Made by a program: the position numbers and the translations under genes
Shown here: positions 1 to 64,000 of the stretch, one piece after another
Layout of the letters: every line of letters begins with the position of its first letter
Numbering within the stretch: the stretch's first letter is position 1
Notes under the pieces: model-generated
Told to the model about the DNA's origin: nothing
Database searches by the model: none
Seen by the model: the letters and a program-made list of their open reading frames with translations, nothing else
NCBI GenBank assembly: GCA_016790165.1
Contig: JAEUPL010000021.1
Span: 62,001 to 126,000 of the forward strand
DNA: 64,000 nucleotides
Source: Burkholderiales bacterium
Lineage (GTDB): Bacteria > Pseudomonadota > Gammaproteobacteria > Burkholderiales > Casimicrobiaceae
Direction: 5' to 3'

Positions 1-245
1 GCGGCACCGTGTGGAAGCAGGATGTGCTGGCAGGACGACGTGCCACCGGCACCGCCATTGTGGGGGACTTCCTCGCCGTTCAGGACAGCGACGGAACGCT
101 GCATCTCGTCGACCGCGGCAGCGGCCGCATCGCTGGACGTGGTCTCGGCGAGTCCTTTGCGTCAGACGTTGGCCTCGTCGCTGCCGGAGACGGCGCACTG
201 GTGCAAACCCGCAGCGGTTCGCTGGCGTACGTGACCGCGCGCTAG
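1..245 (+). CDS. bamB: BamB, outer-membrane assembly lipoprotein (C-terminal end only)
   Basis: Only about the last 80 codons are inside the window: the frame is open from base 3 and ends with TAG at 243-245. BamB is the periplasm-facing beta-propeller lipoprotein of the Bam complex, which inserts beta-barrel proteins into the outer membrane. The visible tail has the propeller-blade pattern ([16 protein letters not shown], then GSLAYVTAR at the end). The identification leans on this pattern and on position: bamB directly precedes der in many betaproteobacteria, and der starts 74 bp downstream. The signal peptide, lipobox and most blades lie outside the window and cannot be checked. Confidence 0.75.
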
Positions 246-319
246 CGCGCCGCCCGCTCCACGCCACCGGCACGCGGCAACGCGTGCCTTTTTGCTTTTT
301 TTGCCGACCGAAACCCACC

Positions 320-1756
320 ATGCTGCCCACCATTGCTCTCGTCGGTCGCCCCAATGTCGGCAAAAGCACGCTGTTCAACCGCCTGACGCGTTCGCGCTCG
401 GCGCTGGTGGCGGATTTCCCCGGCCTCACGCGAGATCGACAGTACGGTCAGGGCCGCGTTGGCGAACGCAGCTTCGTGGTGATCGACACTGGCGGCTTCG
501 AGCCGGTCGCGAAGGATGGCATCCTCAAGGAAATGGCGCGGCAGACCCTGCAGGCGCTCGACGAGGCCGACATCGTGATTTTCCTGGTGGATGGCCGCGC
601 CGGCGTGACACCACAGGACACCCGCATCGCTGATCTGCTGCGTCGCCGCAACCGCGCCGTCTACCTCGCCGTCAATAAGACCGAAGGCATGAATGACGCG
701 CGCGTCACGGCCGAGTTTCATGAGCTGGCCATCGGTACGCCCTACGCCATCTCAGCCGCGCACGGCGACCGCGTCAACGCGCTGGTGGAAATGGCGCTGG
801 AGGAGACCTTCCCGCTTCGCGAACCCGCTGATGCGGACGATGCGGACGACGGTCTCGACGCGCCTTCGCCCGCTGCCGACCACGCCGCCGACGACAGCGA
901 CGAGGCCGAGTTTGTCCCGGCACCGCCACCGCGTATCAAAATTGCCATCGTGGGCCATCCCAATGTCGGCAAGAGCACGCTGGTCAATGCCCTGCTCGGC
1001 GAGGAACGCGTCATCGCGTTTGACCAGCCAGGAACGACGCGCGACTCCATCTATCTCGACTTCGAGCACAAAAATCGCGATTACACCCTCATCGATACCG
1101 CCGGCGTGCGCAAGCGCGGCAAGGTAACCGAGTCGATCGAAAAATTCTCGGTGATCAAGACGTTGCAAGCCATTGAGGACGCCAACGTCGTGGTGTTCAT
1201 GGTCGACGCGACTGAGGGCGTGAGCGACCACGATGTGCAGTTGGCTTCGTTCGTGCAAGACGCGGGCCGCGCGCTCGTCGTGTGTCTCAACAAGTGGGAT
1301 GTCGCCGATGCCGAAGCACGCAAGAAGCTCAAGGACGACTGCGAACGCAAACTCTACTTCGTCGACTACGCCGAGACGCTCGCCATCTCGGCAAAGACCC
1401 GGCAGGGCCTCGATAAGGTGATGGCTGCGGCGTACAAGGCTTATCTCGCCGCATTCAAGAAGTTGACGACGCCCAAGCTGACGCGGGCGTTGCAGGATGC
1501 CATCGTCAAGCAGCAGCCGCCGCGCGCGGGAACCATTCGACCGAAAATGCGTTACGCCCATCAGGGCGGCAGCAATCCGCCGATCGTGGTGATTCACGGC
1601 ACATCGCTCAATCGCATTTCCGATACCTACAAGCGCTACCTTGAGCGTTTTTTTCTGGACGCGTTTGAACTCAAGGGTACACCCCTGCGTCTGGAGCTGC
1701 GCACGGGGCATAATCCGTATGCGGAGACTGACAAGTCGGGACGTCGGCGGCGCTAG
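320..1756 (+). CDS. der: Ribosome-associated GTPase Der (EngA)
   Basis: Essential GTPase with two tandem G domains, needed for maturation of the 50S ribosomal subunit. The ATG at 320 is chosen because the protein then begins [17 protein letters not shown], the usual N-terminus; upstream in-frame codons are not Der-like. Domain 1: P-loop GRPNVGKST at residues 9-17, then DTGG and NKTE. Domain 2: GHPNVGKST at 212-220, DTAG, NKWD. A C-terminal KH-like domain follows, for 478 aa in all, close to family length. The acidic linker between the G domains (rich in D and A, about residues 170-200) is typical. hfq follows after 160 bp. Confidence 0.97.
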
Positions 1757-1761
1757 GGCCT

Positions 1762-1777
1762 CCTGCCGTGTGGCAGG
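1762..1777 (+). other. Short hairpin between der and hfq
   Basis: CCTGCC and GGCAGG pair around a GTGT loop, starting 6 bp after the der stop. No T-run follows, so it is a weak terminator candidate at most. It could instead modulate read-through or processing of a der-hfq transcript. Seen directly; function inferred. Confidence 0.35.
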
Positions 1778-1916
1778 GTATTCCCGCCGTGTCACGACTT
1801 GAAACTTGTCGCCGTCGTCGCCATCTGAGGGTTGAGCATGTGCGCGTGCCGCATGGTGCAGATCCCGGTGGGTGCGTGACCTCAGGAAGCCATCAAAATA
1901 ATTTGGAGAACAACAA

Positions 1917-2156
1917 GTGAGCAACAAAGGGCAATCCCTACAAGACCCGTTCCTGAACACGCTGCGCAAGGAGCACGTGCAGGTCTCCATCTACCTTGTC
2001 AACGGTATCAAGCTGCAAGGGCAGGTTGAGTCATTCGACCAGTACGTCGTACTGCTGAAGAACACCGTAACGCAAATGGTTTACAAGCATGCGATCTCGA
2101 CGATCGTCCCGGCTCGTGCTGTCAGCATCCCGCATGGGGATGCCGCCTCTGAGTAG
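1917..2156 (+). CDS. hfq: RNA chaperone Hfq
   Basis: Hexameric Sm-like RNA chaperone that pairs small RNAs with mRNAs. At 79 aa it is the short betaproteobacterial form without a long C-terminal tail. Start is GTG at 1917, with GGAG at 1905-1908 as ribosome-binding site. Sm1 includes [10 protein letters not shown] (about 40-49) and Sm2 is the diagnostic YKHAISTI (about 56-63); the proximal-site residues [12 protein letters not shown] are present. It lies between der and hflX in the usual order and could be co-transcribed with hflX (74 bp gap). Confidence 0.98.
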
Positions 2157-2230
2157 TCGCCTGCGCGCGCCGTTCCCGTTGTCTACGCTGGCAGTGGCAA
2201 GCGGCTGCATTGACGCTTCGGCGCGTGACC

Positions 2231-3412
2231 ATGTTTGAACGCCACGCCGGCAATGATCGCGCGGTGTTAGTGCAACTTGCCTTCGGCAAGGCGCCCATCG
2301 CTGACGATCTGGAAGAACTGCAGTCGCTGGCTGCGACCGCCGGGGCTGCCACGGCCGAGGTCGTCACCGGTCGTCGTGATCGCCCTGACGCGGCGCTCTT
2401 CGCCGGGCGCGGGAAGGTGCAGGAGATCAGCGACGCCTGCGTGGCCACGCAGTCCGAATTGGTCATCTTCAACCACCCGCTGTCTGGCGTTCAGGAGCGC
2501 AACCTGGAACGCGAGCTGTCGTGCCGGGTGATTGACCGCCGCACGCTGATCCTCGACATCTTTGCGCAACGCGCGCGGAGCGCCGAGGGCAAGCTGGCGG
2601 TGGAGCTTGCCCAGCTCGAACACCTCGCCACCCGGTTGGTGCGCGGCTGGTCGCATCTGGAGCGGCAGCGCGGCGGCATCGGCTTGCGCGGCCCCGGCGA
2701 GAAGCAACTGGAAATTGACCGGCGGCTGATCTCCGGCAAGATTCGCGCGTTGCGTGAGCGGCTCGATCGCGTCGAGCGGCAGCGTCACACCCAGCGTCGT
2801 CGCCGCGAGCGGTCGCAAACCCGTGCCATCGCCATCGTTGGCTACACCAATGCCGGCAAGAGCACGCTCTTCAACCGACTGACCGCCGCCGGCACTTACG
2901 CCGCCGACCAACTCTTCGCCACGCTCGACACGACCGTGCGCAAACTTTATGTTGCCGACGCGCAGCCGCTGGTGGTGTCTGACACCGTGGGCTTTGTGCG
3001 CGCGCTTCCGCACGAACTGGTGGAAGCGTTCAAGGCCACGCTGCTCGAAGCGGTGGAGGCCGACCTGCTGCTGCACGTCGTTGACGGCGCCAGCGACCAG
3101 CGCGAAGCCCAGATCGAAGCCGTGAACGCAGTCCTCGCCGAGATCGGTGCCGCCGATATTCCGCAACTCATCGTCGTCAATAAGTGCGATCTGCTTGGCC
3201 TCGGCACCGACGCGGGCCGGGTTGAACACGATGAAAGCGGCCAGGCGCAGCGCGTGTTTGTGTCGGCGCGAACGGGCGCCGGTATCGCCGAACTTCGCAA
3301 CGCACTCCAACACCGCTTTCCTGCCGCGCCGCGTGGCTATGATCAACCGCTCGACACCGACGCTGCAAACGATCCCGCGCTGGCCGAAAACATCGCGCAC
3401 TCCTCTGGATAA
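2231..3412 (+). CDS. hflX: Ribosome-splitting GTPase HflX
   Basis: HflX binds the 50S subunit and, with GTP, rescues stalled or heat-damaged ribosomes by subunit splitting. The ATG at 2231 (MFERHAGNDRAVLVQL) is preferred over a TTG seven codons upstream. The N-terminal HflX domain carries the glycine-rich GRGKVQEI stretch, followed by a basic coiled helical region (RERLDRVERQRHTQRRRR). The G domain has GYTNAGKST at about residue 204, DTVGF and NKCD. The 393 aa length is normal. The next gene is hflK 66 bp downstream, matching the hfq-hflXKC cluster. Confidence 0.96.
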   Translation: MFERHAGNDRAVLVQLAFGKAPIADDLEELQSLAATAGAATAEVVTGRRDRPDAALFAGRGKVQEISDACVATQSELVIFNHPLSGVQERNLERELSCRVIDRRTLILDIFAQRARSAEGKLAVELAQLEHLATRLVRGWSHLERQRGGIGLRGPGEKQLEIDRRLISGKIRALRERLDRVERQRHTQRRRRERSQTRAIAIVGYTNAGKSTLFNRLTAAGTYAADQLFATLDTTVRKLYVADAQPLVVSDTVGFVRALPHELVEAFKATLLEAVEADLLLHVVDGASDQREAQIEAVNAVLAEIGAADIPQLIVVNKCDLLGLGTDAGRVEHDESGQAQRVFVSARTGAGIAELRNALQHRFPAAPRGYDQPLDTDAANDPALAENIAHSSG

Positions 3413-3478
3413 CGGCCCGTCTGATCACACCCGCAACCTTTTTTTGCCCACCCCCGACCGCACTGACGTACTGACGCA

Positions 3479-4930
3479 ATGAAAACCACACACGCCACTG
3501 ACGCCATGCACGCCGGCCCGCAAGATACCCGGCCCAAGCAACACGCTGGTCTCTGGGATCGCATCAAACTTTCGCTCAATGACCCGCAATGGGGCCGAAA
3601 GCCCGGCCGTGAAGGCGACGCAAGCACACCTCCCGCGAACGACTCGGGAAACAGCGGCGGCGACAACGGCAACAACAATCCGCCACCACCGCCACCGGCA
3701 CCACCGAGTGGTGGCAACGGCGGCGGCGGTGGCCGCAAACCCGATGGCCCGCCTGATCTGGACGATCTCATGAAAAAGGTCAACGATCGCGTCGGCGAAA
3801 TTTTTGGCGGACGAGGCGGTTCGCGGCGCAATGGCAATGGCCGCGGTGGCATTCCACCGATCAACCCGCGCCTGGCAGCCAGTGGCCTCGCCGCGGCCAT
3901 CGTGATCGGCGTACTGCTGTGGCTGGCGACCGGTTTCTACATCGTCGACGAGGGCAAACGCGGCATCGTGCAGCGTTTCGGCAAGTACGTGGAGACGACG
4001 GCGCCCGGTCCGCGCTGGCATTTGCCTTGGCCGATTGAAATGCGCACCATCGTTGATCTCAACCGCGTGCGTTCGGTGGAAGTGGGCTTCCGCGGCTCCG
4101 GCAAGAACCGCGACGCCAAGCAGGCGCAGATGCTGACCGAGGATCTGAACATCATCGACATCGCGTTCGCAGTGCAATACACGCTGGCAGACGCAAAGGC
4201 ATTCCTGTTCAACCACCGCAAACCAGAAGAAGCCGTGGTGCAAGCCGCCGAGACAGCGATGCGCGAAGTCGTCGGCAAGCGCAAAATGGACTTTCTGCTC
4301 AATCAAGGCCGCGAGGAGTTCGCGGGTGCGACGCAAAAGTTGATGCAGCAATTGCTGGATCGCTATGGCACCGGCATCACCATCAGTAAGCTGAACCTGC
4401 AGGCCGTGGCAGCACCCGAAGCGGTGAACGAGGCGTTTCAGGATGTGGTCAAGGCCCAGCAGTACCGTGAACAACAGGTCAATGAAGGGCAAGCCTACGC
4501 CAATCGGGTCATCCCCGAGGCGCGCGGCCGTGCGGCGCGACTGACGGAAGAAGCATCCGGCTACGAGCAGAGCGTGGTCACCCGTGCGCAGGGTGATGCC
4601 GCGCGCTTCAGCTCCATTGTCAGCGAATACAACAAGGCACCCGCCGTCACGCGGGAGCGTCTCTACATCGACATGATGCAATCGGTCCTCGGCAACTCGA
4701 GCAAGGTGCTGGTGGATCAGCGTCAAGGCCAGAGCCTGCTTTACCTGCCGCTGGACAAACTGATGGAGGCCACGCGTGCCGCCGCGATGCCCTCGCCCGC
4801 GCCGTCCAACAGCGTCGCCACCGAGTCGTCCCGTGCGCCGCTGCCCGACCCCGCCGCTGCGGTGGAGGCACCTGGCGCCCGCAGCACCGGCCGCGACAGC
4901 GTTCGCAGTGGCCGCGACTCACGCAACTAA
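3479..4930 (+). CDS. hflK: HflK, membrane subunit of the FtsH modulator complex
   Basis: HflK and HflC form a large membrane SPFH/prohibitin-type assembly that encloses and regulates the FtsH protease. The protein is 483 aa. The N-terminus is hydrophilic and rich in Gly, Asn and Pro (about residues 40-125), a single membrane anchor follows (about 132-156), and then the band-7 domain beginning DEGKRGIVQRFGKY. A helical, charged stretch (VVKAQQYREQQVNEGQAYANRVIPEARG, here abbreviated by its ends VVKAQQ and PEARG) is typical of SPFH proteins. The tail is rich in Ala, Pro and Ser. hflC starts 15 bp downstream. Confidence 0.95.
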   Translation: MKTTHATDAMHAGPQDTRPKQHAGLWDRIKLSLNDPQWGRKPGREGDASTPPANDSGNSGGDNGNNNPPPPPPAPPSGGNGGGGGRKPDGPPDLDDLMKKVNDRVGEIFGGRGGSRRNGNGRGGIPPINPRLAASGLAAAIVIGVLLWLATGFYIVDEGKRGIVQRFGKYVETTAPGPRWHLPWPIEMRTIVDLNRVRSVEVGFRGSGKNRDAKQAQMLTEDLNIIDIAFAVQYTLADAKAFLFNHRKPEEAVVQAAETAMREVVGKRKMDFLLNQGREEFAGATQKLMQQLLDRYGTGITISKLNLQAVAAPEAVNEAFQDVVKAQQYREQQVNEGQAYANRVIPEARGRAARLTEEASGYEQSVVTRAQGDAARFSSIVSEYNKAPAVTRERLYIDMMQSVLGNSSKVLVDQRQGQSLLYLPLDKLMEATRAAAMPSPAPSNSVATESSRAPLPDPAAAVEAPGARSTGRDSVRSGRDSRN

Positions 4931-4945
4931 CTGGAGCCCAATACC

Positions 4946-5818
4946 ATGAACAAAATTGCTCCCGTACTCACCGGCTTTCTCGTGGTGCTGTTCGCGTTCT
5001 CACAAACGCTCTTTACCGTCAGCGAGACCGAATTCGCAATGGTCCGCCGCCTCGGCGAAGTGGTCTCAATGAAGGATCAACCGGGCCTGAGCTTCAAACT
5101 CCCGTTCATCGAGAGTGTGAGCAAATACAGTCGGCAAATCCTCACGCTCGACAGCCCGGAGTCGGAGCGTTTCAACACCAAGGAAAACCAGCCCCTGCAG
5201 GTGGACTCCTTCATCAAATGGCAGTTAAGCGATGTGCGTGAGTTCTATCGCGCGGTGGGCGGCGACGAAAAGCAGGCAGAGCGTCGCATCGGACAAACCG
5301 TCACCTCGCTGCTGCGGGAAGAATTCGGCCGTCGTACCTTGCAGGAGGTGATCTCGGGTGACCGCGAAAAGATCATGGCCGCGGTACGCGACGCGGCTGA
5401 GGCCGACGCCAAAAAGATCGGCGTGCGTATCGTCGATGTCCGGTTGAAGCGCATCGACTTCGACGATTCCGTGTCGACCCGGGTGTTTGACCGCATGCGA
5501 TCCGAGCGTCAGCGGGTGGCGGCGGAATTGCGCTCCACCGGCGCCGCCGAAAGCGAACGCATCAAGGCCGATGCCGACAAGCAGGCGCAGGTCATTCTCG
5601 CCGAGGCCTACAAAAAGGCGCAGGAAATGCAAGGCGCCGGCGACGCCAAGGCTACTGCGATCTACAGTGCAGCGTACGGCCAGAACGCCGAGTTCTACTC
5701 GTTCTACCGCAGTCTTGAAGCGTACAAATCGTCGTTCCGCAACAAAAGCGACGTGATGGTGCTGGACCCGAGCGCGGACTTCTTCAAGTTCCTCAAAGGC
5801 GGCGCAAAGGCGAAATAG
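4946..5818 (+). CDS. hflC: HflC, membrane subunit of the FtsH modulator complex
   Basis: Partner of HflK in the HflKC cage around FtsH. The protein is 290 aa with an N-terminal signal anchor (APVLTGFLVVLFAFSQTLF) and a band-7 domain starting TVSETEFAMVRRLGEV. The helical ending contains the classical ARG/A-rich pattern ADADKQAQVILAEAYKKAQ. There is a good start context (GGAG 5' of ATG 4946). It is almost certainly translated from the same mRNA as hflK (15 bp gap) and is followed 27 bp later by a DUF2065 gene, a common arrangement. Confidence 0.95.
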   Translation: MNKIAPVLTGFLVVLFAFSQTLFTVSETEFAMVRRLGEVVSMKDQPGLSFKLPFIESVSKYSRQILTLDSPESERFNTKENQPLQVDSFIKWQLSDVREFYRAVGGDEKQAERRIGQTVTSLLREEFGRRTLQEVISGDREKIMAAVRDAAEADAKKIGVRIVDVRLKRIDFDDSVSTRVFDRMRSERQRVAAELRSTGAAESERIKADADKQAQVILAEAYKKAQEMQGAGDAKATAIYSAAYGQNAEFYSFYRSLEAYKSSFRNKSDVMVLDPSADFFKFLKGGAKAK

Positions 5819-5845
5819 GCCGCAGTCCCGCGCCCCCTCACCCGC

Positions 5846-6037
5846 ATGGAACTGTTCGCTGCGCTTTGCCTGGTGCTCGTCGTCGAGGGGCTGATGCCGT
5901 TTCTCGCGCCGCGCATCTGGCGCGAGACCATGCGCAAAGCGATGGAGCTGTCCGACGGGCAGCTTCGCACGGTCGGGCTGATCTCGATCCTGATTGGACT
6001 CGCGGCGTACTGGTTGACCGTCGCGTTCGGTGGCTAG
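5846..6037 (+). CDS. DUF2065 small membrane protein (YjeT-like)
   Basis: A 63-aa protein with two hydrophobic segments (LFAALCLVLVVEGLMPFL and VGLISILIGLAAYWLTVAF) separated by a short basic loop (RIWRETMRKAMEL). This matches the DUF2065/YjeT family, which is found directly after hflC in many proteobacteria. Function is unknown; the location suggests an accessory inner-membrane partner of HflKC/FtsH, which is inference. It is the last gene of the plus-strand cluster before the convergent zapE. Confidence 0.85.
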   Translation: MELFAALCLVLVVEGLMPFLAPRIWRETMRKAMELSDGQLRTVGLISILIGLAAYWLTVAFGG

Positions 6038-6046
6038 CCTCAGCGA

Positions 6047-6168
6047 AACAGCTTTTTCTACGAAACGACCGCTCAGCGGTCATTGGCAGCCAGCCAGAAG
6101 CAAAGTCGACTTCTAGAAAATAGTCGACGAAACCGGCGCCGGCTGGTCGATATCGCTAAAAAGCTGTT
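6047..6168. repeat. 122-bp dyad-symmetric interspersed element, copy A
   Basis: Lies between the convergent DUF2065 and zapE genes. Ends are AACAGCTTTTT (6047-6057) and AAAAAGCTGTT (6158-6168); the pairing extends outward (CAGCGAA versus TTCGCTG) with one bulged A. Internal features: AACGACC, an AGCGGTC block (GACCGCTCAGCGGTC is itself a palindrome), GTCGAC at the exact centre (positions 59-64 of 122), GTCGACT/AGTCGAC arms and a CCGGCGCCGG palindrome. It aligns without gaps at landmark positions with copies at 21058 and 28644. It has no coding capacity. Both flanking genes run toward it, so it could also act as a bidirectional terminator. Confidence 0.8.
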
Positions 6169-6183
6169 CGCTGCAAAAATGGA

Positions 6184-7305
6184 CTAGCGGATCAGCGACG
6201 GCAAATGCGGCTCGCTCATGTATTCCGCACTCTGCATCTCTGTAAGCCGCGATGCCGTCCGTGCGAACTCCGTCAACACGCGCCGCGTATCGCTGTCCTT
6301 GATGGTGTCGTCAACGTGCGCAATCTCGGCGAGCGGCGCCGCGGCGCTGATGATGAGTTTCACCCGATGGTCGTAGAGCACGTCGACCAGCAGGGTCAAC
6401 CGCCGGATGACATTGCTGTCCCGCGTCGCCAGCGGCGGCACGTTGGACAGGATGAGCGTGTGATACGACTGCGCGAGTTCGAGGTAATCGTTCTGCGACC
6501 GCGGGGTTTCGCAAAGGGCCGCGAAGTCGAACCAGATCACCCCATCGGTCTGCCGACGCACCACCACGTCGCGCCCAAGAATCGTGATGTGCTTCTCGGT
6601 CGACGGCTTGGACGTCGACAGTCGCGCGAAGGTCGCAGCAAGCTTGCCGTCGGTTTCCTGCCCCAGCGGGCTGTGATAAACGTGGTCCTGCTCGAGTGTT
6701 CGGCGCCGATAGTCGACGCCGCTGTCCACCTCAATCACGTCCATCTGATCCTTGATCAGCGCGATCGTCGGCAGGAAGTTCTGCCGCTGCAGGCCATCCG
6801 GATAGAGCCGGTCCGGCGGATAGTTCGACGTCATCACGAACACGATGCCGTTGTCGAGGCAGTTTGACAGCAGACGCCCGAGGATCATCGCGTCCGCGAT
6901 GTCGCTGACGTGAAACTCGTCAAAGCAAATCAGCCGGTAACGCTCGGCCAGACTTTCGGCCACCACGACCAGCGGATCGGCCTCGTGCTTCAGGCCGCGC
7001 AGCTCGGCGTGCACGCTGCGCATGAAGGCGTGAAAGTGCACGCGCACCTTGCGGCGCACGCGCGTAGTCGCGTAGAACGCGTCCATGAGGAAGCTCTTGC
7101 CGCGCCCAACACCGCCGTGGAAGTAGACACCACGCGGAACCTGGGGGCGCGCAAACATCCGCCCGAGCCCCATCAACGACGCCCGCTTGTCTTTGAAGCG
7201 GTGCAGCTCATCATTGAGCTGGGCCAGCCGCGCGGCGGCCCGCTGCTGCGCGGGATCAAGGATGATCCCGCGTTCCTGACAGATTTTTTCCAGGTTCTGC
7301 AGCAC
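6184..7305 (-). CDS. zapE: Cell division ATPase ZapE (AFG1-like)
   Basis: AFG1/ZapE family P-loop ATPase; ZapE interacts with FtsZ and affects Z-ring stability in Escherichia coli. The protein is 373 aa, near identical to the usual length. Walker A is GGVGRGKS (residues 64-71), Walker B is LICFDEFHV, and the sensor-like stretch VFVMTSNYPPDRLYPDGLQR is typical. The start is a GTG at 7305 with a weak ribosome-binding site; family alignment supports it. It is the last gene of the odh-lpd minus-strand block, 44 bp after lpd, an association also seen in other betaproteobacteria. Confidence 0.93.
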   Translation of the reverse strand: MLQNLEKICQERGIILDPAQQRAAARLAQLNDELHRFKDKRASLMGLGRMFARPQVPRGVYFHGGVGRGKSFLMDAFYATTRVRRKVRVHFHAFMRSVHAELRGLKHEADPLVVVAESLAERYRLICFDEFHVSDIADAMILGRLLSNCLDNGIVFVMTSNYPPDRLYPDGLQRQNFLPTIALIKDQMDVIEVDSGVDYRRRTLEQDHVYHSPLGQETDGKLAATFARLSTSKPSTEKHITILGRDVVVRRQTDGVIWFDFAALCETPRSQNDYLELAQSYHTLILSNVPPLATRDSNVIRRLTLLVDVLYDHRVKLIISAAAPLAEIAHVDDTIKDSDTRRVLTEFARTASRLTEMQSAEYMSEPHLPSLIR

Positions 7306-7316
7306 TGTTACTGGCA

Positions 7317-7342
7317 GTCACCACCGCGAAGGCGGGAATGAC
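7317..7342. repeat. Fragment of CCCGC-GAA-GCGGG type intergenic repeat
   Basis: The short gap between lpd and zapE contains an inverted repeat (GTCA...CCGCGAAGGCGG...TGAC). It resembles the widespread proteobacterial repeat that reads CATTCCCGCCTTCGCGG on the other strand. Only one unit is present. It would form a small hairpin in the lpd-zapE mRNA. Confidence 0.5.
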
Positions 7343-7349
7343 AACGCAA

Positions 7350-8777
7350 CTAGAAATTCAGCGTCCGCTTGTCCACTGCCAGCGCAGCTTCCTTCGTCGC
7401 TTCCGACAGCGTCGGGTGCGCATGGCAGATGCGTGCGATGTCTTCCGACGAGGCGCCGAACTCCATCGCCATCACGCCTTCGGCCACCAGTTCGGAGGCG
7501 ACCGGCCCAATCACGTGCATGCCGAGCACTTTGTCGGTTTTGGCGTCGGCAATGATTTTCACGAAACCGTCGGTGTTGCCCAGCGCACGGGCGCGACCAT
7601 TGGCCATGAACGGGAAGCTGCCGGCCTTGTACGCCACGCCTGCGGCCTTCAACTGCTGCTCTGTCTGGCCGACCCACGCAATTTCCGGCGAGGTGTAGAT
7701 CACCCACGGAATGCAGTTGAAGTCGATGTGCGGGTGCTGCCCTGCGATGCGCTCGGCCACGGCGACGCCCTCTTCCTCCGCCTTGTGCGCAAGCATCGGG
7801 CCGCGCACCACGTCACCCACGGCCCACACGTTCGGGGCGCTGGTTTTGCAGTCAGCGTCGACCGTGATGAAGCCGCGCTCGTCGAGCTTCACGCCTGCTG
7901 CGTCCGCGTTGAGGCCCGTTGTGTTCGGCACGCGACCGATAGAGACGATCAGGCGGTCGAACGTTGCGGCTTCGGCCTTGCCCTCGGCCGTGGTGTACTC
8001 CACCGTCACATCATTCTTGCCCGTCTTGACGGCACCGACCTTGACGCCAAGGCTGATCTTCAGGCCCTGTTTGGTGAACAGCTTCATCGCTTCTTTGGCG
8101 ACCTGCTCATCCACCGCACCGAGGAACGCGGGCAGGCCCTCAAGCACCGTCACGTCTGCACCGAGACGACGCCACACCGAGCCCATCTCGAGGCCAATCA
8201 CGCCGGCGCCGATGACGCCCAGTTTCTTCGGCGTTTCGCCGATGCGCAGCGCACCATCGTTGGAGAGCACCAGATTTTCATCAAACGCGACGCCGGGAAG
8301 GGCACGCGCATTGGAGCCGGTGGCGATGATGACCTGCTTGGCACCAATCGACGTTTTGGCAGGTTCCGACACGTCGATCTGATACACGCCGTCTTTCGCC
8401 GCACCCGCGAAGGCGCCGCGGCCGTGAAAGAACGTCACCTTGTTCTTCTTGAACAGGTAGAGGATGCCGTCGTTGTTCTGCTTCACTACGGCGTCCTTGC
8501 GGGCGACCATCTTCGCCACATCCATCTTCACGCCGCTCGTGGTGATGCCATGCTCGGCAAAGTGGTGTTGTGCATGATCAAAGTGCTCAGACGACTGCAA
8601 CAGCGCCTTCGACGGAATGCAGCCCACGTTGGTGCAGGTGCCCCCCGGCGCCGGTCCACCCTTCGCGTTCTTCCACTCGTCGATGCAGGCTGTCTTGAAG
8701 CCCAGCTGCGCAGCACGAATCGCCGCCACATAGCCGCCGGGGCCGCCACCAATTACTACTACGTCAAATTGATCCAT
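7350..8777 (-). CDS. lpd: Dihydrolipoamide dehydrogenase (E3)
   Basis: FAD- and NAD-dependent E3 subunit that reoxidises lipoyl groups of 2-oxoacid dehydrogenase complexes. The 475-aa protein has the N-terminal FAD motif [17 protein letters not shown], the redox disulfide C48/C53 in [13 protein letters not shown], a second Rossmann motif ([12 protein letters not shown]) for NAD and the C-terminal His/Glu pair in HAHPTLSE (about H454/E459). It lies downstream of odhA and odhB on the same strand, so it most likely serves 2-oxoglutarate dehydrogenase. A small unknown gene and a repeat separate it from odhB. Confidence 0.97.
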
Positions 8778-8817
8778 TGCTTATTAGTTCCAATCGCCAC
8801 CGGCGAATATTTCTTTC

Positions 8818-8889
8818 GTCGGGTGGGCACCCCATGCCCACCAATTCGTCAATCATTCGTCACCGTGGGCACAGGGTGCCCACCCTACC
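8818..8889. repeat. GTAGGGTGGGC-type inverted repeat, copy 1
   Basis: About 72 bp between lpd and the upstream small gene. The outer arms GTCGGGTGGGCA and TGCCCACCCTACC are inverted, and inner CCCATGCCCACC and GTGGGCACAGGG repeats are also present. It closely resembles the copy at 10446-10512. This is a known kind of short interspersed repeat found in many proteobacteria. It lies within the presumed odh operon transcript and would fold strongly. Confidence 0.75.
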
Positions 8890-8892
8890 CGG

Positions 8893-9192
8893 CTAACCGG
8901 CTTGTTCACGTTCCGGCATCACGCCGGAACAAAAGCAGACTGAATACAAATGCAATCCAGAATCGAACTCCGAGATTGTCATTTCGATACCCTCTGACAA
9001 TTCCGTGACCGAAACGACTACCTCGGTCACGTCGATGGCCTTCAAAGCCTCAAGCAGACTTCGGCACGTTGCGGCTACGTGACCGTACCCCCTTCGGTTC
9101 GCGATGCGCTCACGAACTTCATAAATCCCGCGAAGCTCCGCGACTGATACGCCCTGAGACGCATCACGGGACTTTGCGCGGTCGTCGTTCAC
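8893..9192 (-). CDS. Hypothetical 99-aa protein inside the odh operon
   Basis: Unrecognised protein, GTG start at 9192 with AGAGG about 8 bp upstream. It sits 12 bp downstream of odhB and before lpd, on the same strand. The N-terminal half is charged and helical (VAELRGIYEVRERIANRRGYGHVAATCRSLLEAL, ends VAELR and LLEAL). The second half is strand-like and acidic (TEVVVSVTELSEGIEMTISE) with a CFC near the C-terminus. No signal peptide or membrane segment. The tight spacing after odhB supports real translation, but no family was recognised. It could be a recent insertion along with the adjacent repeat. Confidence 0.55.
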   Translation of the reverse strand: MNDDRAKSRDASQGVSVAELRGIYEVRERIANRRGYGHVAATCRSLLEALKAIDVTEVVVSVTELSEGIEMTISEFDSGLHLYSVCFCSGVMPEREQAG

Positions 9193-9204
9193 CGCACGTT
9201 ACCT

Positions 9205-10425
<1,221 letters not shown>

Positions 10426-10445
10426 AGTCTCTTCCAGTTTCTTCT

Positions 10446-10512
10446 CGTAGGGTGGGCGATGTCTGCCCACTCGGTTGCGTCATGTTGGTGGGCACAGCGT
10501 GCCCACCCTACG
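10446..10512. repeat. GTAGGGTGGGC-type inverted repeat, copy 2
   Basis: Sits in the odhA-odhB gap. The perfect outer arms CGTAGGGTGGGC (10446-10457) and GCCCACCCTACG (10501-10512) enclose inner TGCCCACT and GTGGGCA units. Same family as 8818-8889. In the odhA-odhB mRNA it would form a long hairpin just upstream of the odhB ribosome-binding site, which could set the ratio of E1 to E2 (inference). Confidence 0.8.
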
Positions 10513-10530
10513 GGTCTTGGGTTTGGATTT

Positions 10531-10568
10531 CGTCTAGCGCAAAGCGCGTTCGTCCTTCGTCATCCGTC
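10531..10568 (-). repeat. AGGACGAAGGACG-type repeat, copy in odhA-odhB gap
   Basis: Read on the minus strand this is GACGGATGACGAAGGACG followed by a GCGCTTTGCGCTAG block. It matches, in diverged form, the copies at 13440-13635 and 20793-20841, which share AGGACGA(A/G)GGACG, ACGC and CTAGGACG. It is directly next to the hairpin at the odhA stop codon. Confidence 0.5.
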
Positions 10569-10591
10569 TTGACGAATCAAAGATTCGTCAA
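10569..10591. other. Perfect hairpin over the odhA stop codon
   Basis: TTGACGAATC and GATTCGTCAA form a perfect 10-bp stem with an AAA loop. The odhA stop codon (10577-10579) lies inside it. There is no T-run on the minus strand, so it is not a typical intrinsic terminator; mRNA 3'-end stabilisation or the edge of the adjacent repeat are alternatives. Confidence 0.55.
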
Positions 10592-13414
10592 CATTTGGCC
10601 GGTACCCAACTTCGAACTGAAAGCGCTCTCGACGAGCTCTTTCTGCTGCGCGTTGTGCTTGGAGAGGTATCCCACAGCGGGCGACGCGCTGACGGCACGG
10701 CCCGCGTAGAGCAACACCTGCTCCGGCTTGATATCGGCACGGAAGTAAGCCATCAGGCGATACCAGGCACCCTGATTTTGCGGCTCTTCCTGGCACCAGA
10801 CGATTTCGTGCGCATTCGGGAATTTCTTCAACTGCGCCTTGAAGTCGTCGTGCGGGAACGGATACTGCTGCTCGAGGCGGATGATCGCCACATCCTTGAT
10901 GTCCTGTTCACGGCGGTGCGCGAGCAGTTCGTAGTAAACCTTGCCCGAGCAAACGACCACGCGTTTGACGTTCTTCGCGACGATCTTGTCGGTCTCACCG
11001 ATCACCGGTTGGAACGTGCCTTCGGCAAGCTCTTCGAGCGTGCTGACGGCTTCCTTGTGACGCAGCAGTGATTTCGGCGACATCACGATCAGCGGACGAC
11101 GCCAGTCGCGTTTCATCTGGCGACGCAGCATGTGGTAACACTGCGCAGGGGTCGAAGGAACCACGACCTGCATGTTGTGCTCGGCGCAGAGCTGCAGGAA
11201 GCGCTCCGGACGGGCGGAGGAGTGTTCCGGCCCCTGACCTTCGTAGCCGTGCGGCAACAGCATCGTCAGGCCACAGATGCGACCCCATTTCACCTCGCCC
11301 GAACTGATGAACTGGTCAATCACCACCTGGGCGCCGTTGGCGAAGTCGCCGAACTGGCCCTCCCAGATGACGAGCTGATTCGGCTCCGACGTCGAGTAGC
11401 CGTATTCAAAGCCGAGCACGGCTTCTTCCGACAAGATCGAGTCAATGACGGTGAAATCGCCCTGCTTCGGGTTGATGTGTTGCAACGGGATATAGGTACC
11501 GCTGTCCCACTTTTCGCGGTTCTGATCATGGAACACGGCGTGGCGGTGCGAGAACGTGCCGCGCCCGCAATCCTCACCCGACAGGCGCACGCCAATGCCC
11601 TCGTTAACCAGTGTGGCGTAGGCGAGGTTTTCGGCCATGCCCCAGTCGAGCGGCTGCTTGCCCTCGCCCATGGCTTTGCGGTCACCGATCATTTTTTCGA
11701 CGCGCGGATGCAGCGTGAAGCCGTCCGGCATCTCAGTGAGCTTTTTCGCGAGTGCCTTGACCGTGGCGAGCGGCACAGTGGTGTCGGCAGAGTCGGTCCA
11801 GGTGCGGCCCACAAACCGCGCCCAATCCTGTTGGTAGGGCGCCACGTAATTGGACAGGATCGTCTTGTTGGTATGCGTGCCCTTGTCCATGGCGTCACGG
11901 AACGCGGTGACATATTGGTCGCCCTCGCCGGGCTTGATCACGCCTTCGGCCTCGAGCCGGTCGGCGTAGAGCTTGCGTGTGCCAGGATGCTGATGAATCT
12001 TTTTGTACATCAGCGGCTGCGTGACCATCGGCTCATCCTGCTCGTTGTGGCCGAGACGGCGGAAGCACACGAGGTCAATGAACACATCCTTGTGGAAGAT
12101 GGTGCGATAGTCCATCGCGATCTCGGTGACCAGCAGGCAAGCCTCCGGGTCATCCGCATTCACGTGGAAAATGGGGCACTCGGCCATCTTCGCGATGTCG
12201 GTGCAATACAGCGTCGAACGGTAGTCGCGCGGGTCGCTGGTGGTGAAACCGATCTGGTTATTGATCACGATGTGCATCGTGCCGCCTGTGCCGTAGTGGC
12301 GCGTCTGCGAGAGACCCAGTGTTTCCTGCACGACGCCCTGCCCCGCGACCGCCGCATCACCGTGCAAGAGGATGCCGAGCACTTCACGGCCTGTCTTGTC
12401 GTCACGGCGGTTTTGCCGGGCGCGAACCGAGCCCGTCACGACCGGGTTCACGATCTCGAGGTGCGACGGGTTAAACGCCAGCGTAATGTGCATGGGGCCA
12501 CCCGGCGTCGTAATGTCGCTCGAGAACCCCTTGTGATATTTCACGTCACCTGCGGAGAGCGTGGTGTCGTACTTGCCTTCAAATTCGGCAAACAGATCTT
12601 TCGGCATCTTGCCGAACGTATTGACCAGCACGCCGAGACGACCACGGTGCGCCATGCCGATCACCGATTCCTGCACTCCCGAGGCGCCGGCATGTTGCAG
12701 CAGATGATCCAGCAACGGAATGATCGTATCGCCCCCCTCGCCGGAGAAGCGTTTTTGCCCCATGTACTTGGTGTGCAGATAGCGCTCAAGGCCTTCTGCC
12801 GCGGTCAAGCGCTCCAGAATGTGGCGCTTCTGCTCGGCCGTGTACGTGGGCTTGAGGCGCGAGGTTTCGATGCGATTACGCAGCCACTCGCGCTCGTCCT
12901 CGTTGCCCATGTACATGTACTCAACGGCAACCGTGCGCGAGTAGATACTCTTCAGTGTGGCGATAATGTCCTTGAGTTTGGCGCGGTGCTGATTGTTAAT
13001 GAGCAAAAGGCCCGTGGAGAATTCAGTCTCCATGTCGCTATCGGCCAAGCCGTAGTGCTTGTGATCGAGCTCCTTGATGAACGGCACCTCCTGCCGCTTC
13101 AACGGATCGATGTCGGCAAGACGACCGCCGACAAAGCGATACGCGTGGATGAGTTTCATCACGCCCAGTTGCTTGTCCATCAACGTCGCATCGATGCTCG
13201 CGGTGGCCGCCTTGCGCGACTTCGCCATGGCGGCAAACGCGTCGATCACGGGCTGATGCGCCACATCCGGTGAGCCGGCGCGCATGGCGTCGAAGTAATC
13301 GCGCCACTTCGGCTCGACCGACGCTGGATCGGCCAGATAGTTTTCGTACTGCTCTTCGATATACGGCATATTGCCGCCGAAGATCGTGGAGGTTTGCTGG
13401 AGTTCGTTCATCAT
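10577..13414 (-). CDS. odhA: 2-oxoglutarate dehydrogenase E1 component
   Basis: Thiamine-diphosphate-dependent decarboxylase subunit of the 2-oxoglutarate dehydrogenase complex (2-oxoglutarate to succinyl-CoA in the TCA cycle). The ATG at 13414 (MMNELQQTSTIFGGNMPYIEEQYE) has GGGAG about 9 nt upstream and the typical N-terminus with the E2-binding helix. Clear family blocks: GMAHRGRLGVLVN, the ThDP-binding GDAAVAGQG and NNQIGFTTSDPRDYRST, and the C-terminal transketolase domain with SEEAVLGFEYGYS and LPHGYEGQGPEHSSARPERF. 945 aa, full length. Heads the odhA-odhB-(unknown)-lpd-zapE block. Confidence 0.98.
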   Translation of the reverse strand: MMNELQQTSTIFGGNMPYIEEQYENYLADPASVEPKWRDYFDAMRAGSPDVAHQPVIDAFAAMAKSRKAATASIDATLMDKQLGVMKLIHAYRFVGGRLADIDPLKRQEVPFIKELDHKHYGLADSDMETEFSTGLLLINNQHRAKLKDIIATLKSIYSRTVAVEYMYMGNEDEREWLRNRIETSRLKPTYTAEQKRHILERLTAAEGLERYLHTKYMGQKRFSGEGGDTIIPLLDHLLQHAGASGVQESVIGMAHRGRLGVLVNTFGKMPKDLFAEFEGKYDTTLSAGDVKYHKGFSSDITTPGGPMHITLAFNPSHLEIVNPVVTGSVRARQNRRDDKTGREVLGILLHGDAAVAGQGVVQETLGLSQTRHYGTGGTMHIVINNQIGFTTSDPRDYRSTLYCTDIAKMAECPIFHVNADDPEACLLVTEIAMDYRTIFHKDVFIDLVCFRRLGHNEQDEPMVTQPLMYKKIHQHPGTRKLYADRLEAEGVIKPGEGDQYVTAFRDAMDKGTHTNKTILSNYVAPYQQDWARFVGRTWTDSADTTVPLATVKALAKKLTEMPDGFTLHPRVEKMIGDRKAMGEGKQPLDWGMAENLAYATLVNEGIGVRLSGEDCGRGTFSHRHAVFHDQNREKWDSGTYIPLQHINPKQGDFTVIDSILSEEAVLGFEYGYSTSEPNQLVIWEGQFGDFANGAQVVIDQFISSGEVKWGRICGLTMLLPHGYEGQGPEHSSARPERFLQLCAEHNMQVVVPSTPAQCYHMLRRQMKRDWRRPLIVMSPKSLLRHKEAVSTLEELAEGTFQPVIGETDKIVAKNVKRVVVCSGKVYYELLAHRREQDIKDVAIIRLEQQYPFPHDDFKAQLKKFPNAHEIVWCQEEPQNQGAWYRLMAYFRADIKPEQVLLYAGRAVSASPAVGYLSKHNAQQKELVESAFSSKLGTGQMLTNL

Positions 13415-13439
13415 GGGTCGCTTCTCCCTTGGAGAAGCG

Positions 13440-13635
13440 AGGACGAGAGGACGACGCTTTGCTAGGACGTCGGCGCTTGCGCGCCTATGACGCAAGGAAA
13501 GGTCAAACTACTCTGGTCACTCGCTGTTGGTCTGTCGTTCCACTATCGATTGAAGATTGATGCTGACTTCACCTTGCGTCCTCGGTGCGCCGCATGGCGC
13601 ACCGTCGTCCTAGCGAAGCGTCGTCCTCTCGTCCT
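13440..13635. repeat. AGGACGA-type inverted-repeat module between odhA and gltA
   Basis: The left arm at 13440-13470 and the right arm at 13606-13635 match as inverted copies over about 30 bp with one mismatch. Each contains AGGACGAGAGGACGACGC followed by a GCTAGGACG-type block. Nested inside are GACGCAAGG (about 13489) and CCTTGCGTC (about 13572), again inverted. About 75 bp of unrelated sequence lies in the middle. The module fills nearly the whole 235-bp gltA-odhA gap, so any odhA promoter must lie within or beside it. Confidence 0.75.
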
Positions 13636-13649
13636 GCGCGCGCAGCGCG

Positions 13650-14957
13650 CTAGCGCTGATGCAGCGGCAGCACCTCACGCGCCGTGGCGCCAGTGAAGAG
13701 CTGGCGCGGGCGACCGATCTTCTGGTCAGGATCGGCGAGCATTTCGTTCAGCTGCGCAATCCAGCCGACGGTGCGGGCCAGCGCGAAGATCGCCGTGAAC
13801 AGCGCTGTGGGGATGCCCAGCGCGCGCTGCACGATGCCGGAGTAGAAGTCGACGTTCGGGTAGAGCTTGCGGGAGACAAAGTACTCATCCGACAGCGCGA
13901 TTTTCTCGAGCTCCATGGCCAGCTTGAACAGCGGATCGTTCTGCAGACCCAGCTCGCCGAGCACTTCGTAGCAGGTTTCGCGCATCAGCTTGGCGCGCGG
14001 ATCGTAGTTCTTGTAGACACGGTGACCGAAACCCATCAGGCGCACGTTCGAATTCTTGTCCTTCACTGCTGTGATGAACTCTCCGATCTTTTCGACGCCA
14101 CCGTTCTTCTGGATGTCCAGCAGCATCGACAGTGCCGCTTCATTCGCGCCCCCGTGCGCCGGGCCCCACAGGCAGGCCACGCCCGCCGCGATCGCCGCGT
14201 ACGGATTGGTGCCCGACGAACCGCACAGACGAACCGTCGAGGTCGACGCGTTCTGCTCATGATCGGCATGCAGGATGAAGATGCGATCAAGCGCACGCAC
14301 CAGCACGTCGTTGACCTTGTATTCCTCGCACGGCGTGGCGAACATCATGCGCATGAAGTTCGCTGTGTACGACAGATCGTTCTTCGGATAGATCATCGGC
14401 TGGCCGGTCGAATACTTGTAGGCCATCGACACCAGCGTCGGCATCTTGGCGATCAGGCGGATCGCAGCAATGTGCCGATGCTCGGCGTTGTTGATGTCGA
14501 GCGTGTCGTGGTAGAAGGCCGAAAGTGCGCCCACCATGCCGGTCAGAATCGCCATCGGGTGTGCATCACGACGGAAGCCACGCAGGAAGAACTGCATCTG
14601 CTCGTGGACCATGGTGTGATGCGACACATTGCTCACGAATGCGTCTTTCTGCGCTGCGTTCGGCATCTCACCGTTCAGCAGGAGGTAGCAGGTTTCCAGA
14701 TAGTCGCAGTTGGTCGCAATCTGCTCGATCGGGTAGCCGCGATACAGCAGTTCGCCCTTGTCACCGTCGATGTAGGTGATCGCCGAGCGGCATGCCGCGG
14801 TCGACATAAAGCCGGGGTCATAGGTGAACTTGCCGGTCTTGCCGTAGAGCGTCTTGATGTCGACGACATCCGGGCCAACAGTGCCCTTGAGTACGGGGAA
14901 TTCAACGCTGGGCGAGCCGTCGCTGAACGACAGGGTGGCGGTCGAGGAGGCGGTCAT
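13650..14957 (-). CDS. gltA: Citrate synthase (type II)
   Basis: Condenses acetyl-CoA and oxaloacetate to citrate, first TCA step. The ATG at 14957 ([15 protein letters not shown]) has GGAG about 7 nt upstream. The 435-aa length and N-terminal beta domain fit the hexameric, NADH-sensitive proteobacterial type. Catalytic neighbourhoods: [15 protein letters not shown] with [25 protein letters not shown], and [15 protein letters not shown] carrying the catalytic Asp. It is the downstream end of the sdhCDAB-sdhE-gltA cluster, 61 bp after sdhE. The other synthase here (22908) is the methylcitrate type. Confidence 0.97.
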
Positions 14958-15018
14958 TGCAAGCTCCGTTATTGTGGTGAGGGTGTTGGGTTGTGAGGCG
15001 GAAAATCGAAAAATACGG

Positions 15019-15273
15019 CTAATGATTGACGCGTGTCTGACGCAGTGTTTCAACCATGCCGTTGCAGCCCTGCGGAAAGTCATCCGAGCGACCGGCGATG
15101 ATCTCCCAGAGGTCGTTGTCGTCGAGCGAAATCAGTGCCAGCAGTTGCTCATGCTCTTCAGCGGTGAAATTCGCCCCACGGCGATCCAGCAAACGGGTCA
15201 GGATGATGTCGTTCTCAAGAAAACCACGCCGGCAGCGCCAGCGCAGTTTCGAGAATTCGAGATCAGTGAGCAT
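15019..15273 (-). CDS. sdhE: SdhE, flavin assembly factor for succinate dehydrogenase
   Basis: Small YgfY/Sdh5 protein (84 aa) that promotes covalent FAD attachment to SdhA. The family motif RGxxE is present as RRGFLEND near residue 15, and the ending ([14 protein letters not shown]) is typical. The ATG at 15273 gives [17 protein letters not shown]; an open frame continues upstream but overlaps sdhB and is not SdhE-like. It lies 23 bp after sdhB and 61 bp before gltA, the standard betaproteobacterial arrangement. Confidence 0.93.
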
Positions 15274-15296
15274 GGTGTCCGGCAACAACGACTCGA

Positions 15297-16004
15297 TCAG
15301 GCAGCGCGTTTGACCAGCATGTCCTTGATCTTGCCGATGGCCTTGGTCGGGTTGAGGCCCTTCGGACAGACATCGACACAGTTCATGATGGTGTGGCAGC
15401 GGAACAGGCGATACGGGTCTTCCAGGTTGTCGAGACGCTCTTCGCGAACCTGATCGCGCGTGTCTGCGATAAAGCGGTAAGCCGCAAGCAAACCGGCCGG
15501 GCCGACGAATTTGTCCGGGTTCCACCAGAAGCTCGGGCAGCTCGTCGAGCAGCACGCGCAGAGGATGCACTCGTACAGGCCGTTCAGCTCTTCGCGGTCT
15601 TCCTGCGATTGCAGGCGTTCCTTTTCCGGCGCGACTGTCTCGTTGACGATGTACGGCTTGATTGAGTGATACTGCTTGAAGAACATGCTCATGTCCACGA
15701 TCAGATCGCGGACGACGGGCAGACCGGGTAGCGGTCGCAGCGTGATCTTTTGCGGCAGCGTCTGCATGTTGGTCAGGCAGGCGAGGCCGTTCTTGCCGTT
15801 GATGTTCATCGCGTCAGAGCCGCAGACCCCTTCACGGCAGGAACGCCGGAAGCTGACGGAATCGTCCATCTTCTTCAGTTTCATCAGCGCGTCGAGCAGC
15901 ATGCGCTCGGTGCCTTCGAGTTCGACCTCGAAAGTCTGCATGTAGGGCTTGGCGTCCTTGTCAGGATCGTAGCGATAGATTTCGAATGTGCGTTTGTCAG
16001 CCAT
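15297..16004 (-). CDS. sdhB: Succinate dehydrogenase iron-sulfur subunit
   Basis: Electron-transfer subunit of complex II. 235 aa from ATG 16004 (MADKRTFEIYRYDPD). The N-terminal ferredoxin-like domain has SCREGVCGSDAMNINGKNGL for the 2Fe-2S centre. The C-terminal domain holds CILCACCSTSCPSFWWN and CHTIMNCVDVCPKGLNP for the 4Fe-4S and 3Fe-4S centres. A hydrophilic protein attached to the membrane through SdhC/SdhD. Gap to sdhA is 14 bp. Confidence 0.98.
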   Translation of the reverse strand: MADKRTFEIYRYDPDKDAKPYMQTFEVELEGTERMLLDALMKLKKMDDSVSFRRSCREGVCGSDAMNINGKNGLACLTNMQTLPQKITLRPLPGLPVVRDLIVDMSMFFKQYHSIKPYIVNETVAPEKERLQSQEDREELNGLYECILCACCSTSCPSFWWNPDKFVGPAGLLAAYRFIADTRDQVREERLDNLEDPYRLFRCHTIMNCVDVCPKGLNPTKAIGKIKDMLVKRAA

Positions 16005-16018
16005 GATCGAGTCCAGCG

Positions 16019-17803
16019 TTAGAAGGTGCGCTTGGCAAGCGGAACCGTGTCGACGGTCAGCGGTTTGGTCTGCACCGGTTTGTAGTCGAGTCGGTTGCCC
16101 TCGCTGTACCAAAGAGTGTGCTTCATCCACACCTCATCGTTACGGCCCAGCGGATGCTCCGGCGTGTCGCCGTAGTCGTCCACCGTGTGTGCGCCACGGC
16201 TTTCCTTGCGGGCAGCAGCGGACACCATGGTCGCCTTGGCGGCTTCCATGAGATTGGCCACTTCCAGCGCTTCGATGCGAGCGGTGTTGAACACCTTCGA
16301 CTTGTCCTTCAGCGAGAGGCTCGCGGCGCGCTCGGCAATGGCCAGCACCTTCACGACGCCCTCGTCCATGCTCTTCTGCGTGCGGAACACGCCAGCATGC
16401 GTCTGCATCGCACGGCGCAGATCGTTGGCCACGTCCTGCGGGTATTCGCCGCTATTCGACTGGTCGAGTTTGGCGATACGCGCAAGCGAGTAGTCCGCCG
16501 CGTTGGCGGGCAGCGGCTTGTGCGCCTTGCTCGCCAAAGCCGTCTCGATCAGATGGTTGCCAGCCGCGCGACCGAAAACCAGCAGGTCAAGCAGCGAGTT
16601 GGTGCCCAGGCGGTTGGCGCCGTGCACCGACACACACGAACATTCGCCAATGGCGTAGAAGCCGTTGACCACCGTGTTCGGATTGCCGTTCCTGGGAACA
16701 ACGACCTGACCGTGGATGTTGGTCGGGATGCCGCCCATCTGATAGTGGATCGTCGGCACCACGGGGATCGGTTCCTTGATGACGTCGACGTTGGCGAAGT
16801 TCTTGCCGATCTCGTGCACCGAGGGCAGGCGCTTCATGATCGTCTCACCACCCAGATGCGTCAGGTCGAGCGCGATGTAGTCGCCGTTCGGGCCGCAACC
16901 GCGACCTTCCTTGATTTCCTGGTCCATGCAGCGTGACACGAAGTCACGCGGTGCGAGATCCTTCAGTTTCGGTGCGTAGCGCTCCATGAAGCGCTCACCG
17001 TCCTTGTTGCGCAGTATCGCGCCCTCGCCGCGGCAGCCCTCCGTGAGCAACACGCCGGCGTTGTGCACACCGGTGGGGTGGAACTGCCAGAACTCCATGT
17101 CTTCGAGCGGGATACCGGCGCGCGCCGCCATGCCCAGGCCGTCGCCCGTGTTGATAAAGGCGTTGGTGGACGCAGCGAAGATGCGCCCCGCACCGCCGGT
17201 GGCGAACAGCACGCACTTGGCGTGGAAGATCGACACTTCGCCCGTTTCCATCTCGAGCGCCGTCACACCGACGACATCGCCTTCCGCATCGCGAATGATG
17301 TCGAGTGCCATCCATTCCACGAAGAAAGTGGTGTTGCTCTTTACGTTTTGCTGGTAGAGGGTGTGCAACATCGCGTGACCGGTGCGGTCAGCCGCCGCGC
17401 AGGCACGCGGGACGGGCTTTTCGCCGTACTTCGCACTGTGCCCGCCGAATGGACGCTGGTAAATGGTGCCGTCCGGATTGCGGTCGAACGGCATGCCCAT
17501 GTGTTCGAGTTCATAGACCACCTTCGGCGCCTCGCGGCACATGAATTCGATGGCGTCCTGATCGCCGAGCCAGTCAGAGCCCTTCACCGTGTCGTAGAAG
17601 TGGTAGTGCCAGTTGTCCTCGTCCATGTTGCCGAGCGAGGCACCGATGCCACCCTGCGCGGCCACCGTATGCGACCGGGTCGGGAACACCTTGGAGAGCA
17701 CCGCCACGCGCAGACCGGCGCGCGCAAGCTGCAGGGAGCAGCGCATGCCGGCGCCGCCAGCGCCAACGACCACTGCATCGTATTTGTGAACTGAGAGAGC
17801 CAT
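16019..17803 (-). CDS. sdhA: Succinate dehydrogenase flavoprotein subunit
   Basis: Oxidises succinate to fumarate using covalently bound FAD. 594 aa from ATG 17803 (MALSVHKYDAVVVGAGGAGM). The FAD dinucleotide motif GAGGAG is at 14-19, and the flavinylation histidine is H45 in RSHTVAAQGG. Substrate-site segments include FHPTGVHNAGVLLTEGCRGEG and a C-terminal RKESRGAH. Length and order (sdhC-D-A-B) are normal. SdhE, encoded downstream, would catalyse flavinylation. Confidence 0.98.
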   Translation of the reverse strand: MALSVHKYDAVVVGAGGAGMRCSLQLARAGLRVAVLSKVFPTRSHTVAAQGGIGASLGNMDEDNWHYHFYDTVKGSDWLGDQDAIEFMCREAPKVVYELEHMGMPFDRNPDGTIYQRPFGGHSAKYGEKPVPRACAAADRTGHAMLHTLYQQNVKSNTTFFVEWMALDIIRDAEGDVVGVTALEMETGEVSIFHAKCVLFATGGAGRIFAASTNAFINTGDGLGMAARAGIPLEDMEFWQFHPTGVHNAGVLLTEGCRGEGAILRNKDGERFMERYAPKLKDLAPRDFVSRCMDQEIKEGRGCGPNGDYIALDLTHLGGETIMKRLPSVHEIGKNFANVDVIKEPIPVVPTIHYQMGGIPTNIHGQVVVPRNGNPNTVVNGFYAIGECSCVSVHGANRLGTNSLLDLLVFGRAAGNHLIETALASKAHKPLPANAADYSLARIAKLDQSNSGEYPQDVANDLRRAMQTHAGVFRTQKSMDEGVVKVLAIAERAASLSLKDKSKVFNTARIEALEVANLMEAAKATMVSAAARKESRGAHTVDDYGDTPEHPLGRNDEVWMKHTLWYSEGNRLDYKPVQTKPLTVDTVPLAKRTF

Positions 17804-17814
17804 TCTGCGTGCCC

Positions 17815-18147
17815 TTATTTCGAACCGAAAAGGATATGGACCGACCACAGCACTACGGCGCCTGCCGCGAGCCAGGTGTAGGCATTGAGCACCGCCAGCA
17901 CTGCGCGGCTCTTGACGTAGTCCGGCCAGACGTGCAACGCCCCCACCAGACCGTGGTAGGCGGTCGCGACCAGCGCGAGCAGCGTCGCCGCCTTGAACAG
18001 GCCGTTGGCGAAGAGCGCCTGCCACTGCGCCGCGTTCGGCGTGCCGTTGATGAGGAGCAGAACGATCAACAACAGGACGTACGCGCCGATCAGCATGCCG
18101 CTGATGCGTTGCAGCCACCATTCGGTGACGTAGTTCGAACGTGCCAT
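17815..18147 (-). CDS. sdhD: Succinate dehydrogenase membrane anchor subunit SdhD
   Basis: 110-aa inner-membrane subunit that binds quinone and haem b together with SdhC. Three hydrophobic helices are visible (ISGMLIGAYVLLLIVLLLIN, ATLLALVATAYHGLVGALHV and LNAYTWLAAGAVVLWSVHIL). The His in TAYHGLVGALHV is the likely haem-proximal residue. The start ATG at 18147 overlaps the sdhC stop by one base (TAATG), indicating translational coupling. sdhA begins 11 bp downstream. Confidence 0.93.
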   Translation of the reverse strand: MARSNYVTEWWLQRISGMLIGAYVLLLIVLLLINGTPNAAQWQALFANGLFKAATLLALVATAYHGLVGALHVWPDYVKSRAVLAVLNAYTWLAAGAVVLWSVHILFGSK

Positions 18148-18569
18148 TACCAGAGCCTCCAGACGATGAGCAGCGTCAACACCGCACTGATTACGAATAC
18201 AGCCGACGCGGTCGAACGAGCCGCAGTCAGGTCCAGCCACCAATTGCGGTCCTGCAGGATGTGGCGAATGCCCGCGATCCAGTGATAAATCAGCGCAAAC
18301 AGCAAGCCGATGAGCACCAGTTTGCCGAACAGATTGCCCCAGACCATCGAACGGAACGCCTCAAAACCCGCTTCCGATTTGAGGCTCATTTGCAGCAGAC
18401 CGAGCAGGAACAGGAGCGCGACGAACAGCGCAACCCCGGTCACGCGATGAACAATCGAGGCGATGCCCGGTATCGGCAGGCGATAGTTGGAGAGTTCGCC
18501 AAAACCGATGTTCCGGTACACCGGTCTCGGCCGGGCTTTCGCCAGGGTTGCTGGATCAGGATTTGCCAT
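18147..18569 (-). CDS. sdhC: Succinate dehydrogenase cytochrome b556 subunit SdhC
   Basis: 140-aa haem b/quinone-binding membrane subunit of complex II. It has the PROSITE-like SdhC signature RPVYRNIGFGEL...IPGIASIVHRVTGVAL and a second haem region IYHWIAGIRHI. There are three transmembrane helices. It is the first gene of sdhCDAB-sdhE-gltA; the 157 bp between it and the end of gntR must hold the operon promoter, but no convincing -35/-10 pair could be assigned. Confidence 0.95.
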   Translation of the reverse strand: MANPDPATLAKARPRPVYRNIGFGELSNYRLPIPGIASIVHRVTGVALFVALLFLLGLLQMSLKSEAGFEAFRSMVWGNLFGKLVLIGLLFALIYHWIAGIRHILQDRNWWLDLTAARSTASAVFVISAVLTLLIVWRLW

Positions 18570-18726
18570 GCAGTGCGCTCCGTAGGACTGAGTGGTTAGC
18601 TTGAACTGAAAAAAATGGTGGTGTCGGACGCGAATTTTCTAAGTCGCGGCTGACCCCGAGCTTGCATTCGCGACGATTCGTTGCCGCACGAGGGATACCC
18701 GCTTCGTTACCCGATTTCATTGCGGC

Positions 18727-19536
18727 TTAGCTCAGGGTGTTGGCGTAGTGATGGCTGCGCGTGGTGCACAGCCCGCGACGGAATTCAACCGGTTTGTCGC
18801 CGTACGTATATGCGATACGTTCCACACACAGCAGCGGCGAACCGATGCCAACCCGCAAGGCTTCCGCCGTGGTGGGATCTGCCGCCACGGCCTTTACCTG
18901 CTCTTCCGCGCGCAGCATGCGCACGCCGAATTCGGTTTCAAAGAAGCCGTACATCGAGCCTTCGTAGGCATCGAAGCGTTCCTTGGTCAGCCCTTTGAAC
19001 AGCGCGGCGGGGAGCATGATTTCGTCCAGCACCGTGGGTTCCCCGCCATAGCGCAGCAGGCGTCGTAGCACCAGCACGCTGTCTCCCGGCTTGAGATCGA
19101 TGGCGCGTGCGATCTCCGCCGTCGCGCGGCCACGGCGGACGTCGAGCAACTCGCTCGCTGGATATTCATCCTGCCCGTCGTTCCGGCGCATGCGCAAGAA
19201 ACGGAACATCGAGCTCTTGGTCTCGGTGTGCGTTGCAACAAAGGTGCCCTTGCCTTGCCGGCGAACGACGATGTTCTCACCGGCCAGCTCATCAATCGCC
19301 TTGCGCACCGTGCCCTGACTGACGCTGAACTGCGCGGCGAGATCCTGCTCACTGGGAATCGCCTCGCCGGGGCGCCACTCACCCGACTCCAAGCGCTGCG
19401 TGAGCAGCCCCTTGATTTGTTGGTACAGCGGCTGAAACGACGGTGTTTCAGGGGCTGCAGGCGACGCGCCACCCGACGCCGGGGCGCCGGCGTTGGCTGT
19501 TTGAACTGCGTTTTGCGCAACGGCGACTTCGCTCAT
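18727..19536 (-). CDS. GntR-family regulator, HutC/UTRA type, next to sdh
   Basis: Transcription factor with an N-terminal winged helix (about residues 35-100: PLYQQIKGLLTQRLESGEW, then SVSQGTVRKAIDELAGENIVV) and a C-terminal UTRA effector domain (about 130-265). The ATG at 19536 gives 269 aa with a low-complexity Ala/Gly N-terminal leader before the HTH. It lies between sdhC (same strand, downstream) and mdh (divergent). Equivalent genes occur beside sdh/mdh in Burkholderiales, so control of TCA-cycle genes is likely but inferred; the effector is unknown. A perfect 30-bp palindrome 42 bp upstream of its start is a strong autoregulatory candidate. Confidence 0.9.
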   Translation of the reverse strand: MSEVAVAQNAVQTANAGAPASGGASPAAPETPSFQPLYQQIKGLLTQRLESGEWRPGEAIPSEQDLAAQFSVSQGTVRKAIDELAGENIVVRRQGKGTFVATHTETKSSMFRFLRMRRNDGQDEYPASELLDVRRGRATAEIARAIDLKPGDSVLVLRRLLRYGGEPTVLDEIMLPAALFKGLTKERFDAYEGSMYGFFETEFGVRMLRAEEQVKAVAADPTTAEALRVGIGSPLLCVERIAYTYGDKPVEFRRGLCTTRSHHYANTLS

Positions 19537-19578
19537 GGGAGCGCATTGTTGCGCAAATTGGCGCACTTGGCAATCTGT

Positions 19579-19608
19579 GGTCTTATGTCTTATATAAGAC
19601 ATAAGACC
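19579..19608. promoter_or_regulatory. Perfect 30-bp palindromic operator upstream of gntR
   Basis: The arms GGTCTTATGTCTTAT and ATAAGACATAAGACC are exact reverse complements with no spacer. Within it the core TCTTATATAAGA is flanked by a second CTTAT/ATAAG pair, so it may bind two dimers. The symmetry and AT-rich core fit a GntR/HutC operator. It lies between the divergent gntR and mdh genes. Confidence 0.8.
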
Positions 19609-19739
19609 AGTTGACGCGCGCGGAAACTTGATGAATAATCCCCGTCGGGCTGAGCCAATATCGCAACGCAGCATTCGTCAACAACAAGTCAGGCGAGTTG
19701 CGCGAGAATTGAAAGTTCAGGTGCTCCGGGCTGCCGCAT

Positions 19740-19753
19740 GGTCTTATACAAGA
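19740..19753. promoter_or_regulatory. Second, shorter copy of the GntR-type operator near mdh
   Basis: GTCTTATACAAGAG (19741-19754 approximately) repeats the core of the 30-bp palindrome (TCTTATATAAGA) with one change, 48-60 bp upstream of the mdh start codon. Position and similarity suggest that the same regulator also acts on mdh. Confidence 0.6.
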
Positions 19754-19800
19754 GCGACGGCGAATCGGGGCGCAGTGCCACCCCAAGAAAAGGATCAAAC

Positions 19801-20784
19801 ATGAAAGCCCCCGTTCGTGTCGCCGTCACCGGAGCCGCTGGCCAGATTGGCTACGCCCTCCTGTTCCGCATCGCTTCCGGCGAAATGCTCGGCAAAGACC
19901 AGCCCGTCATCCTGCAATTGCTGGAAGTGCCGGTCGAAGGCCCGCAAAAGGCGCTCAAGGGCGTCATGATGGAACTCGACGACTGCGCGTTCCCGCTGCT
20001 CGCCGGCATGGAAGCGCACAGTGATCCGATGACCGCGTTCAAGGACACCGACTACGCCCTGCTCGTCGGCGCCCGTCCGCGCGGCCCCGGCATGGAACGC
20101 GCCGACCTGCTGCAGGCAAACGCCGCCATCTTCACGGCGCAGGGCAAGGCACTGAACGCCGTCGCCAGCCGCAACGTGAAAGTGCTGGTCGTCGGCAACC
20201 CGGCCAACACCAATGCGTACATCGCACAGAAATCGGCCCCCGATCTGCCCGCGAAGAACTTCACCTCGATGCTTCGCCTCGACCACAACCGCGCGCTGTC
20301 GCAACTAGCCGCCAAGACGGGCGTCAAAGTGGCCGACATCAAGAAGCTCGTCGTGTGGGGCAACCACTCACCGACGATGTACCCCGACGTGCGTTTCGCC
20401 ACCGCCAACGGCGCAGCGCTCAAGGCCAAGATCGACGACGCCTGGAACAACGATGTGTTCATTCCGACCGTCGGCAAACGCGGCGCCGCGATCATCGAGG
20501 CGCGTGGCGTGTCGTCAGCCGCATCGGCCGCCAACGCTGCGATCGATCACATGCGCGACTGGGCGCTCGGCACCAACGGCGAATGGGTCACGATGGGCAT
20601 TCCGTCGGACGGTTCGTACGGCATCCCGGAAGGCATCCAGTATGGCGTCGCCGTCACCTGCGCCAATGGCGAATACACCCGCGTCACCGGTCTCGAGATT
20701 GACGCTGCCAGCCGTGCGCGCATGGACAAGACGCTGAAGGAACTGACCGACGAACGCGACGCGATCGCGCATTTGTTGGGCTGA
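19801..20784 (+). CDS. mdh: Malate dehydrogenase
   Basis: NAD-dependent oxidation of malate to oxaloacetate. The 327-aa protein starts at ATG 19801 with AGGA upstream; an in-frame upstream ATG at 19738 falls in the operator region and is rejected. The Rossmann motif [13 protein letters not shown] is at 10-22. Substrate residues lie in [13 protein letters not shown] and the active-site His in [13 protein letters not shown]. This is the cytosolic/plant-chloroplast-like type common in betaproteobacteria, not the short E. coli type. Divergent from gntR and sharing its operator region. Confidence 0.97.
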
Positions 20785-20792
20785 CGCCCAAC

Positions 20793-20841
20793 AGGACGAA
20801 GGACGGAGGACGACGCTCCCGTTGGTCGCTAGGACGCAAGG
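20793..20841 (+). repeat. AGGACGAAGGACG-type repeat downstream of mdh
   Basis: AGGACGAAGGACGGAGGACG is followed after a short variable stretch by GCTAGGACGCAAGG. The same blocks occur in the gltA-odhA gap (13440-13635) and, inverted and diverged, in the odhA-odhB gap. Confidence 0.65.
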
Positions 20842-20896
20842 GGTTGCCATCATCGTTCTTCGTTCTTGCAGCGCTGTGTGCCGTGCGTCCGCAGCG

Positions 20897-20956
20897 CCGT
20901 TCTGCAAGCCCATTGTCGCGTGCGCGCACCCGACAAACCGTGGGCTTGCAAAACGG
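20897..20956. other. Long hairpin, 21 paired bases per arm
   Basis: Nested arms pair as CCGTT/AACGG, TGCAAGCCCA/TGGGCTTGCA and TTGTCG/CGACAA around a GC-rich loop. They are interrupted only by single or four-base bulges. It is about 110 bp downstream of mdh. Candidate mdh 3'-end structure, REP-like unit or small RNA; no T-run follows. Confidence 0.6.
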
Positions 20957-20967
20957 AAATCCCCGTC

Positions 20968-21019
20968 ACCCGGTTGCTTGCAGCCGGGTTGATCGCCCGG
21001 ATCGGCCCAGAGATCTGGG
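20968..21019. other. Two tandem short hairpins upstream of prpB
   Basis: ACCCGG/CCGGGT (20968-20973 with 20984-20989) and CCCAGA/TCTGGG (21006-21011 with 21014-21019). Together with the long hairpin just upstream they make this leader region unusually structured. Function unknown. Confidence 0.45.
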
Positions 21020-21057
21020 TGTGGCGGTGGCGGGTTCCGTCACGGCAAACAGCTTGC

Positions 21058-21179
21058 AACAGCTTTTTGGCCTGAACGTCTGCTAGACGGTCGTTTCCGG
21101 CGAAAAAACTGGATTGTCGATATTGCGTTGAATCGGGCTGCAAGCGCCGCCCGGCTGTCGCTGAAAGGAAAAAGCTGAT
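21058..21179. repeat. 122-bp dyad-symmetric interspersed element, copy B
   Basis: Ends are AACAGCTTTTT (21058-21068) and AAAAAGCTGAT (21169-21179), exactly 122 bp as in copy A. ACG (offset 19-21), GGTC (offset 32-35) and central GTCGAT (offset 59-64) fall at the same offsets as in the other copies. Its right end contains the prpB ribosome-binding region (GAAAGGAAAAAGCTG) and the first two bases of the prpB start codon, so the element has become part of that gene's translation signal. Confidence 0.75.
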
Positions 21180-22065
21180 GTCTCTCCCCTCCCCCGGCGC
21201 CGCTTTTCGTGCGGCCCTCAAAGCCGAATCCCCCCTGCAAGTCATCGGCACGATCAACGCCAATCACGCCCTGCTCGCCAAACGCGCAGGGTTCAAGGCG
21301 ATTTACCTTTCGGGCGGTGGAGTTGCAGCGGGCTCGCTGGGTCTGCCGGACCTTGGCATCAACAACCTCGACGACGTGCTGACCGACGTGCGCCGCATCA
21401 CCGATGTGTGCGACGTGCCGCTGATGGTGGACATCGACACCGGCTTTGGCCCCAGTGCGTTCAACATCGCGCGCACGGTGAAATCGCTGATCAAGTTCGG
21501 CGCGGCGGCCTGCCACATTGAAGATCAAGTTGGCGCCAAACGCTGTGGCCATCGCCCCGGCAAGGAAATCGTCACGACTGAAGAAATGGTGGATCGCGTG
21601 AAGGCCGCCGCTGATGCGAAGATCGACCCGGATTTCTTCCTGATCGCCCGCACCGACGCCATCCAGGCGTTCGGCGTGGACGCCGCGATCGAACGCGCGA
21701 TCAAGTGCGTCGAGGCCGGCGCCGATGCCATCTTCGCCGAAGCCGCGTACGACCTCCCGACCTATCGCAAGTTTGTTGACGCGGTGAAGGTGCCGGTGCT
21801 CGCCAACATCACCGAATTCGGGCAGACGCCGTTGTTCACGGTGGAAGAGCTCAAGAGCGCCGGCTGTGGCATGGTGCTCTACCCACTCTCCGGCTTCCGC
21901 GCTGCCAACAAGGCCGCCGAAAACGTATTTCAGGCCATCCGCCGCGACGGCCATCAGAAGAACGTGATCGACACCATGCAAACCCGCACGGAGCTTTACG
22001 ACCGCATCAACTACCACGCGTTTGAGAACCATCTTGACGCGCTGTTTGCGGCGAAGAAGGCGTAA
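21178..22065 (+). CDS. prpB: 2-methylisocitrate lyase
   Basis: Cleaves 2-methylisocitrate to pyruvate and succinate, last step of the methylcitrate cycle for propionyl-CoA. 295 aa, the usual PrpB size, and the catalytic loop reads [10 protein letters not shown] (K121, C123, H125), as in PrpB. True isocitrate lyases are much longer and carry KKCGHMGGK. Other family blocks: [18 protein letters not shown] and MVDIDTGFG. The start ATG lies at the edge of repeat copy B. First gene of prpB-prpC-acnD-prpF. Confidence 0.95.
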
Positions 22066-22073
22066 CAGCAGCC

Positions 22074-22859
22074 GTGCTCGCCGCCATGTTCATGCGTGTC
22101 AAACGTAGCCTTGAGAAGCGCAGCGCGTCAAGGCAGGTTGATACGGGTCTGCGTGCCAACGGGAACCCCGGACGCGCTTCGCTTCTCCGAGCTACGGGAC
22201 TGCTCTTGGCGAGTATTGCTGCGGTGTGCCTGGTACGCGCAGAAGCTGCGCCGTCGGTCCGTTTCGAGGCATCAAGCGACCCTGGAGACTTTGTGGGCGG
22301 CAGACCGAGGTTGTACACCCAAACTGATGTCGACTTTCAAGGCCCTTTTCTGGATCAATCGACACCCGGTCGCGCTGACTACGCAATGTTTTTCATGGGT
22401 TCGATCGGCCCTTCGTTTGACAAAAACGCAATCATCGTCGTTAGCACCCGCCAATTGGGACACGAACTACGTCAGGGCAGCTATTCCCCGGTAGAGCGTG
22501 CCGCGTTTGCGTCGCCAGGCATGGCTGGCCTAGACATTTCCGTCGACTCCGCGGGCTGCAATTCTGTTGCGGGCGCCTTCACCATCCGAGATATTCGATG
22601 GTCCGCGCCCGGTACGTTGGCATATTTCGATTTTGACTTCGAGCAACACTGCGAAGGACGATCGCCCGCCCTGCGCGGTCGCTTTGCGTATGACGCTTCG
22701 GGAGCGAGCATTTCGTTCGCCCCACCAGCTCAAATTCCTGCATCAACTATCGGCAGCATTGCAGCGACATCAATTTTGTTGGTGCTTACTACCGCGTTGA
22801 TCCGACTGCCCAAGGATCGAAGCAAAGCGCGCTCTACCGCAATCTCAAGTAAAGACTGA
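22074..22859 (+). CDS. Unknown secreted or membrane-anchored protein inserted between prpB and prpC
   Basis: Not recognised. The frame opens with GTG at 22074, 8 bp after prpB; ATGs at 22086 and 22092 are alternatives. A hydrophobic stretch ending in an Ala-x-Ala site (LLLASIAAVCLVRAEAAPS, residues about 41-60) looks like a signal peptide with a long basic n-region. The mature part contains two Cys (GCNSV and HCEGR) and strand-rich sequence. The C-terminus is Pro plus a hydrophobic segment (IGSIAATSILLVLTTALI) plus basic residues (RLPKDRSKAR), the layout of PEP-CTERM/IPTL-CTERM-like sorting tails, though no exact motif is present. It has no evident role in propionate metabolism. Confidence 0.6.
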   Translation: MLAAMFMRVKRSLEKRSASRQVDTGLRANGNPGRASLLRATGLLLASIAAVCLVRAEAAPSVRFEASSDPGDFVGGRPRLYTQTDVDFQGPFLDQSTPGRADYAMFFMGSIGPSFDKNAIIVVSTRQLGHELRQGSYSPVERAAFASPGMAGLDISVDSAGCNSVAGAFTIRDIRWSAPGTLAYFDFDFEQHCEGRSPALRGRFAYDASGASISFAPPAQIPASTIGSIAATSILLVLTTALIRLPKDRSKARSTAISSKD

Positions 22860-22907
22860 TGAACCACAGCGCGGCCAGCGATGCGCCGCGACGGAAGGAA
22901 GAAAAAA

Positions 22908-24065
22908 ATGTCCGACACCCCAGCAACCCCTGGCCCCAAAGTCAAAAAATCCGTAGCCCTCAGCGGCACTGCCGCTGGCAACACCGCGCTGTGCACGGTG
23001 GGCCGCACTGGCAACGATCTGCACTATCGCGGCTATGACATTCTTGATGTCGCCGGTGCCTGCGAGTTTGAGGAAATCGCCTATCTGCTCGTACATGGCA
23101 AGCTGCCCACCGTCGCCGAGCTGGCGGGCTACAAGGCGAAGCTGAAATCGCTGCGTGGCGTACCCGCTGCGGTGCGTGCCGCGCTGGAACAATTGCCGCC
23201 CTCCTCGCACCCAATGGACGTGATGCGCACGGCCGTGTCGGTGCTCGGCTGCGTGTCGCCGGAGAAGGACGATCACAATCATCCGGGCGCGAAAGACATC
23301 GCCGACAAACTGATGGCCTCGCTCGGCCCGGCGATGCTCTACTGGTATCACTGGAGCCACAACGGCAAGCGCATCGAGATCGATTCCGACGAGGACTCCA
23401 TCGGCGGCCATTTCCTGCATCTGCTGCACGGCACGCGCCCGCCGCAGAGCTGGGTGAAGGCGATGCATACCTCGTTGATCCTCTACGCCGAGCATGAGTT
23501 CAATGCGTCCACCTTCACCTGCCGCGTGATTGCTGGCACGGGCTCCGACATGTACAGCGCCATCGCCGGGGGCATCGGCGCGCTGCGCGGCCCGAAGCAC
23601 GGTGGCGCCAACGAAGTGGCGTTCGAGGTGCAAAAGCGCTACGACACGCCCGATGAGGCCGAGGCCGACATCAAGGCTCGCGTCGAAGCCAAGCAGGTGG
23701 TCATCGGTTTCGGTCACCCGGTCTACACCGTGAGCGACCCGCGCAACAAGGTGATCAAGGAAGTCGCGCGCAGCCTCTCGCAAGAAGCGAACGACCTGAA
23801 GATGTTCAACATCGCCGAGCGTCTGGAAACCGTGATGTGGGACATCAAAAAGATGTTCCCAAATCTCGACTGGTTCAGCGCCGTGAGCTATCACATGATG
23901 GGCGTGCCCACGGCGATGTTCACGCCGCTCTTTGTGATTGCCCGTACCAGCGGCTGGAGCGCCCACATCATTGAGCAGCGGATCGACGGCAAGATCATCC
24001 GCCCGAGCGCGAATTACTTAGGGCCCGAAGATCAGACGTTTGTGCCGTTGCAACAGCGCAAGTAG
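22908..24065 (+). CDS. prpC: 2-methylcitrate synthase
   Basis: Condenses propionyl-CoA with oxaloacetate to 2-methylcitrate. 385 aa from ATG 22908 ([20 protein letters not shown]), with GGAAGGAAG upstream. Citrate-synthase fold motifs are present: [48 protein letters not shown] and [23 protein letters not shown]. The short length, the start [16 protein letters not shown] and the neighbours (prpB, acnD, prpF) identify it as PrpC rather than a second citrate synthase. Confidence 0.95.
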
Positions 24066-24144
24066 ATCAGCAGCATGTTGTCACCACAGGCTGACAAATT
24101 CCGCGTAGACTACTCGGACAGTCTTAGATCGGACGGTAGAACGT

Positions 24145-24678
24145 ATGCAGCCTGGAGATCGAGTCCGCAAGAGCCTCGCGGGCCGTGCCGCACTCGCCGA
24201 TCGCAGCCAGCAATTGTCCGCCCCCCTGCGGACATTGCTGCTGATGATTTACGGCGACAAGACGGCCGCCGAGTACAGCGAAATCGCCGCCAAACTCCCG
24301 GCAGGGCGCGAGGGCTTCAAGCAGCTGATCGATCAGGGCCTTGTCGAGGTCGTACCGGGCGATGCGTTGCTCGCGCCGGCCCCGCCTCCCGCTGGCAGCG
24401 AGCCGTTGCAGGCGCCACTCGCGGATGTCGAGGCGGTCGAAGCGACGCACACGATCGACGAGGCCAAGCTGCAGCGCGCGCTTTACCCGGAATTTGTCAA
24501 ATGCGTTGCGGCCATTGGCTGGCGCGGCGTTTTCTTGCAGCAAAAAGTCGAGCGCGCCATGTCGGGCAAGGAGTTGCTGTTGCTGCGGGGCGAACTGGAA
24601 ACGGCACTCGCCAAGGCAAAGGGCGAGCCCGCGCGTCAGGAATTCTCGCAGCGCATCGACTTCCTGCTGTCGCAGTAG
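24145..24678 (+). CDS. Unknown 177-aa protein between prpC and acnD
   Basis: Start ATG 24145, weak ribosome-binding site. The N-terminal part (LSAPLRTLLLMIYGDKTAAEYSEIAAKL, then LIDQGLVEVV) has the helix pattern of a winged-helix or MarR-like domain. A Pro/Ala linker (about residues 78-95) and a helical C-terminal domain follow (YPEFVKCVAAIGWRGVFLQQKVERAMS). Similar two-part proteins occur in Burkholderiales as uncharacterised proteins. No signal peptide or membrane segment. It could be a small regulator or adaptor; its place in the prp operon is the only functional hint. Confidence 0.65.
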   Translation: MQPGDRVRKSLAGRAALADRSQQLSAPLRTLLLMIYGDKTAAEYSEIAAKLPAGREGFKQLIDQGLVEVVPGDALLAPAPPPAGSEPLQAPLADVEAVEATHTIDEAKLQRALYPEFVKCVAAIGWRGVFLQQKVERAMSGKELLLLRGELETALAKAKGEPARQEFSQRIDFLLSQ

Positions 24679-24810
24679 TTCGCGTTAACCGGAGTGCGGC
24701 CGCGTTGCCGCACGCTGATCGCCTCCCCTCTTCCATCCACGGGTCGGCCCGTCGTCGCTTCGCGACGGCGGCGGCATCGTTTTCTCTTTTGACCTTCTGA
24801 TCATTCCATC

Positions 24811-27408
24811 ATGTCAGACCGCAAACCACTCCCCGGAACCTCGCTTCAGTACTTCGACGCGGCTGCCGCCGTCAACCGCCTGCAGCCGGGTGCCTGGGCC
24901 AAACTTCCGTACACCGCCCGTGTGCACGCCGAAAACATCGTGCGTAAGGCCGAGCCGGCAAAGATCAACGACTACCTGAACCAACTCATCCTGCGCAAGC
25001 GTGAGCTCGACTTCCCGTGGTTCCCGGCACGCGTGGTGTGCCATGACATCCTCGGCCAAACGGCGCTCGTCGACTTGGCTGGCCTGCGCGACGCGATTGC
25101 CGATCAGGGCGGCGACCCGGCCAAGGTCAATCCGGTGGTGCCGGTGCAGTTGATCGTGGACCACTCGCTCGCCGTGGAATGCGGCGGTTTTGATCCGGAT
25201 GCCTTCGCCAAGAACCGCGCGATTGAAGACCGTCGCAACGAAGACCGCTTCCACTTCATCGAGTGGACCAAGAAAGCGTTCAAGAACGTTGACGTGATCC
25301 CGGCCGGCAACGGCATCATGCACCAGATCAATCTCGAGCGCATGAGCCCGGTGATTGGCGTGCAGGACGGCGTGGCCTACCCCGACACCTGCGTCGGCAC
25401 CGACAGTCACACACCGCACGTCGACGCGCTGGGCGTGATCGCCGTCGGTGTTGGCGGCCTCGAGGCCGAGAACGTAATGCTCGGACGCGCATCCTGGATG
25501 CGGCTGCCCGACATTGTCGGTGTGGAGCTGTCGGGCAAACCGCAACCGGGCATCACGGCGACCGACGTGGTGCTGGCGCTGACCGAGTTCCTGCGCAAGG
25601 AAAAGGTCGTCGGCGCCTACCTCGAGTTCCGTGGCGAAGGCGCGGCCGCACTCACGCTCGGCGACCGTGCCACGATTTCGAACATGGCCCCGGAGTACGG
25701 TGCCACCGCCGCGATGTTCTTCATCGACGAAAAGACCATCGACTACCTCAAGCTCACCGGCCGCGATGACAAACAAGTCGCGTTGGTCGAGACCTACGCG
25801 AAGACGGCTGGCCTGTGGGCTGACGCCCTCGCCACTGCAGAATACGAGCGCACGCTGCGCTTTGATCTCTCGACTGTGGTGCGCAACATGGCCGGCCCGT
25901 CGAACCCGCACAAGCGCCTGCCGACCACTGCGCTCGCCGAGCGCGGTATTGCGGCGCCCTGGCGAATGCCCGCAGCGAACGAAGGCACGATGCCTGACGG
26001 CGCGGTGATCATCGCCGCGATCACCAGCTGCACCAATACCTCCAACCCGCGTAACGTGATTGCCGCGGGCCTGCTCGCACGCAACGCCAACGCGCGCGGC
26101 CTCACCCGCAAGCCCTGGGTGAAAACCTCGCTCGCCCCCGGATCGAAGGCCGTGCAGCTCTATCTCGAAGAAGCCAAGCTGCTGCCCGAACTGCAAGCGC
26201 TCGGTTTTGGCATCGTTGCCTTCGCCTGCACCACGTGCAATGGCATGAGCGGGGCGCTTGACCCGAAAATCCAGCAGGAGATCATCGACCGCGATCTGTA
26301 CGCCACGGCCGTGCTGTCCGGCAACCGCAATTTCGATGGCCGCATCCATCCGTATGCGAAGCAGGCTTTCCTGGCCTCGCCGCCACTGGTGATCGCCTAC
26401 GCCATCGCGGGCACCGTGCGCTTTGACATCGAGAAAGACGTGCTCGGCACCGACGCGCAAGGCAAACCCGTCATGCTGAAAGACATTTGGCCGAGCGATG
26501 AAGAAATCGATGCGGTGATCGCAAAGAGCGTGAAGCCAGAGCAGTTCCGCAAGGTCTACGAGCCGATGTTCACCTTCGCCGCCGCCACGGGCGAGAAGAT
26601 CAGCCCGCTCTACGACTGGCGCGCACCGAGCACCTACATCCGCCGCCCGCCGTACTGGGAAGGCGCGCTTGCGGGTGAGCGCACGCTGCGCGGCCTGCGT
26701 CCGCTGGCGGTGTTGCCCGACAACATCACCACCGATCACCTGTCGCCGTCGAATGCGATTCTGGGCGACTCCGCCGCCGGCGAATACCTCAAGAAAATGG
26801 GCCTGCCGGAAGAGGACTACAACAGCTACGCCACGCACCGCGGCGATCACCTCACGGCACAGCGGGCGACGTTTGCCAACCCGACGCTGATGAACGAGAT
26901 GGTCAAGGATGCGGACGGCAAGGTCAAGAAGGGCTCGCTCGCCCGCGTGGAGCCCGAAGGCAAGGTGATGCGCATGTGGGAGGCCATCGAGACCTACATG
27001 AACCGCAAGCAGCCGCTCATCATCATCGCGGGTGCCGACTATGGTCAGGGCAGCTCGCGCGACTGGGCCGCGAAGGGCGTGCGCCTGGCGGGGGTTGAAG
27101 TGATCGTGGCGGAAGGCTTCGAGCGCATCCACCGCACCAACCTGATCGGCATGGGTGTGCTGCCGCTCGAGTTCAAGGCGGGCACCACGCGCCTGACGCT
27201 TGGCATCGATGGCACCGAGACGTACGACGTGATCGGCGAGCGCACGCCGCGCGCCACGCTCACGCTGGTCATCCGCCGCAGGAACGGCGACGTGGTGGAA
27301 GTGCCCGTCACCTGCCGCCTCGACACCGCCGAGGAGATTTCGGTGTACGACGCCGGCGGCGTCCTGCAACGCTTCGCCAAGGACTTCCTCGAAGGAGCGG
27401 TCGCATGA
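24811..27408 (+). CDS. acnD: Fe/S-dependent 2-methylcitrate dehydratase AcnD
   Basis: Aconitase-A-like enzyme that dehydrates 2-methylcitrate, replacing PrpD in many proteobacteria and acting together with PrpF. 865 aa. The 4Fe-4S ligands lie in ITSCTNTSNPRNVIAAGLLA and ACTTCNGMSG. Substrate and swivel-domain motifs include GTDSHTPHVDALGVIAVGVGG and ADYGQGSSRDWAAKG. AcnD assignment over AcnA rests on the adjacency and 4-bp overlap with prpF and on prpBC upstream. A 132-bp leader containing GC-rich hairpins precedes the gene. Confidence 0.94.
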   Translation: MSDRKPLPGTSLQYFDAAAAVNRLQPGAWAKLPYTARVHAENIVRKAEPAKINDYLNQLILRKRELDFPWFPARVVCHDILGQTALVDLAGLRDAIADQGGDPAKVNPVVPVQLIVDHSLAVECGGFDPDAFAKNRAIEDRRNEDRFHFIEWTKKAFKNVDVIPAGNGIMHQINLERMSPVIGVQDGVAYPDTCVGTDSHTPHVDALGVIAVGVGGLEAENVMLGRASWMRLPDIVGVELSGKPQPGITATDVVLALTEFLRKEKVVGAYLEFRGEGAAALTLGDRATISNMAPEYGATAAMFFIDEKTIDYLKLTGRDDKQVALVETYAKTAGLWADALATAEYERTLRFDLSTVVRNMAGPSNPHKRLPTTALAERGIAAPWRMPAANEGTMPDGAVIIAAITSCTNTSNPRNVIAAGLLARNANARGLTRKPWVKTSLAPGSKAVQLYLEEAKLLPELQALGFGIVAFACTTCNGMSGALDPKIQQEIIDRDLYATAVLSGNRNFDGRIHPYAKQAFLASPPLVIAYAIAGTVRFDIEKDVLGTDAQGKPVMLKDIWPSDEEIDAVIAKSVKPEQFRKVYEPMFTFAAATGEKISPLYDWRAPSTYIRRPPYWEGALAGERTLRGLRPLAVLPDNITTDHLSPSNAILGDSAAGEYLKKMGLPEEDYNSYATHRGDHLTAQRATFANPTLMNEMVKDADGKVKKGSLARVEPEGKVMRMWEAIETYMNRKQPLIIIAGADYGQGSSRDWAAKGVRLAGVEVIVAEGFERIHRTNLIGMGVLPLEFKAGTTRLTLGIDGTETYDVIGERTPRATLTLVIRRRNGDVVEVPVTCRLDTAEEISVYDAGGVLQRFAKDFLEGAVA

Positions 27409-28604
27409 GTGGCCACCCAGCCCAGATCAAGATTCCCGCCACGTACCTGCGTGGCGGCACGTCAAAAGGCGTGTTCTTCAAACTGACCGATCTGCCCGTC
27501 GCCGCGCAGCAGCCCGGCCCCGTGCGCGACGCGATATTGCTGCGCGTGATCGGTTCGCCCGACCCGTACGGCAAGCAGATCGACGGCATGGGCGGCGCCA
27601 CATCGAGCACCTCCAAGACGGTGATCCTCGCGAAAAGCAGCAAACCGGATCACGATGTCGATTACCTCTTCGGTCAGGTCTCGATCGATAAGGCGTTTGT
27701 GGACTGGTCCGGCAACTGCGGCAACCTCTCCGCCGCAGTGGGGCCGTTCGCAATCAGCAACGGGCTGGTCGATGCGTCGCGCGTGCCGCAAAACGGCGTC
27801 GCCACGATCCGCATCTGGCAAGTGAACATCCAGAAGACCATCATCGCGCACGTGCCCATCACCCACGGCGCAGTACAGGAGACCGGGGACTTCGAACTCG
27901 ACGGCGTGACCTTTCCGGCGGCCGAAGTGCAACTTGAATTTCTCGATCCTGCCGACGAAGGCGAAGGCGATGCTGGCGGCGCGATGTTCCCCACCGGCAA
28001 TCTGGTTGACGATCTCGTCGTGCCCGGCGTGGGCACGCTCAAGGCCACGATGATCAACGCGGGCATCCCGACCGTGTTCGTCAACGCGAGGGACATCAAC
28101 TACACCGGTACCGAGCTGCAGGATGCCATCAACGGCGACGCCAAAGCACTCGCGATGTTCGAGACGATTCGCGCCCACGGCGCGCTGCGCATGGGCCTGA
28201 TCAAGTCGCTCGACGATGCGGCAACGCGCCAGCACACGCCCAAAGTCGCCTTCGTCGCACCGGCCACGAGCTATGCCTCGTCAAGCGGCAAGGGGGTGCA
28301 GGCCGCAGATATCGATCTCTGCGTGCGCGCGCTGTCCATGGGTAAGCTGCACCACGCCATGATGGGCACCGCAGCCGTTGCCATCGGCACCGCGGCGGCC
28401 ATCCCCGGCACGCTCGTCAACCTCGCCGCAGGCGGTGGCCAGAAAGACGCCGTGCGCTTCGGCCACCCCTCCGGCACACTGCGTGTCGGCGCCGAGGCGA
28501 CGCAGGAAGGCGGCGAATGGGTGGTCAAAAAGGCCGTCATGAGCCGCAGTGCGCGCGTGCTGATGGAAGGCGTGGTGCGCATTCCGCCGGTGGCGGGTCT
28601 GTAG
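27405..28604 (+). CDS. prpF: PrpF, AcnD-accessory isomerase
   Basis: PrpF-family protein (DAP-epimerase-like fold) that isomerises the trans-2-methylaconitate made by AcnD to the cis form, so that an aconitase can complete the conversion. 399 aa; characteristic segments PATYLRGGTSKGVFF near the N-terminus, DGMGGATSSTSKTVIL, and DWSGNCGNLSAAVGPFAI. The ATG overlaps the acnD stop by four bases (ATGA), indicating translational coupling. acnB, encoded 1.1 kb downstream, can supply the hydration step. Confidence 0.96.
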   Translation: MSGHPAQIKIPATYLRGGTSKGVFFKLTDLPVAAQQPGPVRDAILLRVIGSPDPYGKQIDGMGGATSSTSKTVILAKSSKPDHDVDYLFGQVSIDKAFVDWSGNCGNLSAAVGPFAISNGLVDASRVPQNGVATIRIWQVNIQKTIIAHVPITHGAVQETGDFELDGVTFPAAEVQLEFLDPADEGEGDAGGAMFPTGNLVDDLVVPGVGTLKATMINAGIPTVFVNARDINYTGTELQDAINGDAKALAMFETIRAHGALRMGLIKSLDDAATRQHTPKVAFVAPATSYASSSGKGVQAADIDLCVRALSMGKLHHAMMGTAAVAIGTAAAIPGTLVNLAAGGGQKDAVRFGHPSGTLRVGAEATQEGGEWVVKKAVMSRSARVLMEGVVRIPPVAGL

Positions 28605-28643
28605 GCCGGAGCGCATGTTGACCGCCTGCTCCGTTGTTCGGGT

Positions 28644-28766
28644 TACAGCTTTTTGCCACCAACGACTGTATGACGGTCGATACAGCCTGAAAAGCGCTCA
28701 TGTCGACTTGAGGTCATTTCGCGCCCATAGTGACCGTACACCGGTCGTTGCAGCAGAAAAGCTGTT
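28644..28766. repeat. 122/123-bp dyad-symmetric interspersed element, copy C
   Basis: Most symmetric copy. Paired arms in order are CAGCTTTT/AAAAGCTG, CAACGAC/GTCGTTG and ACGGTC/GACCGT. Each is separated by exactly 6 unpaired bases on both sides, with GTCGAC (28702-28707) in the middle. GGTC and GTCGA sit at the same offsets as in copies A and B. It lies between prpF and the toxin-antitoxin promoter and could act as a terminator for prpF. Confidence 0.8.
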
Positions 28767-28788
28767 TGCCGCGGTCTGAATATGATTT

Positions 28789-28835
28789 TCATACCGTATA
28801 ATTCATACCTAAGTTTTCCTACTTCCGAGGTATGA
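28789..28835 (+). promoter_or_regulatory. Toxin-antitoxin promoter with TCATACC operator boxes
   Basis: A perfect -10 TATAAT (28797-28802) is bracketed by direct repeats TCATACC at 28789-28795 and 28803-28809, with an inverted GGTATGA at 28829-28835 just before the start codon. GAGG at 28827-28830 is the ribosome-binding site and overlaps the third box. This layout fits autorepression by the AbrB-type antitoxin. No good -35 hexamer was found. Confidence 0.7.
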
Positions 28836-28836
28836 C

Positions 28837-29256
28837 ATGGAAGCCACTCTCGCCGAACGCGGTCAGGTCGTCATCCCGAAAGCCATTCGCGATCAACTGG
28901 GTTTATCCGCGGGTACGTTGCTGACCTTCACGGTCGAGGGCGGCAAACTCATCATCCGCAAGAAGGTCGACGATGCTTTCAGTCGTGCGCGGGGTCTGCT
29001 CAAGCTCGAACCCGGCGAAACGGTGGAGAGCATCATGCGCGATCTGCGCGGTCGCGCGCCCAACGACCCCATCGAGCCGTGGGAAGAATTGCGCGACGAC
29101 ATTGAGCTTCCGGCTGCCGTGCGCGAAGACCACGCACGTCGCCGCGCCGCCTGGCTTGCCGCGCAAGCCGTCGCGCCGAGCGCAGGCGCGCCGGCGCCTG
29201 CCATCACGTCACGCAAGCGCCAACCCAAGGCCGCACGCGGAGGCACGCGCGCATGA
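28837..29256 (+). CDS. AbrB/SpoVT-type antitoxin (VapB/MazE-like)
   Basis: DNA-binding antitoxin of a type II toxin-antitoxin pair. The N-terminal swapped-hairpin AbrB domain is clear: MEATLAERGQVVIPKAIRDQLGL and GTLLTFTVEGGKLIIRKK. The middle (about 55-100) is acidic and would wrap the toxin. The tail is unusually long, rich in Ala and Pro and ends in basic residues (RKRQPKAARGG); 139 aa is long for VapB. The stop overlaps the toxin start by 4 bp. Confidence 0.85.
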   Translation: MEATLAERGQVVIPKAIRDQLGLSAGTLLTFTVEGGKLIIRKKVDDAFSRARGLLKLEPGETVESIMRDLRGRAPNDPIEPWEELRDDIELPAAVREDHARRRAAWLAAQAVAPSAGAPAPAITSRKRQPKAARGGTRA

Positions 29257-29675
29257 TCGCGGTCGACTCCAGCGTGCTGATCGACATGCTCTTTGACGGC
29301 CCCGACGCCGAGCAAAGCACACAGACCTTGAGCGACGCAGCCCAAATTGGGCGCCTCGCGCTCTCCGACGTTGCGATGGCAGAACTCTGCTCGCGCGGCG
29401 ACAGCGAGGCGACCCGCAAGACGCTGGCGAGCCTCGGATTTCTGTTTGTGCCCACCAACGAAACGGCGGCCATTCGCGCCGGCGAAATGTCCAAGCGCTA
29501 TCGAAAAAACGGCGGCACCCGATCACGCATCGTCGCCGACTTTCTCATCGGGGCGCACGCACTCATGCAGTGCGATGGCCTCATCACTTACGACGGTGGT
29601 TTTCACCGCGACTACTTCAAGGGCCTGCGCGTCATCATCCCCGGCGACGCCGACGCGCTGCCTGCTGCTCACTAA
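29253..29675 (+). CDS. PIN-domain ribonuclease toxin (VapC-like)
   Basis: VapC-family PIN nuclease, typically cleaving tRNA or rRNA when freed from its antitoxin. 140 aa with the four acidic metal ligands in the expected places: D5 (IAVDSSVL), E44 (AELCSR), D96 (VADFLIG) and D114 ([11 protein letters not shown]). The ATG overlaps the antitoxin stop (ATGA), giving coupled translation. All catalytic residues are intact. It sits between prpF and acnB, separating the methylcitrate operon from aconitase B. Confidence 0.88.
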
Positions 29676-29713
29676 TCGCATCACATCACACCCAACTTTC
29701 GCAGGAGAACACC

Positions 29714-32311
29714 ATGCTAGAAGCCTACCGAAAACACGTTGCCGAACGCGCCGCCGTCGGCGTGCCGCCGCTGCCGCTGACTGCCAAGCAGGTCGCGGAG
29801 CTGATCGAGCTGATCAAAAACCCACCCGCTGGCGAAGGCGATTTCCTTGTTGATCTCATCAGCAATCGCGTCCCGGCGGGCGTCGATAACGCGGCCAAGG
29901 TCAAAGCCAGTTACCTCGCCGCAGTCGCCCACGGCACGGAGAAGACCGCGCTGCTCTCGCGCGAAAAGGCGACCGAGCTGCTCGGCACCATGCTCGGCGG
30001 TTACAACATCTCTCCGCTGGTCGACCTGCTCGATGACGCGGCGGTCGGCGCCGTGGCGGCCAACGGCCTGAAGAAAACGCTGCTGATGTTCGACCAATTC
30101 CATGACGTCAAGGAAAAGGCCGACAAGGGCAATGCCAACGCCAAAGCCGTGCTGCAGAGCTGGGCTGACGCCGAGTGGTTCACGAGCCGCCCGGAAGTAC
30201 CCAAATCGATCAAGATCACCGTGCTCAAAGTCACCGGCGAGACCAACACCGACGACCTCTCGCCCGCGCCCGATGCATGGAGCCGCCCGGACATCCCGCT
30301 GCACGCGATGGCGATGCTCAAGAACAAGCGCGACGGCATCACACCCGAAGAAGACGGCAAGCGCGGCCCGGTGAAATTCATTCAGAACCTGCGCGCCAAG
30401 GGCAATCTTGTCGCCTACGTCGGCGACGTGGTCGGCACCGGTTCGTCGCGCAAATCCGCCACCAACAGCGTGCTGTGGTTCACCGGCGAAGACATTCCGT
30501 TCATCCCGAACAAGCGCTTCGGTGGCGTCTGCCTCGGCGGCAAGATCGCGCCGATCTTCTACAACACGATGGAAGACGCGGGCGCACTGCCGGTTGAAAT
30601 CGATGTCACGCAGATGAACATGGGTGACACCGTGGAGCTCGCCATCGACCACACCACGGGCAAAGTCACCGCAAGCAAAGACGGCAAAGTGATTGCCAGC
30701 AGCGAACTCAAGAGCCTCGTGCTGCTCGACGAAGTGCGCGCCGGTGGCCGCATTCCGCTGATCGTCGGTCGTGGCCTCACGGGCAAGGCGCGTGAAGCGC
30801 TCGGCCTGCCCGCCTCCACGCTGTTCCGCTTGCCGCAAGCCCCCGCGGACTCGGGCAAAGGTTTCTCGCTGGCGCAGAAGATGGTGGGCCGCGCCTGCGG
30901 TTTGCCCGAAGGCAAGGGCGTACGTCCTGGCACCTACTGCGAACCGAAAATGACCTCGGTCGGCTCGCAGGACACCACCGGCCCGATGACGCGCGACGAG
31001 CTGAAAGACCTCGCCTGCCTGGGTTTCTCCTCAGACCTCGTCATGCAGTCGTTCTGCCACACGGCCGCGTATCCGAAACCCGTGGACGTGAAGATGCACC
31101 ACGAGCTGCCGGAGTTCATCTCCACGCGCGGCGGCGTTGCACTGCGTCCGGGCGACGGCATCATCCACTCGTGGCTGAACCGCATGCTGCTGCCGGACAC
31201 GGTGGGCACCGGCGGCGACAGCCACACGCGTTTCCCGATTGGTATTTCGTTCCCTGCCGGCTCCGGTCTCGTCGCGTTCGCGGCAGCCACCGGCGTGATG
31301 CCGCTCGACATGCCGGAATCGGTGCTCGTGCGTTTCAAGGGCAAGATGCAGCCCGGCGTCACGCTGCGTGACCTCGTGCACGCGATTCCACTCTACGCGA
31401 TCAAAGCCGGTCACCTGACCGTGGCCAAGCAAGGCAAGAAGAACATCTTCTCGGGCCGCATTCTCGAAATCGAAGGTCTGCCCGACCTGAAAGTTGAGCA
31501 AGCGTTCGAGCTCGCTGACGCCTCCGCCGAACGCTCGGCTGCGGGCTGCACGGTGGCGCTGAACAAAGAGCCGATCATCGAGTACCTGAAATCGAACATC
31601 GTGCTGCTCAAGGCGATGATCGCCGACGGCTACAAAGACCCGCGCACCCTGGCGCGCCGCGTGAAGTCGATGGAGGACTGGCTTGCCAACCCGCAGTTGC
31701 TCAAGGGCGACGCCGATGCCGAGTACGCCGCCGTGATCGAGATCAACCTCGACGACATCTCGGAGCCGATCGTATGCTGCCCGAACGATCCGGACGACGC
31801 GAAGACGCTGTCCGACGTCGCCGGCGCCAAGATTGACGAAGTGTTCATCGGTTCCTGCATGACCAACATCGGTCACTTCCGCGCCGCCGCGAAACTGCTC
31901 GAAGGCAAGCGCGACATTCCGGCCAAGCTCTGGCTCGCACCGCCGACCAAGATGGACGCGCAAACGCTCACCGAAGAAGGACACTACAACACCTTCGGCA
32001 CCGCCGGTGCGCGCATGGAAATGCCGGGCTGTTCGTTGTGCATGGGCAACCAGGCGCAGATCAAGGAAGGCGCCACCGCGATGTCCACCAGCACGCGCAA
32101 CTTCCCGAACCGCCTCGGCAAGAACACCAACGTCTACCTCGGCAGCGCCGAGCTGGCGGCGGTGTGCGCCAAGCTCGGCCGCATCCCGACCAAGGCAGAG
32201 TACCTCGCCGATTCCGCCGCCATCAACCAGGACGGCAGCAAAATCTATCGCTACATGAACTTCAACGAAATGCCAGAGTTTGTTGAGCGGGCGGAAACGG
32301 TGTCAGCCTAA
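29714..32311 (+). CDS. acnB: Aconitate hydratase B
   Basis: Bifunctional aconitase / 2-methylisocitrate dehydratase of the TCA and methylcitrate cycles. 865 aa from ATG 29714 ([16 protein letters not shown]), with GGAG upstream. It has the AcnB domain order: HEAT-like N-terminal domain, swivel domain ([35 protein letters not shown]), then the Fe-S domains with [19 protein letters not shown] and cluster Cys in FIGSCMTN and [12 protein letters not shown]. With AcnD and PrpF upstream it can convert cis-2-methylaconitate to 2-methylisocitrate. Confidence 0.98.
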
Positions 32312-32384
32312 CGGCGGCGACCATCGCGACAAGGAAATCGTGTTCGTGGCAGGCCCAGCAGGCCGCGAACGCTAATCTGCGTCA

Positions 32385-32412
32385 ATACGGCTCCTGCGGG
32401 AGCCGTATTTCA
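32385..32412 (+). terminator. Terminator-like hairpin after acnB
   Basis: ATACGGCTCC and GGAGCCGTAT form a perfect 10-bp stem with a TGCG loop, 73 bp after the acnB stop. It is followed by TTTC and further T-rich sequence. Likely intrinsic terminator of the mdh-acnB side. Confidence 0.75.
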
Positions 32413-32498
32413 TGGTGTTTCTTGATTTTTCCCCAGACAATTTCGACGTGCACGCGTCGCCGAACGCGCTAAAGACGCACAGCAGGCGTTGTCAAACT

Positions 32499-34370
32499 AT
32501 GGCTCCATTGCTTCACCTCGCGACCGGCATTCTCGCAGCGCATCTATTTCGCAGAGCCGCGCAGGCTGTCGCGATCTTCTTTGGCGCAGCCCTCACACTG
32601 ACAACGTCTTCAGCGGTTGCTGCTGGCGCAGGAATTCTCGACGCGACGTGGGGCGGGAGTGGCAAGGGTGTGTCTTACCCAACGCTATCCATTGGTTCGG
32701 TTTCCGGTGCAGCCATCGCAGTACAGCCGGATGGCAAAGTCGTCCTGGTCGGGCGCTGCGGCCGCTTTGGCCCGACAGACTTCTGCGTTGCTCGCCTCAC
32801 GGCTGATGGGATCCTGGATCGCGGATTTGGGAGCAGCGGAGTGGTCGTTCATACCATTCTGGGGCGCGAAGATACGCCCACCGGAGTGGCGATCCTGCCT
32901 GATGGCAAGCTGCTCGTCGTTGGCACCTGCTACAGCTCCCGAGACCGGGACTTCTGCGCCGTGCGCTATCTACCCGACGGCAGCATTGACACGTCCTTCG
33001 GCATCGGCGGCACCGTGATCACCAACCTCGGCATCGGCAATGATCTGGCGTCGGGCTTCGCGCTCTTGCCGGACGGTCGCTTCGTGATCGCAGGGAGCTG
33101 CCAGATCATTGGCGCCTACGATCTCTGTGCGGCCCGCTACCTGCCCGATGGGAGGCTCGATGAAACGTTCGGCAGCATCGGAATCGTCACGATTTCAGGC
33201 CTTGGCGCCTATTCGGGCGCGCGGCTGATCCGGCAGCGAGACGGCAAGCTGGTGGCACTCGGCAAATGTCCACGCAGCAGCGGCTGGGATTTTTGCATCC
33301 ATCGCCTGCTTGACAACGGGGGGGTGGACACGGCGTTCGGCACGCAGGGCCGCGCCACCGTTCCACTCGGTGCGGGATATCACACACCATTCGACATCGT
33401 GGAACAACCCGACGGAAAACTTCTTTCCGCTGGATCGTCGCGGCAAGATGCCTACGCGGACGAACGTCCGTGCGTGATTCGCTTGCTGGCCGATGGATCC
33501 GTGGACTCAACGTTTGCCGTGCAGGGTAAGTTCTGTATGACCCCCAGCGGCCTGCTTGGCCCAGTCGTGGCGATCACCTTGCAAGACGACGGCAGCGTCC
33601 TGGCGACGCTGCGAGTGCCAGACAATTTCAAAGCCATTCGGCTCACGCCATCGGGTCTGCGCGACTGGAACTTTGGCGTTTCCGGTGTCGCTCAGGCGTT
33701 CCCTGACCCGACGCAGAGCCTTTTGGCGGGGCTAAACCCTAGCGGTATACCTCGCGTCGCCAATGGCGCCGCGTTGCAATCGGACGGAAAACTTCTGATC
33801 GTCGGCACGTGCCCCGACCGTGGTGCGTGTGTCGCGCGCTTCAACGCCGACCTCCTCGAAACGCGGCCAATGGTGGAGTACCGCTACGCACCGCTCGACT
33901 ACTACTTCATCACGTCGCGCGACTACGAGATATCCGCGCTCGACGCCCGCAGTGACTGGGCGCGCACGGGATTCAGTTTCCCCGTCTATGGTGCGTCGCC
34001 TCCGGGCGGTGCGGGGCTGTACCGATTTTTCTTCCGCGGCATTGCGAAATTACAATCGCGCGGCTCGCACTTCTATACTGTGCTCGAGAGTGAGCGCTCG
34101 GCGCTGCTGGCGATGAACCCGACGGCGGGCACTGCGCCAGGTTTGCCCTACCTTGAAGGCGTCGACTCCTACGTGTTCCCGCCGGTGAAAGCGGGCATCG
34201 GTGGCCGCTGTGCCGATGGTCAAACGCCCGTATACCGCCTGTTCCGGGGCACTGCCCGTTTCCCGGACGATCCGAATCACCGCTTTACGACCAGCAAGTC
34301 GGAGTACGACGCATTCGTCGCGTTGGGCTGGGACGGTGAAGGCGTGAACTTCTGCGTGCCGGTACCGTAG
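32499..34370 (+). CDS. Secreted delta-60 repeat beta-propeller protein with C-terminal DUF5648-like domain
   Basis: Start taken at ATG 32499, which places a signal peptide at the N-terminus (hydrophobic to about residue 45, ending SSAVAAG). About residues 45-460 hold seven to eight repeats of 50-60 aa. Each repeat has the delta-60 signature of a QPDGK(V/L)VxxG strand, a CxVxRLxxDGxxDxxFGxxG turn and nearby cysteines. Example ends: AVQPDGKVVLVGRCG and LPDGSIDTSFGIGG. The last ~160 aa (YRYAPLDYYFITSRDYEISALD..., HFYTVLESER, NHRFTTSKSEYDAFVALGW) match the Tyr/Phe-rich repeats of DUF5648/lipase-associated proteins. Probably a cell-surface or secreted protein; function unknown. Confidence 0.8.
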   Translation: MAPLLHLATGILAAHLFRRAAQAVAIFFGAALTLTTSSAVAAGAGILDATWGGSGKGVSYPTLSIGSVSGAAIAVQPDGKVVLVGRCGRFGPTDFCVARLTADGILDRGFGSSGVVVHTILGREDTPTGVAILPDGKLLVVGTCYSSRDRDFCAVRYLPDGSIDTSFGIGGTVITNLGIGNDLASGFALLPDGRFVIAGSCQIIGAYDLCAARYLPDGRLDETFGSIGIVTISGLGAYSGARLIRQRDGKLVALGKCPRSSGWDFCIHRLLDNGGVDTAFGTQGRATVPLGAGYHTPFDIVEQPDGKLLSAGSSRQDAYADERPCVIRLLADGSVDSTFAVQGKFCMTPSGLLGPVVAITLQDDGSVLATLRVPDNFKAIRLTPSGLRDWNFGVSGVAQAFPDPTQSLLAGLNPSGIPRVANGAALQSDGKLLIVGTCPDRGACVARFNADLLETRPMVEYRYAPLDYYFITSRDYEISALDARSDWARTGFSFPVYGASPPGGAGLYRFFFRGIAKLQSRGSHFYTVLESERSALLAMNPTAGTAPGLPYLEGVDSYVFPPVKAGIGGRCADGQTPVYRLFRGTARFPDDPNHRFTTSKSEYDAFVALGWDGEGVNFCVPVP

Positions 34371-34389
34371 TTCGTGGCGCGCCGGCGGC

Positions 34390-35490
34390 TCAGCGCCCCG
34401 CCGCTCGCGCGGTTCGCGCGGCGAGGAAATCGAGGAGTTCGCGCTCGGCCACAGCGCGGTCAAGATACGCCTCGCCCAGCTTTTTGAGCAACACGAGCGT
34501 CACCGTGCCACCTTCGTTTTTCTTGTCGCGCTGCATGTGCGCGAGCAGGTTCACGGCACGGCACTCGGGCAAGGCGACGGGCAAATGCACAGCGACAAAC
34601 AGACGCTTCACGCGCGCCACGTCGTCTGCGGAGAGGTGCCCCAGTTGCTGCGACAACTCCGCCGCGAGCACGCAACCCACGGCCACGGCCTCGCCGTGCA
34701 TCCACGCGCCGTAGCCCATCTCGGTTTCGACAGCATGACCGAAGGTGTGGCCGAGGTTCAGTAGCGCGCGAATGCCGAGCGTCTCGCGTTCGTCGCACTT
34801 CACTACATCGGCCTTGATGCGGCAGGAATGAGCGATCACGCGCGCAAGCGTGTCAGCGTCGCGGGCGTTGAGTTTATCGATGTCGCGCTCAAGCTCCGCC
34901 AGATGCGGCGCATCGAAGATCAGTGCATGCTTGATGATTTCGGCGAGACCGGATGCGTATTCGCGCGCTGGCAGCGTCTTAAGCGTTGTCGTATCGGAAA
35001 GCACCGCTTCGGGCTGATAGAACGCACCAATCATGTTCTTGCCGAGTGGGTGGTTGATCGCCGTTTTTCCGCCCACCGACGAGTCCACCTGCGCGAGCAG
35101 TGTCGTCGGCAGTTGAACGAACGGAATACCCCGCAGATAGGTCGCCGCGGCAAAGCCAGCGACATCACCGATGACACCGCCCCCGACGGCGAGAATCGTC
35201 GTCTTGCGGTCGCACTTGGCAGCGAGCATCGCGCTGTAAATGCGATCCAGGGAATCGGCCGTCTTGTAGGCCTCGCCATCGGGAAGCACAATCTCGATCG
35301 CCGCTTTGCCCATTGCAGACGCCATCTCGCGCAGCCGGGGCAGGAACATCGGACCGAGCGTCTCGTTAGTCACAATGGCTAAGGTGCCGCCGCGCACAAA
35401 CGGTCGCAGTGCGTCCGCGTTACCCAGTAAATTCGGGCCGATGTGGATAGGATACGGGCGATCAGCGAGATTAACGTTGACAGTTTGCAT
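34390..35490 (-). CDS. aroB: 3-dehydroquinate synthase
   Basis: Second step of the shikimate pathway (DAHP to 3-dehydroquinate), NAD- and metal-dependent. 366 aa from ATG 35490 (MQTVNVNLADRPYPIHIG). The NAD site GGGVIGDVAGFAAATYLRG and LPTTLLAQVDSSVGGKTAINHPLGKN are diagnostic; metal ligands E and two His lie in the blocks ending NLGHTFGHAVE and MHGEAVAVG. It stands alone here (aroK is not in the window) although aroKB pairs are common. Convergent with the secreted repeat protein. Confidence 0.97.
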   Translation of the reverse strand: MQTVNVNLADRPYPIHIGPNLLGNADALRPFVRGGTLAIVTNETLGPMFLPRLREMASAMGKAAIEIVLPDGEAYKTADSLDRIYSAMLAAKCDRKTTILAVGGGVIGDVAGFAAATYLRGIPFVQLPTTLLAQVDSSVGGKTAINHPLGKNMIGAFYQPEAVLSDTTTLKTLPAREYASGLAEIIKHALIFDAPHLAELERDIDKLNARDADTLARVIAHSCRIKADVVKCDERETLGIRALLNLGHTFGHAVETEMGYGAWMHGEAVAVGCVLAAELSQQLGHLSADDVARVKRLFVAVHLPVALPECRAVNLLAHMQRDKKNEGGTVTLVLLKKLGEAYLDRAVAERELLDFLAARTARAAGR

Positions 35491-35803
35491 ACGAGGAAGG
35501 CGTGTTGCGGGCAGAAACCAACCGCGCAACCCGATTTTAGAGAGGTGCGCAGCAGCGCCCCGTTCGCCCTGAACGCAATTCAGGCCTCAAACGATGGTGG
35601 ATGCGGGGTTGGGAGCGTTCGTCCCTGGCTCAGGCTGAACGGCGCAGCGCTGAACGAGAGCTTCCCCAGCACGTCAACTCGCGAATCGAATTCGTACCCG
35701 CCGCTGTTGATGCGGCGGGGAGCGCAGTCCAAGGAAACGCTGAATCAAACTTTCGCAGGCACGGGCGCCGTCTGGCCGCCCCACGCGTGCAATCGACGTT
35801 GAA
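35491..35803. other. Gene-free interval between the Bug gene and aroB
   Basis: 313 bp with no convincing gene. One strong hairpin is present: CCCGCCGC/GCGGCGGG around TGTTGAT (35697-35719), about 85-107 nt downstream of the Bug gene stop on the minus strand. It lacks a T-run. The aroB promoter must lie in the 35491-35690 part, but no clear hexamers were seen. Confidence 0.5.
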
Positions 35804-36787
35804 TTAGTCCGCCTTGATGTTGCGCTTCTTCACGATAGCACCCCAGCGCGCGCTCTCCGATGCCAGTTGGGCACCAAAGTCAGCCGCCGAACCCGGCGAC
35901 GCCGTGAGGCCATCGCTTTCGAGGTTGGCCTCCATCGATTTGGCCCCCATCGTCTCGTTGACCGCCTTGTTCAGTTTCGCCACGATGTCGGGCGACATGC
36001 CCTTCGGGCCGATCAGTCCGTGCCAGTTGGTGACCTGATAGTCCTTGTAGCCGAGTTCCATTGCTGTAGGCACGTCCGGCAGCGCGGCCAGTCGTTTCGG
36101 CGTACTCACCGCCAGCGCGCGCAGCTTGCCACCCTTGACGTGCGGAATCGTCGAGGCGACGGTGCCAAACACGATCTGCGTGTTGCCGGCGATCGTGTCG
36201 GTCAGCGCGGGCGACGTGCCTTTGTAAGGGACATGCACCACGTCAATACCTGCCACGTCCATGAAGTACTCGCTGGCGATGTGGGTGATACTGCCGCTAC
36301 CGGCTGAGGCGTAGCTCAGTTTTCCTGGCTGCTTCTTGGCGAGATCGACGAGTTCCTTAAGCGAGTTGGCGGTGACTTTCGGATTCACCGCAATGATGAA
36401 CGGCCCCCGTGCGAGCTGGGCGATCGGCGTGATGTCCTTGAGCGAATCGAACGGCACCTTGTAGACGTACGGATTTACGGTGTAACTCGCTGCCGTCAGC
36501 ATCAACGTATAGCCGTCCGGCGGAGATTTCACTGCGATCTCGGCGCCCAGATTTCCGCCCGCACCTGGCTTGTTCTCGACAATAAACGGCTGCCCGAGTT
36601 TTTCGCTGAGCTGCTTGGCGAGCAGCCGCCCCATGAAATCCGAACCTCCGCCTGGCGCGAACGGAACGATGATCTTGACTGGCTTATTGGGGTAACTGGC
36701 GGGGTCCTGCGCCTGCGCCGTTACGGCACACGCGCCGACAACACCTGTCACGAAAGCACGCAGAAATAGCTGTGTAGCACGAATCAT
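35804..36787 (-). CDS. Bug-family (tripartite tricarboxylate transporter receptor) binding protein
   Basis: Periplasmic solute-binding protein of the TctC/Bug family, greatly expanded in Burkholderiales. The signal peptide MIRATQLFLRAFVTGVVGAC...AQA is cleaved near residue 26; the mature part starts DPASYPNKPVKIIVPFAPGGGSD, the classical Bug N-terminus. Ligand-loop motif: YASAGSGSITHIASEYF, VPYKGTSPALTD. 327 aa. No tctA/tctB genes are nearby, so it may be an orphan receptor. It lies 135 bp downstream of pcaF on the same strand, suggesting an aromatic-acid or dicarboxylate ligand, which is inference. Confidence 0.92.
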   Translation of the reverse strand: MIRATQLFLRAFVTGVVGACAVTAQAQDPASYPNKPVKIIVPFAPGGGSDFMGRLLAKQLSEKLGQPFIVENKPGAGGNLGAEIAVKSPPDGYTLMLTAASYTVNPYVYKVPFDSLKDITPIAQLARGPFIIAVNPKVTANSLKELVDLAKKQPGKLSYASAGSGSITHIASEYFMDVAGIDVVHVPYKGTSPALTDTIAGNTQIVFGTVASTIPHVKGGKLRALAVSTPKRLAALPDVPTAMELGYKDYQVTNWHGLIGPKGMSPDIVAKLNKAVNETMGAKSMEANLESDGLTASPGSAADFGAQLASESARWGAIVKKRNIKAD

Positions 36788-36922
36788 GAAATGTCCTTTG
36801 TGTTAAACGTACTCGGTCGATGGCGCAGTCGACTCCCGCAAAACGCGCAGTCGGCTGGCATAGTGTCGCGCCGCGCGGGGTCAGATTGCTGTCGGATCAA
36901 TTTCGGCATGCCGTGAAACGCC

Positions 36923-38125
36923 TCAAACACGCTCAAGGATGACCGCAATCCCCTGACCGACGCCAATACACATGGTACATAGCGCGTAACGACCGCCTGT
37001 CCGATGCAGCTGATTCACCGCGGTCGTGGCAAGGCGAGCGCCCGACGCACCCAGCGGATGCCCCAATGCAATTGCACCGCCGTTCGGATTGACCCGCGCG
37101 TCGTCGTCAGCCATACCGAGCTCACGTAACACCGCGAGCCCCTGCGCCGCGAACGCTTCGTTAAGCTCAATCACATCAATCTGGTTGAGGCTGAGCCCGG
37201 TCTGCGCCAGCACTCTCTTCGTTGCCGGCGCGGGACCGATACCCATGATGCGTGGCGGTACGCCGGCCGTCGCCATGCCCACGATGCGCGCACGTGGCGT
37301 GAGGTGGTGGGTTTTGAGCGCCGTCTCCGACGCCACCAGTATCGCGCAGGCGCCGTCGTTCACGCCACTGGCGTTGCCCGCGGTCACCGTGCCGTCGGGC
37401 CGCACCACGCCCTTTAGCTTTGCCAGCGCCTCCAGTGAGGTATCACGAGGATGCTCGTCCTTCGCGACGATGATGGGATCGCCTTTTTTTTGCGGCAGGG
37501 CCACCGGTGTGATCTCGCCGTCGAAGAACCCGGCCTTCTGGGCCGCGACGGCTTTTTGTTGGGAAGCCAGCGCCATGCGATCCTGCGCATCGCGCTCGAT
37601 CTTGAACTCAACGGCGACATTCTCCGCAGTCTCTGGCATCGAATCGACGCCGTATTGCTCCTTCATCAATCGGTTGACGAAGCGCCAGCCAATCGTCGTG
37701 TCGTAGACCGCGTTGGATCGCGAGAACGCCGACTCTGCCTTGGGCATGACAAAAGGCGCACGGCTCATGCTCTCAACGCCGCCGGCAATCATCAACTGCG
37801 TTTCGCCCGACTTGATCGCCCGCGCTGCGGAGCCCAGCGCGTCAAGCCCCGAGCCGCACAAGCGATTGATGGTAGCCCCGGGAATCGTCTGTGGCAGGCC
37901 AGCCAGCAGCAGCGCCATACGAGCCACGTTGCGGTTATCTTCGCCAGCCTGATTGGCGCAGCCATACAGCACATCGTCAATCGCAGACCAGTCCAGTTGC
38001 GAGTGGCGCGCTTTGAGCGCCCGCAACGGGACGGCACCCAGGTCGTCCGTGCGTACCGCCGAGAGTGAGCCGCCATAACGGCCAATAGGGGTACGCAGCG
38101 CGTCGACGATGTAGGCTTCGGACAT
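36923..38125 (-). CDS. pcaF: 3-oxoadipyl-CoA thiolase
   Basis: Thiolase that splits 3-oxoadipyl-CoA into succinyl-CoA and acetyl-CoA, last step of the beta-ketoadipate pathway. 400 aa from ATG 38125 (MSEAYIVDALRTPIGRYGGSL, typical for PcaF). Active-site Cys in NRLCGSGLDALG, His in GHPLGASGAR and the second Cys in CTMCIGVGQG. Substrate assignment rests on the upstream pcaI/pcaJ genes; sequence alone would also allow a general acetyl-CoA acetyltransferase. Confidence 0.93.
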   Translation of the reverse strand: MSEAYIVDALRTPIGRYGGSLSAVRTDDLGAVPLRALKARHSQLDWSAIDDVLYGCANQAGEDNRNVARMALLLAGLPQTIPGATINRLCGSGLDALGSAARAIKSGETQLMIAGGVESMSRAPFVMPKAESAFSRSNAVYDTTIGWRFVNRLMKEQYGVDSMPETAENVAVEFKIERDAQDRMALASQQKAVAAQKAGFFDGEITPVALPQKKGDPIIVAKDEHPRDTSLEALAKLKGVVRPDGTVTAGNASGVNDGACAILVASETALKTHHLTPRARIVGMATAGVPPRIMGIGPAPATKRVLAQTGLSLNQIDVIELNEAFAAQGLAVLRELGMADDDARVNPNGGAIALGHPLGASGARLATTAVNQLHRTGGRYALCTMCIGVGQGIAVILERV

Positions 38126-38214
38126 GAGTAGCTTTCTGTTGGCTGGTGCCATGATCTCGATTGGCTCGATCCGTGGCAGGTTGGCGGGACAAGGCCCGAT
38201 ACACGCCGAAAATT

Positions 38215-38886
38215 CTATCGGTGCGGCGGTGCGATCGCGACGCCCGAGAGCTGCGACAGCGATTCCGCATCGAGGCCCCCCACCGCGTCACGAAGCACGA
38301 AACCTCCTACGGTGACGTCGAGCACCGCCAGATCGGTGTAAACACGGTTCACGCAGCGTAGGCCCGTCAGGGGGTAGTCGCAACGTGAAACCAGTTTGCA
38401 GGCTCCGTCGTGCGTGAAGTGCTCCATCATCACCCACGTGTGCTTGGCGCCGACCGCCAGATCCATTGCACCACCGACCGCCGGGATGTCCCCGGGCCGA
38501 CCGGTGTGCCAGTTGGCGAGATCACCGGATTCGGATACCTGAAATGCGCCCAGGACGGCGATGTCGAGATGCCCCGCACGCATCATGGCGAATGAGTCCG
38601 CGCTGTCGAAATAGGCGCCACCCGGCAAGAGCGTCACGGGTTGCTTGCCCGCATTGACCAACGCCAGATCCTCCTCTCCTGGCGCGGGTGGCGGCCCCAT
38701 ACCGAGCAACCCGTTCTCACTTTGCAACACGATCTCACGCCCGGTCGGCACGTGATTCGCGACGAGCGTCGGCATGCCGATCCCCAGATTGACATACGCC
38801 CCCTCGAAGATGTCCTCGGCCAGTCGCGCCGCGATCTCGTCACGAGTTCGCTTGCGCCAGGCCGTCGATTCAGCAACCCGTGTCAT
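38215..38886 (-). CDS. pcaJ: 3-oxoadipate CoA-transferase beta subunit
   Basis: Beta subunit of succinyl-CoA:3-oxoadipate CoA-transferase. 223 aa; the catalytic glutamate lies in the family motif QSENGLLGMGP, and the N-terminal ARLAEDIFEGAYVNLGIGMPT is typical. The start overlaps the pcaI stop by 4 bp. The pcaF start is 89 bp downstream. Could also act as a 3-oxoacid (acetoacetate) CoA-transferase; adjacency to the thiolase of the pathway favours PcaJ. Confidence 0.92.
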   Translation of the reverse strand: MTRVAESTAWRKRTRDEIAARLAEDIFEGAYVNLGIGMPTLVANHVPTGREIVLQSENGLLGMGPPPAPGEEDLALVNAGKQPVTLLPGGAYFDSADSFAMMRAGHLDIAVLGAFQVSESGDLANWHTGRPGDIPAVGGAMDLAVGAKHTWVMMEHFTHDGACKLVSRCDYPLTGLRCVNRVYTDLAVLDVTVGGFVLRDAVGGLDAESLSQLSGVAIAPPHR

Positions 38887-39563
38887 CGAACAACTGCCTC
38901 CTGCGCGACCCGCACGACACGCTGCACAAAGATGCCCGGCGTGATCACGGCCTCCGGGTCGATGCCACCCAGCGGCACCAACTCACGGACTTCCGCCACG
39001 GTCACGGCGCCTGCCATCGCCATCGCGGGTCCAAAATTGCGCGCCGACTTACGATAAGTGAGATTGCCCCAGCGATCCCCGCGTTCAGCCTTGATCAACG
39101 CGAAATCCGCGTAAATGGGCGTCTCGAACACGTACATCTCACCGTTGATTTCACGCACCTCTTTACCTCTCGCGAGGTCGGTGCCGAACCCAACCCGCGT
39201 GAAGAATCCGCCGATGCCGGCGCCCGCGGCGCGAATTCGTTCGGCAAGATTGCCCTGCGGCACCAGCTCCAGTTCAATCTGGCCGGCGCGATAGAGTGCA
39301 TCGAAAATGTACGAGTCAGTCTGGCGCGGGAACGAGCAGATCACCTTGCGCACGCGCCCGGCCTTGAGCAAGGCAGCGATGCCGAGTTCACCGTTGCCCG
39401 CGTTGTTGGCCACAATCGTCAGATCACGCGCGCCTTGACCAATCAGCCCGTCAACCAGCGCAACGGGCAGCCCTGCGCCACCGAAGCCACCTATCATGAC
39501 CGTCGCACCGTCGTGCACGTCGCTGAGTGCCGCCGCAACGGAAGGCAAAACTTTGTTAATCAC
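38883..39563 (-). CDS. pcaI: 3-oxoadipate CoA-transferase alpha subunit
   Basis: Alpha subunit of succinyl-CoA:3-oxoadipate CoA-transferase. GTG at 39563 is chosen because it yields MINKVLPSVAAALSDVHDGA, the normal N-terminus, giving 226 aa; the frame stays open upstream to 39674 (an ATG at 39641 is an alternative). Family motifs: MIGGFGGAGLP (CoA-binding glycine-rich loop), ANNAGNGELGIAAL and GFFTRVGFGTDLA. Overlaps pcaJ by 4 bp. The livK terminator lies upstream, so pcaIJF needs its own promoter or read-through. Confidence 0.92.
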   Translation of the reverse strand: MINKVLPSVAAALSDVHDGATVMIGGFGGAGLPVALVDGLIGQGARDLTIVANNAGNGELGIAALLKAGRVRKVICSFPRQTDSYIFDALYRAGQIELELVPQGNLAERIRAAGAGIGGFFTRVGFGTDLARGKEVREINGEMYVFETPIYADFALIKAERGDRWGNLTYRKSARNFGPAMAMAGAVTVAEVRELVPLGGIDPEAVITPGIFVQRVVRVAQEAVVR

Positions 39564-39707
39564 AGTAACAATCCAACTCTGGGTACCAGCGCGTGATCCT
39601 AGCAATCGTGTATCGGTGAATTCGGCTTCGGGACCCGACATTTTCGCGCGCGGCGAATTTTTCCTGTGACCCAATGGAGTCTCCGGGGCCGCGTTGCATC
39701 CGCACGC

Positions 39708-39733
39708 AAAGAAAAAGCCCGCCGAGGCGGGCC
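39708..39733 (-). terminator. Rho-independent terminator downstream of livK
   Basis: Read on the minus strand, GCCCGC and GCGGGC pair around a 4-base loop and are followed by TTTTTCTTTG. It is 35-60 bp past the livK stop and separates the transporter genes from pcaIJF. Confidence 0.88.
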
Positions 39734-39767
39734 TATTGTTGCCGTGTCGGCGATTACCGGTGGCGGC

Positions 39768-40901
39768 CTATCGCTTGCCCAGCATGGGCAGCGTCTGCGT
39801 CACCACCTGCTTGCCGTCCTTCACCTCCACCAGGAAGCTTTCACGATCGAGGTCACCCTTGTCGTCGAAACAGACATCGAGCAGGATGCCAGGATGATCC
39901 TTCGCCTTGAAGCAGCTGTTGCGCAGCGCGGCAGCCACGGCTTTGCCGTCGGTGCTCTTCGCCTTTTCGATTGCCGCCTTCAGCACATAGGCCGAAAAGT
40001 AGCCTTTGATGCCGTTGTGATCCGGCTTGGCCTTAAACTCTTTCTCGAACTTCGGCAGGAAGTCCTTGAACGCGGGCGCGTCGGCGGTGAGCCCGACGTG
40101 ACCACGAGCGCCGTTCGCTGCAGAACCGGCGAGCTCGAGGACTTTGGCGCCGAGCAGCGTCGTCTCGCCGATCAACGGTTTGTCGTAGCCCTGTTTCCGG
40201 AATTCCTTGAGCAAACGCGCTGACTCCTCCTCATTGACGTAGACAAACGCCGCGTCGGCATTCGCCTGTTTGGTGCGCAGCACGGCGGACGACATATCCA
40301 CCTGCCCTGGATCGGTCGAAATGTCAGCGGCAATTTTCACGTTGCGGGCACCCAGTTCCTTGATGATGGCGTCACGGCCGCCCTTGCCGAAATCGTTGTT
40401 GCCGAACACCACCGCAACACTCTTAACTTTCAGGTCATTCGCCATGTAGGCGGCGACTTTTGGAATCGCACTGGATTGGCTCAGTGACGACCGAAAAATG
40501 AACGGATTGCCTTGCGCGGTCACCGTCGTGGCCTCGCCTCCGGTGAAGTTCGGAATGCCTGCTTTCTGGCTTTCCGCCTGACTGACGAGAATCGATCCGG
40601 AGAACACCGGACCAAAGATCGCAGTGACTTTGTCGTCCACCGCTTTCACGGTCATCGCTTTGGCGATTGCAGGCTGCGTCTGGGTGTCCATCTCGACGGA
40701 CTCAATCCTTCGGCCCATGATTCCGCCCGCGGCGTTGATCTCCTTGATCGCCAAGTTCGCGCCGTTGCGGTACATGGTGCCCGCAGCGGTGCCCGGTCCG
40801 GACAGTTCGACGATCTGAGCGATCTTGATGTTTTGCGCGAAGGACGCGCCGGCCACTGCGGCCAAAGACAGGGCAACGGCCCGAGCGATAGTGGTTTTCA
40901 T
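39768..40901 (-). CDS. livK: Branched-chain-amino-acid-type ABC transporter, substrate-binding protein
   Basis: Periplasmic Leu/Ile/Val-binding-like protein (type I fold). 377 aa; signal peptide MKTTIARAVALSLAAVAGASFA followed by QNIKIAQIVELSGPGTAAGT. Conserved NGANLAIKEINAAGGIMGRRIE and FGPVFSGS are present. Two Cys near the C-terminus (NSCFKAKDHPGILLDVCFDDKGD) probably form a disulfide. LivK-like proteins bind amino acids, amides or aromatic acids; the surrounding aromatic/shikimate genes suggest a ligand of that class (inference). Last gene of the five-gene transporter, with a terminator behind it. Confidence 0.93.
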   Translation of the reverse strand: MKTTIARAVALSLAAVAGASFAQNIKIAQIVELSGPGTAAGTMYRNGANLAIKEINAAGGIMGRRIESVEMDTQTQPAIAKAMTVKAVDDKVTAIFGPVFSGSILVSQAESQKAGIPNFTGGEATTVTAQGNPFIFRSSLSQSSAIPKVAAYMANDLKVKSVAVVFGNNDFGKGGRDAIIKELGARNVKIAADISTDPGQVDMSSAVLRTKQANADAAFVYVNEEESARLLKEFRKQGYDKPLIGETTLLGAKVLELAGSAANGARGHVGLTADAPAFKDFLPKFEKEFKAKPDHNGIKGYFSAYVLKAAIEKAKSTDGKAVAAALRNSCFKAKDHPGILLDVCFDDKGDLDRESFLVEVKDGKQVVTQTLPMLGKR

Positions 40902-41001
40902 GAGTCTTCCTCCAGTTGAAACTACGGTTGCCGCCTAACGCAGCGTGTGACAAAAACGACGACGCATTCGGTGTCGGGATAACCCGCACACCAATGCGCC
41001 A

Positions 41002-41781
41002 TCACGTCTTGGCATGACCGCCCAGAAACAGGCGATTCAAATTCGGATCATCCAGCAATTCTGCCGCAGGGCGATCCACGGCAAGTCGGCCCATTTCCAG
41101 CGCCAGCGCGCGGTCCGAGTACTTCAGTGCGGTACGCACATTCTGTTCGACCATCAGCACACTCTTGCCGCTATCGGCCAGCATGCGCAATAGTCTCATC
41201 ACATCCTGAACGATGATCGGCGCGAGCCCAATCGACGGCTCGTCGATCAAGATCACTTCAGGCTGCACCAGCAACGCCCGACCGATCTCCAGCTGCTTCT
41301 GCTCGCCTCCGGAGAGCGATGCAGCCCGGGAATCGATGCGTTCCTTCAGGCGCGGGAACTGCGCCATCACCTCATCGATTCGCTCACGCAGCACCTTTTT
41401 CGGCAATTGCAGCCCACCGAGTTCGAGGTTGTGCAACACCGAGAGGCTGCCGAACAGATTGCGCCCCTGCGGCACGAATGCCATACCTTCGCTCAACAGC
41501 TGCCGCGGGGTACGGCCATTGATGACCTGCCCGCCGAAGCGGACTTCGCCGGAACGCGGCGTCAACATGCCGAACAGGGTCTTGAGCACCGTCGACTTGC
41601 CCGCACCATTCGGCCCGATCAGCAACGTGATCTCACCCTTGCGCGCGTTGAAGCTGAGTTCGTTGAGGATGGTGAGATGGGTATAACCCGCGACGACCCG
41701 ATCAAACTCGATCAACGGCGTACCCACCGTGCGAGATTCGGCGGACGAAGCGCCCGACGAACTTTGCAGATCAGTTGCCAA
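41002..41781 (-). CDS. livF: ABC transporter ATPase LivF
   Basis: One of the two ATPases of the branched-chain-type importer. 259 aa. Walker A GPNGAGKST (56-64), signature LSGGEQKQLEIGRAL, Walker B VILIDEPSIGL and the LivF-type H-loop region VLMVEQNVRTAL. An extra N-terminal ~22 residues (MATDLQSSSGASSAESRTVG) precede the conserved start LIEFDRVVAGY; the true start could be internal. Overlaps livG by 11 bp. Confidence 0.93.
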   Translation of the reverse strand: MATDLQSSSGASSAESRTVGTPLIEFDRVVAGYTHLTILNELSFNARKGEITLLIGPNGAGKSTVLKTLFGMLTPRSGEVRFGGQVINGRTPRQLLSEGMAFVPQGRNLFGSLSVLHNLELGGLQLPKKVLRERIDEVMAQFPRLKERIDSRAASLSGGEQKQLEIGRALLVQPEVILIDEPSIGLAPIIVQDVMRLLRMLADSGKSVLMVEQNVRTALKYSDRALALEMGRLAVDRPAAELLDDPNLNRLFLGGHAKT

Positions 41782-42511
41782 GATAGGCCTCCAGCACGGC
41801 GCGATTGTTCTGGATCTCCTCGGGTTTGCCGACCGCGAGCACCTTGCCTTCGACCATGCACACGATGCGGTGGCATAGTTTCATCACGAAATCCATGTTG
41901 TGTTCGATCACCACAAAGCTGCCCCCCTGCTGACGGTTCAACTCCAGCAACAAGTCGCGCAAACCGTCCACCAGCGACGGGTTCACCCCCGCGCAAGGTT
42001 CATCAAGCAGCACCAGTCGCGGTGCGGGCATGAATGCCATGGCGATGTCGACCAGTTTTTGCTGGCCGTACGACAGGCTGCCCGCAGGCAGATTCGCCAC
42101 ATGCTTGAGTCGGAACAAATCAATCATTTCGTCGGCGCGATGGCCGATGCCATTGTCGGGCGGCGCGAACATCCGACCCCAGAAACTGCCATGAAACTCC
42201 TGAGCCGCTGCGATCAAATTGTCACGCAGCGAGAGTTTGCCAAAGACCTGCAGGTTCTGGAACGTGCGTCCAATGCCCAAGCGCGACATTTCGAGCGGCG
42301 AATTGCCGGAGATGTCTACGCCCTCGAATTCAACGCGCCCGCTGTCCGGTTTGATCTGCCCGAGAATCGAATTGAAGAGCGTCGTCTTGCCGCTGCCGTT
42401 CGGCCCGATAACGCCCAGGATCTCGCCCGGCTTGACGTCGAAACTCACGCCATCGACCGCCTTGATCGCGCCATAGCTCTTTTTGATGTCGTGGACGGTA
42501 AGAATGCTCAT
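41771..42511 (-). CDS. livG: ABC transporter ATPase LivG
   Basis: Second importer ATPase, 246 aa. Walker A GPNGSGKTT (36-44), the LivG-specific segment RLGIGRTFQNLQVFGKLSLRDNL, signature SLSYGQQKLVDIAMA, Walker B LVLLDEPCAGVNP, and H-loop VIEHNMDFVM. Start overlaps the livM stop by 4 bp and the stop overlaps livF by 11 bp, so translation is coupled. Confidence 0.95.
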   Translation of the reverse strand: MSILTVHDIKKSYGAIKAVDGVSFDVKPGEILGVIGPNGSGKTTLFNSILGQIKPDSGRVEFEGVDISGNSPLEMSRLGIGRTFQNLQVFGKLSLRDNLIAAAQEFHGSFWGRMFAPPDNGIGHRADEMIDLFRLKHVANLPAGSLSYGQQKLVDIAMAFMPAPRLVLLDEPCAGVNPSLVDGLRDLLLELNRQQGGSFVVIEHNMDFVMKLCHRIVCMVEGKVLAVGKPEEIQNNRAVLEAYLGN

Positions 42512-43488
42512 GCTGCCTCCGCGCCGCTCGGCGTCGCCTGACGTTTCGCGTCACGTTTGGACTTCGCAAGCAACCAGGTCTCGCGCATCGAGAGGAGGCC
42601 ACCTGGTAGCCAGATCATCATGGCCACGGCGGCAAAGCCAAACACCGCCAGATACCAGTCTTTGAGGAAGCGCAGGTATTCTGGAAGCAGCAACGCAATG
42701 GCCGCCCCGAGCACCGGTCCATAAAAGCGCCCGGAACCACCCACCACCACCATCATCAGGAACAGCAGCGAGTTGGCGATGCCAAACGGCGCCGGCTCGA
42801 TGAAGTTAACCAGCGGGGCGAACAGTGCACCAGCGATGCCCGCGTACGCGGCCCCGATGGCAAAAGACATCAACGTGTACGCCGTGATGTTGACTCCCGT
42901 ACTTTCCGCGCGGATTGGGTTGTCACGCAGCGCTGCAAACGCACGGCCCCAGGGCGAGCGCAGCAAGAGCGCGAGCGCGACACCAGCCACGACCGTGATC
43001 AAGAGCACGAAGTAAAAGAACGGTGCATTGCCGTCAAACGCGAAGCCAAACAACTCTGGCCGCTTGATGTTCTGGATGCCAAAGGTGCCACCGGTCAGCC
43101 ACTCCTCGTTGCGGAAGAAAAGAACGAGCAGCAAATTGAAGCCTAGCGTGGCAAAACCCAGATAGTGCAACTGCACTCGCAGCGCCGGGAAGCCGATCAG
43201 CAAGCCGAGCACGAAGCACAACAAGATGGCCAGCGGACTCGCCAACCAGAACGAAAAGCCCGCCTTCATCATGATCGCCACGGTGTAGGCGCCAACGCCC
43301 ATGAAGCCCGCATGGCAGAGCGACTTGAGTCCGGCATAACCGACGGTCAAGTTCAAGCCAAGCGCGGCGATGACGTACACCAGCCACAGCGTCAACAAAT
43401 ACAGACCATAGGTCTTGAGGAACGCGGGTGCGGCCAGCAACGCTGCCAAAGCCAGGGCCAGGAATGCGAGGTGTTGTTTCGACATCAT
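42508..43488 (-). CDS. livM: ABC transporter permease LivM
   Basis: Inner-membrane permease with about nine to ten hydrophobic segments. The hallmark VYVIAALGLNLTVGYAGLKSLCHAGFMGVGAY is at the N-terminal side (ends VYVIA and GVGAY), and FAALRDNPIRAESTGVN is the cytoplasmic loop contacting the ATPases. ATG at 43488 overlaps the livH stop (TGATG); a GTG one codon upstream is also possible. The C-terminal tail is basic (KSKRDAKRQATPSG). Confidence 0.94.
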   Translation of the reverse strand: MMSKQHLAFLALALAALLAAPAFLKTYGLYLLTLWLVYVIAALGLNLTVGYAGLKSLCHAGFMGVGAYTVAIMMKAGFSFWLASPLAILLCFVLGLLIGFPALRVQLHYLGFATLGFNLLLVLFFRNEEWLTGGTFGIQNIKRPELFGFAFDGNAPFFYFVLLITVVAGVALALLLRSPWGRAFAALRDNPIRAESTGVNITAYTLMSFAIGAAYAGIAGALFAPLVNFIEPAPFGIANSLLFLMMVVVGGSGRFYGPVLGAAIALLLPEYLRFLKDWYLAVFGFAAVAMMIWLPGGLLSMRETWLLAKSKRDAKRQATPSGAEAA

Positions 43489-44363
43489 CACACTTTCCTT
43501 TCCTGTGGCGTGCCCAGCAGGCCGTCCGGTTTCAGCAGAATCACCACGAGAAATAGAAGCAGCGCGACCCCGTCCTTGTACGCAGGCGTGAGATAGGCAC
43601 CGGCCAAGTTCTCCAGAACGCCGACGATCACGCCACCCAGCAGCGCGCCGCGTGAATTGTTGAAGCCGCCGATGATCGCGGCGAAAAACGCCTTGAGGCC
43701 GATGTTGTCACCCATGTCGAACTTGGCGAGATAGGTCGGCGTAATGAGCAACGCGGTGACCGCGACCAGGATCGCGTTGATCGCAAACGTGTAGAAAATC
43801 ATGCGCTTGACGTTGATGCCGAGCGCTTCCGCGCTGAACGTGTTCTGCGCCACGGCCTGCATGGCACGACCCGTGACGGTCTTGTTAAGAAAAGTTTGCA
43901 AGCCGAGCACCATGAGGCCGGCGAACAGCAGTGCTCCGACATCGGCGTAGGAGACGGTCACACCCGCGAGCTTGAACACTTCTTCGCCAAACACGCTGGG
44001 AAACGGATGTGGCTCAGCGCTATAGCCCGCCTTGACAACCGACTTGAGGCCGATCGACAGACCGAGCGTGGCCACCACCACGGCCACCACGCCACTGCCG
44101 CGCATCGGGTCGACGATCCAGCGCTTGAACACGGCGCCTAGCACGGCCACCGACAGGACGACCGCGACAAGAAATGCGGCCCACAGCGGCAAGCCGAAGG
44201 ACAAGCCAATCAACATGGCAAAGGCAGGCAACATGACGAATTCGCCTTGCGCGAAATTGATGGTGCCAGCCGCCTGCCAGAGCAGCGTAAAGCCCAGTGC
44301 TGCCATCGCGTAAATCGCGCCGGTTGCCACGCCGCTCAACAAGAGCTGCAAGAAATCGGTCAT
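43488..44363 (-). CDS. livH: ABC transporter permease LivH
   Basis: Second permease, 291 aa, largely hydrophobic. Family signature GVATGAIYAMAALGFTLLWQ at the N-terminus, INFAQGEFVMLPAF, and the coupling-helix region AVAQNTFSAEALGINVKRM followed by FFAAIIGGFNNSRGALLGG. First gene of livHMGFK; 103 bp downstream of the dehydroshikimate dehydratase gene on the same strand, so both may share a transcript. Confidence 0.94.
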   Translation of the reverse strand: MTDFLQLLLSGVATGAIYAMAALGFTLLWQAAGTINFAQGEFVMLPAFAMLIGLSFGLPLWAAFLVAVVLSVAVLGAVFKRWIVDPMRGSGVVAVVVATLGLSIGLKSVVKAGYSAEPHPFPSVFGEEVFKLAGVTVSYADVGALLFAGLMVLGLQTFLNKTVTGRAMQAVAQNTFSAEALGINVKRMIFYTFAINAILVAVTALLITPTYLAKFDMGDNIGLKAFFAAIIGGFNNSRGALLGGVIVGVLENLAGAYLTPAYKDGVALLLFLVVILLKPDGLLGTPQERKV

Positions 44364-44466
44364 TCAGTGTTCTCCCCCTTCATCCGCGAACCACCCTTGT
44401 GATGCGCGTACGGCTGAAACCCGAGAGCGCGGCCCACGTTTGCCAAGCCTCACCAACCACGCCGCG

Positions 44467-45357
44467 TTAAGGCCTTGCACTGTGCACAATTGATCGCGGC
44501 AGACTTCGCCGCTCGCTCTGCGATGCCACCCAGGCCGCGCTCTCCCACGCCCGCCGCGCCACCGCGTCGACAGGCATGTGCACGTAGTCGTCGTTGAACA
44601 CCTCGAAACTCCAGTCGCCGCGGTAGCCAGCGCGATCAATCATGCGCACCATACGGGCGAGCTCGGCACTGTGCACGCCCTCACCAGGGAACACGCGCAG
44701 ATGTCGTGCCGTGTCGATGCGCTCTTGTGGTGTGTGCACGTCGCGCCACAAAAAGTCCGAGAGTTGAACGAACGCGATGCATTCGCCGGGAATCGTCGCC
44801 AGCGCCTCGAAATCAGTGCCATTCAAGCTGCAATTGGCTAGCACATGAAAGGAATCAATGCACACGCCCAGATTGGCGCGGTCGGCGCGCTGCACGATCT
44901 CCCACGACAGAGCGAAATCACTGACGTGGCGGCCCCATGACAGTGCCTCATAGGCTACCCGCACGCCCAGCGGCGTGGCCAGCATGGCTACCTTGCGCAG
45001 ATCGGCCGAAATGTGATCAATGTCGCCTGACGCGTGCGCCGACGTGGTGGAGCAGATCATCAGCCGCTCGGCGCCCACCGCCTCACACAGCCTGAGCATC
45101 GTCTTGACGGTTTCCACCTTGTGGTGGTGAAGCTGGCCCGACAGGCCTTCATAGTCCCGCATCACCTGAATGGCGTTGACGCGTAGCCCCGACTGTCGCA
45201 CTTCGTGCAGCGCGGCATCGAAACCATCCGGATGCCCCGAGAGATCTTTGGCCCACAGCGTGATCTGCGTGAAGCCCGCGTTGGCCGCCGCATCGAGCTT
45301 GCTCTCGAGCGAGCCAGCCAGCGTGATGGTGTCAAGCGAAAAGTCGGTGATGTTCAC
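44467..45357 (-). CDS. quiC: 3-dehydroshikimate dehydratase, TIM-barrel (AP-endonuclease-2 family) protein
   Basis: Converts 3-dehydroshikimate to protocatechuate in quinate/shikimate catabolism. The 296-aa protein corresponds to the N-terminal half of the Pseudomonas QuiC1/DSD enzyme. Shared features are an SLSGTL-like opening (here TITLAGSLESKLDAAANAGF) and RDYEG. The metal-site blocks are YEALSWGRHV (Glu), CIDSFHVL (Asp), FVQLSDF (Gln) and WSFEVFNDD (Glu). The 4-base gap to the upstream gene indicates coupled expression with the HPPD-like partner. General sugar-phosphate isomerase function is the alternative but fits these motifs less well. Confidence 0.82.
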   Translation of the reverse strand: MNITDFSLDTITLAGSLESKLDAAANAGFTQITLWAKDLSGHPDGFDAALHEVRQSGLRVNAIQVMRDYEGLSGQLHHHKVETVKTMLRLCEAVGAERLMICSTTSAHASGDIDHISADLRKVAMLATPLGVRVAYEALSWGRHVSDFALSWEIVQRADRANLGVCIDSFHVLANCSLNGTDFEALATIPGECIAFVQLSDFLWRDVHTPQERIDTARHLRVFPGEGVHSAELARMVRMIDRAGYRGDWSFEVFNDDYVHMPVDAVARRAWESAAWVASQSERRSLPRSIVHSARP

Positions 45358-45361
45358 GCGA

Positions 45362-46246
45362 CTACTCCATCACGGTAAGGTGGCTCTTGACGAACTCGAA
45401 CGAGGTACCCCCGAGGTAGGTCACGGCGCCGCGGTCGCTGGTGTGCACCGAGTTGCTCTCCACGAAAGTCACACCTCGCGCGGCGAGCGCCGCCACCAAT
45501 TTGGGGATGTCCGGAGCGCCGAAGCCCACGCGCGTCAGCTTTTCCTGCCACGCCAGCACGGCCGCCTGCTCCGGCGGTTCGACCAGTTGCAGGTAAAACT
45601 GCTCGCACGGACTCTCCAGCAAAGTTCCTTTCGGCAACACACCGAAATACTGGCCTTGCGGCAACACGCTGAAGCCAAACAGCTCGCGGTAGAAGTCCAC
45701 CCACTCGCGGGTGCGGCCCTCTTCAATCGACTGCACGATACCGAAGAAATGCATGCCTTCGATCGCTGGCGGCGGCGTCACACCGGGCAGGCGCTTGAAG
45801 TCGACGTCGTAGATCGAGAACTCCTGATAGCGATCAACGAAATAGATGATGCTGTCGCCCACTCCGGAGACGCCAGGGATGTTCAGCTCCATCGCGCCAA
45901 CGCGCGGCGCGGCCGTCGCGCTGAGCGGCCACGCGCCGCGACTGACGCAATGTCCATACGCCAGAGCGGCATCACGCACGCGCAATGCAAAAGCCTTGAG
46001 TCGCGGCGGGCGCACGTCGTCTCCGTTGCCATTGGATAGCCCCGCGACGGCTGGGTCGGCGTTGACGATGATGTTCATGCCCCCTGCTCGGTAGAGCACG
46101 ATCTCGCGGCTGCGATGGCGTGCGAAGGCGTGGAATCCCAGTTTCTCCAACGCAGCACCAAACGCCAACGGCTCCTGCGTGGCGTACTCCACGTATTCGA
46201 TGCCGGCCACGCCAAGTGGATTGACGGGTTGCGTTGAATCATTCAT
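45362..46246 (-). CDS. 4-hydroxyphenylpyruvate-dioxygenase-like partner of the dehydroshikimate dehydratase
   Basis: 294-aa protein with two vicinal-oxygen-chelate (glyoxalase-type) repeats. It corresponds to the HPPD-like C-terminal half of fused QuiC enzymes (start GIEYVEYATQEPLAFGAALEKLGF; second repeat IEGMHFFGIVQSIEEGRTREWVDFYRELFGF, cited by ends). A genuine HPPD would be longer (~350 aa). Candidate metal ligands are the His in GMHFF and Glu in TSFEFVKSH, with a Gln or Cys in EQFYLQLVEPPEQ. Encoded immediately upstream of the TIM-barrel gene and divergent from the IclR gene. Whether it is catalytic or structural is not known. Confidence 0.75.
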   Translation of the reverse strand: MNDSTQPVNPLGVAGIEYVEYATQEPLAFGAALEKLGFHAFARHRSREIVLYRAGGMNIIVNADPAVAGLSNGNGDDVRPPRLKAFALRVRDAALAYGHCVSRGAWPLSATAAPRVGAMELNIPGVSGVGDSIIYFVDRYQEFSIYDVDFKRLPGVTPPPAIEGMHFFGIVQSIEEGRTREWVDFYRELFGFSVLPQGQYFGVLPKGTLLESPCEQFYLQLVEPPEQAAVLAWQEKLTRVGFGAPDIPKLVAALAARGVTFVESNSVHTSDRGAVTYLGGTSFEFVKSHLTVME

Positions 46247-46427
46247 CGAGCGGCTCGCACGGCAAAGTCAGTAGTGAAATGATTTTTGCGAAGGGTTGCT
46301 CTCGGAACGGAAGCGAAGCAGTCTATGCGCCAAGTGCTTGTCGGGCATCGACCCTCCTTCCAACGAAGGCCTGCGTCATTCAACGTCCCAGCGTGCGCTG
46401 TGTGCGTGATTCGGACACAACCAATAA

Positions 46428-46452
46428 TGTGCGATAAACGCACAAGTGTGCG
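46428..46452. promoter_or_regulatory. PcaU/PobR-like triple-repeat operator
   Basis: TGTGCG (46428-46433), its inverse CGCACA (46439-46444) and TGTGCG again (46447-46452). Both direct copies continue ATAA, so the first two form the palindrome TGTGCGATAAACGCACA. A weaker TGTGCGTGAT is at 46401. Palindrome plus a third direct repeat is the operator layout reported for IclR-type PcaU/PobR regulators. It is 42-66 bp upstream of the IclR gene; GATAAT at 46452-46457 could be that gene's -10. Confidence 0.75.
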
Positions 46453-46493
46453 ATAATAGAACACATCATCCGGACAAAGTCAAGCGAATCGCC

Positions 46494-47276
46494 ATGAAGT
46501 CCAGCCTGCCCGAAACTCACGCCGTCGCTAAAGGCGACATGATTGATGGATTGCGCAAAGGGCTGGAGGTCATTACAGCTTTTGACGACGCCACGCCCAA
46601 GCTGACTCAGAGCGAACTGGCGCAGCGACTTGATTTGAGTCGCGCAGCCGCCCGTCGCTACGTGATGACGCTGACGGCATTGGGCTACATGGCCAGCGAT
46701 GGCAAATCGTTCTGGCTCACACCGAAGGTGATGCGACTCGGACATTCCTATCTGGCCTCAGCGCGTCTACCGCGCACGGTACTGCCGGCGCTGCAGCGCA
46801 TCACAGAGTCAATTGGGGAGTCAACCAACCTGGCGGTGCTGGAAGATCGTGATGCGGTGTATATCAGCCGTGTGAGTGCCCCCAAGCTGCTCTCAACATT
46901 GATCGAACCGGGAACCCGACTTCCGGCACACACCTCAGCAGCGGGGCGGTTGCTGCTAAGCCACCTGACGGATGACGAGTTGGATCGGTGGCTAACGCGC
47001 ACAACACTCCACGCCTACACTGGCCACACAATCACCGACAAAGGGCAACTGCGCTGCGAAATCGAGAAAACCCGGGCGCAGGGGTATTGCATGGTCGAAG
47101 GCCAGTTTGAACTGGGTCTGCGCGGAATCGCCGTGCCGCTCGTGAATGGTGCGGGTCACACCGTCGGCGCGTTGAGCGTATCCATGTCAGTTGCCGCAAT
47201 GTCTCCCCGAGACTCATTGCATCGCTGCCTGCCGCCACTGCAGGCAGCCGCGGAAGAGTTGCGCGCCAAGCTATAG
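46494..47276 (+). CDS. IclR-family regulator, PcaR/PcaU/PobR type
   Basis: 260 aa from ATG 46494. The N-terminal winged helix (about residues 15-75) reads SLRKGLEVI-like DGLRKGLEVITAFDDATPKLTQ...ARRYVMTLTALGYM (cited by ends), with the PobR/PcaR hallmark of helix-turn-helix SRAAARRYVMTL. The effector domain (about 90-255) has TNLAVLEDRDAVYISRV and HTSAAGRLLL. Related regulators respond to protocatechuate, 3-oxoadipate or 4-hydroxybenzoate. It is divergent from the HPPD-like/quiC genes, with the triple-repeat operator between, so it most likely controls them. Whether it activates or represses is not visible. Confidence 0.88.
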   Translation: MKSSLPETHAVAKGDMIDGLRKGLEVITAFDDATPKLTQSELAQRLDLSRAAARRYVMTLTALGYMASDGKSFWLTPKVMRLGHSYLASARLPRTVLPALQRITESIGESTNLAVLEDRDAVYISRVSAPKLLSTLIEPGTRLPAHTSAAGRLLLSHLTDDELDRWLTRTTLHAYTGHTITDKGQLRCEIEKTRAQGYCMVEGQFELGLRGIAVPLVNGAGHTVGALSVSMSVAAMSPRDSLHRCLPPLQAAAEELRAKL

Positions 47277-47311
47277 TGCTCGACGCCAGTCTGCGTCGTT
47301 CGTTACCCCAA

Positions 47312-48613
47312 CTAGCAGCCCCGCACCATGTTGAGAAGTCGATCAAGTATGGCTTCACCATCGGCCCGCAATCCATTGTGCTCGTACTCGCTGGTTACCC
47401 AGAGCTTCACATTGGGCACCAGTGCGGCCGCCTCCTCCGAAAACTCCCGGTGCACGTACATGTCGTTGTAGTAGGCAACCGCAGCGACAGGAACGCGATT
47501 TTTCTGAAGGCGTGCGACATCGTAGAGCATGGGCCAGTCGGCCTTCGCCGCCAAAAGCTCCGCGACCGGTTTGAGTGGTCGCAATTGCGCGTACTGCTCG
47601 AGCATCCACGGATAGATCATCTCGCCCGTAAACAGAATTGGCGCAACGTCGGCAGCGGCGTCGCCCTCAACCGAAAACTCCCGGAATTCCGCCAGCAGAC
47701 GCTGCGCCGACCAACGACTCGCTTCATTCTGTGCATAACACGCCTCGTGCAGAAGGGTGTAGATCGGGTTGGTGTCAAACGGCTGGGCGTGCTCGACACC
47801 GACCAAAAAGTTGTAGTTGATCTCAAGCGTGTCACCGGAGCCGACGAAGGCCTCTTCGACAAGATAGTGCACTGATTCAAAACCATCGCTGGCACCGAAG
47901 GCGATCCCCAACTGGAGGAAGCGCTCAGGGGTAAGGCGACCACCCGACGGCATCACCACTTCATGCCGGGAAAGGTAGCGGACGATGTCACGCACCCGAG
48001 GAACGTCCTCGGGGTAGCGTTCGTAGTAGTTACGATTCTTCGCGATGACTCTCGCATAGGTCGCACGATAGACGTCGTCGGCCGGTCGGGCCAATGGCGG
48101 AATGCCACCAGTGATCAGCACTTCGTACAGCGCATGTGGCGCAGTCGAAAGATAGTGCATCGCGCAAAAGCCGCCGAAGCTTTGCCCGAGCACTGTCCAA
48201 GGCGTATCACCGATCAGCTGCTGGCGAATCGCCTCGGCATCGCGCACGATATTGTCTGCGCGAAAATGTTGCACATACTCGGCTTGGGCTTCGGCTGAAC
48301 CGAGTCGTCGCAATGTCTGCGCCGTCACCGGCGTGGACAGTCCCGTGCCACGCTGGTCGAGTAGAAGCACCCGATAATCCCTTAGCGCGCGCTTGATCCA
48401 ACCGCCCAACCCAGACGGACGCGGCGATCCAAAGCCTGGCCCTCCCTGAAAAAAAATTAGATACGGCAACGCGGCGCTCGCCCGACCGGGAGCGACCACC
48501 TCGCGCGCAAATACCTCGATCTGCCGCGCGTGCGGATTTGCATAATCAAGCGGTAGGCGAAAACGCCTTCCTTGGAGGTGCATTCCCGGAAGTGTGTGCT
48601 TGTGTTCAGTCAT
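47312..48613 (-). CDS. Alpha/beta hydrolase, prolyl-aminopeptidase-like (S33)
   Basis: 433 aa from ATG 48613 (MTEHKHTLPGMHLQGRRFRLPLD). The oxyanion motif is FFQGGPGFGSPRP, the nucleophile elbow GQSFGG and the C-terminal catalytic His probably in SEYEHNG. Length and the segment DQRGTGLSTPV match the proline iminopeptidase branch of family S33 (Xanthomonas-type, ~430 aa). No signal peptide, so cytoplasmic. Convergent with the IclR gene, 35 bp apart; no clear link to the aromatic genes. Confidence 0.85.
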   Translation of the reverse strand: MTEHKHTLPGMHLQGRRFRLPLDYANPHARQIEVFAREVVAPGRASAALPYLIFFQGGPGFGSPRPSGLGGWIKRALRDYRVLLLDQRGTGLSTPVTAQTLRRLGSAEAQAEYVQHFRADNIVRDAEAIRQQLIGDTPWTVLGQSFGGFCAMHYLSTAPHALYEVLITGGIPPLARPADDVYRATYARVIAKNRNYYERYPEDVPRVRDIVRYLSRHEVVMPSGGRLTPERFLQLGIAFGASDGFESVHYLVEEAFVGSGDTLEINYNFLVGVEHAQPFDTNPIYTLLHEACYAQNEASRWSAQRLLAEFREFSVEGDAAADVAPILFTGEMIYPWMLEQYAQLRPLKPVAELLAAKADWPMLYDVARLQKNRVPVAAVAYYNDMYVHREFSEEAAALVPNVKLWVTSEYEHNGLRADGEAILDRLLNMVRGC

Positions 48614-48803
48614 GGCGTTCCTTGCTGGCATTGGTGCGCGCTCGTTCACCGGCTCGTCGGCGTTTCGTGGTCCAGATGAGCGGTGTGGGCGCCACACCGC
48701 CCCTTGCCAAAGCCAAATACCGGGCTCGCACGTCGGGGTGATCGCGCAGCACCCACAGAATGAGGTATTCACAGGTCGACGTCGACACTGGCGGCCTTCC
48801 CAT
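48606..48803 (-). CDS. Possible small hypothetical protein upstream of the hydrolase
   Basis: A 65-codon frame from ATG 48803 (GTG/ATG at 48830 also possible), ending in a stop that overlaps the hydrolase start by 8 bp. The sequence has a hydrophobic helix (CEYLILWVLRDHPDVRARYL) and a strongly basic C-terminus (TTKRRRAGERARTNASKERHD, here cited as TTKRRR to KERHD). No family recognised and no ribosome-binding site evident. The overlap with the next gene is the main argument for it. Confidence 0.3.
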   Translation of the reverse strand: MGRPPVSTSTCEYLILWVLRDHPDVRARYLALARGGVAPTPLIWTTKRRRAGERARTNASKERHD

Positions 48804-49027
48804 TGACAGTGAGGGCGTGTGAACGCTCAACGTCGGCCAAAACGAAAACAGTCGCCGGCCGTCTCCAACCGGCGGACGCCACCCGTCAAATGTCGAACAA
48901 AGCAGTTTCTTCGCCGGAAGCCGGTTCGCGCAAAATTATCCCGACGCTCTCCAGTTGGCAAAGTAGGCATCGCGCAAAGAGGGCGGAGCGTCTTGAGGCG
49001 GCGCACCGGATCGGTACCCCGCACAAA
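48804..49027. other. Gene-free stretch between the hydrolase side and the MoeB-like gene
   Basis: About 220 bp (the gap to the hydrolase is 414 bp if the small frame at 48606-48803 is not real). No recognisable gene, repeat or terminator was seen. It must hold the hydrolase promoter. Confidence 0.5.
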
Positions 49028-49795
49028 TCAATCCATGCGTCGGGCGCGCTGCGTCGCGCAGACAGGGCACACCGCCTGGCGTTTGATCCCAAGCGTCATG
49101 ACATTCATGCCGAGAGCATCAATCGTCAGCAATCGTCCGCTAAGCGGTTCGCCCACACCGGCGAGGAGCTTGATCGCTTCCGCCGCCTGCATTGTGCCCA
49201 CCATGCCCACAAGCGGTGCGAATACACCCATCGTTGCGCAACGCTCCTCCTCGAAGTCATCGCCATCAGGGTAGAGGCAGGCATAGCAGGGCGCCAGCGA
49301 TCGGCGCGTATCGAAGACGCTGACCTGCCCGTCAAAGCGGATGGCAGCGCCAGAGACCAACGGTCTGCCAGCCCTCACACATGAGCGGTTGATGTCGTGG
49401 CGCACGGCGAATCGGTCAGTACAGTCGAGCACGACATCAGCGCGCGCAACCGCGTCATCCAAGGCGGCCCCAGAAAGCTTTTCCGGCAGTGTCACCACGT
49501 GAACGTCAGGATTGATAGCCAGCATTCGCCGCTCGGCCGACGCAACCTTGGACAATCCCAGCGTCGTCATGTCATGGGCAATCTGGCGCTGCAAATTGGT
49601 CAGGTCCACCACGTCATGATCGGCCAGTGTGATAGCGCCAACGCCCGCGCTTGCGAGGTAGAGCGCAGCCGGGCAGCCAAGCCCACCGGCACCGATGATC
49701 AGCGCGTGTGACTGAAGCAGCCTTTGTTGCCCATCAACGCCGAGTTCGTCAAGCAGAATGTGGCGCGAATAGCGCAGTAGTTGTTCGTCGTTCAC
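49028..49795 (-). CDS. E1-like adenylyltransferase of the MoeB/ThiF/HesA family
   Basis: 255 aa. ATP-binding GAGGLGCPAALYLASAG (35-51), then DLTNLQRQIAHD; adenylation DCTDRFAVRHDIN; zinc site from CYAC and C-terminal CPVC; putative catalytic Cys in EERCATMGVFAPLVG. Members adenylate the C-terminal Gly-Gly of MoaD or ThiS for molybdopterin or thiamine sulfur transfer. As it follows a molybdenum hydroxylase operon on the same strand (81 bp after coxG), MoeB function in molybdopterin synthesis is attractive but unproven. Confidence 0.88.
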   Translation of the reverse strand: MNDEQLLRYSRHILLDELGVDGQQRLLQSHALIIGAGGLGCPAALYLASAGVGAITLADHDVVDLTNLQRQIAHDMTTLGLSKVASAERRMLAINPDVHVVTLPEKLSGAALDDAVARADVVLDCTDRFAVRHDINRSCVRAGRPLVSGAAIRFDGQVSVFDTRRSLAPCYACLYPDGDDFEEERCATMGVFAPLVGMVGTMQAAEAIKLLAGVGEPLSGRLLTIDALGMNVMTLGIKRQAVCPVCATQRARRMD

Positions 49796-49876
49796 AAACC
49801 GATTCTACGTACGCGAACCGTCTCGTGACGTGATCGTCGGACCGCCCGAGCGCCGCGATCTTGTGGCAAGCCCAGG

Positions 49877-50467
49877 CTAACGCAACAGGAGCCAGGCCAG
49901 CACCGCAAGCGCAACCACACCGGCGGCAATCCAGAGCGGATTCACGCCACCGCTGGACTGGCCAATCCCACCGGCCCTGTAGGCGCCACCCTCGATTGCG
50001 ACATCGCCTGGCACAGCAGGTGCTACCGAGGCAACCAACGAATCAAACTTCGCAAAAAAATCATCCGCAATTTTCTTTGCAGCAGCATCGATCAGGCGTG
50101 AACCGACTTGCGCCAACTTGCCGCCTACTTGGGACGACGCGCTGTACTCTAGCCTCGTCCCACCGCCTTCGGCATCGCTCAGAGCCACTTTCGCTGTGCC
50201 TTTGGCAAACCCGGCCGCACCGCCATTACCCTCAAACACGAGGGTGTAGCGCTCGGGGGCGACGACATCTTCCATCCGCAGTTTCCCTTTGAACTTCGCG
50301 GCCACTGGCCCGACCCGTACCGCCATCGCCGCTGCCAACGATCCATCATCCTGCCGATCCAGCGACTCGCAACCGAAGACGCACTGCTTCAGTACAGCGG
50401 GATCGTTCAGTGCGACCCAGACCTTGTCGCGTGGCGCTCGGATCACGCGGGAATCATTCATGTCCAT
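49877..50467 (-). CDS. coxG: CoxG-like SRPBCC-domain protein
   Basis: Carbon monoxide dehydrogenase subunit G family, involved in membrane attachment or maturation of the molybdenum enzyme. 196 aa from ATG 50467 (MDMNDSRVIRAPRDKVWVALND) with AAGGAG upstream. The SRPBCC domain (about residues 1-145) has LKQCVFGCESL, corresponding to the usual LKQCIPGCE block. The C-terminus after a Gly-rich linker is a membrane segment (PLWIAAGVVALAVLAWLLLR), the membrane anchor. End of the cox-like operon. Confidence 0.9.
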   Translation of the reverse strand: MDMNDSRVIRAPRDKVWVALNDPAVLKQCVFGCESLDRQDDGSLAAAMAVRVGPVAAKFKGKLRMEDVVAPERYTLVFEGNGGAAGFAKGTAKVALSDAEGGGTRLEYSASSQVGGKLAQVGSRLIDAAAKKIADDFFAKFDSLVASVAPAVPGDVAIEGGAYRAGGIGQSSGGVNPLWIAAGVVALAVLAWLLLR

Positions 50468-50484
50468 CAACGGACTCCTTTCAA

Positions 50485-51729
50485 TCAATGATGTGCAACT
50501 CGCAGGTCGCTGCGACCGGGTGTGGCGCCCGCCAGCGCCAAGGCGAGATCGGAAATGGCGGCCAGGTTGTGCACGGGAACGAAGGCATCGACGTGCGGAA
50601 GAATGGCGCGCACGCCCGCCGCGCGGGGCTCAAAGGCCTCATAGCGCAGCAGCGGATTCAACCAGATCAGCGTCCGGCAGCTCTTGCCCAGTCGTTCGGC
50701 GGCGGCGGCCAGGCGGCCCGTGTCGTCGCGGTCGAGCCCGTCACTGAGCAGAAGCACGCTGGCCCCGTGAGACAGCACGCGGCGTGACCACCGCAAGTTG
50801 AACTCTTCGAGACACGCTCCAATCCGTGTGCCTCCACTCCAGTCGGGCGCGGCGGCAGCGATACTGTCGAGCGCCACGTCAACGTCACGACCACGCAGAT
50901 GCCGGGTGACGTGCGTCAGGCGAGTACCAAAGAGGAACACTTCGATTTTGCCCGGACGATCAGCGTGGCTACGCTGGGGGCAATTGCTTAGCGCATGGAC
51001 GAAGTGCAGAAACATGCGCGTATAGCGATGCATTGAGCCCGATATGTCACACAGCACGACCAGCGCGGGCGGGCGCTGGTCGGGCGCCGCCCGCGGGACG
51101 TGCAACAATTCACCGCCACTGCGTTGGCAATCACGCAGGCAGGCTTTGAGATCAATGCGACCATACGATCGGGCACGCAAGCGACGCGTGTTAAGCGGCT
51201 TTACCGGGAGGGCGAGGCGCGTGATCGCGTGTCGCGCTGCCTCCCACTCGGCCGCATTCATCTGTTCGAAATCCATGCGCTGCAGCTTTTCGCTCGCGGA
51301 GAACGTGAGCGCCGCGTCGAATTCAAGCTCCTCGGTCTGATTGGGCAGCCGATGCGCCTCTGGTTGCGGCGGCGACTGATAGGCGTCCGTCAAGCGGGCT
51401 GGGGGCGGAGGCGCTGGCTCTGCACCACGACCCTGCACCCCAGGCAACAGTGCGCTCAGCATTTTTTCCTGAAGCTTTGGATCGCACCAAAACATGTCGA
51501 ACGCGATGTCAAAGAGGAGCCGTTGATCGGCGCGAGACACCAGCGCGGCACGCAACGCAGCCTTCACGTCGGCGCGCTCTTCGATGCCGGCGGCTTCCAC
51601 GTTGCCCAGCGCAGCGAGTGTTGCCGAGGGTCCTGCACGCACCCCGGCGCCGCGCAACAAGCGCACGAAATGGACGACGTTGCGAGCGAGCGCCCCGGTC
51701 GTTGTACCCGCAGAATCAGGTCGTCGCAT
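50485..51729 (-). CDS. coxE: CoxE-like VWA-domain protein
   Basis: 414 aa. N-terminal helical part, a Pro/Ala-rich linker (about 103-125), then a von Willebrand A domain whose metal-ion site begins DISGSM (228-233), followed by SGGTRIG and LLLSDGLDRDD. With the CoxD MoxR-type ATPase it forms a MoxR-VWA chaperone pair needed to mature the copper/molybdenum or molybdenum active site in CO dehydrogenase systems. Start overlaps the coxD stop by 14 bp; coxG begins 17 bp downstream. Confidence 0.88.
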   Translation of the reverse strand: MRRPDSAGTTTGALARNVVHFVRLLRGAGVRAGPSATLAALGNVEAAGIEERADVKAALRAALVSRADQRLLFDIAFDMFWCDPKLQEKMLSALLPGVQGRGAEPAPPPPARLTDAYQSPPQPEAHRLPNQTEELEFDAALTFSASEKLQRMDFEQMNAAEWEAARHAITRLALPVKPLNTRRLRARSYGRIDLKACLRDCQRSGGELLHVPRAAPDQRPPALVVLCDISGSMHRYTRMFLHFVHALSNCPQRSHADRPGKIEVFLFGTRLTHVTRHLRGRDVDVALDSIAAAAPDWSGGTRIGACLEEFNLRWSRRVLSHGASVLLLSDGLDRDDTGRLAAAAERLGKSCRTLIWLNPLLRYEAFEPRAAGVRAILPHVDAFVPVHNLAAISDLALALAGATPGRSDLRVAHH

Positions 51730-52612
51730 CCGTCAGCACGGTGTCAATCTGGGTGCGCAGTTTTGCGATGTCGTCCTGGTACTTCAGCAGCACCCCCATC
51801 GTATCGTTGACATTTTGGGGAGAGAGCTCAAGCACGTCTAGCGCCGTCAGCGCTCGCGTCCAGTCAATCGCCTCGGCAATGCCCGGGCGTTTGAACAAGT
51901 CCTCGCGGCGCAACCGCTGGATGAATTTGACAATCTGCATCGACAACCGCTCGTCAACGCCGGGCAACTTGCGTCTCACGATCGCGAGTTCGCGCTCCAG
52001 CGACGGGTAGTCGACCCAGTAATAAAGGCAGCGCCGCTTGATCGCGTCGTGGATTTCCCGCGTGCGGTTGGAGGTGATTACAACGATGGGCGGTGTGCTT
52101 GCGCGCACCGTGCCCAACTCCGGGATCGTCAATTGAAACTCCGACAGCACCTCGAGCAAATACGCCTCGAAGGGCTCGTCGGCACGATCCAGCTCATCAA
52201 TCAGCAGCACGGGTGACTGCGCTGTGACGCTTTCGAGTGCACGCAAGAGCGGTCGCTTGATCAGATACGACGCGCCGTAGATGGTGGCCTCGACCTCTTC
52301 GGCCATCGCGCCTTCGCGCGCGCGCACTGCCAACAACTGACGTTGCACATTCCACTCGTACGCCGCCTGCGCCACGTCGAGCCCTTCATAGCACTGCAGA
52401 CGAATCAGCTCGCGCCCAAGCGCGGTTGCCAGCGCCTTGGCTACCTCGGTCTTGCCCACGCCCGCGTCGCCCTCGAGAAAGAGCGGTCGCTGCAACTTCA
52501 GCGCCAGGAAGACGGTGGTCGCGAGCTCGCGATCAGCGAGATAGTCCGCGCCGGCGAGCAATTGCTGTGTCGCGTCAATACTGACGGGAAGGTTGTTTGG
52601 GAACGAATTCAT
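51716..52612 (-). CDS. coxD: CoxD-like MoxR AAA+ ATPase
   Basis: 298 aa from ATG 52612 (MNSFPNNLPVSIDATQQLL). Walker A GDAGVGKT (48-55), Walker B VLLIDELDRAD, sensor VVITSNRTREIHDAIKRRC. CoxD-type ATPases unfold and remodel apo-CoxL for active-site sulfuration. An in-frame extension to 52675 exists, but a terminator-like hairpin with six T lies exactly before ATG 52612, so the shorter start is preferred. Overlaps coxE by 14 bp. Confidence 0.9.
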   Translation of the reverse strand: MNSFPNNLPVSIDATQQLLAGADYLADRELATTVFLALKLQRPLFLEGDAGVGKTEVAKALATALGRELIRLQCYEGLDVAQAAYEWNVQRQLLAVRAREGAMAEEVEATIYGASYLIKRPLLRALESVTAQSPVLLIDELDRADEPFEAYLLEVLSEFQLTIPELGTVRASTPPIVVITSNRTREIHDAIKRRCLYYWVDYPSLERELAIVRRKLPGVDERLSMQIVKFIQRLRREDLFKRPGIAEAIDWTRALTALDVLELSPQNVNDTMGVLLKYQDDIAKLRTQIDTVLTDATT

Positions 52613-52646
52613 AAAAAACCCCGGCCGAAAGGGCTCCGGTCCGGGG
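52613..52646 (-). terminator. Intrinsic-terminator-like hairpin directly in front of coxD
   Basis: On the minus strand CCCCGG and CCGGGG pair (with further CCG/CGG pairing inside) and are followed immediately by TTTTTT and then the coxD ATG. It lies in the coxM-coxD gap. It could attenuate transcription between structural and maturation genes, or sequester the GGGG that would serve as the coxD ribosome-binding site. Confidence 0.7.
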
Positions 52647-52708
52647 CGGTCAATTTGCGGAAGAGGATCGTGCAAGCGGGCGTCGCCGCACCTGCACCAC
52701 CGGTCTGC

Positions 52709-53503
52709 TTAGCCAGCGGCCGTCACGGCCCGAGACGCGAGCACCGGGATCAAGTGAGCCCGGTACTCAGCAGTGGCGTGCAAGTCACTGTTTAGATTGT
52801 CCGCCGATAGCTTGACTGCTTTCGCCGCGGCTGCCGACCAATTCCCTGCCAGTGCAGCCTCGACACCGGCGGCGCGAAACACCGAGCCCGCCGCACCCGT
52901 CACCGCAACGCGAACACCGCCAGTACCTTTGCTGACAAATACGCCCACCAACGCGAAACGCGAGGCTGGTGCCTTGAACTTCACATACCCCGCTTTCTCC
53001 GGAACAGGGAAACTCACCGCGGTGATGATCTCGCCATTCTGAAGGGCCGTCTCGTAGAGCCCCGTAAAGAACGCATCAGCCGCGATTTCGCGCTGATTGG
53101 TTCGCACGGTCGCGCCGAGGCCAACGACGGCTGCTGGATAGTCGGACGCCGGATCGGCATTGGCAATGGAACCGCCGAGTGTGCCCACGTTGCGCACCTG
53201 GCGATCGCCAATACTGCCGGCAAGTACGGCGAGCGCCGGAATGAGTCGCTTGACGTCGGCGTTGGCGGCAACATCAGCATGGCGCGTCATCGCACCGATG
53301 ACGATCCGGTTGCCATCGACCTTGATCCCTGCGAGGTCTGGCAACGCTGCCAGATTGATCAGATCAGTCGCACTATTGAGACCGAGCTTCATCGCGGCGA
53401 GCAGGCTTTGCCCCCCCGCGAGGAAGCGTGCGTCGTCATTGCCACTGCGTAGTTTGGCTGCATCGGCGAGCGAAGCGGGTTGATGCAGTTGAATTGCTTG
53501 CAT
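52709..53503 (-). CDS. coxM: CoxM-like FAD-binding medium subunit
   Basis: FAD subunit of a molybdenum hydroxylase of the xanthine dehydrogenase family. 264 aa; FAD motifs FLAGGQSLLAAMKLGL (about 28-43) and the second loop NVGTLGGSIANADPASDYPA. Shorter than true CoxM (~288 aa). Passes electrons from the 2Fe-2S subunit onward. Placed between coxL (39 bp) and coxD (96 bp with the hairpin). Confidence 0.93.
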   Translation of the reverse strand: MQAIQLHQPASLADAAKLRSGNDDARFLAGGQSLLAAMKLGLNSATDLINLAALPDLAGIKVDGNRIVIGAMTRHADVAANADVKRLIPALAVLAGSIGDRQVRNVGTLGGSIANADPASDYPAAVVGLGATVRTNQREIAADAFFTGLYETALQNGEIITAVSFPVPEKAGYVKFKAPASRFALVGVFVSKGTGGVRVAVTGAAGSVFRAAGVEAALAGNWSAAAAKAVKLSADNLNSDLHATAEYRAHLIPVLASRAVTAAG

Positions 53504-53542
53504 GGGGTTTCTCCTTTTCCCTTGGCTTTCCGTTGCCCGCGA

Positions 53543-55891
53543 CTAGGCGCGACCTTGAAGCGCGCGCCAAACGCGCTCTGACGTCGCCGGCATGGCGATG
53601 TCCTTGACGCCGACGGCGTGGGTAATCGCGTTCATGAGCGCCGCCGGCGAACCGATTGCACCAGCCTCGCCACAGCCTTTGACGCCCAGCGGATTGTGTG
53701 TGCATGGCGTAACGTGCGTCGCAACCTGAAAGTTCGGCAGATCGTCGGCGCGCGGCATCGCGTAGTCCATGTAAGTCGCCGTCAGCAGTTGCCCACTCTC
53801 GCTGTCGTACACGCATCCTTCGAGCAGCGCCTGACCAATGCCTTGCGCGAGGCCACCGTGCACCTGCCCTTCGACGATCATCGGGTTGATGATGTTTCCG
53901 AAATCATCGACTGCCGTGAAATTCACGATCTGGGTCTTGCCGGTGTCCGGGTCAACCTCGACCTCGCAGATGTGCGTACCTGCGGGATAGGTGAAGTTGG
54001 TTGGGTCGTAGAACGCGTTCTCATTCAGCCCCGGCTCGAGCTTGTCCAGGGGGTAGTTGTGAGGAACATAGGCCGTTAGCGCGACGTTGGCGAACGGAAC
54101 GTTCTTGTCGGTACCTGCCACCTTGAACACACCATCCTTGAACTCGATGTCGGTGTCAGCGGCTTCGAGCAGGTGCGCAGCGATCTTCTTGCCCTTGGCA
54201 ATGACTTTGTCGACCGCCTTGAATATCGCGGAACCGCCCACGGCCAGCGAGCGGCTGCCATAGGTGCCCATGCCAAACAACACCTTGCCGGTGTCGCCGT
54301 GCTGAATGTCGACATCGTCGATCGGAATGCCCAGTTTGTCGGCGACGACCTGGGCGAACGTCGTTTCGTGGCCTTGCCCATGCGAATGTGAGCCGGTGAA
54401 CACCGTCACCTTGCCCGTCGGGTGGACACGCACCTCACCCGCTTCGAACAAGCCGGCTCGGGCACCGAGTGCTCCGGCCACGTTCGACGGTGCGAGACCG
54501 CAGGCTTCGATGTAGCTCGACAAGCCAATGCCACGCAATTTGCCACGCGTTTTCGCTTCGGCCTGGCGCGCGGGGAACCCGGCATAATCAGCCAATTTGA
54601 GTGCTTTGTCCAGGCACGCTGGGTAGTCGCCGATGTCGTAGGTCAACCCGACCGGCGTGGCGTACGGGAAGGTGGTAATGAAGTTGCGGCGGCGGATTTC
54701 GGCAGGATCAAGCTTCATGTCGCGGGCCGCCGTTTCGACAATACGCTCGACCACGTAGGTCGCCTCCGGACGGCCGGCGCCACGATACGCATCCACCGGG
54801 GACGTGTTGGTAAACACGGCGGTCACTTCGGCATAGATTGCCGGCGTTGTGTACTGACCGGCGAGCAGCGTCGCATAAAGAATGGTTGGGACGCTGGAGG
54901 CGAAGGTGGAGAGATAGGCGCCGACGTTTGCCGTCGTCGTCACCTTCATGCCCGTGAACTTGCCATTGGCATCCATGGCGAGCTGCACATTGGTGACATG
55001 GTCACGACCGTGCGCGTCAGACAGAAACGCCTCCATACGATCCGCCGTCCACTTGATGGGACGCCCAACACGTTTGGACGCCCACACCAGCACAGTCTCC
55101 TCGGCGTAAAGGAAAATTTTCGAACCAAATCCACCGCCGACGTCGGGCGCGATGACCCGCATCTTGTGCTCGGGAATACCCAGTACGAAGGCGCACATGA
55201 GCAGTCGCTCAACGTGTGGATTCTGGTTCGACACGTACAGCGTGTAGCTGTCGCTCGATTTGTCGTAAGCCGCATTGGCCGCGCGGGGCTCAATGGCGTT
55301 CGGGGCTAGCCGGTTGTTGACGATATCCAGGCTCGACACGTGATGCGCCGAGGCAATCGCCTTGTCGACCGCTGCCGCATCACCATGCCCCCAGACATAG
55401 CAAACGTTGTCGGCTGCAGCGTCATGCACACTGGCCTTGGCTTTCGACGCCGTGGCCGTGTCCACCACGGCGGGTAGCACGTCGTAGTCTACGGAGACCG
55501 CTTCAGCCGCAGCACGCGCCTGTTCCAGCGTCTCCGCGATGACCACCGCAACCTGGTCTCCAACGTACCGCGCCTTGTCGACTGCGAGGATGTGGTGCGG
55601 CGGCTCCTTCATCGGCGTGCCGTCTTTACTATGAATGAGCCAGCCACAGGGCAAGCCGCCGATACCGCTGGCGGCGATATCCTTCCCGGTGAAAATGGCC
55701 ACCACGCCCGGCATCGCCGCCGCTGACGCACTGTCAACACCGTTGATTTTGGCGTGCGCATGCGGCGAGCGCACGAACGCTGCGTACGTCTGCCGTGGCA
55801 GGCTGATGTCGTCGGTGTATTGACCGTTGCCGGTGAGGAATCGATGGTCTTCCTTGCGCGTCACGCGAGCGCCAATTCCGTCTGCTTTCAT
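53543..55891 (-). CDS. coxL: CoxL-like molybdopterin large subunit, form II
   Basis: Catalytic subunit of a molybdenum hydroxylase, 782 aa from ATG 55891 ([21 protein letters not shown]). Moco-binding GGGFGSK (252-258), the active-site loop AYRGAGR (368-374), a second Moco loop ([15 protein letters not shown]), and the catalytic Glu in [14 protein letters not shown] (about E742). Genuine (form I) CO dehydrogenase has AYRCSFR with the Cu-binding Cys. Here Cys is replaced by Gly, so this is a form-II enzyme; its substrate is probably not CO, and other aldehydes or N-heterocycles are possible. Confidence 0.92.
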
Positions 55892-55913
55892 ACTGTTCTC
55901 CCTGGCAACGTGA

Positions 55914-56378
55914 TCAAGCGGCGAGGCCGGCCTTGACCGCCTTGACGATGTTTTGGTAGCCCGTGCAACGACACATGTTGCCATCGAGCGCCTCACGGAT
56001 CTGCTCATCCGTGGCATTGGGCAGTTTGCCTTTGAGTTCGCACGCGCTCATCACCATGCCCGGCGTGCAGAAACCGCACTGCAAACCGTGGTGCTCCTTA
56101 AATGCTGCCTGCATTGGATGCATCGTACCGTCAGCGGCTGCCAGCCCTTCGATCGTCGTGACCTCAGCGCCGTTCGCCTGGGCCGCCAGCAAATTGCAGG
56201 ATTTCACGGCCCGGCCGTTGACGTGGACGGTGCAAGCGCCGCATTGCGCCGTGTTGCAACCCACGTGCGTACCTGTCAGTCGCAAGTGTTCTCGTATGAA
56301 GTCGACCAGCAGGGTCGAGGCGGCGATGGCGGCAGTCACAGACTGGCCGTTCACCTTCATGGTGACGTTAACGGTCAT
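55914..56378 (-). CDS. coxS: CoxS-like 2Fe-2S small subunit
   Basis: Small iron-sulfur subunit, 154 aa. N-terminal plant-type cluster Cys C41, C46, C49, C61 ([16 protein letters not shown]...C) and C-terminal cluster C101, C104, C136, C138 ([14 protein letters not shown]). Start ATG 56378 with GAGGAG upstream. First gene of the operon coxS-L-M-D-E-G, about 75 nt downstream of the predicted sigma-54 transcription start. Confidence 0.96.
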
Positions 56379-56464
56379 GGTGGGCTCCTCACTTTTCGAA
56401 AATCATCGCAATGCAACAACACACCGTTCTCTTGCGCTGCAACATATTGACTTCAACTCATTTT

Positions 56465-56480
56465 TGCAAACTTCGTACCA
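56465..56480 (-). promoter_or_regulatory. Sigma-54 promoter for the coxSLM operon
   Basis: Minus strand reads TGGTACGAAGTTTGCA: GG and GC are exactly 10 bases apart as required for -24/-12 promoters, against the consensus TGGCAC-N5-TTGCA. The inferred start site is near 56453, 75 nt before coxS. The divergent gene encodes a sigma-54 activator, which strengthens the call. Confidence 0.85.
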
Positions 56481-56487
56481 AACGCAA

Positions 56488-56506
56488 CTATGGATGGCAT
56501 CCATAG
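56488..56506. promoter_or_regulatory. 19-bp perfect palindrome beside the -24 box
   Basis: CTATGGATGGCATCCATAG: 9-bp arms around one central G, 8 bp upstream of the -24 element. Activators usually bind farther upstream, so this may instead be a site for a repressor or for autoregulation of the divergent gene. Confidence 0.6.
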
Positions 56507-56804
56507 TGTCCAGATGCCCGTTGGAAGGCGACGTTCCGCAATCGTGTGCGCCACCAATCTCCGCGGCGCACGCGCAGATCGTGTCAAATTGGAACACTCC
56601 GCACAACCGACCGTAGCACACCGATCAGATAGACTGCTCCAACTCGCCACGCCGTCCTTTCTCGGTGTGACCGCTGTGATGCGGAACGCGTTTGGTAGCG
56701 ACGGTCGCCCTCACTACGTCTGCTCGGAAGAGATGGCGGGGAGCTGTGCTCTGGAGGGATCACAGGTCGGAGAATTTGCAGAAATCGGCACGCATGGAGG
56801 AGCT

Positions 56805-58859
56805 ATGTACGCGCCGCAGTCCCCGTTGTCACCTACCCCACCCGGTGTGATCGACGCCTATCATGGCGACCCGCACGCAACGTTGATCGAAACGTCGTGG
56901 GACCGGAGTCGTGGCTTCGGGCTCCGTGCGCACGAGTCGCAAGACTTTCACACCATTGCGACGACCGACCTGCGTCTGCTGCGCGAGCAGAACAGCGAGT
57001 TGATGCGGCATGCCGCTCCGGTGATGGAGACTCTGCACCAGCAGATCGTCGACACAGACAGCATGGTCGTGCTGACCGATGCGCAAGGCGTCGTGCTGCA
57101 CTCGATTGGAGACGACAGCTTTGAGCAGCAAGCCGCCAAGGTGGCGCTACGTCCTGGCGTCAACTGGGGCGAGGCGCAAAAGGGGACCAATGCAATTGGC
57201 ACGTCGATTCACGAGCGTACGCCTGTCGTTGTCCATGCTGGCGAGCATTTCCTCACTGCCAATCATGGTCTCACCTGCTCGGCAGCACCGATTTTCGCGC
57301 CCGCGGGAGACCTGCTCGGCGTCCTGGATGTGACTGGCGACTATCGCGGCTTCCATAAGCACACCATGGGACTGGTGCGCATGAGCGCGCAGATGATCGA
57401 AAACACCTTGTTTCGTCGCACGTATTTCGGTCAGCTGATCGTTGCTTTTCACGCGCGCGCAGAATTCATCGGCACGCTGATGGAGGGGTTGCTCGCCATT
57501 GCGCCCGACGGCCGCATCCTGGCCGCCAACCGGAGTGCCTGCCTGCAGACCGAATTGTCGCTTTCATCGATTCGCACCCACACCGCCCTCTCGCTGCTGC
57601 GACGGGCGCCGTCTGAGCTCTTTGAGCTGGCCTATCTCGCGATCAACAAGCCACTGCAATGCGTGTTGCCCAGCGGCGTGCGCATCTCGGCCGTCCCAAC
57701 AACGCATTCCGCTCGCACCTATGCCAAGGCGGCGCAGCAGGCCGGCGCCGAGCCGGCGTCTGTCGAGCGCGGGCCGCGAGTAAGCGCGCATCAGGATCAG
57801 TCAGCGAGCAAGACGGCTGCCTCGACCGGCAAGACCGACCCGACATCGCAGGCATCACGGGTACAGGCCAACTTCGACGACCTCGATTCAGGCGATGCGC
57901 AGGTGGGCAGTGTGATCTCCCGCTTGCGCAGAGTGGCTTCGACCGATGTCAGCGTGCTGCTTGAGGGCGAAACGGGCGCCGGCAAAGAGTGGTTCTCCCT
58001 GGCCATCCACCGCGCGTCAACGCGGCGGGATGGCCCGTTCGTCGCCATTAACTGCGCTGCGGTGCCCGAGGGCCTCATCGAATCAGAACTGTTTGGCTAC
58101 GAGGATGGTGCGTTCACTGGCGCGCGGCGCAGGGGGCATCAGGGCAAGCTGCTTCAGGCGCACGGCGGCACACTGTTTCTCGATGAGATCGGCGACATGC
58201 CGCTCGCGATGCAGGCGCGCCTGTTGCGCGTGCTGCAGGAGCGCGTGGTCACGCCGCTAGGCAGCAACAAGGCGACCCCGGTGGACGTGCGCCTCATCTG
58301 TGCCACTCATATGCGGTTGCGCGACCTGATCAAGACAGGTGCCTTTCGTGACGACTTGTACTACCGCCTCAATGGTCTGACGGTACGCCTACCGGCGCTG
58401 CGCGAACGCAGCGACCTGCGCGAAATCGTCACGCGTTTACTGCATGCTCAAGGCGGGCCGCAATGGCGGCTGGCGCCCGACGTCTGGGCGCTCGTAATGC
58501 GGCACCAGTGGCCCGGCAACCTGCGCCAACTCTCCAACGTACTTGCCACCGCGATGGCCATCGCAGCGCCACACACGGTGATTGCGCGCGACCATCTACC
58601 TGACGATTTTCTGGATGACGTCGCCGAATTGGCTGCGCGTCCCAGCGAACCGACCGCCAACGCGCCGTCAATCCACTCCGACATTCGCAATTCTCACGTT
58701 GCGGGCACTTCGCTTGGCGCTCTCGCGGTTGATGCCATGCAACGCGCGCTTGCCCGCCACCATGGCAACCTATCCGCCGCCGCTCGCGAATTGGGAGTGA
58801 GCCGCAACACGCTCTATCGCAAACTGCCAAAGCGCCCGGGGCGGCCTGCCTCGGTGTAG
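56805..58859 (+). CDS. Sigma-54-dependent activator, AcoR type
   Basis: Bacterial enhancer-binding protein of 684 aa. Start ATG 56805 follows GGAGGAG at the right distance; the frame is open further upstream but lacks a better signal. Domains: N-terminal GAF sensor (about 60-210, HTIATTDLRLLREQNSEL...GVNWGEAQKGTNAIG, cited by ends), a PAS-like linker region (about 210-290), then the AAA+ domain. That domain has Walker A GETGAGKE (388-395), the sigma-54 contact loop GAFTGA (435-440) and GTLFLDEIGDMPL. A Fis-type helix-turn-helix lies at the very C-terminus (NLSAAARELGVSRNTLYRKL). Divergent from coxS and its sigma-54 promoter, hence its likely activator. Confidence 0.92.
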   Translation: MYAPQSPLSPTPPGVIDAYHGDPHATLIETSWDRSRGFGLRAHESQDFHTIATTDLRLLREQNSELMRHAAPVMETLHQQIVDTDSMVVLTDAQGVVLHSIGDDSFEQQAAKVALRPGVNWGEAQKGTNAIGTSIHERTPVVVHAGEHFLTANHGLTCSAAPIFAPAGDLLGVLDVTGDYRGFHKHTMGLVRMSAQMIENTLFRRTYFGQLIVAFHARAEFIGTLMEGLLAIAPDGRILAANRSACLQTELSLSSIRTHTALSLLRRAPSELFELAYLAINKPLQCVLPSGVRISAVPTTHSARTYAKAAQQAGAEPASVERGPRVSAHQDQSASKTAASTGKTDPTSQASRVQANFDDLDSGDAQVGSVISRLRRVASTDVSVLLEGETGAGKEWFSLAIHRASTRRDGPFVAINCAAVPEGLIESELFGYEDGAFTGARRRGHQGKLLQAHGGTLFLDEIGDMPLAMQARLLRVLQERVVTPLGSNKATPVDVRLICATHMRLRDLIKTGAFRDDLYYRLNGLTVRLPALRERSDLREIVTRLLHAQGGPQWRLAPDVWALVMRHQWPGNLRQLSNVLATAMAIAAPHTVIARDHLPDDFLDDVAELAARPSEPTANAPSIHSDIRNSHVAGTSLGALAVDAMQRALARHHGNLSAAARELGVSRNTLYRKLPKRPGRPASV

Positions 58860-58895
58860 GGCATCGCGACGCGAGGCGATTTATCGGGAACGCAC

Positions 58896-59444
58896 TCAGC
58901 GCGGTCGGTAAAACGACAGCTGGACCTCGCCGAGCTTAATGCCAAGTTTGCTCATCGTGGCGTGGTTGAGCATGACGCGGTCGTCTACGAGATACATCCA
59001 GTCGTCAAACTGCACGTCGTATTCCTTGCCGTCCACGGGCAACCGTAGCGTGTACTGCCACCGGAATGCGTTGCCGCGCGCAGTCCCCTCTGCCGTTCCC
59101 ACGACGTCATCTGCGCGCCCGCTGTAGCGGCCATCGCCAAGATGTTTCAAGCGCCACACCCGGCGCTGGCGCTCGCCGTCGCTGTAGACGAATTGCTCGT
59201 CGAGCACGCCGTCTTCGCCGTCCCAGCGGCAGTCCATCGCCACCACAAAGCGGCGCTTGACCAATCCATTGCGGTCGCGGAACACGCCATGCGCTTCAAG
59301 CTTGCCATTGAAATACTGGCGCAGGTCGAGCAGCGGCTTTTCAGCGGCGTAGTCAGCGATCTGCGGCGAAGCGCAACCTGCGAGCACCAGCACTGACGCG
59401 GCAGCAGCCGAAAGCAGCAACGCCCGGCGGGATATCTGACTCAT
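58896..59444 (-). CDS. DUF3833 lipoprotein
   Basis: 182 aa. Signal peptide with twin Arg near the start (MSQISRRALLLSAAAASVLV) and lipobox LAGC with C24 as the lipidated residue. The rest is the DUF3833 lipocalin-like domain (LDLRQYFNGKLEAHGVFRDRNG, FVVAMDCRW, MYLVDDRVMLNHATMSKLG cited as blocks). Start overlaps the MFS stop by 4 bp. Common last or penultimate gene of ECF-sigma-linked cfa operons; function unknown, probably an envelope lipid- or membrane-related role. Confidence 0.9.
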   Translation of the reverse strand: MSQISRRALLLSAAAASVLVLAGCASPQIADYAAEKPLLDLRQYFNGKLEAHGVFRDRNGLVKRRFVVAMDCRWDGEDGVLDEQFVYSDGERQRRVWRLKHLGDGRYSGRADDVVGTAEGTARGNAFRWQYTLRLPVDGKEYDVQFDDWMYLVDDRVMLNHATMSKLGIKLGEVQLSFYRPR

Positions 59445-60751
59445 GGTGACGAAACTCCATCGATAACTGATGTTGGATGCGATTGCCGGGCCGGTGGCGA
59501 TTCCAGTGAGCGGCCGAGCCATAGCAGGGCGCCAAGCGCAACAATCTTCACCACGCACGGCAACACGCCGTAAACCGTGGCCAGCGCCTGGACGGCTGTC
59601 GCGTCACGGGCGCCTGGCGTGTAACCCAGCATGCTGACAAGCGGCAGGGCGACACCAGCCGCAATTGCCAGGTTGAACTTGCTGGCAAAAGTCCACCAGC
59701 CGAACCACGCCCCCTCGGCGCCGTAGCCACCGCCACTTCGCTGCAACGCGCCAGCCAGCAACGCGGCGGGCGCGATCAGCTCGGCCCCAAGCGCAACGCC
59801 GCTGCCGATGCAGACGGCGAGAAACCACAGCTCGGCGCCGGGCGCCAGCCACGCAGCGCCGGCGAAACTCACCGTCGCCAGCAGCATGCTGCCCGCCCAG
59901 CAGCGCAACAGCCCGAAGCGCCCGGTCAAGCGCGTCCAGAGTGGCATCGACAGCGCCGCCGCAGCAAAGTAGGCGAACAGAAACACGGGTTCCCAACCGC
60001 TCGCCTGCAAGCGGTCGCGAATGAAAAAGATGACCAGGTTCGCTGGCACCGCCGCCGCGAAGCCGCTCACCACATAAATCAGCATCAGACGGCGAAACGC
60101 GGCAAATTGCCACGGCGAGCGAGTCGGCGCCGTTGCCGTCGTCGGTGCCGGGCTTGTCGCCGCCGTGTGTGGGAGCGGTGCCCCACGCAGCAGCGTCAGC
60201 GCCAGCAGCGCGAGCGCCGCAAGCAAGCCGCTCAGCGCCGGCCAGCCGAGCATGGCGGGCAGCACGGTCGCCGCGACCACACCGACCAGCGCAAAACTTT
60301 CGCGGCCCGCCACCACGCGCGCTCGCTGCACTGCGTCGCCCCCCCAACGCGCCCCCCAAGCTTGATGCACGATCTGCGCAATGCTGTAGCCAAGATAGGT
60401 AAACACCAGCGCGGTCGCTGCCCAAGCCAGCGTCAAGCCCACGTTTTGGCGCAGCAGCGTGGGGGGCTCGGCAAACAGCACGGCAAAGCCCAGTGCCACG
60501 GCGATAGTCGCAACGGCGGCTACCGTCCATGCACGGCCGCGCGCGAGCACGCGATCCATCACCCGCCCGAGCCAGGGATCCACCACGGCGTCCAGCGCCC
60601 GCACCGCAAGCAGCAACCCGCCAATCACACTCAGCGACAAGCCCCACTGACTCGCCGCGACATTTGCCCACTGCACGTGCAGCGGCAGCGCCACGAAGGC
60701 AAGCGGCAGGCCCAATGCGCCGTAGCGGGCAATCTGGCCGGCGGTCACCAT
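59441..60751 (-). CDS. MFS transporter, glycoside-pentoside-hexuronide (MelB-like) type
   Basis: 436 aa with about 12 hydrophobic segments. The N-terminal block ARYGALGLPLAFVALPLHVQ and the conserved RALDAVVDPWLGRVMDR loop are typical of the MFS_2/GPH branch. ATG at 60751 overlaps the stop of the upstream gene (TGATG); a GTG one codon earlier is possible. The substrate is unknown. In this operon type it accompanies cfa and DUF3833, suggesting lipid or lysophospholipid handling, which is inference. Confidence 0.87.
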   Translation of the reverse strand: MVTAGQIARYGALGLPLAFVALPLHVQWANVAASQWGLSLSVIGGLLLAVRALDAVVDPWLGRVMDRVLARGRAWTVAAVATIAVALGFAVLFAEPPTLLRQNVGLTLAWAATALVFTYLGYSIAQIVHQAWGARWGGDAVQRARVVAGRESFALVGVVAATVLPAMLGWPALSGLLAALALLALTLLRGAPLPHTAATSPAPTTATAPTRSPWQFAAFRRLMLIYVVSGFAAAVPANLVIFFIRDRLQASGWEPVFLFAYFAAAALSMPLWTRLTGRFGLLRCWAGSMLLATVSFAGAAWLAPGAELWFLAVCIGSGVALGAELIAPAALLAGALQRSGGGYGAEGAWFGWWTFASKFNLAIAAGVALPLVSMLGYTPGARDATAVQALATVYGVLPCVVKIVALGALLWLGRSLESPPARQSHPTSVIDGVSSP

Positions 60752-61341
60752 CACGCGCCCTTGCGCCCCAGCAGCGCTTGACGCAGCGCCGGCTCCGAGG
60801 TGGCAGCGGAGAGCCAGATACCGAAGAAGCGCTCACCGAAAGCGCGGTCGCGCAGCGCTTTGCCGGACTTGCCGTTGATAATGAACTCCGACGTTTCGTC
60901 CGCCGGCGCCCATAGGCCGGTGATTCGGTCACCGGCGCCGACGTCAGGGAACGCCTCACGCATGAACGCGAGCCAACGCTCCGATTGCGCGGCGGGGATC
61001 GGCCCGGCGCGCTCCATCTCGCGCAAGGAGCGCTCAGCGATTAGCGAGCCATACAGCGACCGCGCATAACGAAGCTCCAGCGCGATCGGATGCGCGGCGT
61101 AGTTACCGCCGTCGAACGACTGCTCCACCCACAGCAGTGCGTCGTAAATGTGCAGACCGAGAAAGCGCAACGTGCCCCGCCCAGCGAGCCGCGCGGACGG
61201 GCGCCGACGGCGTACCTCGTCGGGCGGACTGTCTGGCCTGTCCTTGTCTGCGGGCACTTGGGCAAGTAACGCCCGTGGCGCGAGTGCAGCGCCCAGACTC
61301 ACCGTGGCAGTCGCAGCAAGCCATTGGCGCCGGTCAGTCAT
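60751..61341 (-). CDS. Chalcone-isomerase-fold protein, secreted
   Basis: 196 aa from ATG 61341. Signal peptide MTDRRQWLAATATVSLGAALAPRALLAQ, possibly recognised by the Tat pathway because of RR near the start. The domain has GRGTLRFLGLHIYDALLWVEQSF and SLIAERSLREMER, matching the chalcone-isomerase-like (fatty-acid-binding-like) family. Such proteins lack a chalcone substrate in bacteria and may bind fatty acids. Overlaps the NTF2-like gene by 8 bp and the MFS gene by 1 bp. Confidence 0.82.
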   Translation of the reverse strand: MTDRRQWLAATATVSLGAALAPRALLAQVPADKDRPDSPPDEVRRRRPSARLAGRGTLRFLGLHIYDALLWVEQSFDGGNYAAHPIALELRYARSLYGSLIAERSLREMERAGPIPAAQSERWLAFMREAFPDVGAGDRITGLWAPADETSEFIINGKSGKALRDRAFGERFFGIWLSAATSEPALRQALLGRKGA

Positions 61342-61804
61342 GGTTGAACTCCGCAGAGGAAAACCGCCGCCGCAGCCAGCGCACTGGGACACCTACGACG
61401 GGCAGATGGGACCAGAGTGTCTCGGTCGGGTCCCAGAAATCGACGTGATCGATCACCACTCCTCGCTCATCAAAGCGAAGCGCCGTGCTGCCGGGCACCA
61501 CGAATGCTCTGCCGTTCAAACCAAACCGAAAATCCCAGCGCAGCATCGCATCGCGCTCGCCCGCAAGTGATTGCTGGATGCTGAACACCGGCCGCTCCAG
61601 CGTGGCGTACATGTGTCGAAAGATACGCTCGATCTCGCCGCGTCCAGTCACATCGTTGAACGGGTCCTTGAAATGGGCGTTCTCCGCGTACCCCGCCAGC
61701 AGCGCTGGCAGTGATGATTCGCCCAGCGTGTTGTAGCGCGTCACCAGCAAGGCAAGTGCCTCTTGCGTCGCTGTGGTAACAGTGGTTGCTGTTGCGACCG
61801 TCAC
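61334..61804 (-). CDS. NTF2-like (SnoaL-type) protein
   Basis: 156 aa, small cone-shaped NTF2 fold. Recognisable features: helix ALALLVTRYNTLGESSLPALLAGYAENAHFKDPFNDVTGRGEIERIF (cited by ends ALALL and IERIF) and the strand HVDFWDPTETLW. Probable ligand-binding or oxidative-stress accessory role; no clear catalytic residues. Its stop overlaps the chalcone-isomerase-like gene by 8 bp and its start overlaps the SDR stop by 4 bp, so the genes are translationally coupled. Confidence 0.82.
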   Translation of the reverse strand: MTVATATTVTTATQEALALLVTRYNTLGESSLPALLAGYAENAHFKDPFNDVTGRGEIERIFRHMYATLERPVFSIQQSLAGERDAMLRWDFRFGLNGRAFVVPGSTALRFDERGVVIDHVDFWDPTETLWSHLPVVGVPVRWLRRRFSSAEFNHD

Positions 61805-62718
61805 GGCGAGATCTCCGCCTTGGTGCCGGGCCGCTGGCGTGCGGCCATCAGTCCGCGCACGATCGCAAGCCGAACGCGGTCAGGCAGATGACGCAGCAGA
61901 TAAAGCCAGCCGGTGAAGCGCTTCGGAAAGTGAATACTGAAACGCCCCGCCGCCAACCCTCGCAGGATCGCCTGCGCCGCCTGCTCGGGCGTCTGAATGG
62001 CCGGCATCGGAAATTCGTTCTTGGCAGTCAGTGGCGTCTGCACAAAACCTGGATTGACCAAATACACATCGATGCCATCGTCGCGCAGGTCACTGTGCAG
62101 CAGCTCGGCCAGATTAATCATCGCGGCTTTGGTCGGCCCATAGACCGTCGCATTGGGCAGTCCCACCAACCCAGCGACGCTGGCGACCATGACCAAGGCA
62201 CCTGTTCGCGACTTGCGCAACTGGGGAACGATGAGTTCGAGTCCGTGGTAGACGCTGCGCAGATTGACGTCGACGATTTGCGATGTGTGCGCCGCATCGA
62301 TCTCCCACGCCCGCATCGGCGCGTAGGCCCCGGCACAGAAGACCACCATGTCGATGCCGCTCCACACGCTGGTGAGTTCGGCGTGAGCATGTGCCCATTG
62401 CTTCGCGCTGGTCGCGTCGAAAGGCAGCACAATCGCATCGCCGCTCGCGTGTTGCGAACGTTTGGCGTCGTCCGCCAGCCGCTTGAGCGCATCACTGCTG
62501 CGCGCCGACACGGCAACGGACGCTCCACGCGCCAGCAACGCGGACGCCAGCGCCGCGCCAATGCCACTCGACGCGCCGATCAGCCACACCCGCTGGCCCT
62601 GCCAGTCGTTGCGCCGGCGGTTCGGCGTACGCCACCACGGCCAGCGTGCCCGGGCTGTTGCGCTTTGCGACCGGGGCGCTACGGCCGGCGGCGATTTCCC
62701 GACGAACTGATGGCTCAT
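61801..62718 (-). CDS. Short-chain dehydrogenase/reductase
   Basis: 305 aa; the first ~40 residues are a basic, low-complexity leader before VWLIGASSGIGAALASALLARG (cofactor loop 48-54). NAG-like FCAGAYA, catalytic Ser in MVASVAG and Tyr/Lys in VYGPTKAAM. Classical SDR, probably NADP(H)-dependent. The substrate is not evident; in cfa operons it travels with FAD oxidoreductase and DUF1365 genes. Overlaps cfa and NTF2-like genes by 4 bp each. Confidence 0.9.
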   Translation of the reverse strand: MSHQFVGKSPPAVAPRSQSATARARWPWWRTPNRRRNDWQGQRVWLIGASSGIGAALASALLARGASVAVSARSSDALKRLADDAKRSQHASGDAIVLPFDATSAKQWAHAHAELTSVWSGIDMVVFCAGAYAPMRAWEIDAAHTSQIVDVNLRSVYHGLELIVPQLRKSRTGALVMVASVAGLVGLPNATVYGPTKAAMINLAELLHSDLRDDGIDVYLVNPGFVQTPLTAKNEFPMPAIQTPEQAAQAILRGLAAGRFSIHFPKRFTGWLYLLRHLPDRVRLAIVRGLMAARQRPGTKAEISP

Positions 62719-63968
62719 GATGTCGCCGCCTTGCGCAGGTGAAAATGCATGACGTCCGTGCGACCGCTGTCGAAGCCCGCCTCGCAGTACGCAAGATACA
62801 GGCGCCAGATGCGGATGAACGGCTCGTCGAACCCTAGCGCGCGCACCTCGTTCAAGGTGGCTTCGAATCCGGAACGCCAGCGGCGGAGCGTCTCGGCGTA
62901 ATCTTTGCCAAAAGCAAATGATTCCAGCGTGCTGAGGCCGGCCTTGCCCGCCTCGCAGCGAAAGCGCGTCGGCGCTGGCAGCATGCCGCCGGGGAAGATG
63001 AATTGCTGAATGAAATCAGTGCCGCGGCGATAGTGCTCAAACTGCGCATCATCAATCGTGATGCTCTGGATCAGCGCTTCGCCTCCTGGCGCCAGCCGTG
63101 CGGCCACCGTGTCGAAGTAACCGGGCCAGTACTGCTCGCCGACGGCCTCAAACATCTCGATCGACACCGCGGCGTCGTAAGTACCGGTGAGATCACGATA
63201 GTCACGGAACTCAAGTTTGGCCAAGCCATCAAGTCCGGCGCGGCGAATACGCTCGTGGGCAAACTCCAACTGCGCCCGCGAAACGGTGATGCCATGCACG
63301 TGAATGCCGCGCGCCGCCGCGTATTCAGCAAAACCACCCCAGCCGCAGCCAATCTCCAATACGCGCTGGCCCGGTCGCAGGCGCAGGACATCAATGATGC
63401 GTTGATACTTGCGGTGCTGGGCGCTCGCCAGCGGCAATGAGAAATCGCCCGCGAACAATGCTGACGAGTAAGTCCACGTGCTGTCGAGCCATAGACGATA
63501 GAAATCGTTGCCGAGGTCGTAGTGCGCGTGAATGTTGCGCTTACTGCCCGCCTTGGAGTTGCGATTGAGCAAATGACGGATGCGATGCACGAGACCAGCG
63601 AAGCCACTCGAGTGGACCAGCTTCGCGACGACCTGCTCGTTGGCAATGGCGAGCCGCAACAACGCCGTGAGGTCCGCTGAATCCACCCAGCCGTCGCGCA
63701 GCGCCTCGGCGAAACCGATGTCGCCACCGCTCAGTACCTTGCCGCACGCTCGCCAGTCCGCGATGGCAAGATGTGCCGGCGCACTGCCGTCCGCGCTGGC
63801 GCGGCCAAACGAGAGGTGGCGACCATCCGGCGTATGTACGACAAGCTGCCCGTGCTGTAGCTGCTCCAGCGCGCGCAGAAAGGCCCGCGCTGTGAGCGGG
63901 ATGCGCTGCTTGTGCCGCGCATGTGCGATGCCGTGGGTGCCGGTGTTCAGGCTATCGGTGGTCGACAT
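62715..63968 (-). CDS. cfa: Cyclopropane-fatty-acyl-phospholipid synthase
   Basis: SAM-dependent methylene transfer to unsaturated acyl chains of membrane phospholipids, raising resistance to oxidative and acid stress. 417 aa. SAM motif VLEIGCGWGGFAEYAAARG (203-221), ISHHYDLGNDFY-like block IHAHYDLGNDFYRLWLD, and AVSIEMFEAVGEQYWPGYF. C-terminal FGKDYAETLRRWRSGFEATL is typical. The start overlaps nothing, but an open frame ends 2 bp upstream. Confidence 0.95.
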   Translation of the reverse strand: MSTTDSLNTGTHGIAHARHKQRIPLTARAFLRALEQLQHGQLVVHTPDGRHLSFGRASADGSAPAHLAIADWRACGKVLSGGDIGFAEALRDGWVDSADLTALLRLAIANEQVVAKLVHSSGFAGLVHRIRHLLNRNSKAGSKRNIHAHYDLGNDFYRLWLDSTWTYSSALFAGDFSLPLASAQHRKYQRIIDVLRLRPGQRVLEIGCGWGGFAEYAAARGIHVHGITVSRAQLEFAHERIRRAGLDGLAKLEFRDYRDLTGTYDAAVSIEMFEAVGEQYWPGYFDTVAARLAPGGEALIQSITIDDAQFEHYRRGTDFIQQFIFPGGMLPAPTRFRCEAGKAGLSTLESFAFGKDYAETLRRWRSGFEATLNEVRALGFDEPFIRIWRLYLAYCEAGFDSGRTDVMHFHLRKAATS

Positions 63969-63970
63969 GG

Positions 63971-64000
63971 TCAGGCTCTTCCTTCTTTGCTGTCGGTCAT
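63971..64000 (-). CDS. C-terminal end of an upstream gene (cut by window edge)
   Basis: On the minus strand the last 10 codons, ending TGA at 63971, read MTDSKEGRA then stop, 2 bp before the cfa start. The close spacing suggests an upstream operon member; by analogy with ECF-sigma/cfa operons a DUF1365 or FAD-oxidoreductase gene would be expected. It is too short to identify. Confidence 0.35.
   Translation of the reverse strand: MTDSKEGRA

What the first reader, a model, noticed from the sequence alone, without database searches (positions are those of the whole stretch)
6047..6168. Family of 122-bp dyad-symmetric intergenic elements (copy A of three)
Three intergenic sequences (6047-6168, 21058-21179, 28644-28766) share ends AACAGCTTTTT and AAAAAGCTGTT (one end changed in each of the other copies) at the same distance (122, 122 and 123 bp). 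They also share ACG at offset 19, GGTC at offset 32 and GTCGA(C/T) at the exact centre. The rest has diverged while staying palindromic. Fixed length with drifting sequence suggests an old, folded element with selection on structure (RNA hairpin, transcription terminator, protein-bound DNA or a MITE-like element), not random hairpins. I do not recognise it as a named repeat family.
Basis: partly seen in the sequence, partly recalled or inferred. Interest (0 to 1): 0.8.

Follow-up and report, generated by a model that had tools for sequence, protein, structure and literature searches.

The report
Dispersed two-fold symmetric 116-bp DNA sites
One genus of Burkholderiales bacteria carries, in most of its genomes, many copies of a fixed-length, mirror-symmetric DNA site between its genes; the copies share only scattered letters at exact spacings, which looks more like a large protein docking site kept by selection than a folded RNA or an ordinary jumping repeat.

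Summary
The three elements are real. Two whole contigs (571 kb) hold 34 copies, so about 220 per genome: nearly all intergenic, mostly 116 bp from AGCT to AGCT, about 94 bits of conserved letters. Reversed controls give none. Related families occur in 16 of 17 genomes of the genus and 0 of 47 genomes in six other genera of its family.

The "folded" reading fails. Neither the full palindrome nor the arms covary (84 copies; six other genomes with 5-23 copies), so the constraint acts on duplex DNA. Each half carries an end (wACAGCTTTTT), two opposed half-sites, an AT tract and half of a central aaGTCGACtt. Elsewhere copies differ like independent draws. Syntenic copies in other species keep the landmarks while free columns are near saturation, and half-sites and spacing mostly follow the lineage (114 bp in one species).

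This fits a large dyad-symmetric protein-DNA complex whose binder changes specificity. Binder and function are unknown. Sites are also gained or lost, and a mobile origin is likely. Tested criteria of REPINs and intrinsic terminators were not met; the gyrase motif stays inconclusive. AT content is phased at about 9.6 bp, suggesting bending or wrapping.

The parts
6047..6168 (.). Copy A, full element (116 bp AGCT-to-AGCT plus 3 bp each side), between convergent genes (DUF2065 gene 5846-6037 + and zapE/AFG1-type ATPase gene 6184-7305 -)
   Evidence: element also at the syntenic site in G005, G008, G012, G013, G015, G004 and G006
6047..6057 (+). Copy A left end patch AACAGCTTTTT
   Evidence: conserved patch in 84 copies
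6064..6069 (+). Copy A left arm, outer half-site (A.CGAC)
   Evidence: columns 15-20
6077..6084 (-). Copy A left arm, inner half-site (cGGTcgtT, opposed orientation)
   Evidence: columns 28-35
6093..6097 (.). Copy A left AT-tract position (weak in this copy; consensus attTt)
   Evidence: columns 44-48
6105..6110 (.). Copy A centre GTCGAC, the dyad
   Evidence: columns 56-61
6131..6138 (+). Copy A right arm, inner half-site position (mirror)
   Evidence: mirror of the left arm
6146..6151 (-). Copy A right arm, outer half-site position (mirror)
   Evidence: mirror of the left arm
6158..6168 (-). Copy A right end patch AAAAAGCTGTT
21058..21179 (.). Copy B; its right end overlaps the predicted ATG (21178) of prpB (methylisocitrate lyase); centre GTCGAT
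   Evidence: same placement against the prpB start in eight other genomes (G001, G003, G004, G005, G008, G012, G013, G015)
28644..28766 (.). Copy C (117 bp AGCT-to-AGCT), between prpF (27405-28604 +) and a MazE/AbrB-type antitoxin gene (28837-29256 +); centre GTCGAC

Best explanation
The elements are large, dyad-symmetric recognition sites on double-stranded DNA. Each half offers five contact patches at fixed distances from the dyad: an end patch (wACAGCTTTTT, about 54 bp out), an outer and an inner opposed half-site (about 40 and 27 bp out), an AT tract (about 12.5 bp out) and half of the central aaGTCGACtt. A two-fold-symmetric assembly of one or a few sequence-specific DNA-binding proteins, not yet identified, would sit on the whole of about 120 bp and probably bend or wrap it. 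The sites stand between transcription units, often just after stop codons, along the whole chromosome, which fits a chromosome-organising or boundary role. The sites must once have been spread by copying, because about 94 bits cannot arise some 220 times by chance. Since then they have been held by selection at individual places, while the preferred half-site and the spacing shifted in most copies of a lineage together, as expected if the binder changed specificity. SHOWN: the pattern, spacing, copy number, intergenic placement, absence of detectable covariation, absence of copy-to-copy relatedness, retention at a number of syntenic sites with mostly lineage-typed half-sites, restriction to the genus within the genomes searched. 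INFERRED: the protein, the wrapping, the boundary role, the ancient dispersal, the selection on single sites as its cause.
For: Symmetric five-patch pattern with 46.9 bits per half. Length 116 in 16 of 20 exact-end copies and 84 of 87 model copies (this finder favours 116). No covariation: full palindrome 2790 observed against 2846 expected; arm register 1230 against 1255; in six other genomes with 5 to 23 copies each the largest z was 1.9 (low power). Copies behave as independent draws from the matrix: mean identity at 48 free columns 0.362 against 0.363 simulated, largest 0.604 against 0.56-0.63; same for 27 copies of G015, 0.373 against 0.382. In contig C18 all 21 copies score 62 bits or more, with nothing between 5 and 62. 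Syntenic copies, 24 pairs: free columns 31% identical against 28% for unrelated copies, ends 85% (ends helped to place the copies, so this figure is partly by construction); inner half-site GGTC in 0 and GGGC in 23 of 28 arms of G001, G004, G005, G006, G013, G015, but GGTC in 8 of 12 arms of G003 and G008. At site B the element keeps its exact place against the prpB start in nine genomes. Spacing 114 bp in 27 of 31 copies of G015. Placement: in tandem gaps 37 of 51 lie nearer the upstream stop codon (p 0.002). No clustering of the 95 best places on the complete G005 chromosome (Kuiper p 0.70). AT content phased at 9.5-9.75 bp in two genomes (block-shuffle p 0.018 and 0.014).
Against: No binder was found or tested. 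Column-permuted chimeras fold about 6-13% worse than real copies (z -1.3 to -4.2), so some pairing or dinucleotide effect exists. At site B (prpB leader) the left arm keeps a hairpin with what look like compensating changes between species. Sites turn over: own copies in strictly syntenic gaps are present in 3 of 5 in G005 (4 of 6 counting site A) and 3 of 6 in G012. Two broken copies lie in C32, two C32 copies score only 52 and 54, and G012 has several partial hits. G012 half-sites are mixed (of 8 arms, 1 GGTC, 2 GGGC). Copy number climbs from 0 (G016) and about 13 (G009) to hundreds, which needs copying at some time. The phasing signal is weak in the flanks alone (p 0.08 here; the G015 flanks peak at 7.25 bp).
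Confidence: 0.5

Rival explanations
1. A slow mobile element (MITE- or REPIN-like) whose landmarks are the recognition sites of a transposase or recombinase. Copies look unrelated because each insertion is old, and constraint reflects only what the enzyme needs.
For: Copy numbers differ from 0 to hundreds within the genus. Gains or losses between syntenic gaps. Intergenic, 3'-biased placement is what tolerated insertions show. The genome has Y1-type transposase genes, one close to REP-associated tyrosine transposase (NCBIfam 74 bits, under the cut-off of 80).
Against: No pair of copies is closer than chance among 84 copies here and 27 in G015. No target-site duplication (87 copies). No element within about 1.5 kb of the two Y1_Tnp places. 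Old syntenic copies keep landmarks while free columns are near saturation, and mostly carry the lineage's own half-site, which dead insertions would not do. No arm covariation.
Confidence: 0.3
2. A preferred site for DNA gyrase or another type II topoisomerase that wraps about 130 bp around a dyad, placed downstream of genes to remove positive supercoils.
For: Dimension and dyad match the E. coli gyrase motif (130 bp, symmetric, phased GC content, sites enriched downstream of highly transcribed operons; PMC6379681, abstract and passages seen). Our element has about 120 bp, phased AT content and a 3'-end bias.
Against: The gyrase motif is described there as degenerate with a 10.75-bp period; here there are about 94 bits of base-specific conservation, a period of 9.5-9.75 and opposed half-sites. 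Gyrase is general to bacteria (recalled), but the element was found in one genus only.
Confidence: 0.08
3. A structured RNA or single-stranded DNA hairpin element (3'-UTR processing signal, terminator or riboswitch-like leader).
For: Copies A and C fold better than shuffles. Real copies fold slightly better than column-permuted chimeras. The left arm at site B keeps pairing across species. In tandem gaps of C18, 9 of 11 gene ends with an element have a terminator-like hairpin against 17 of 56 without, though reversed sequence gives 6 of 11 and 15 of 56.
Against: No covariation in the full palindrome or the arms, in this genome or in the six others examined. RNAalifold pairs only the pattern-selected ends. 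No Rfam family reaches threshold in the window. Over 101 gene ends facing an element, 45 terminator-like against 58 in reversed sequence.
Confidence: 0.07

Closest known systems
REPIN (inverted REP doublet mobilised by RAYT)
   Same: Two inverted arms with a spacer (71 or 110 bp between the paired repeats in P. fluorescens), many extragenic copies, a spacer whose length matters (PMC3116915, abstract and passages seen)
   Different: That paper reports common compensating changes and a long hairpin, and a close relation to specific RAYTs; here no covariation, no element within about 1.5 kb of the two Y1_Tnp places, conserved patches spread over the whole length including the centre, copies mutually unrelated at free positions
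GTAG- and CGTC-tagged REPs, BIMEs
   Same: Dispersed intergenic palindromic repeats in high copy (PMC3733652, abstract and passages seen; protein binding by BIMEs from the abstract start of PMC2817692 in a listing)
   Different: Those REPs are 20-40 bp stem-loops with an unpaired GTAG or CGTC tag; this is one 116-bp dyad unit, and I see no such tag in its consensus
Bacterial MITE-like repeats such as RU-1 (127 bp)
   Same: Similar length and intergenic placement (PMC2759123 seen in a search listing only; its identity with ERIC is recalled)
   Different: No target-site duplication and no similarity between copies beyond landmarks; no parent transposon is known, but none was searched for beyond Y1_Tnp
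E. coli gyrase motif
   Same: 130-bp symmetric pattern with phased composition; sites enriched downstream of operons (PMC6379681, abstract and passages seen)
   Different: Degenerate, with a period of 10.75 bp; here highly specific letters, period about 9.6 bp, found in one genus

Membership tests
REPIN | Inverted doublet forming a hairpin with compensating changes | tested here: not met
   Inverted arms yes, but no covariation in 84 own copies or in six relatives with 5-23 copies; site B is a possible exception
REPIN | Associated RAYT gene next to element copies | tested here: not met
   Two Y1_Tnp places in the genome, no element within about 1.5 kb of either; RAYT-like match under the NCBIfam cut-off
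REPIN | Highly similar copies around abundant invariant words | tested here: not met
   Free columns behave as independent draws
MITE | Terminal inverted repeats | tested here: met
   wACAGCTTTTT at both ends, inverted
MITE | Target-site duplication | tested here: not met
   No excess of direct flank repeats of 2-9 bp, offsets 0-3, in 87 copies
MITE | Parent transposon with the same ends | not tested
   No search for an autonomous element with these ends was made beyond Y1_Tnp
Gyrase motif | About 130 bp, dyad-symmetric, GC content phased at 10.75 bp around a 4-bp cleavage site | tested here: inconclusive
   Size and symmetry fit; best period 9.5-9.75 bp over the half element, weak in the flanks alone; cleavage not testable
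Intrinsic terminator | GC-rich hairpin followed by a U run | tested here: not met
   45 of 101 gene ends facing an element against 58 of 101 in reversed sequence; separate terminator-like hairpin beside the element at one site
Rfam RNA families | Match at the gathering score | tested here: not met
   0 matches in the window

The most novel reading that the evidence does not exclude
A new class of bacterial chromosomal landmark: a chromosome-wide set of 200-350 dyad-symmetric ~120-bp docking sites for a genus-specific DNA-wrapping protein, once spread as a mobile element and then domesticated, in which sites at fixed genomic places have co-evolved as a set with their binder, changing half-site letters and even spacing by 1 bp per half from species to species.
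Probability: 0.33. Interest if true: 0.88.

Novelty: new variant of a known kind. Interest (0 to 1): 0.72.

Why it matters
Dispersed bacterial repeats are usually read as selfish or as hairpins. Here the copies have lost family resemblance except for exactly spaced landmarks, so the sequence itself reports selection on each site. If a binder exists, this is a case in which a bacterial chromosome carries hundreds of docking sites of one geometry whose co-evolution with a protein can be followed across some sixteen species. That makes boundary, supercoil-domain or loop-anchor ideas directly testable, and gives a way to spot such sites elsewhere: fixed length, no covariation, independent copies.

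Tried and rejected
RNA structure: RNAalifold on 17 copies, complementarity at all column pairs and registers, per-genome arm registers; rejected apart from site B. Among all column pairs the best few z were 3-4 (and one of 9 resting on a single copy), as expected from thousands of pairs. Terminator function: inconclusive to negative, against. Recent transposition: pairwise identities, flank repeats; no support. Phage carriage: a pattern scan of viral contigs gave 2 stretches, neither scoring with the matrix, so chance matches. Ori/ter clustering: none among the 95 best places of the complete G005 chromosome (capped list). Literature: searches listed no paper that describes this element; only the first 2-15 rows of each were shown, and the library holds open-licence PMC papers only. 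My guess that the genus is Casimicrobium is recalled and was not confirmed. The finder favours 116 bp and missed two 115-bp copies (C11:95797, C32:58796); the four 111-bp lengths may come from the order in which lengths were tried. In one search three loosely anchored pairs were dropped (C17:26351, C5:19453, C8:60873), the repeat of site B was counted once, L083 (seen by eye) was not added, and the site A/B/C rows of G002, G007, G010, G011 and G014 were left out because their elements are too diverged to register. The relatives' loci compared had been fetched because they hold an element, so that count leans towards presence; sites A, B, C and the contigs do not lean so.

Full report
WHAT WAS CHECKED. 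The three sequences are at the stated coordinates with the stated ends and centres. In the window, a sequence-only model (R1) built from 17 copies in this genome, these three included, finds these three places (E below 1e-21) and then nothing better than E 1.4. In the whole 3.76-Mb genome the exact-end pattern has 20 places, against 0 for the reversed pattern; 16 are 116 bp from AGCT to AGCT, three 115 and one 117, although 108 to 131 were allowed. The model search scored 150 of 1117 candidates, and all 150 rows had E below 1e-12 (both strands match because the site is symmetric).

COPY NUMBER AND PLACEMENT. To avoid selecting for hits I read two whole contigs: C18 (358 kb) has 21 copies, found identically by the matrix and by R1, and C32 (213 kb, the contig of the window) has 13, so about 220 per genome by extrapolation. 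All 21 copies in C18 score 62 bits or more, nothing scores between 5 and 62, and the reversed contig gives nothing above 5. In C32 two copies score 52 and 54, and two broken copies exist, one with a strong half (51 bits) and one with indels, so decay is seen but is uncommon. Of the 34 copies, 33 have their midpoint outside called genes; one (C32:210555) lies at the 5' end of a called gene, where the start call is uncertain. Gaps of at least 110 bp make up 12% of this sequence; 8 of 23 convergent, 19 of 116 tandem and 6 of 58 divergent ones hold a copy. Among 87 copies found in stretches taken round hits, none has its midpoint in a called gene, and 15 overlap a gene end by up to 46 bp; 85 could be classed: 51 tandem, 25 convergent, 9 divergent (2 at edges). 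In tandem gaps 37 of 51 are nearer the upstream stop codon than the downstream start (p 0.002), median 23 bp from the stop. Genes were called with my own codon-usage script, so start sites are approximate.

ANATOMY. In 84 copies of equal length, the symmetrised profile is aACAGCTTTTt..gc...A.CGAC.g.c...cGGTcgtT.cag.c..atttt.....aAGTCGACTt and its mirror, 46.9 bits per half. Each arm holds two opposed half-sites (AnCGACc and its reverse complement). AT-rich stretches lie near 4, 13, 23.5, 43.5 and 52.5 bp from the dyad; the best period is 9.75 bp here (99 copies) and 9.5 bp in G015 (31 copies), block-shuffle p 0.018 and 0.014, weaker in the flanks alone.

NOT A FOLD. If the palindrome served a hairpin or cruciform, variable positions would pair within a copy. 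They do not: 2790 complementary cells against 2846 expected, arms in the hairpin register 1230 against 1255, centre 1238 against 1320 (in the centre two pairs are even less complementary than expected). In G012, G015, G001, G008, G009 and G013 (5 to 23 copies each, so low power) no register exceeds z 1.9, and one in G013 is at -3.0. RNAalifold pairs only the ends, which the pattern had selected. Against this, column-permuted chimeras fold about 6-13% worse than real copies, and at site B the left arm keeps a stem across species with what look like compensating changes. I treat site B as a local RNA-level addition, because it overlaps the prpB leader and start codon.

NOT A YOUNG REPEAT. At 48 weakly constrained columns the 84 copies are as unlike as independent draws from the matrix (0.362 against 0.363; largest pair 0.604 against 0.56-0.63). 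The same holds for 27 copies of G015. No flank duplications in 87 copies.

RELATIVES. R1 finds the family in 11 of 60 genomes, this one included, all in the same genus. A second sequence-only model from 57 copies of other genomes finds it in 16 of 17 genus genomes at E 0.01 (capped at 150 scored candidates in most; G016 none; G009 13 places) and in 0 of 47 genomes of six other genera of the family. The named records are metagenome-assembled Burkholderiales, Betaproteobacteria or Pseudomonadota. G005 (one contig, beta clamp and gyrB just after what looks like dnaA at its start, by eye) has 23 copies in 290 kb, and its 95 best places are spread evenly. G012 has 31 places in 359 kb, some partial.

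SAME PLACES, OTHER LETTERS. Sites A, B and C were followed by their neighbour genes in 16 genus genomes. Site B (14 loci): an element in eight genomes besides this one, at the same distance from the prpB ATG; diverged forms in G002, G011 and G014, doubtful in G007, none seen in G009 and G016. Site A (15 loci): an element in G008, G012, G015, G013, G004 and G006, and in G005 after about 2.3 kb of other sequence; diverged in G011 and G014; no clear match in G002, G007 and G010; none seen in G009 and G016; the G001 contig ends there. Site C (13 loci): an element in G005 and G015 and a diverged one in G011, where the downstream antitoxin gene is also kept; the other ten have other downstream sequence and no element was seen. 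A further comparison used relatives' loci that had been fetched because they hold an element: of 16 rows (13 distinct site and genome pairs) 14 (11) showed an element at once, one more was seen by eye at L083, and one site held a different sequence. In 24 syntenic pairs free columns are 31% identical, near the 28% of unrelated copies; the ends are 85% identical, but ends and centre were used to place the copies, so that figure is partly by construction. The inner half-site at these places contains GGGC in 23 and GGTC in 0 of 28 arms of G001, G004, G005, G006, G013 and G015; GGTC in 8 of 12 and GGGC in 1 of 12 arms of G003 and G008; G012 is mixed. Here GGTC stands in 12 of 18 arms of the nine sites (counted from the rows). 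Spacing also shifts as a set: 116 bp here, 116 in 22 of 23 copies of G008, 114 in 27 of 31 copies of G015. Retention is not complete: in strictly syntenic gaps own copies are present in 3 of 5 (G005) and 3 of 6 (G012); the relatives have 1 and 2 copies that this genome lacks, one of the latter being a gap that holds a broken copy here. One such gap shows stop codon, element, then a terminator-like hairpin in G005 and G012, and only the hairpin here (by eye).

READING. Base-specific landmarks, dyad symmetry, near-exact length, no detectable covariation, no copy phylogeny and lineage-wide change of letters and spacing are what a very large operator-like site would show when its binding protein evolves. 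The copying needed to create some 220 such sites points to an ancient mobile phase; the closest mobile relatives by form are REPINs, whose hairpin covariation and RAYT linkage were tested and not met (definition from passages of PMC3116915). The E. coli gyrase motif (passages of PMC6379681) is the closest in size, symmetry and placement, but is degenerate. The protein, the wrapping and the function are inferences; nothing here tests them directly.

Noticed in passing
window 21058-21186 and loci L228-L237: At the prpB leader the element's left arm forms a stem kept by changing partner bases between species, and the right end (GGAAAAAGCTGATG) holds the likely ribosome site and start codon, so the end stem could mask translation of prpB.
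   Followed up: partly
L100 (G012) about 2090-2283: Where this genome has an element (C30:178426), G012 has a different, repeat-like sequence (GTCATCCTGAGCG...) in a gap of similar size.
   Followed up: no
L173 1243-2485 (G000 C12) and L172 1513-2307 (G000 C7): Two adjacent short Y1-type transposase-like reading frames (only the first was scanned against Pfam; the second looks alike), and one REP-associated tyrosine transposase-like gene; none has an element within about 1.5 kb.
   Followed up: partly
G000 C18:201878 (L305 about 1874-1997): One copy whose left arm looks replaced by an intrinsic terminator (13 bits for that half), with the right arm intact and the total length still 116 bp.
   Followed up: no
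G000 C32:44211 and C32:161239: Two broken copies, one half intact and the other decayed or shifted by indels: uncommon decay products.
   Followed up: partly
L199, L204, L205, L206, L219, L235, L238, L239 (G002, G007, G011, G014): Genomes that R1 missed carry, at some of these sites, a further diverged version with GCCC..GGGC arm palindromes and another centre; their own consensus was not worked out.
   Followed up: partly
window 28837-29675: MazE/AbrB-type antitoxin gene followed by a PIN-domain gene, next to copy C; copy C and the antitoxin start stay together in G005, G015 and G011.
   Followed up: no
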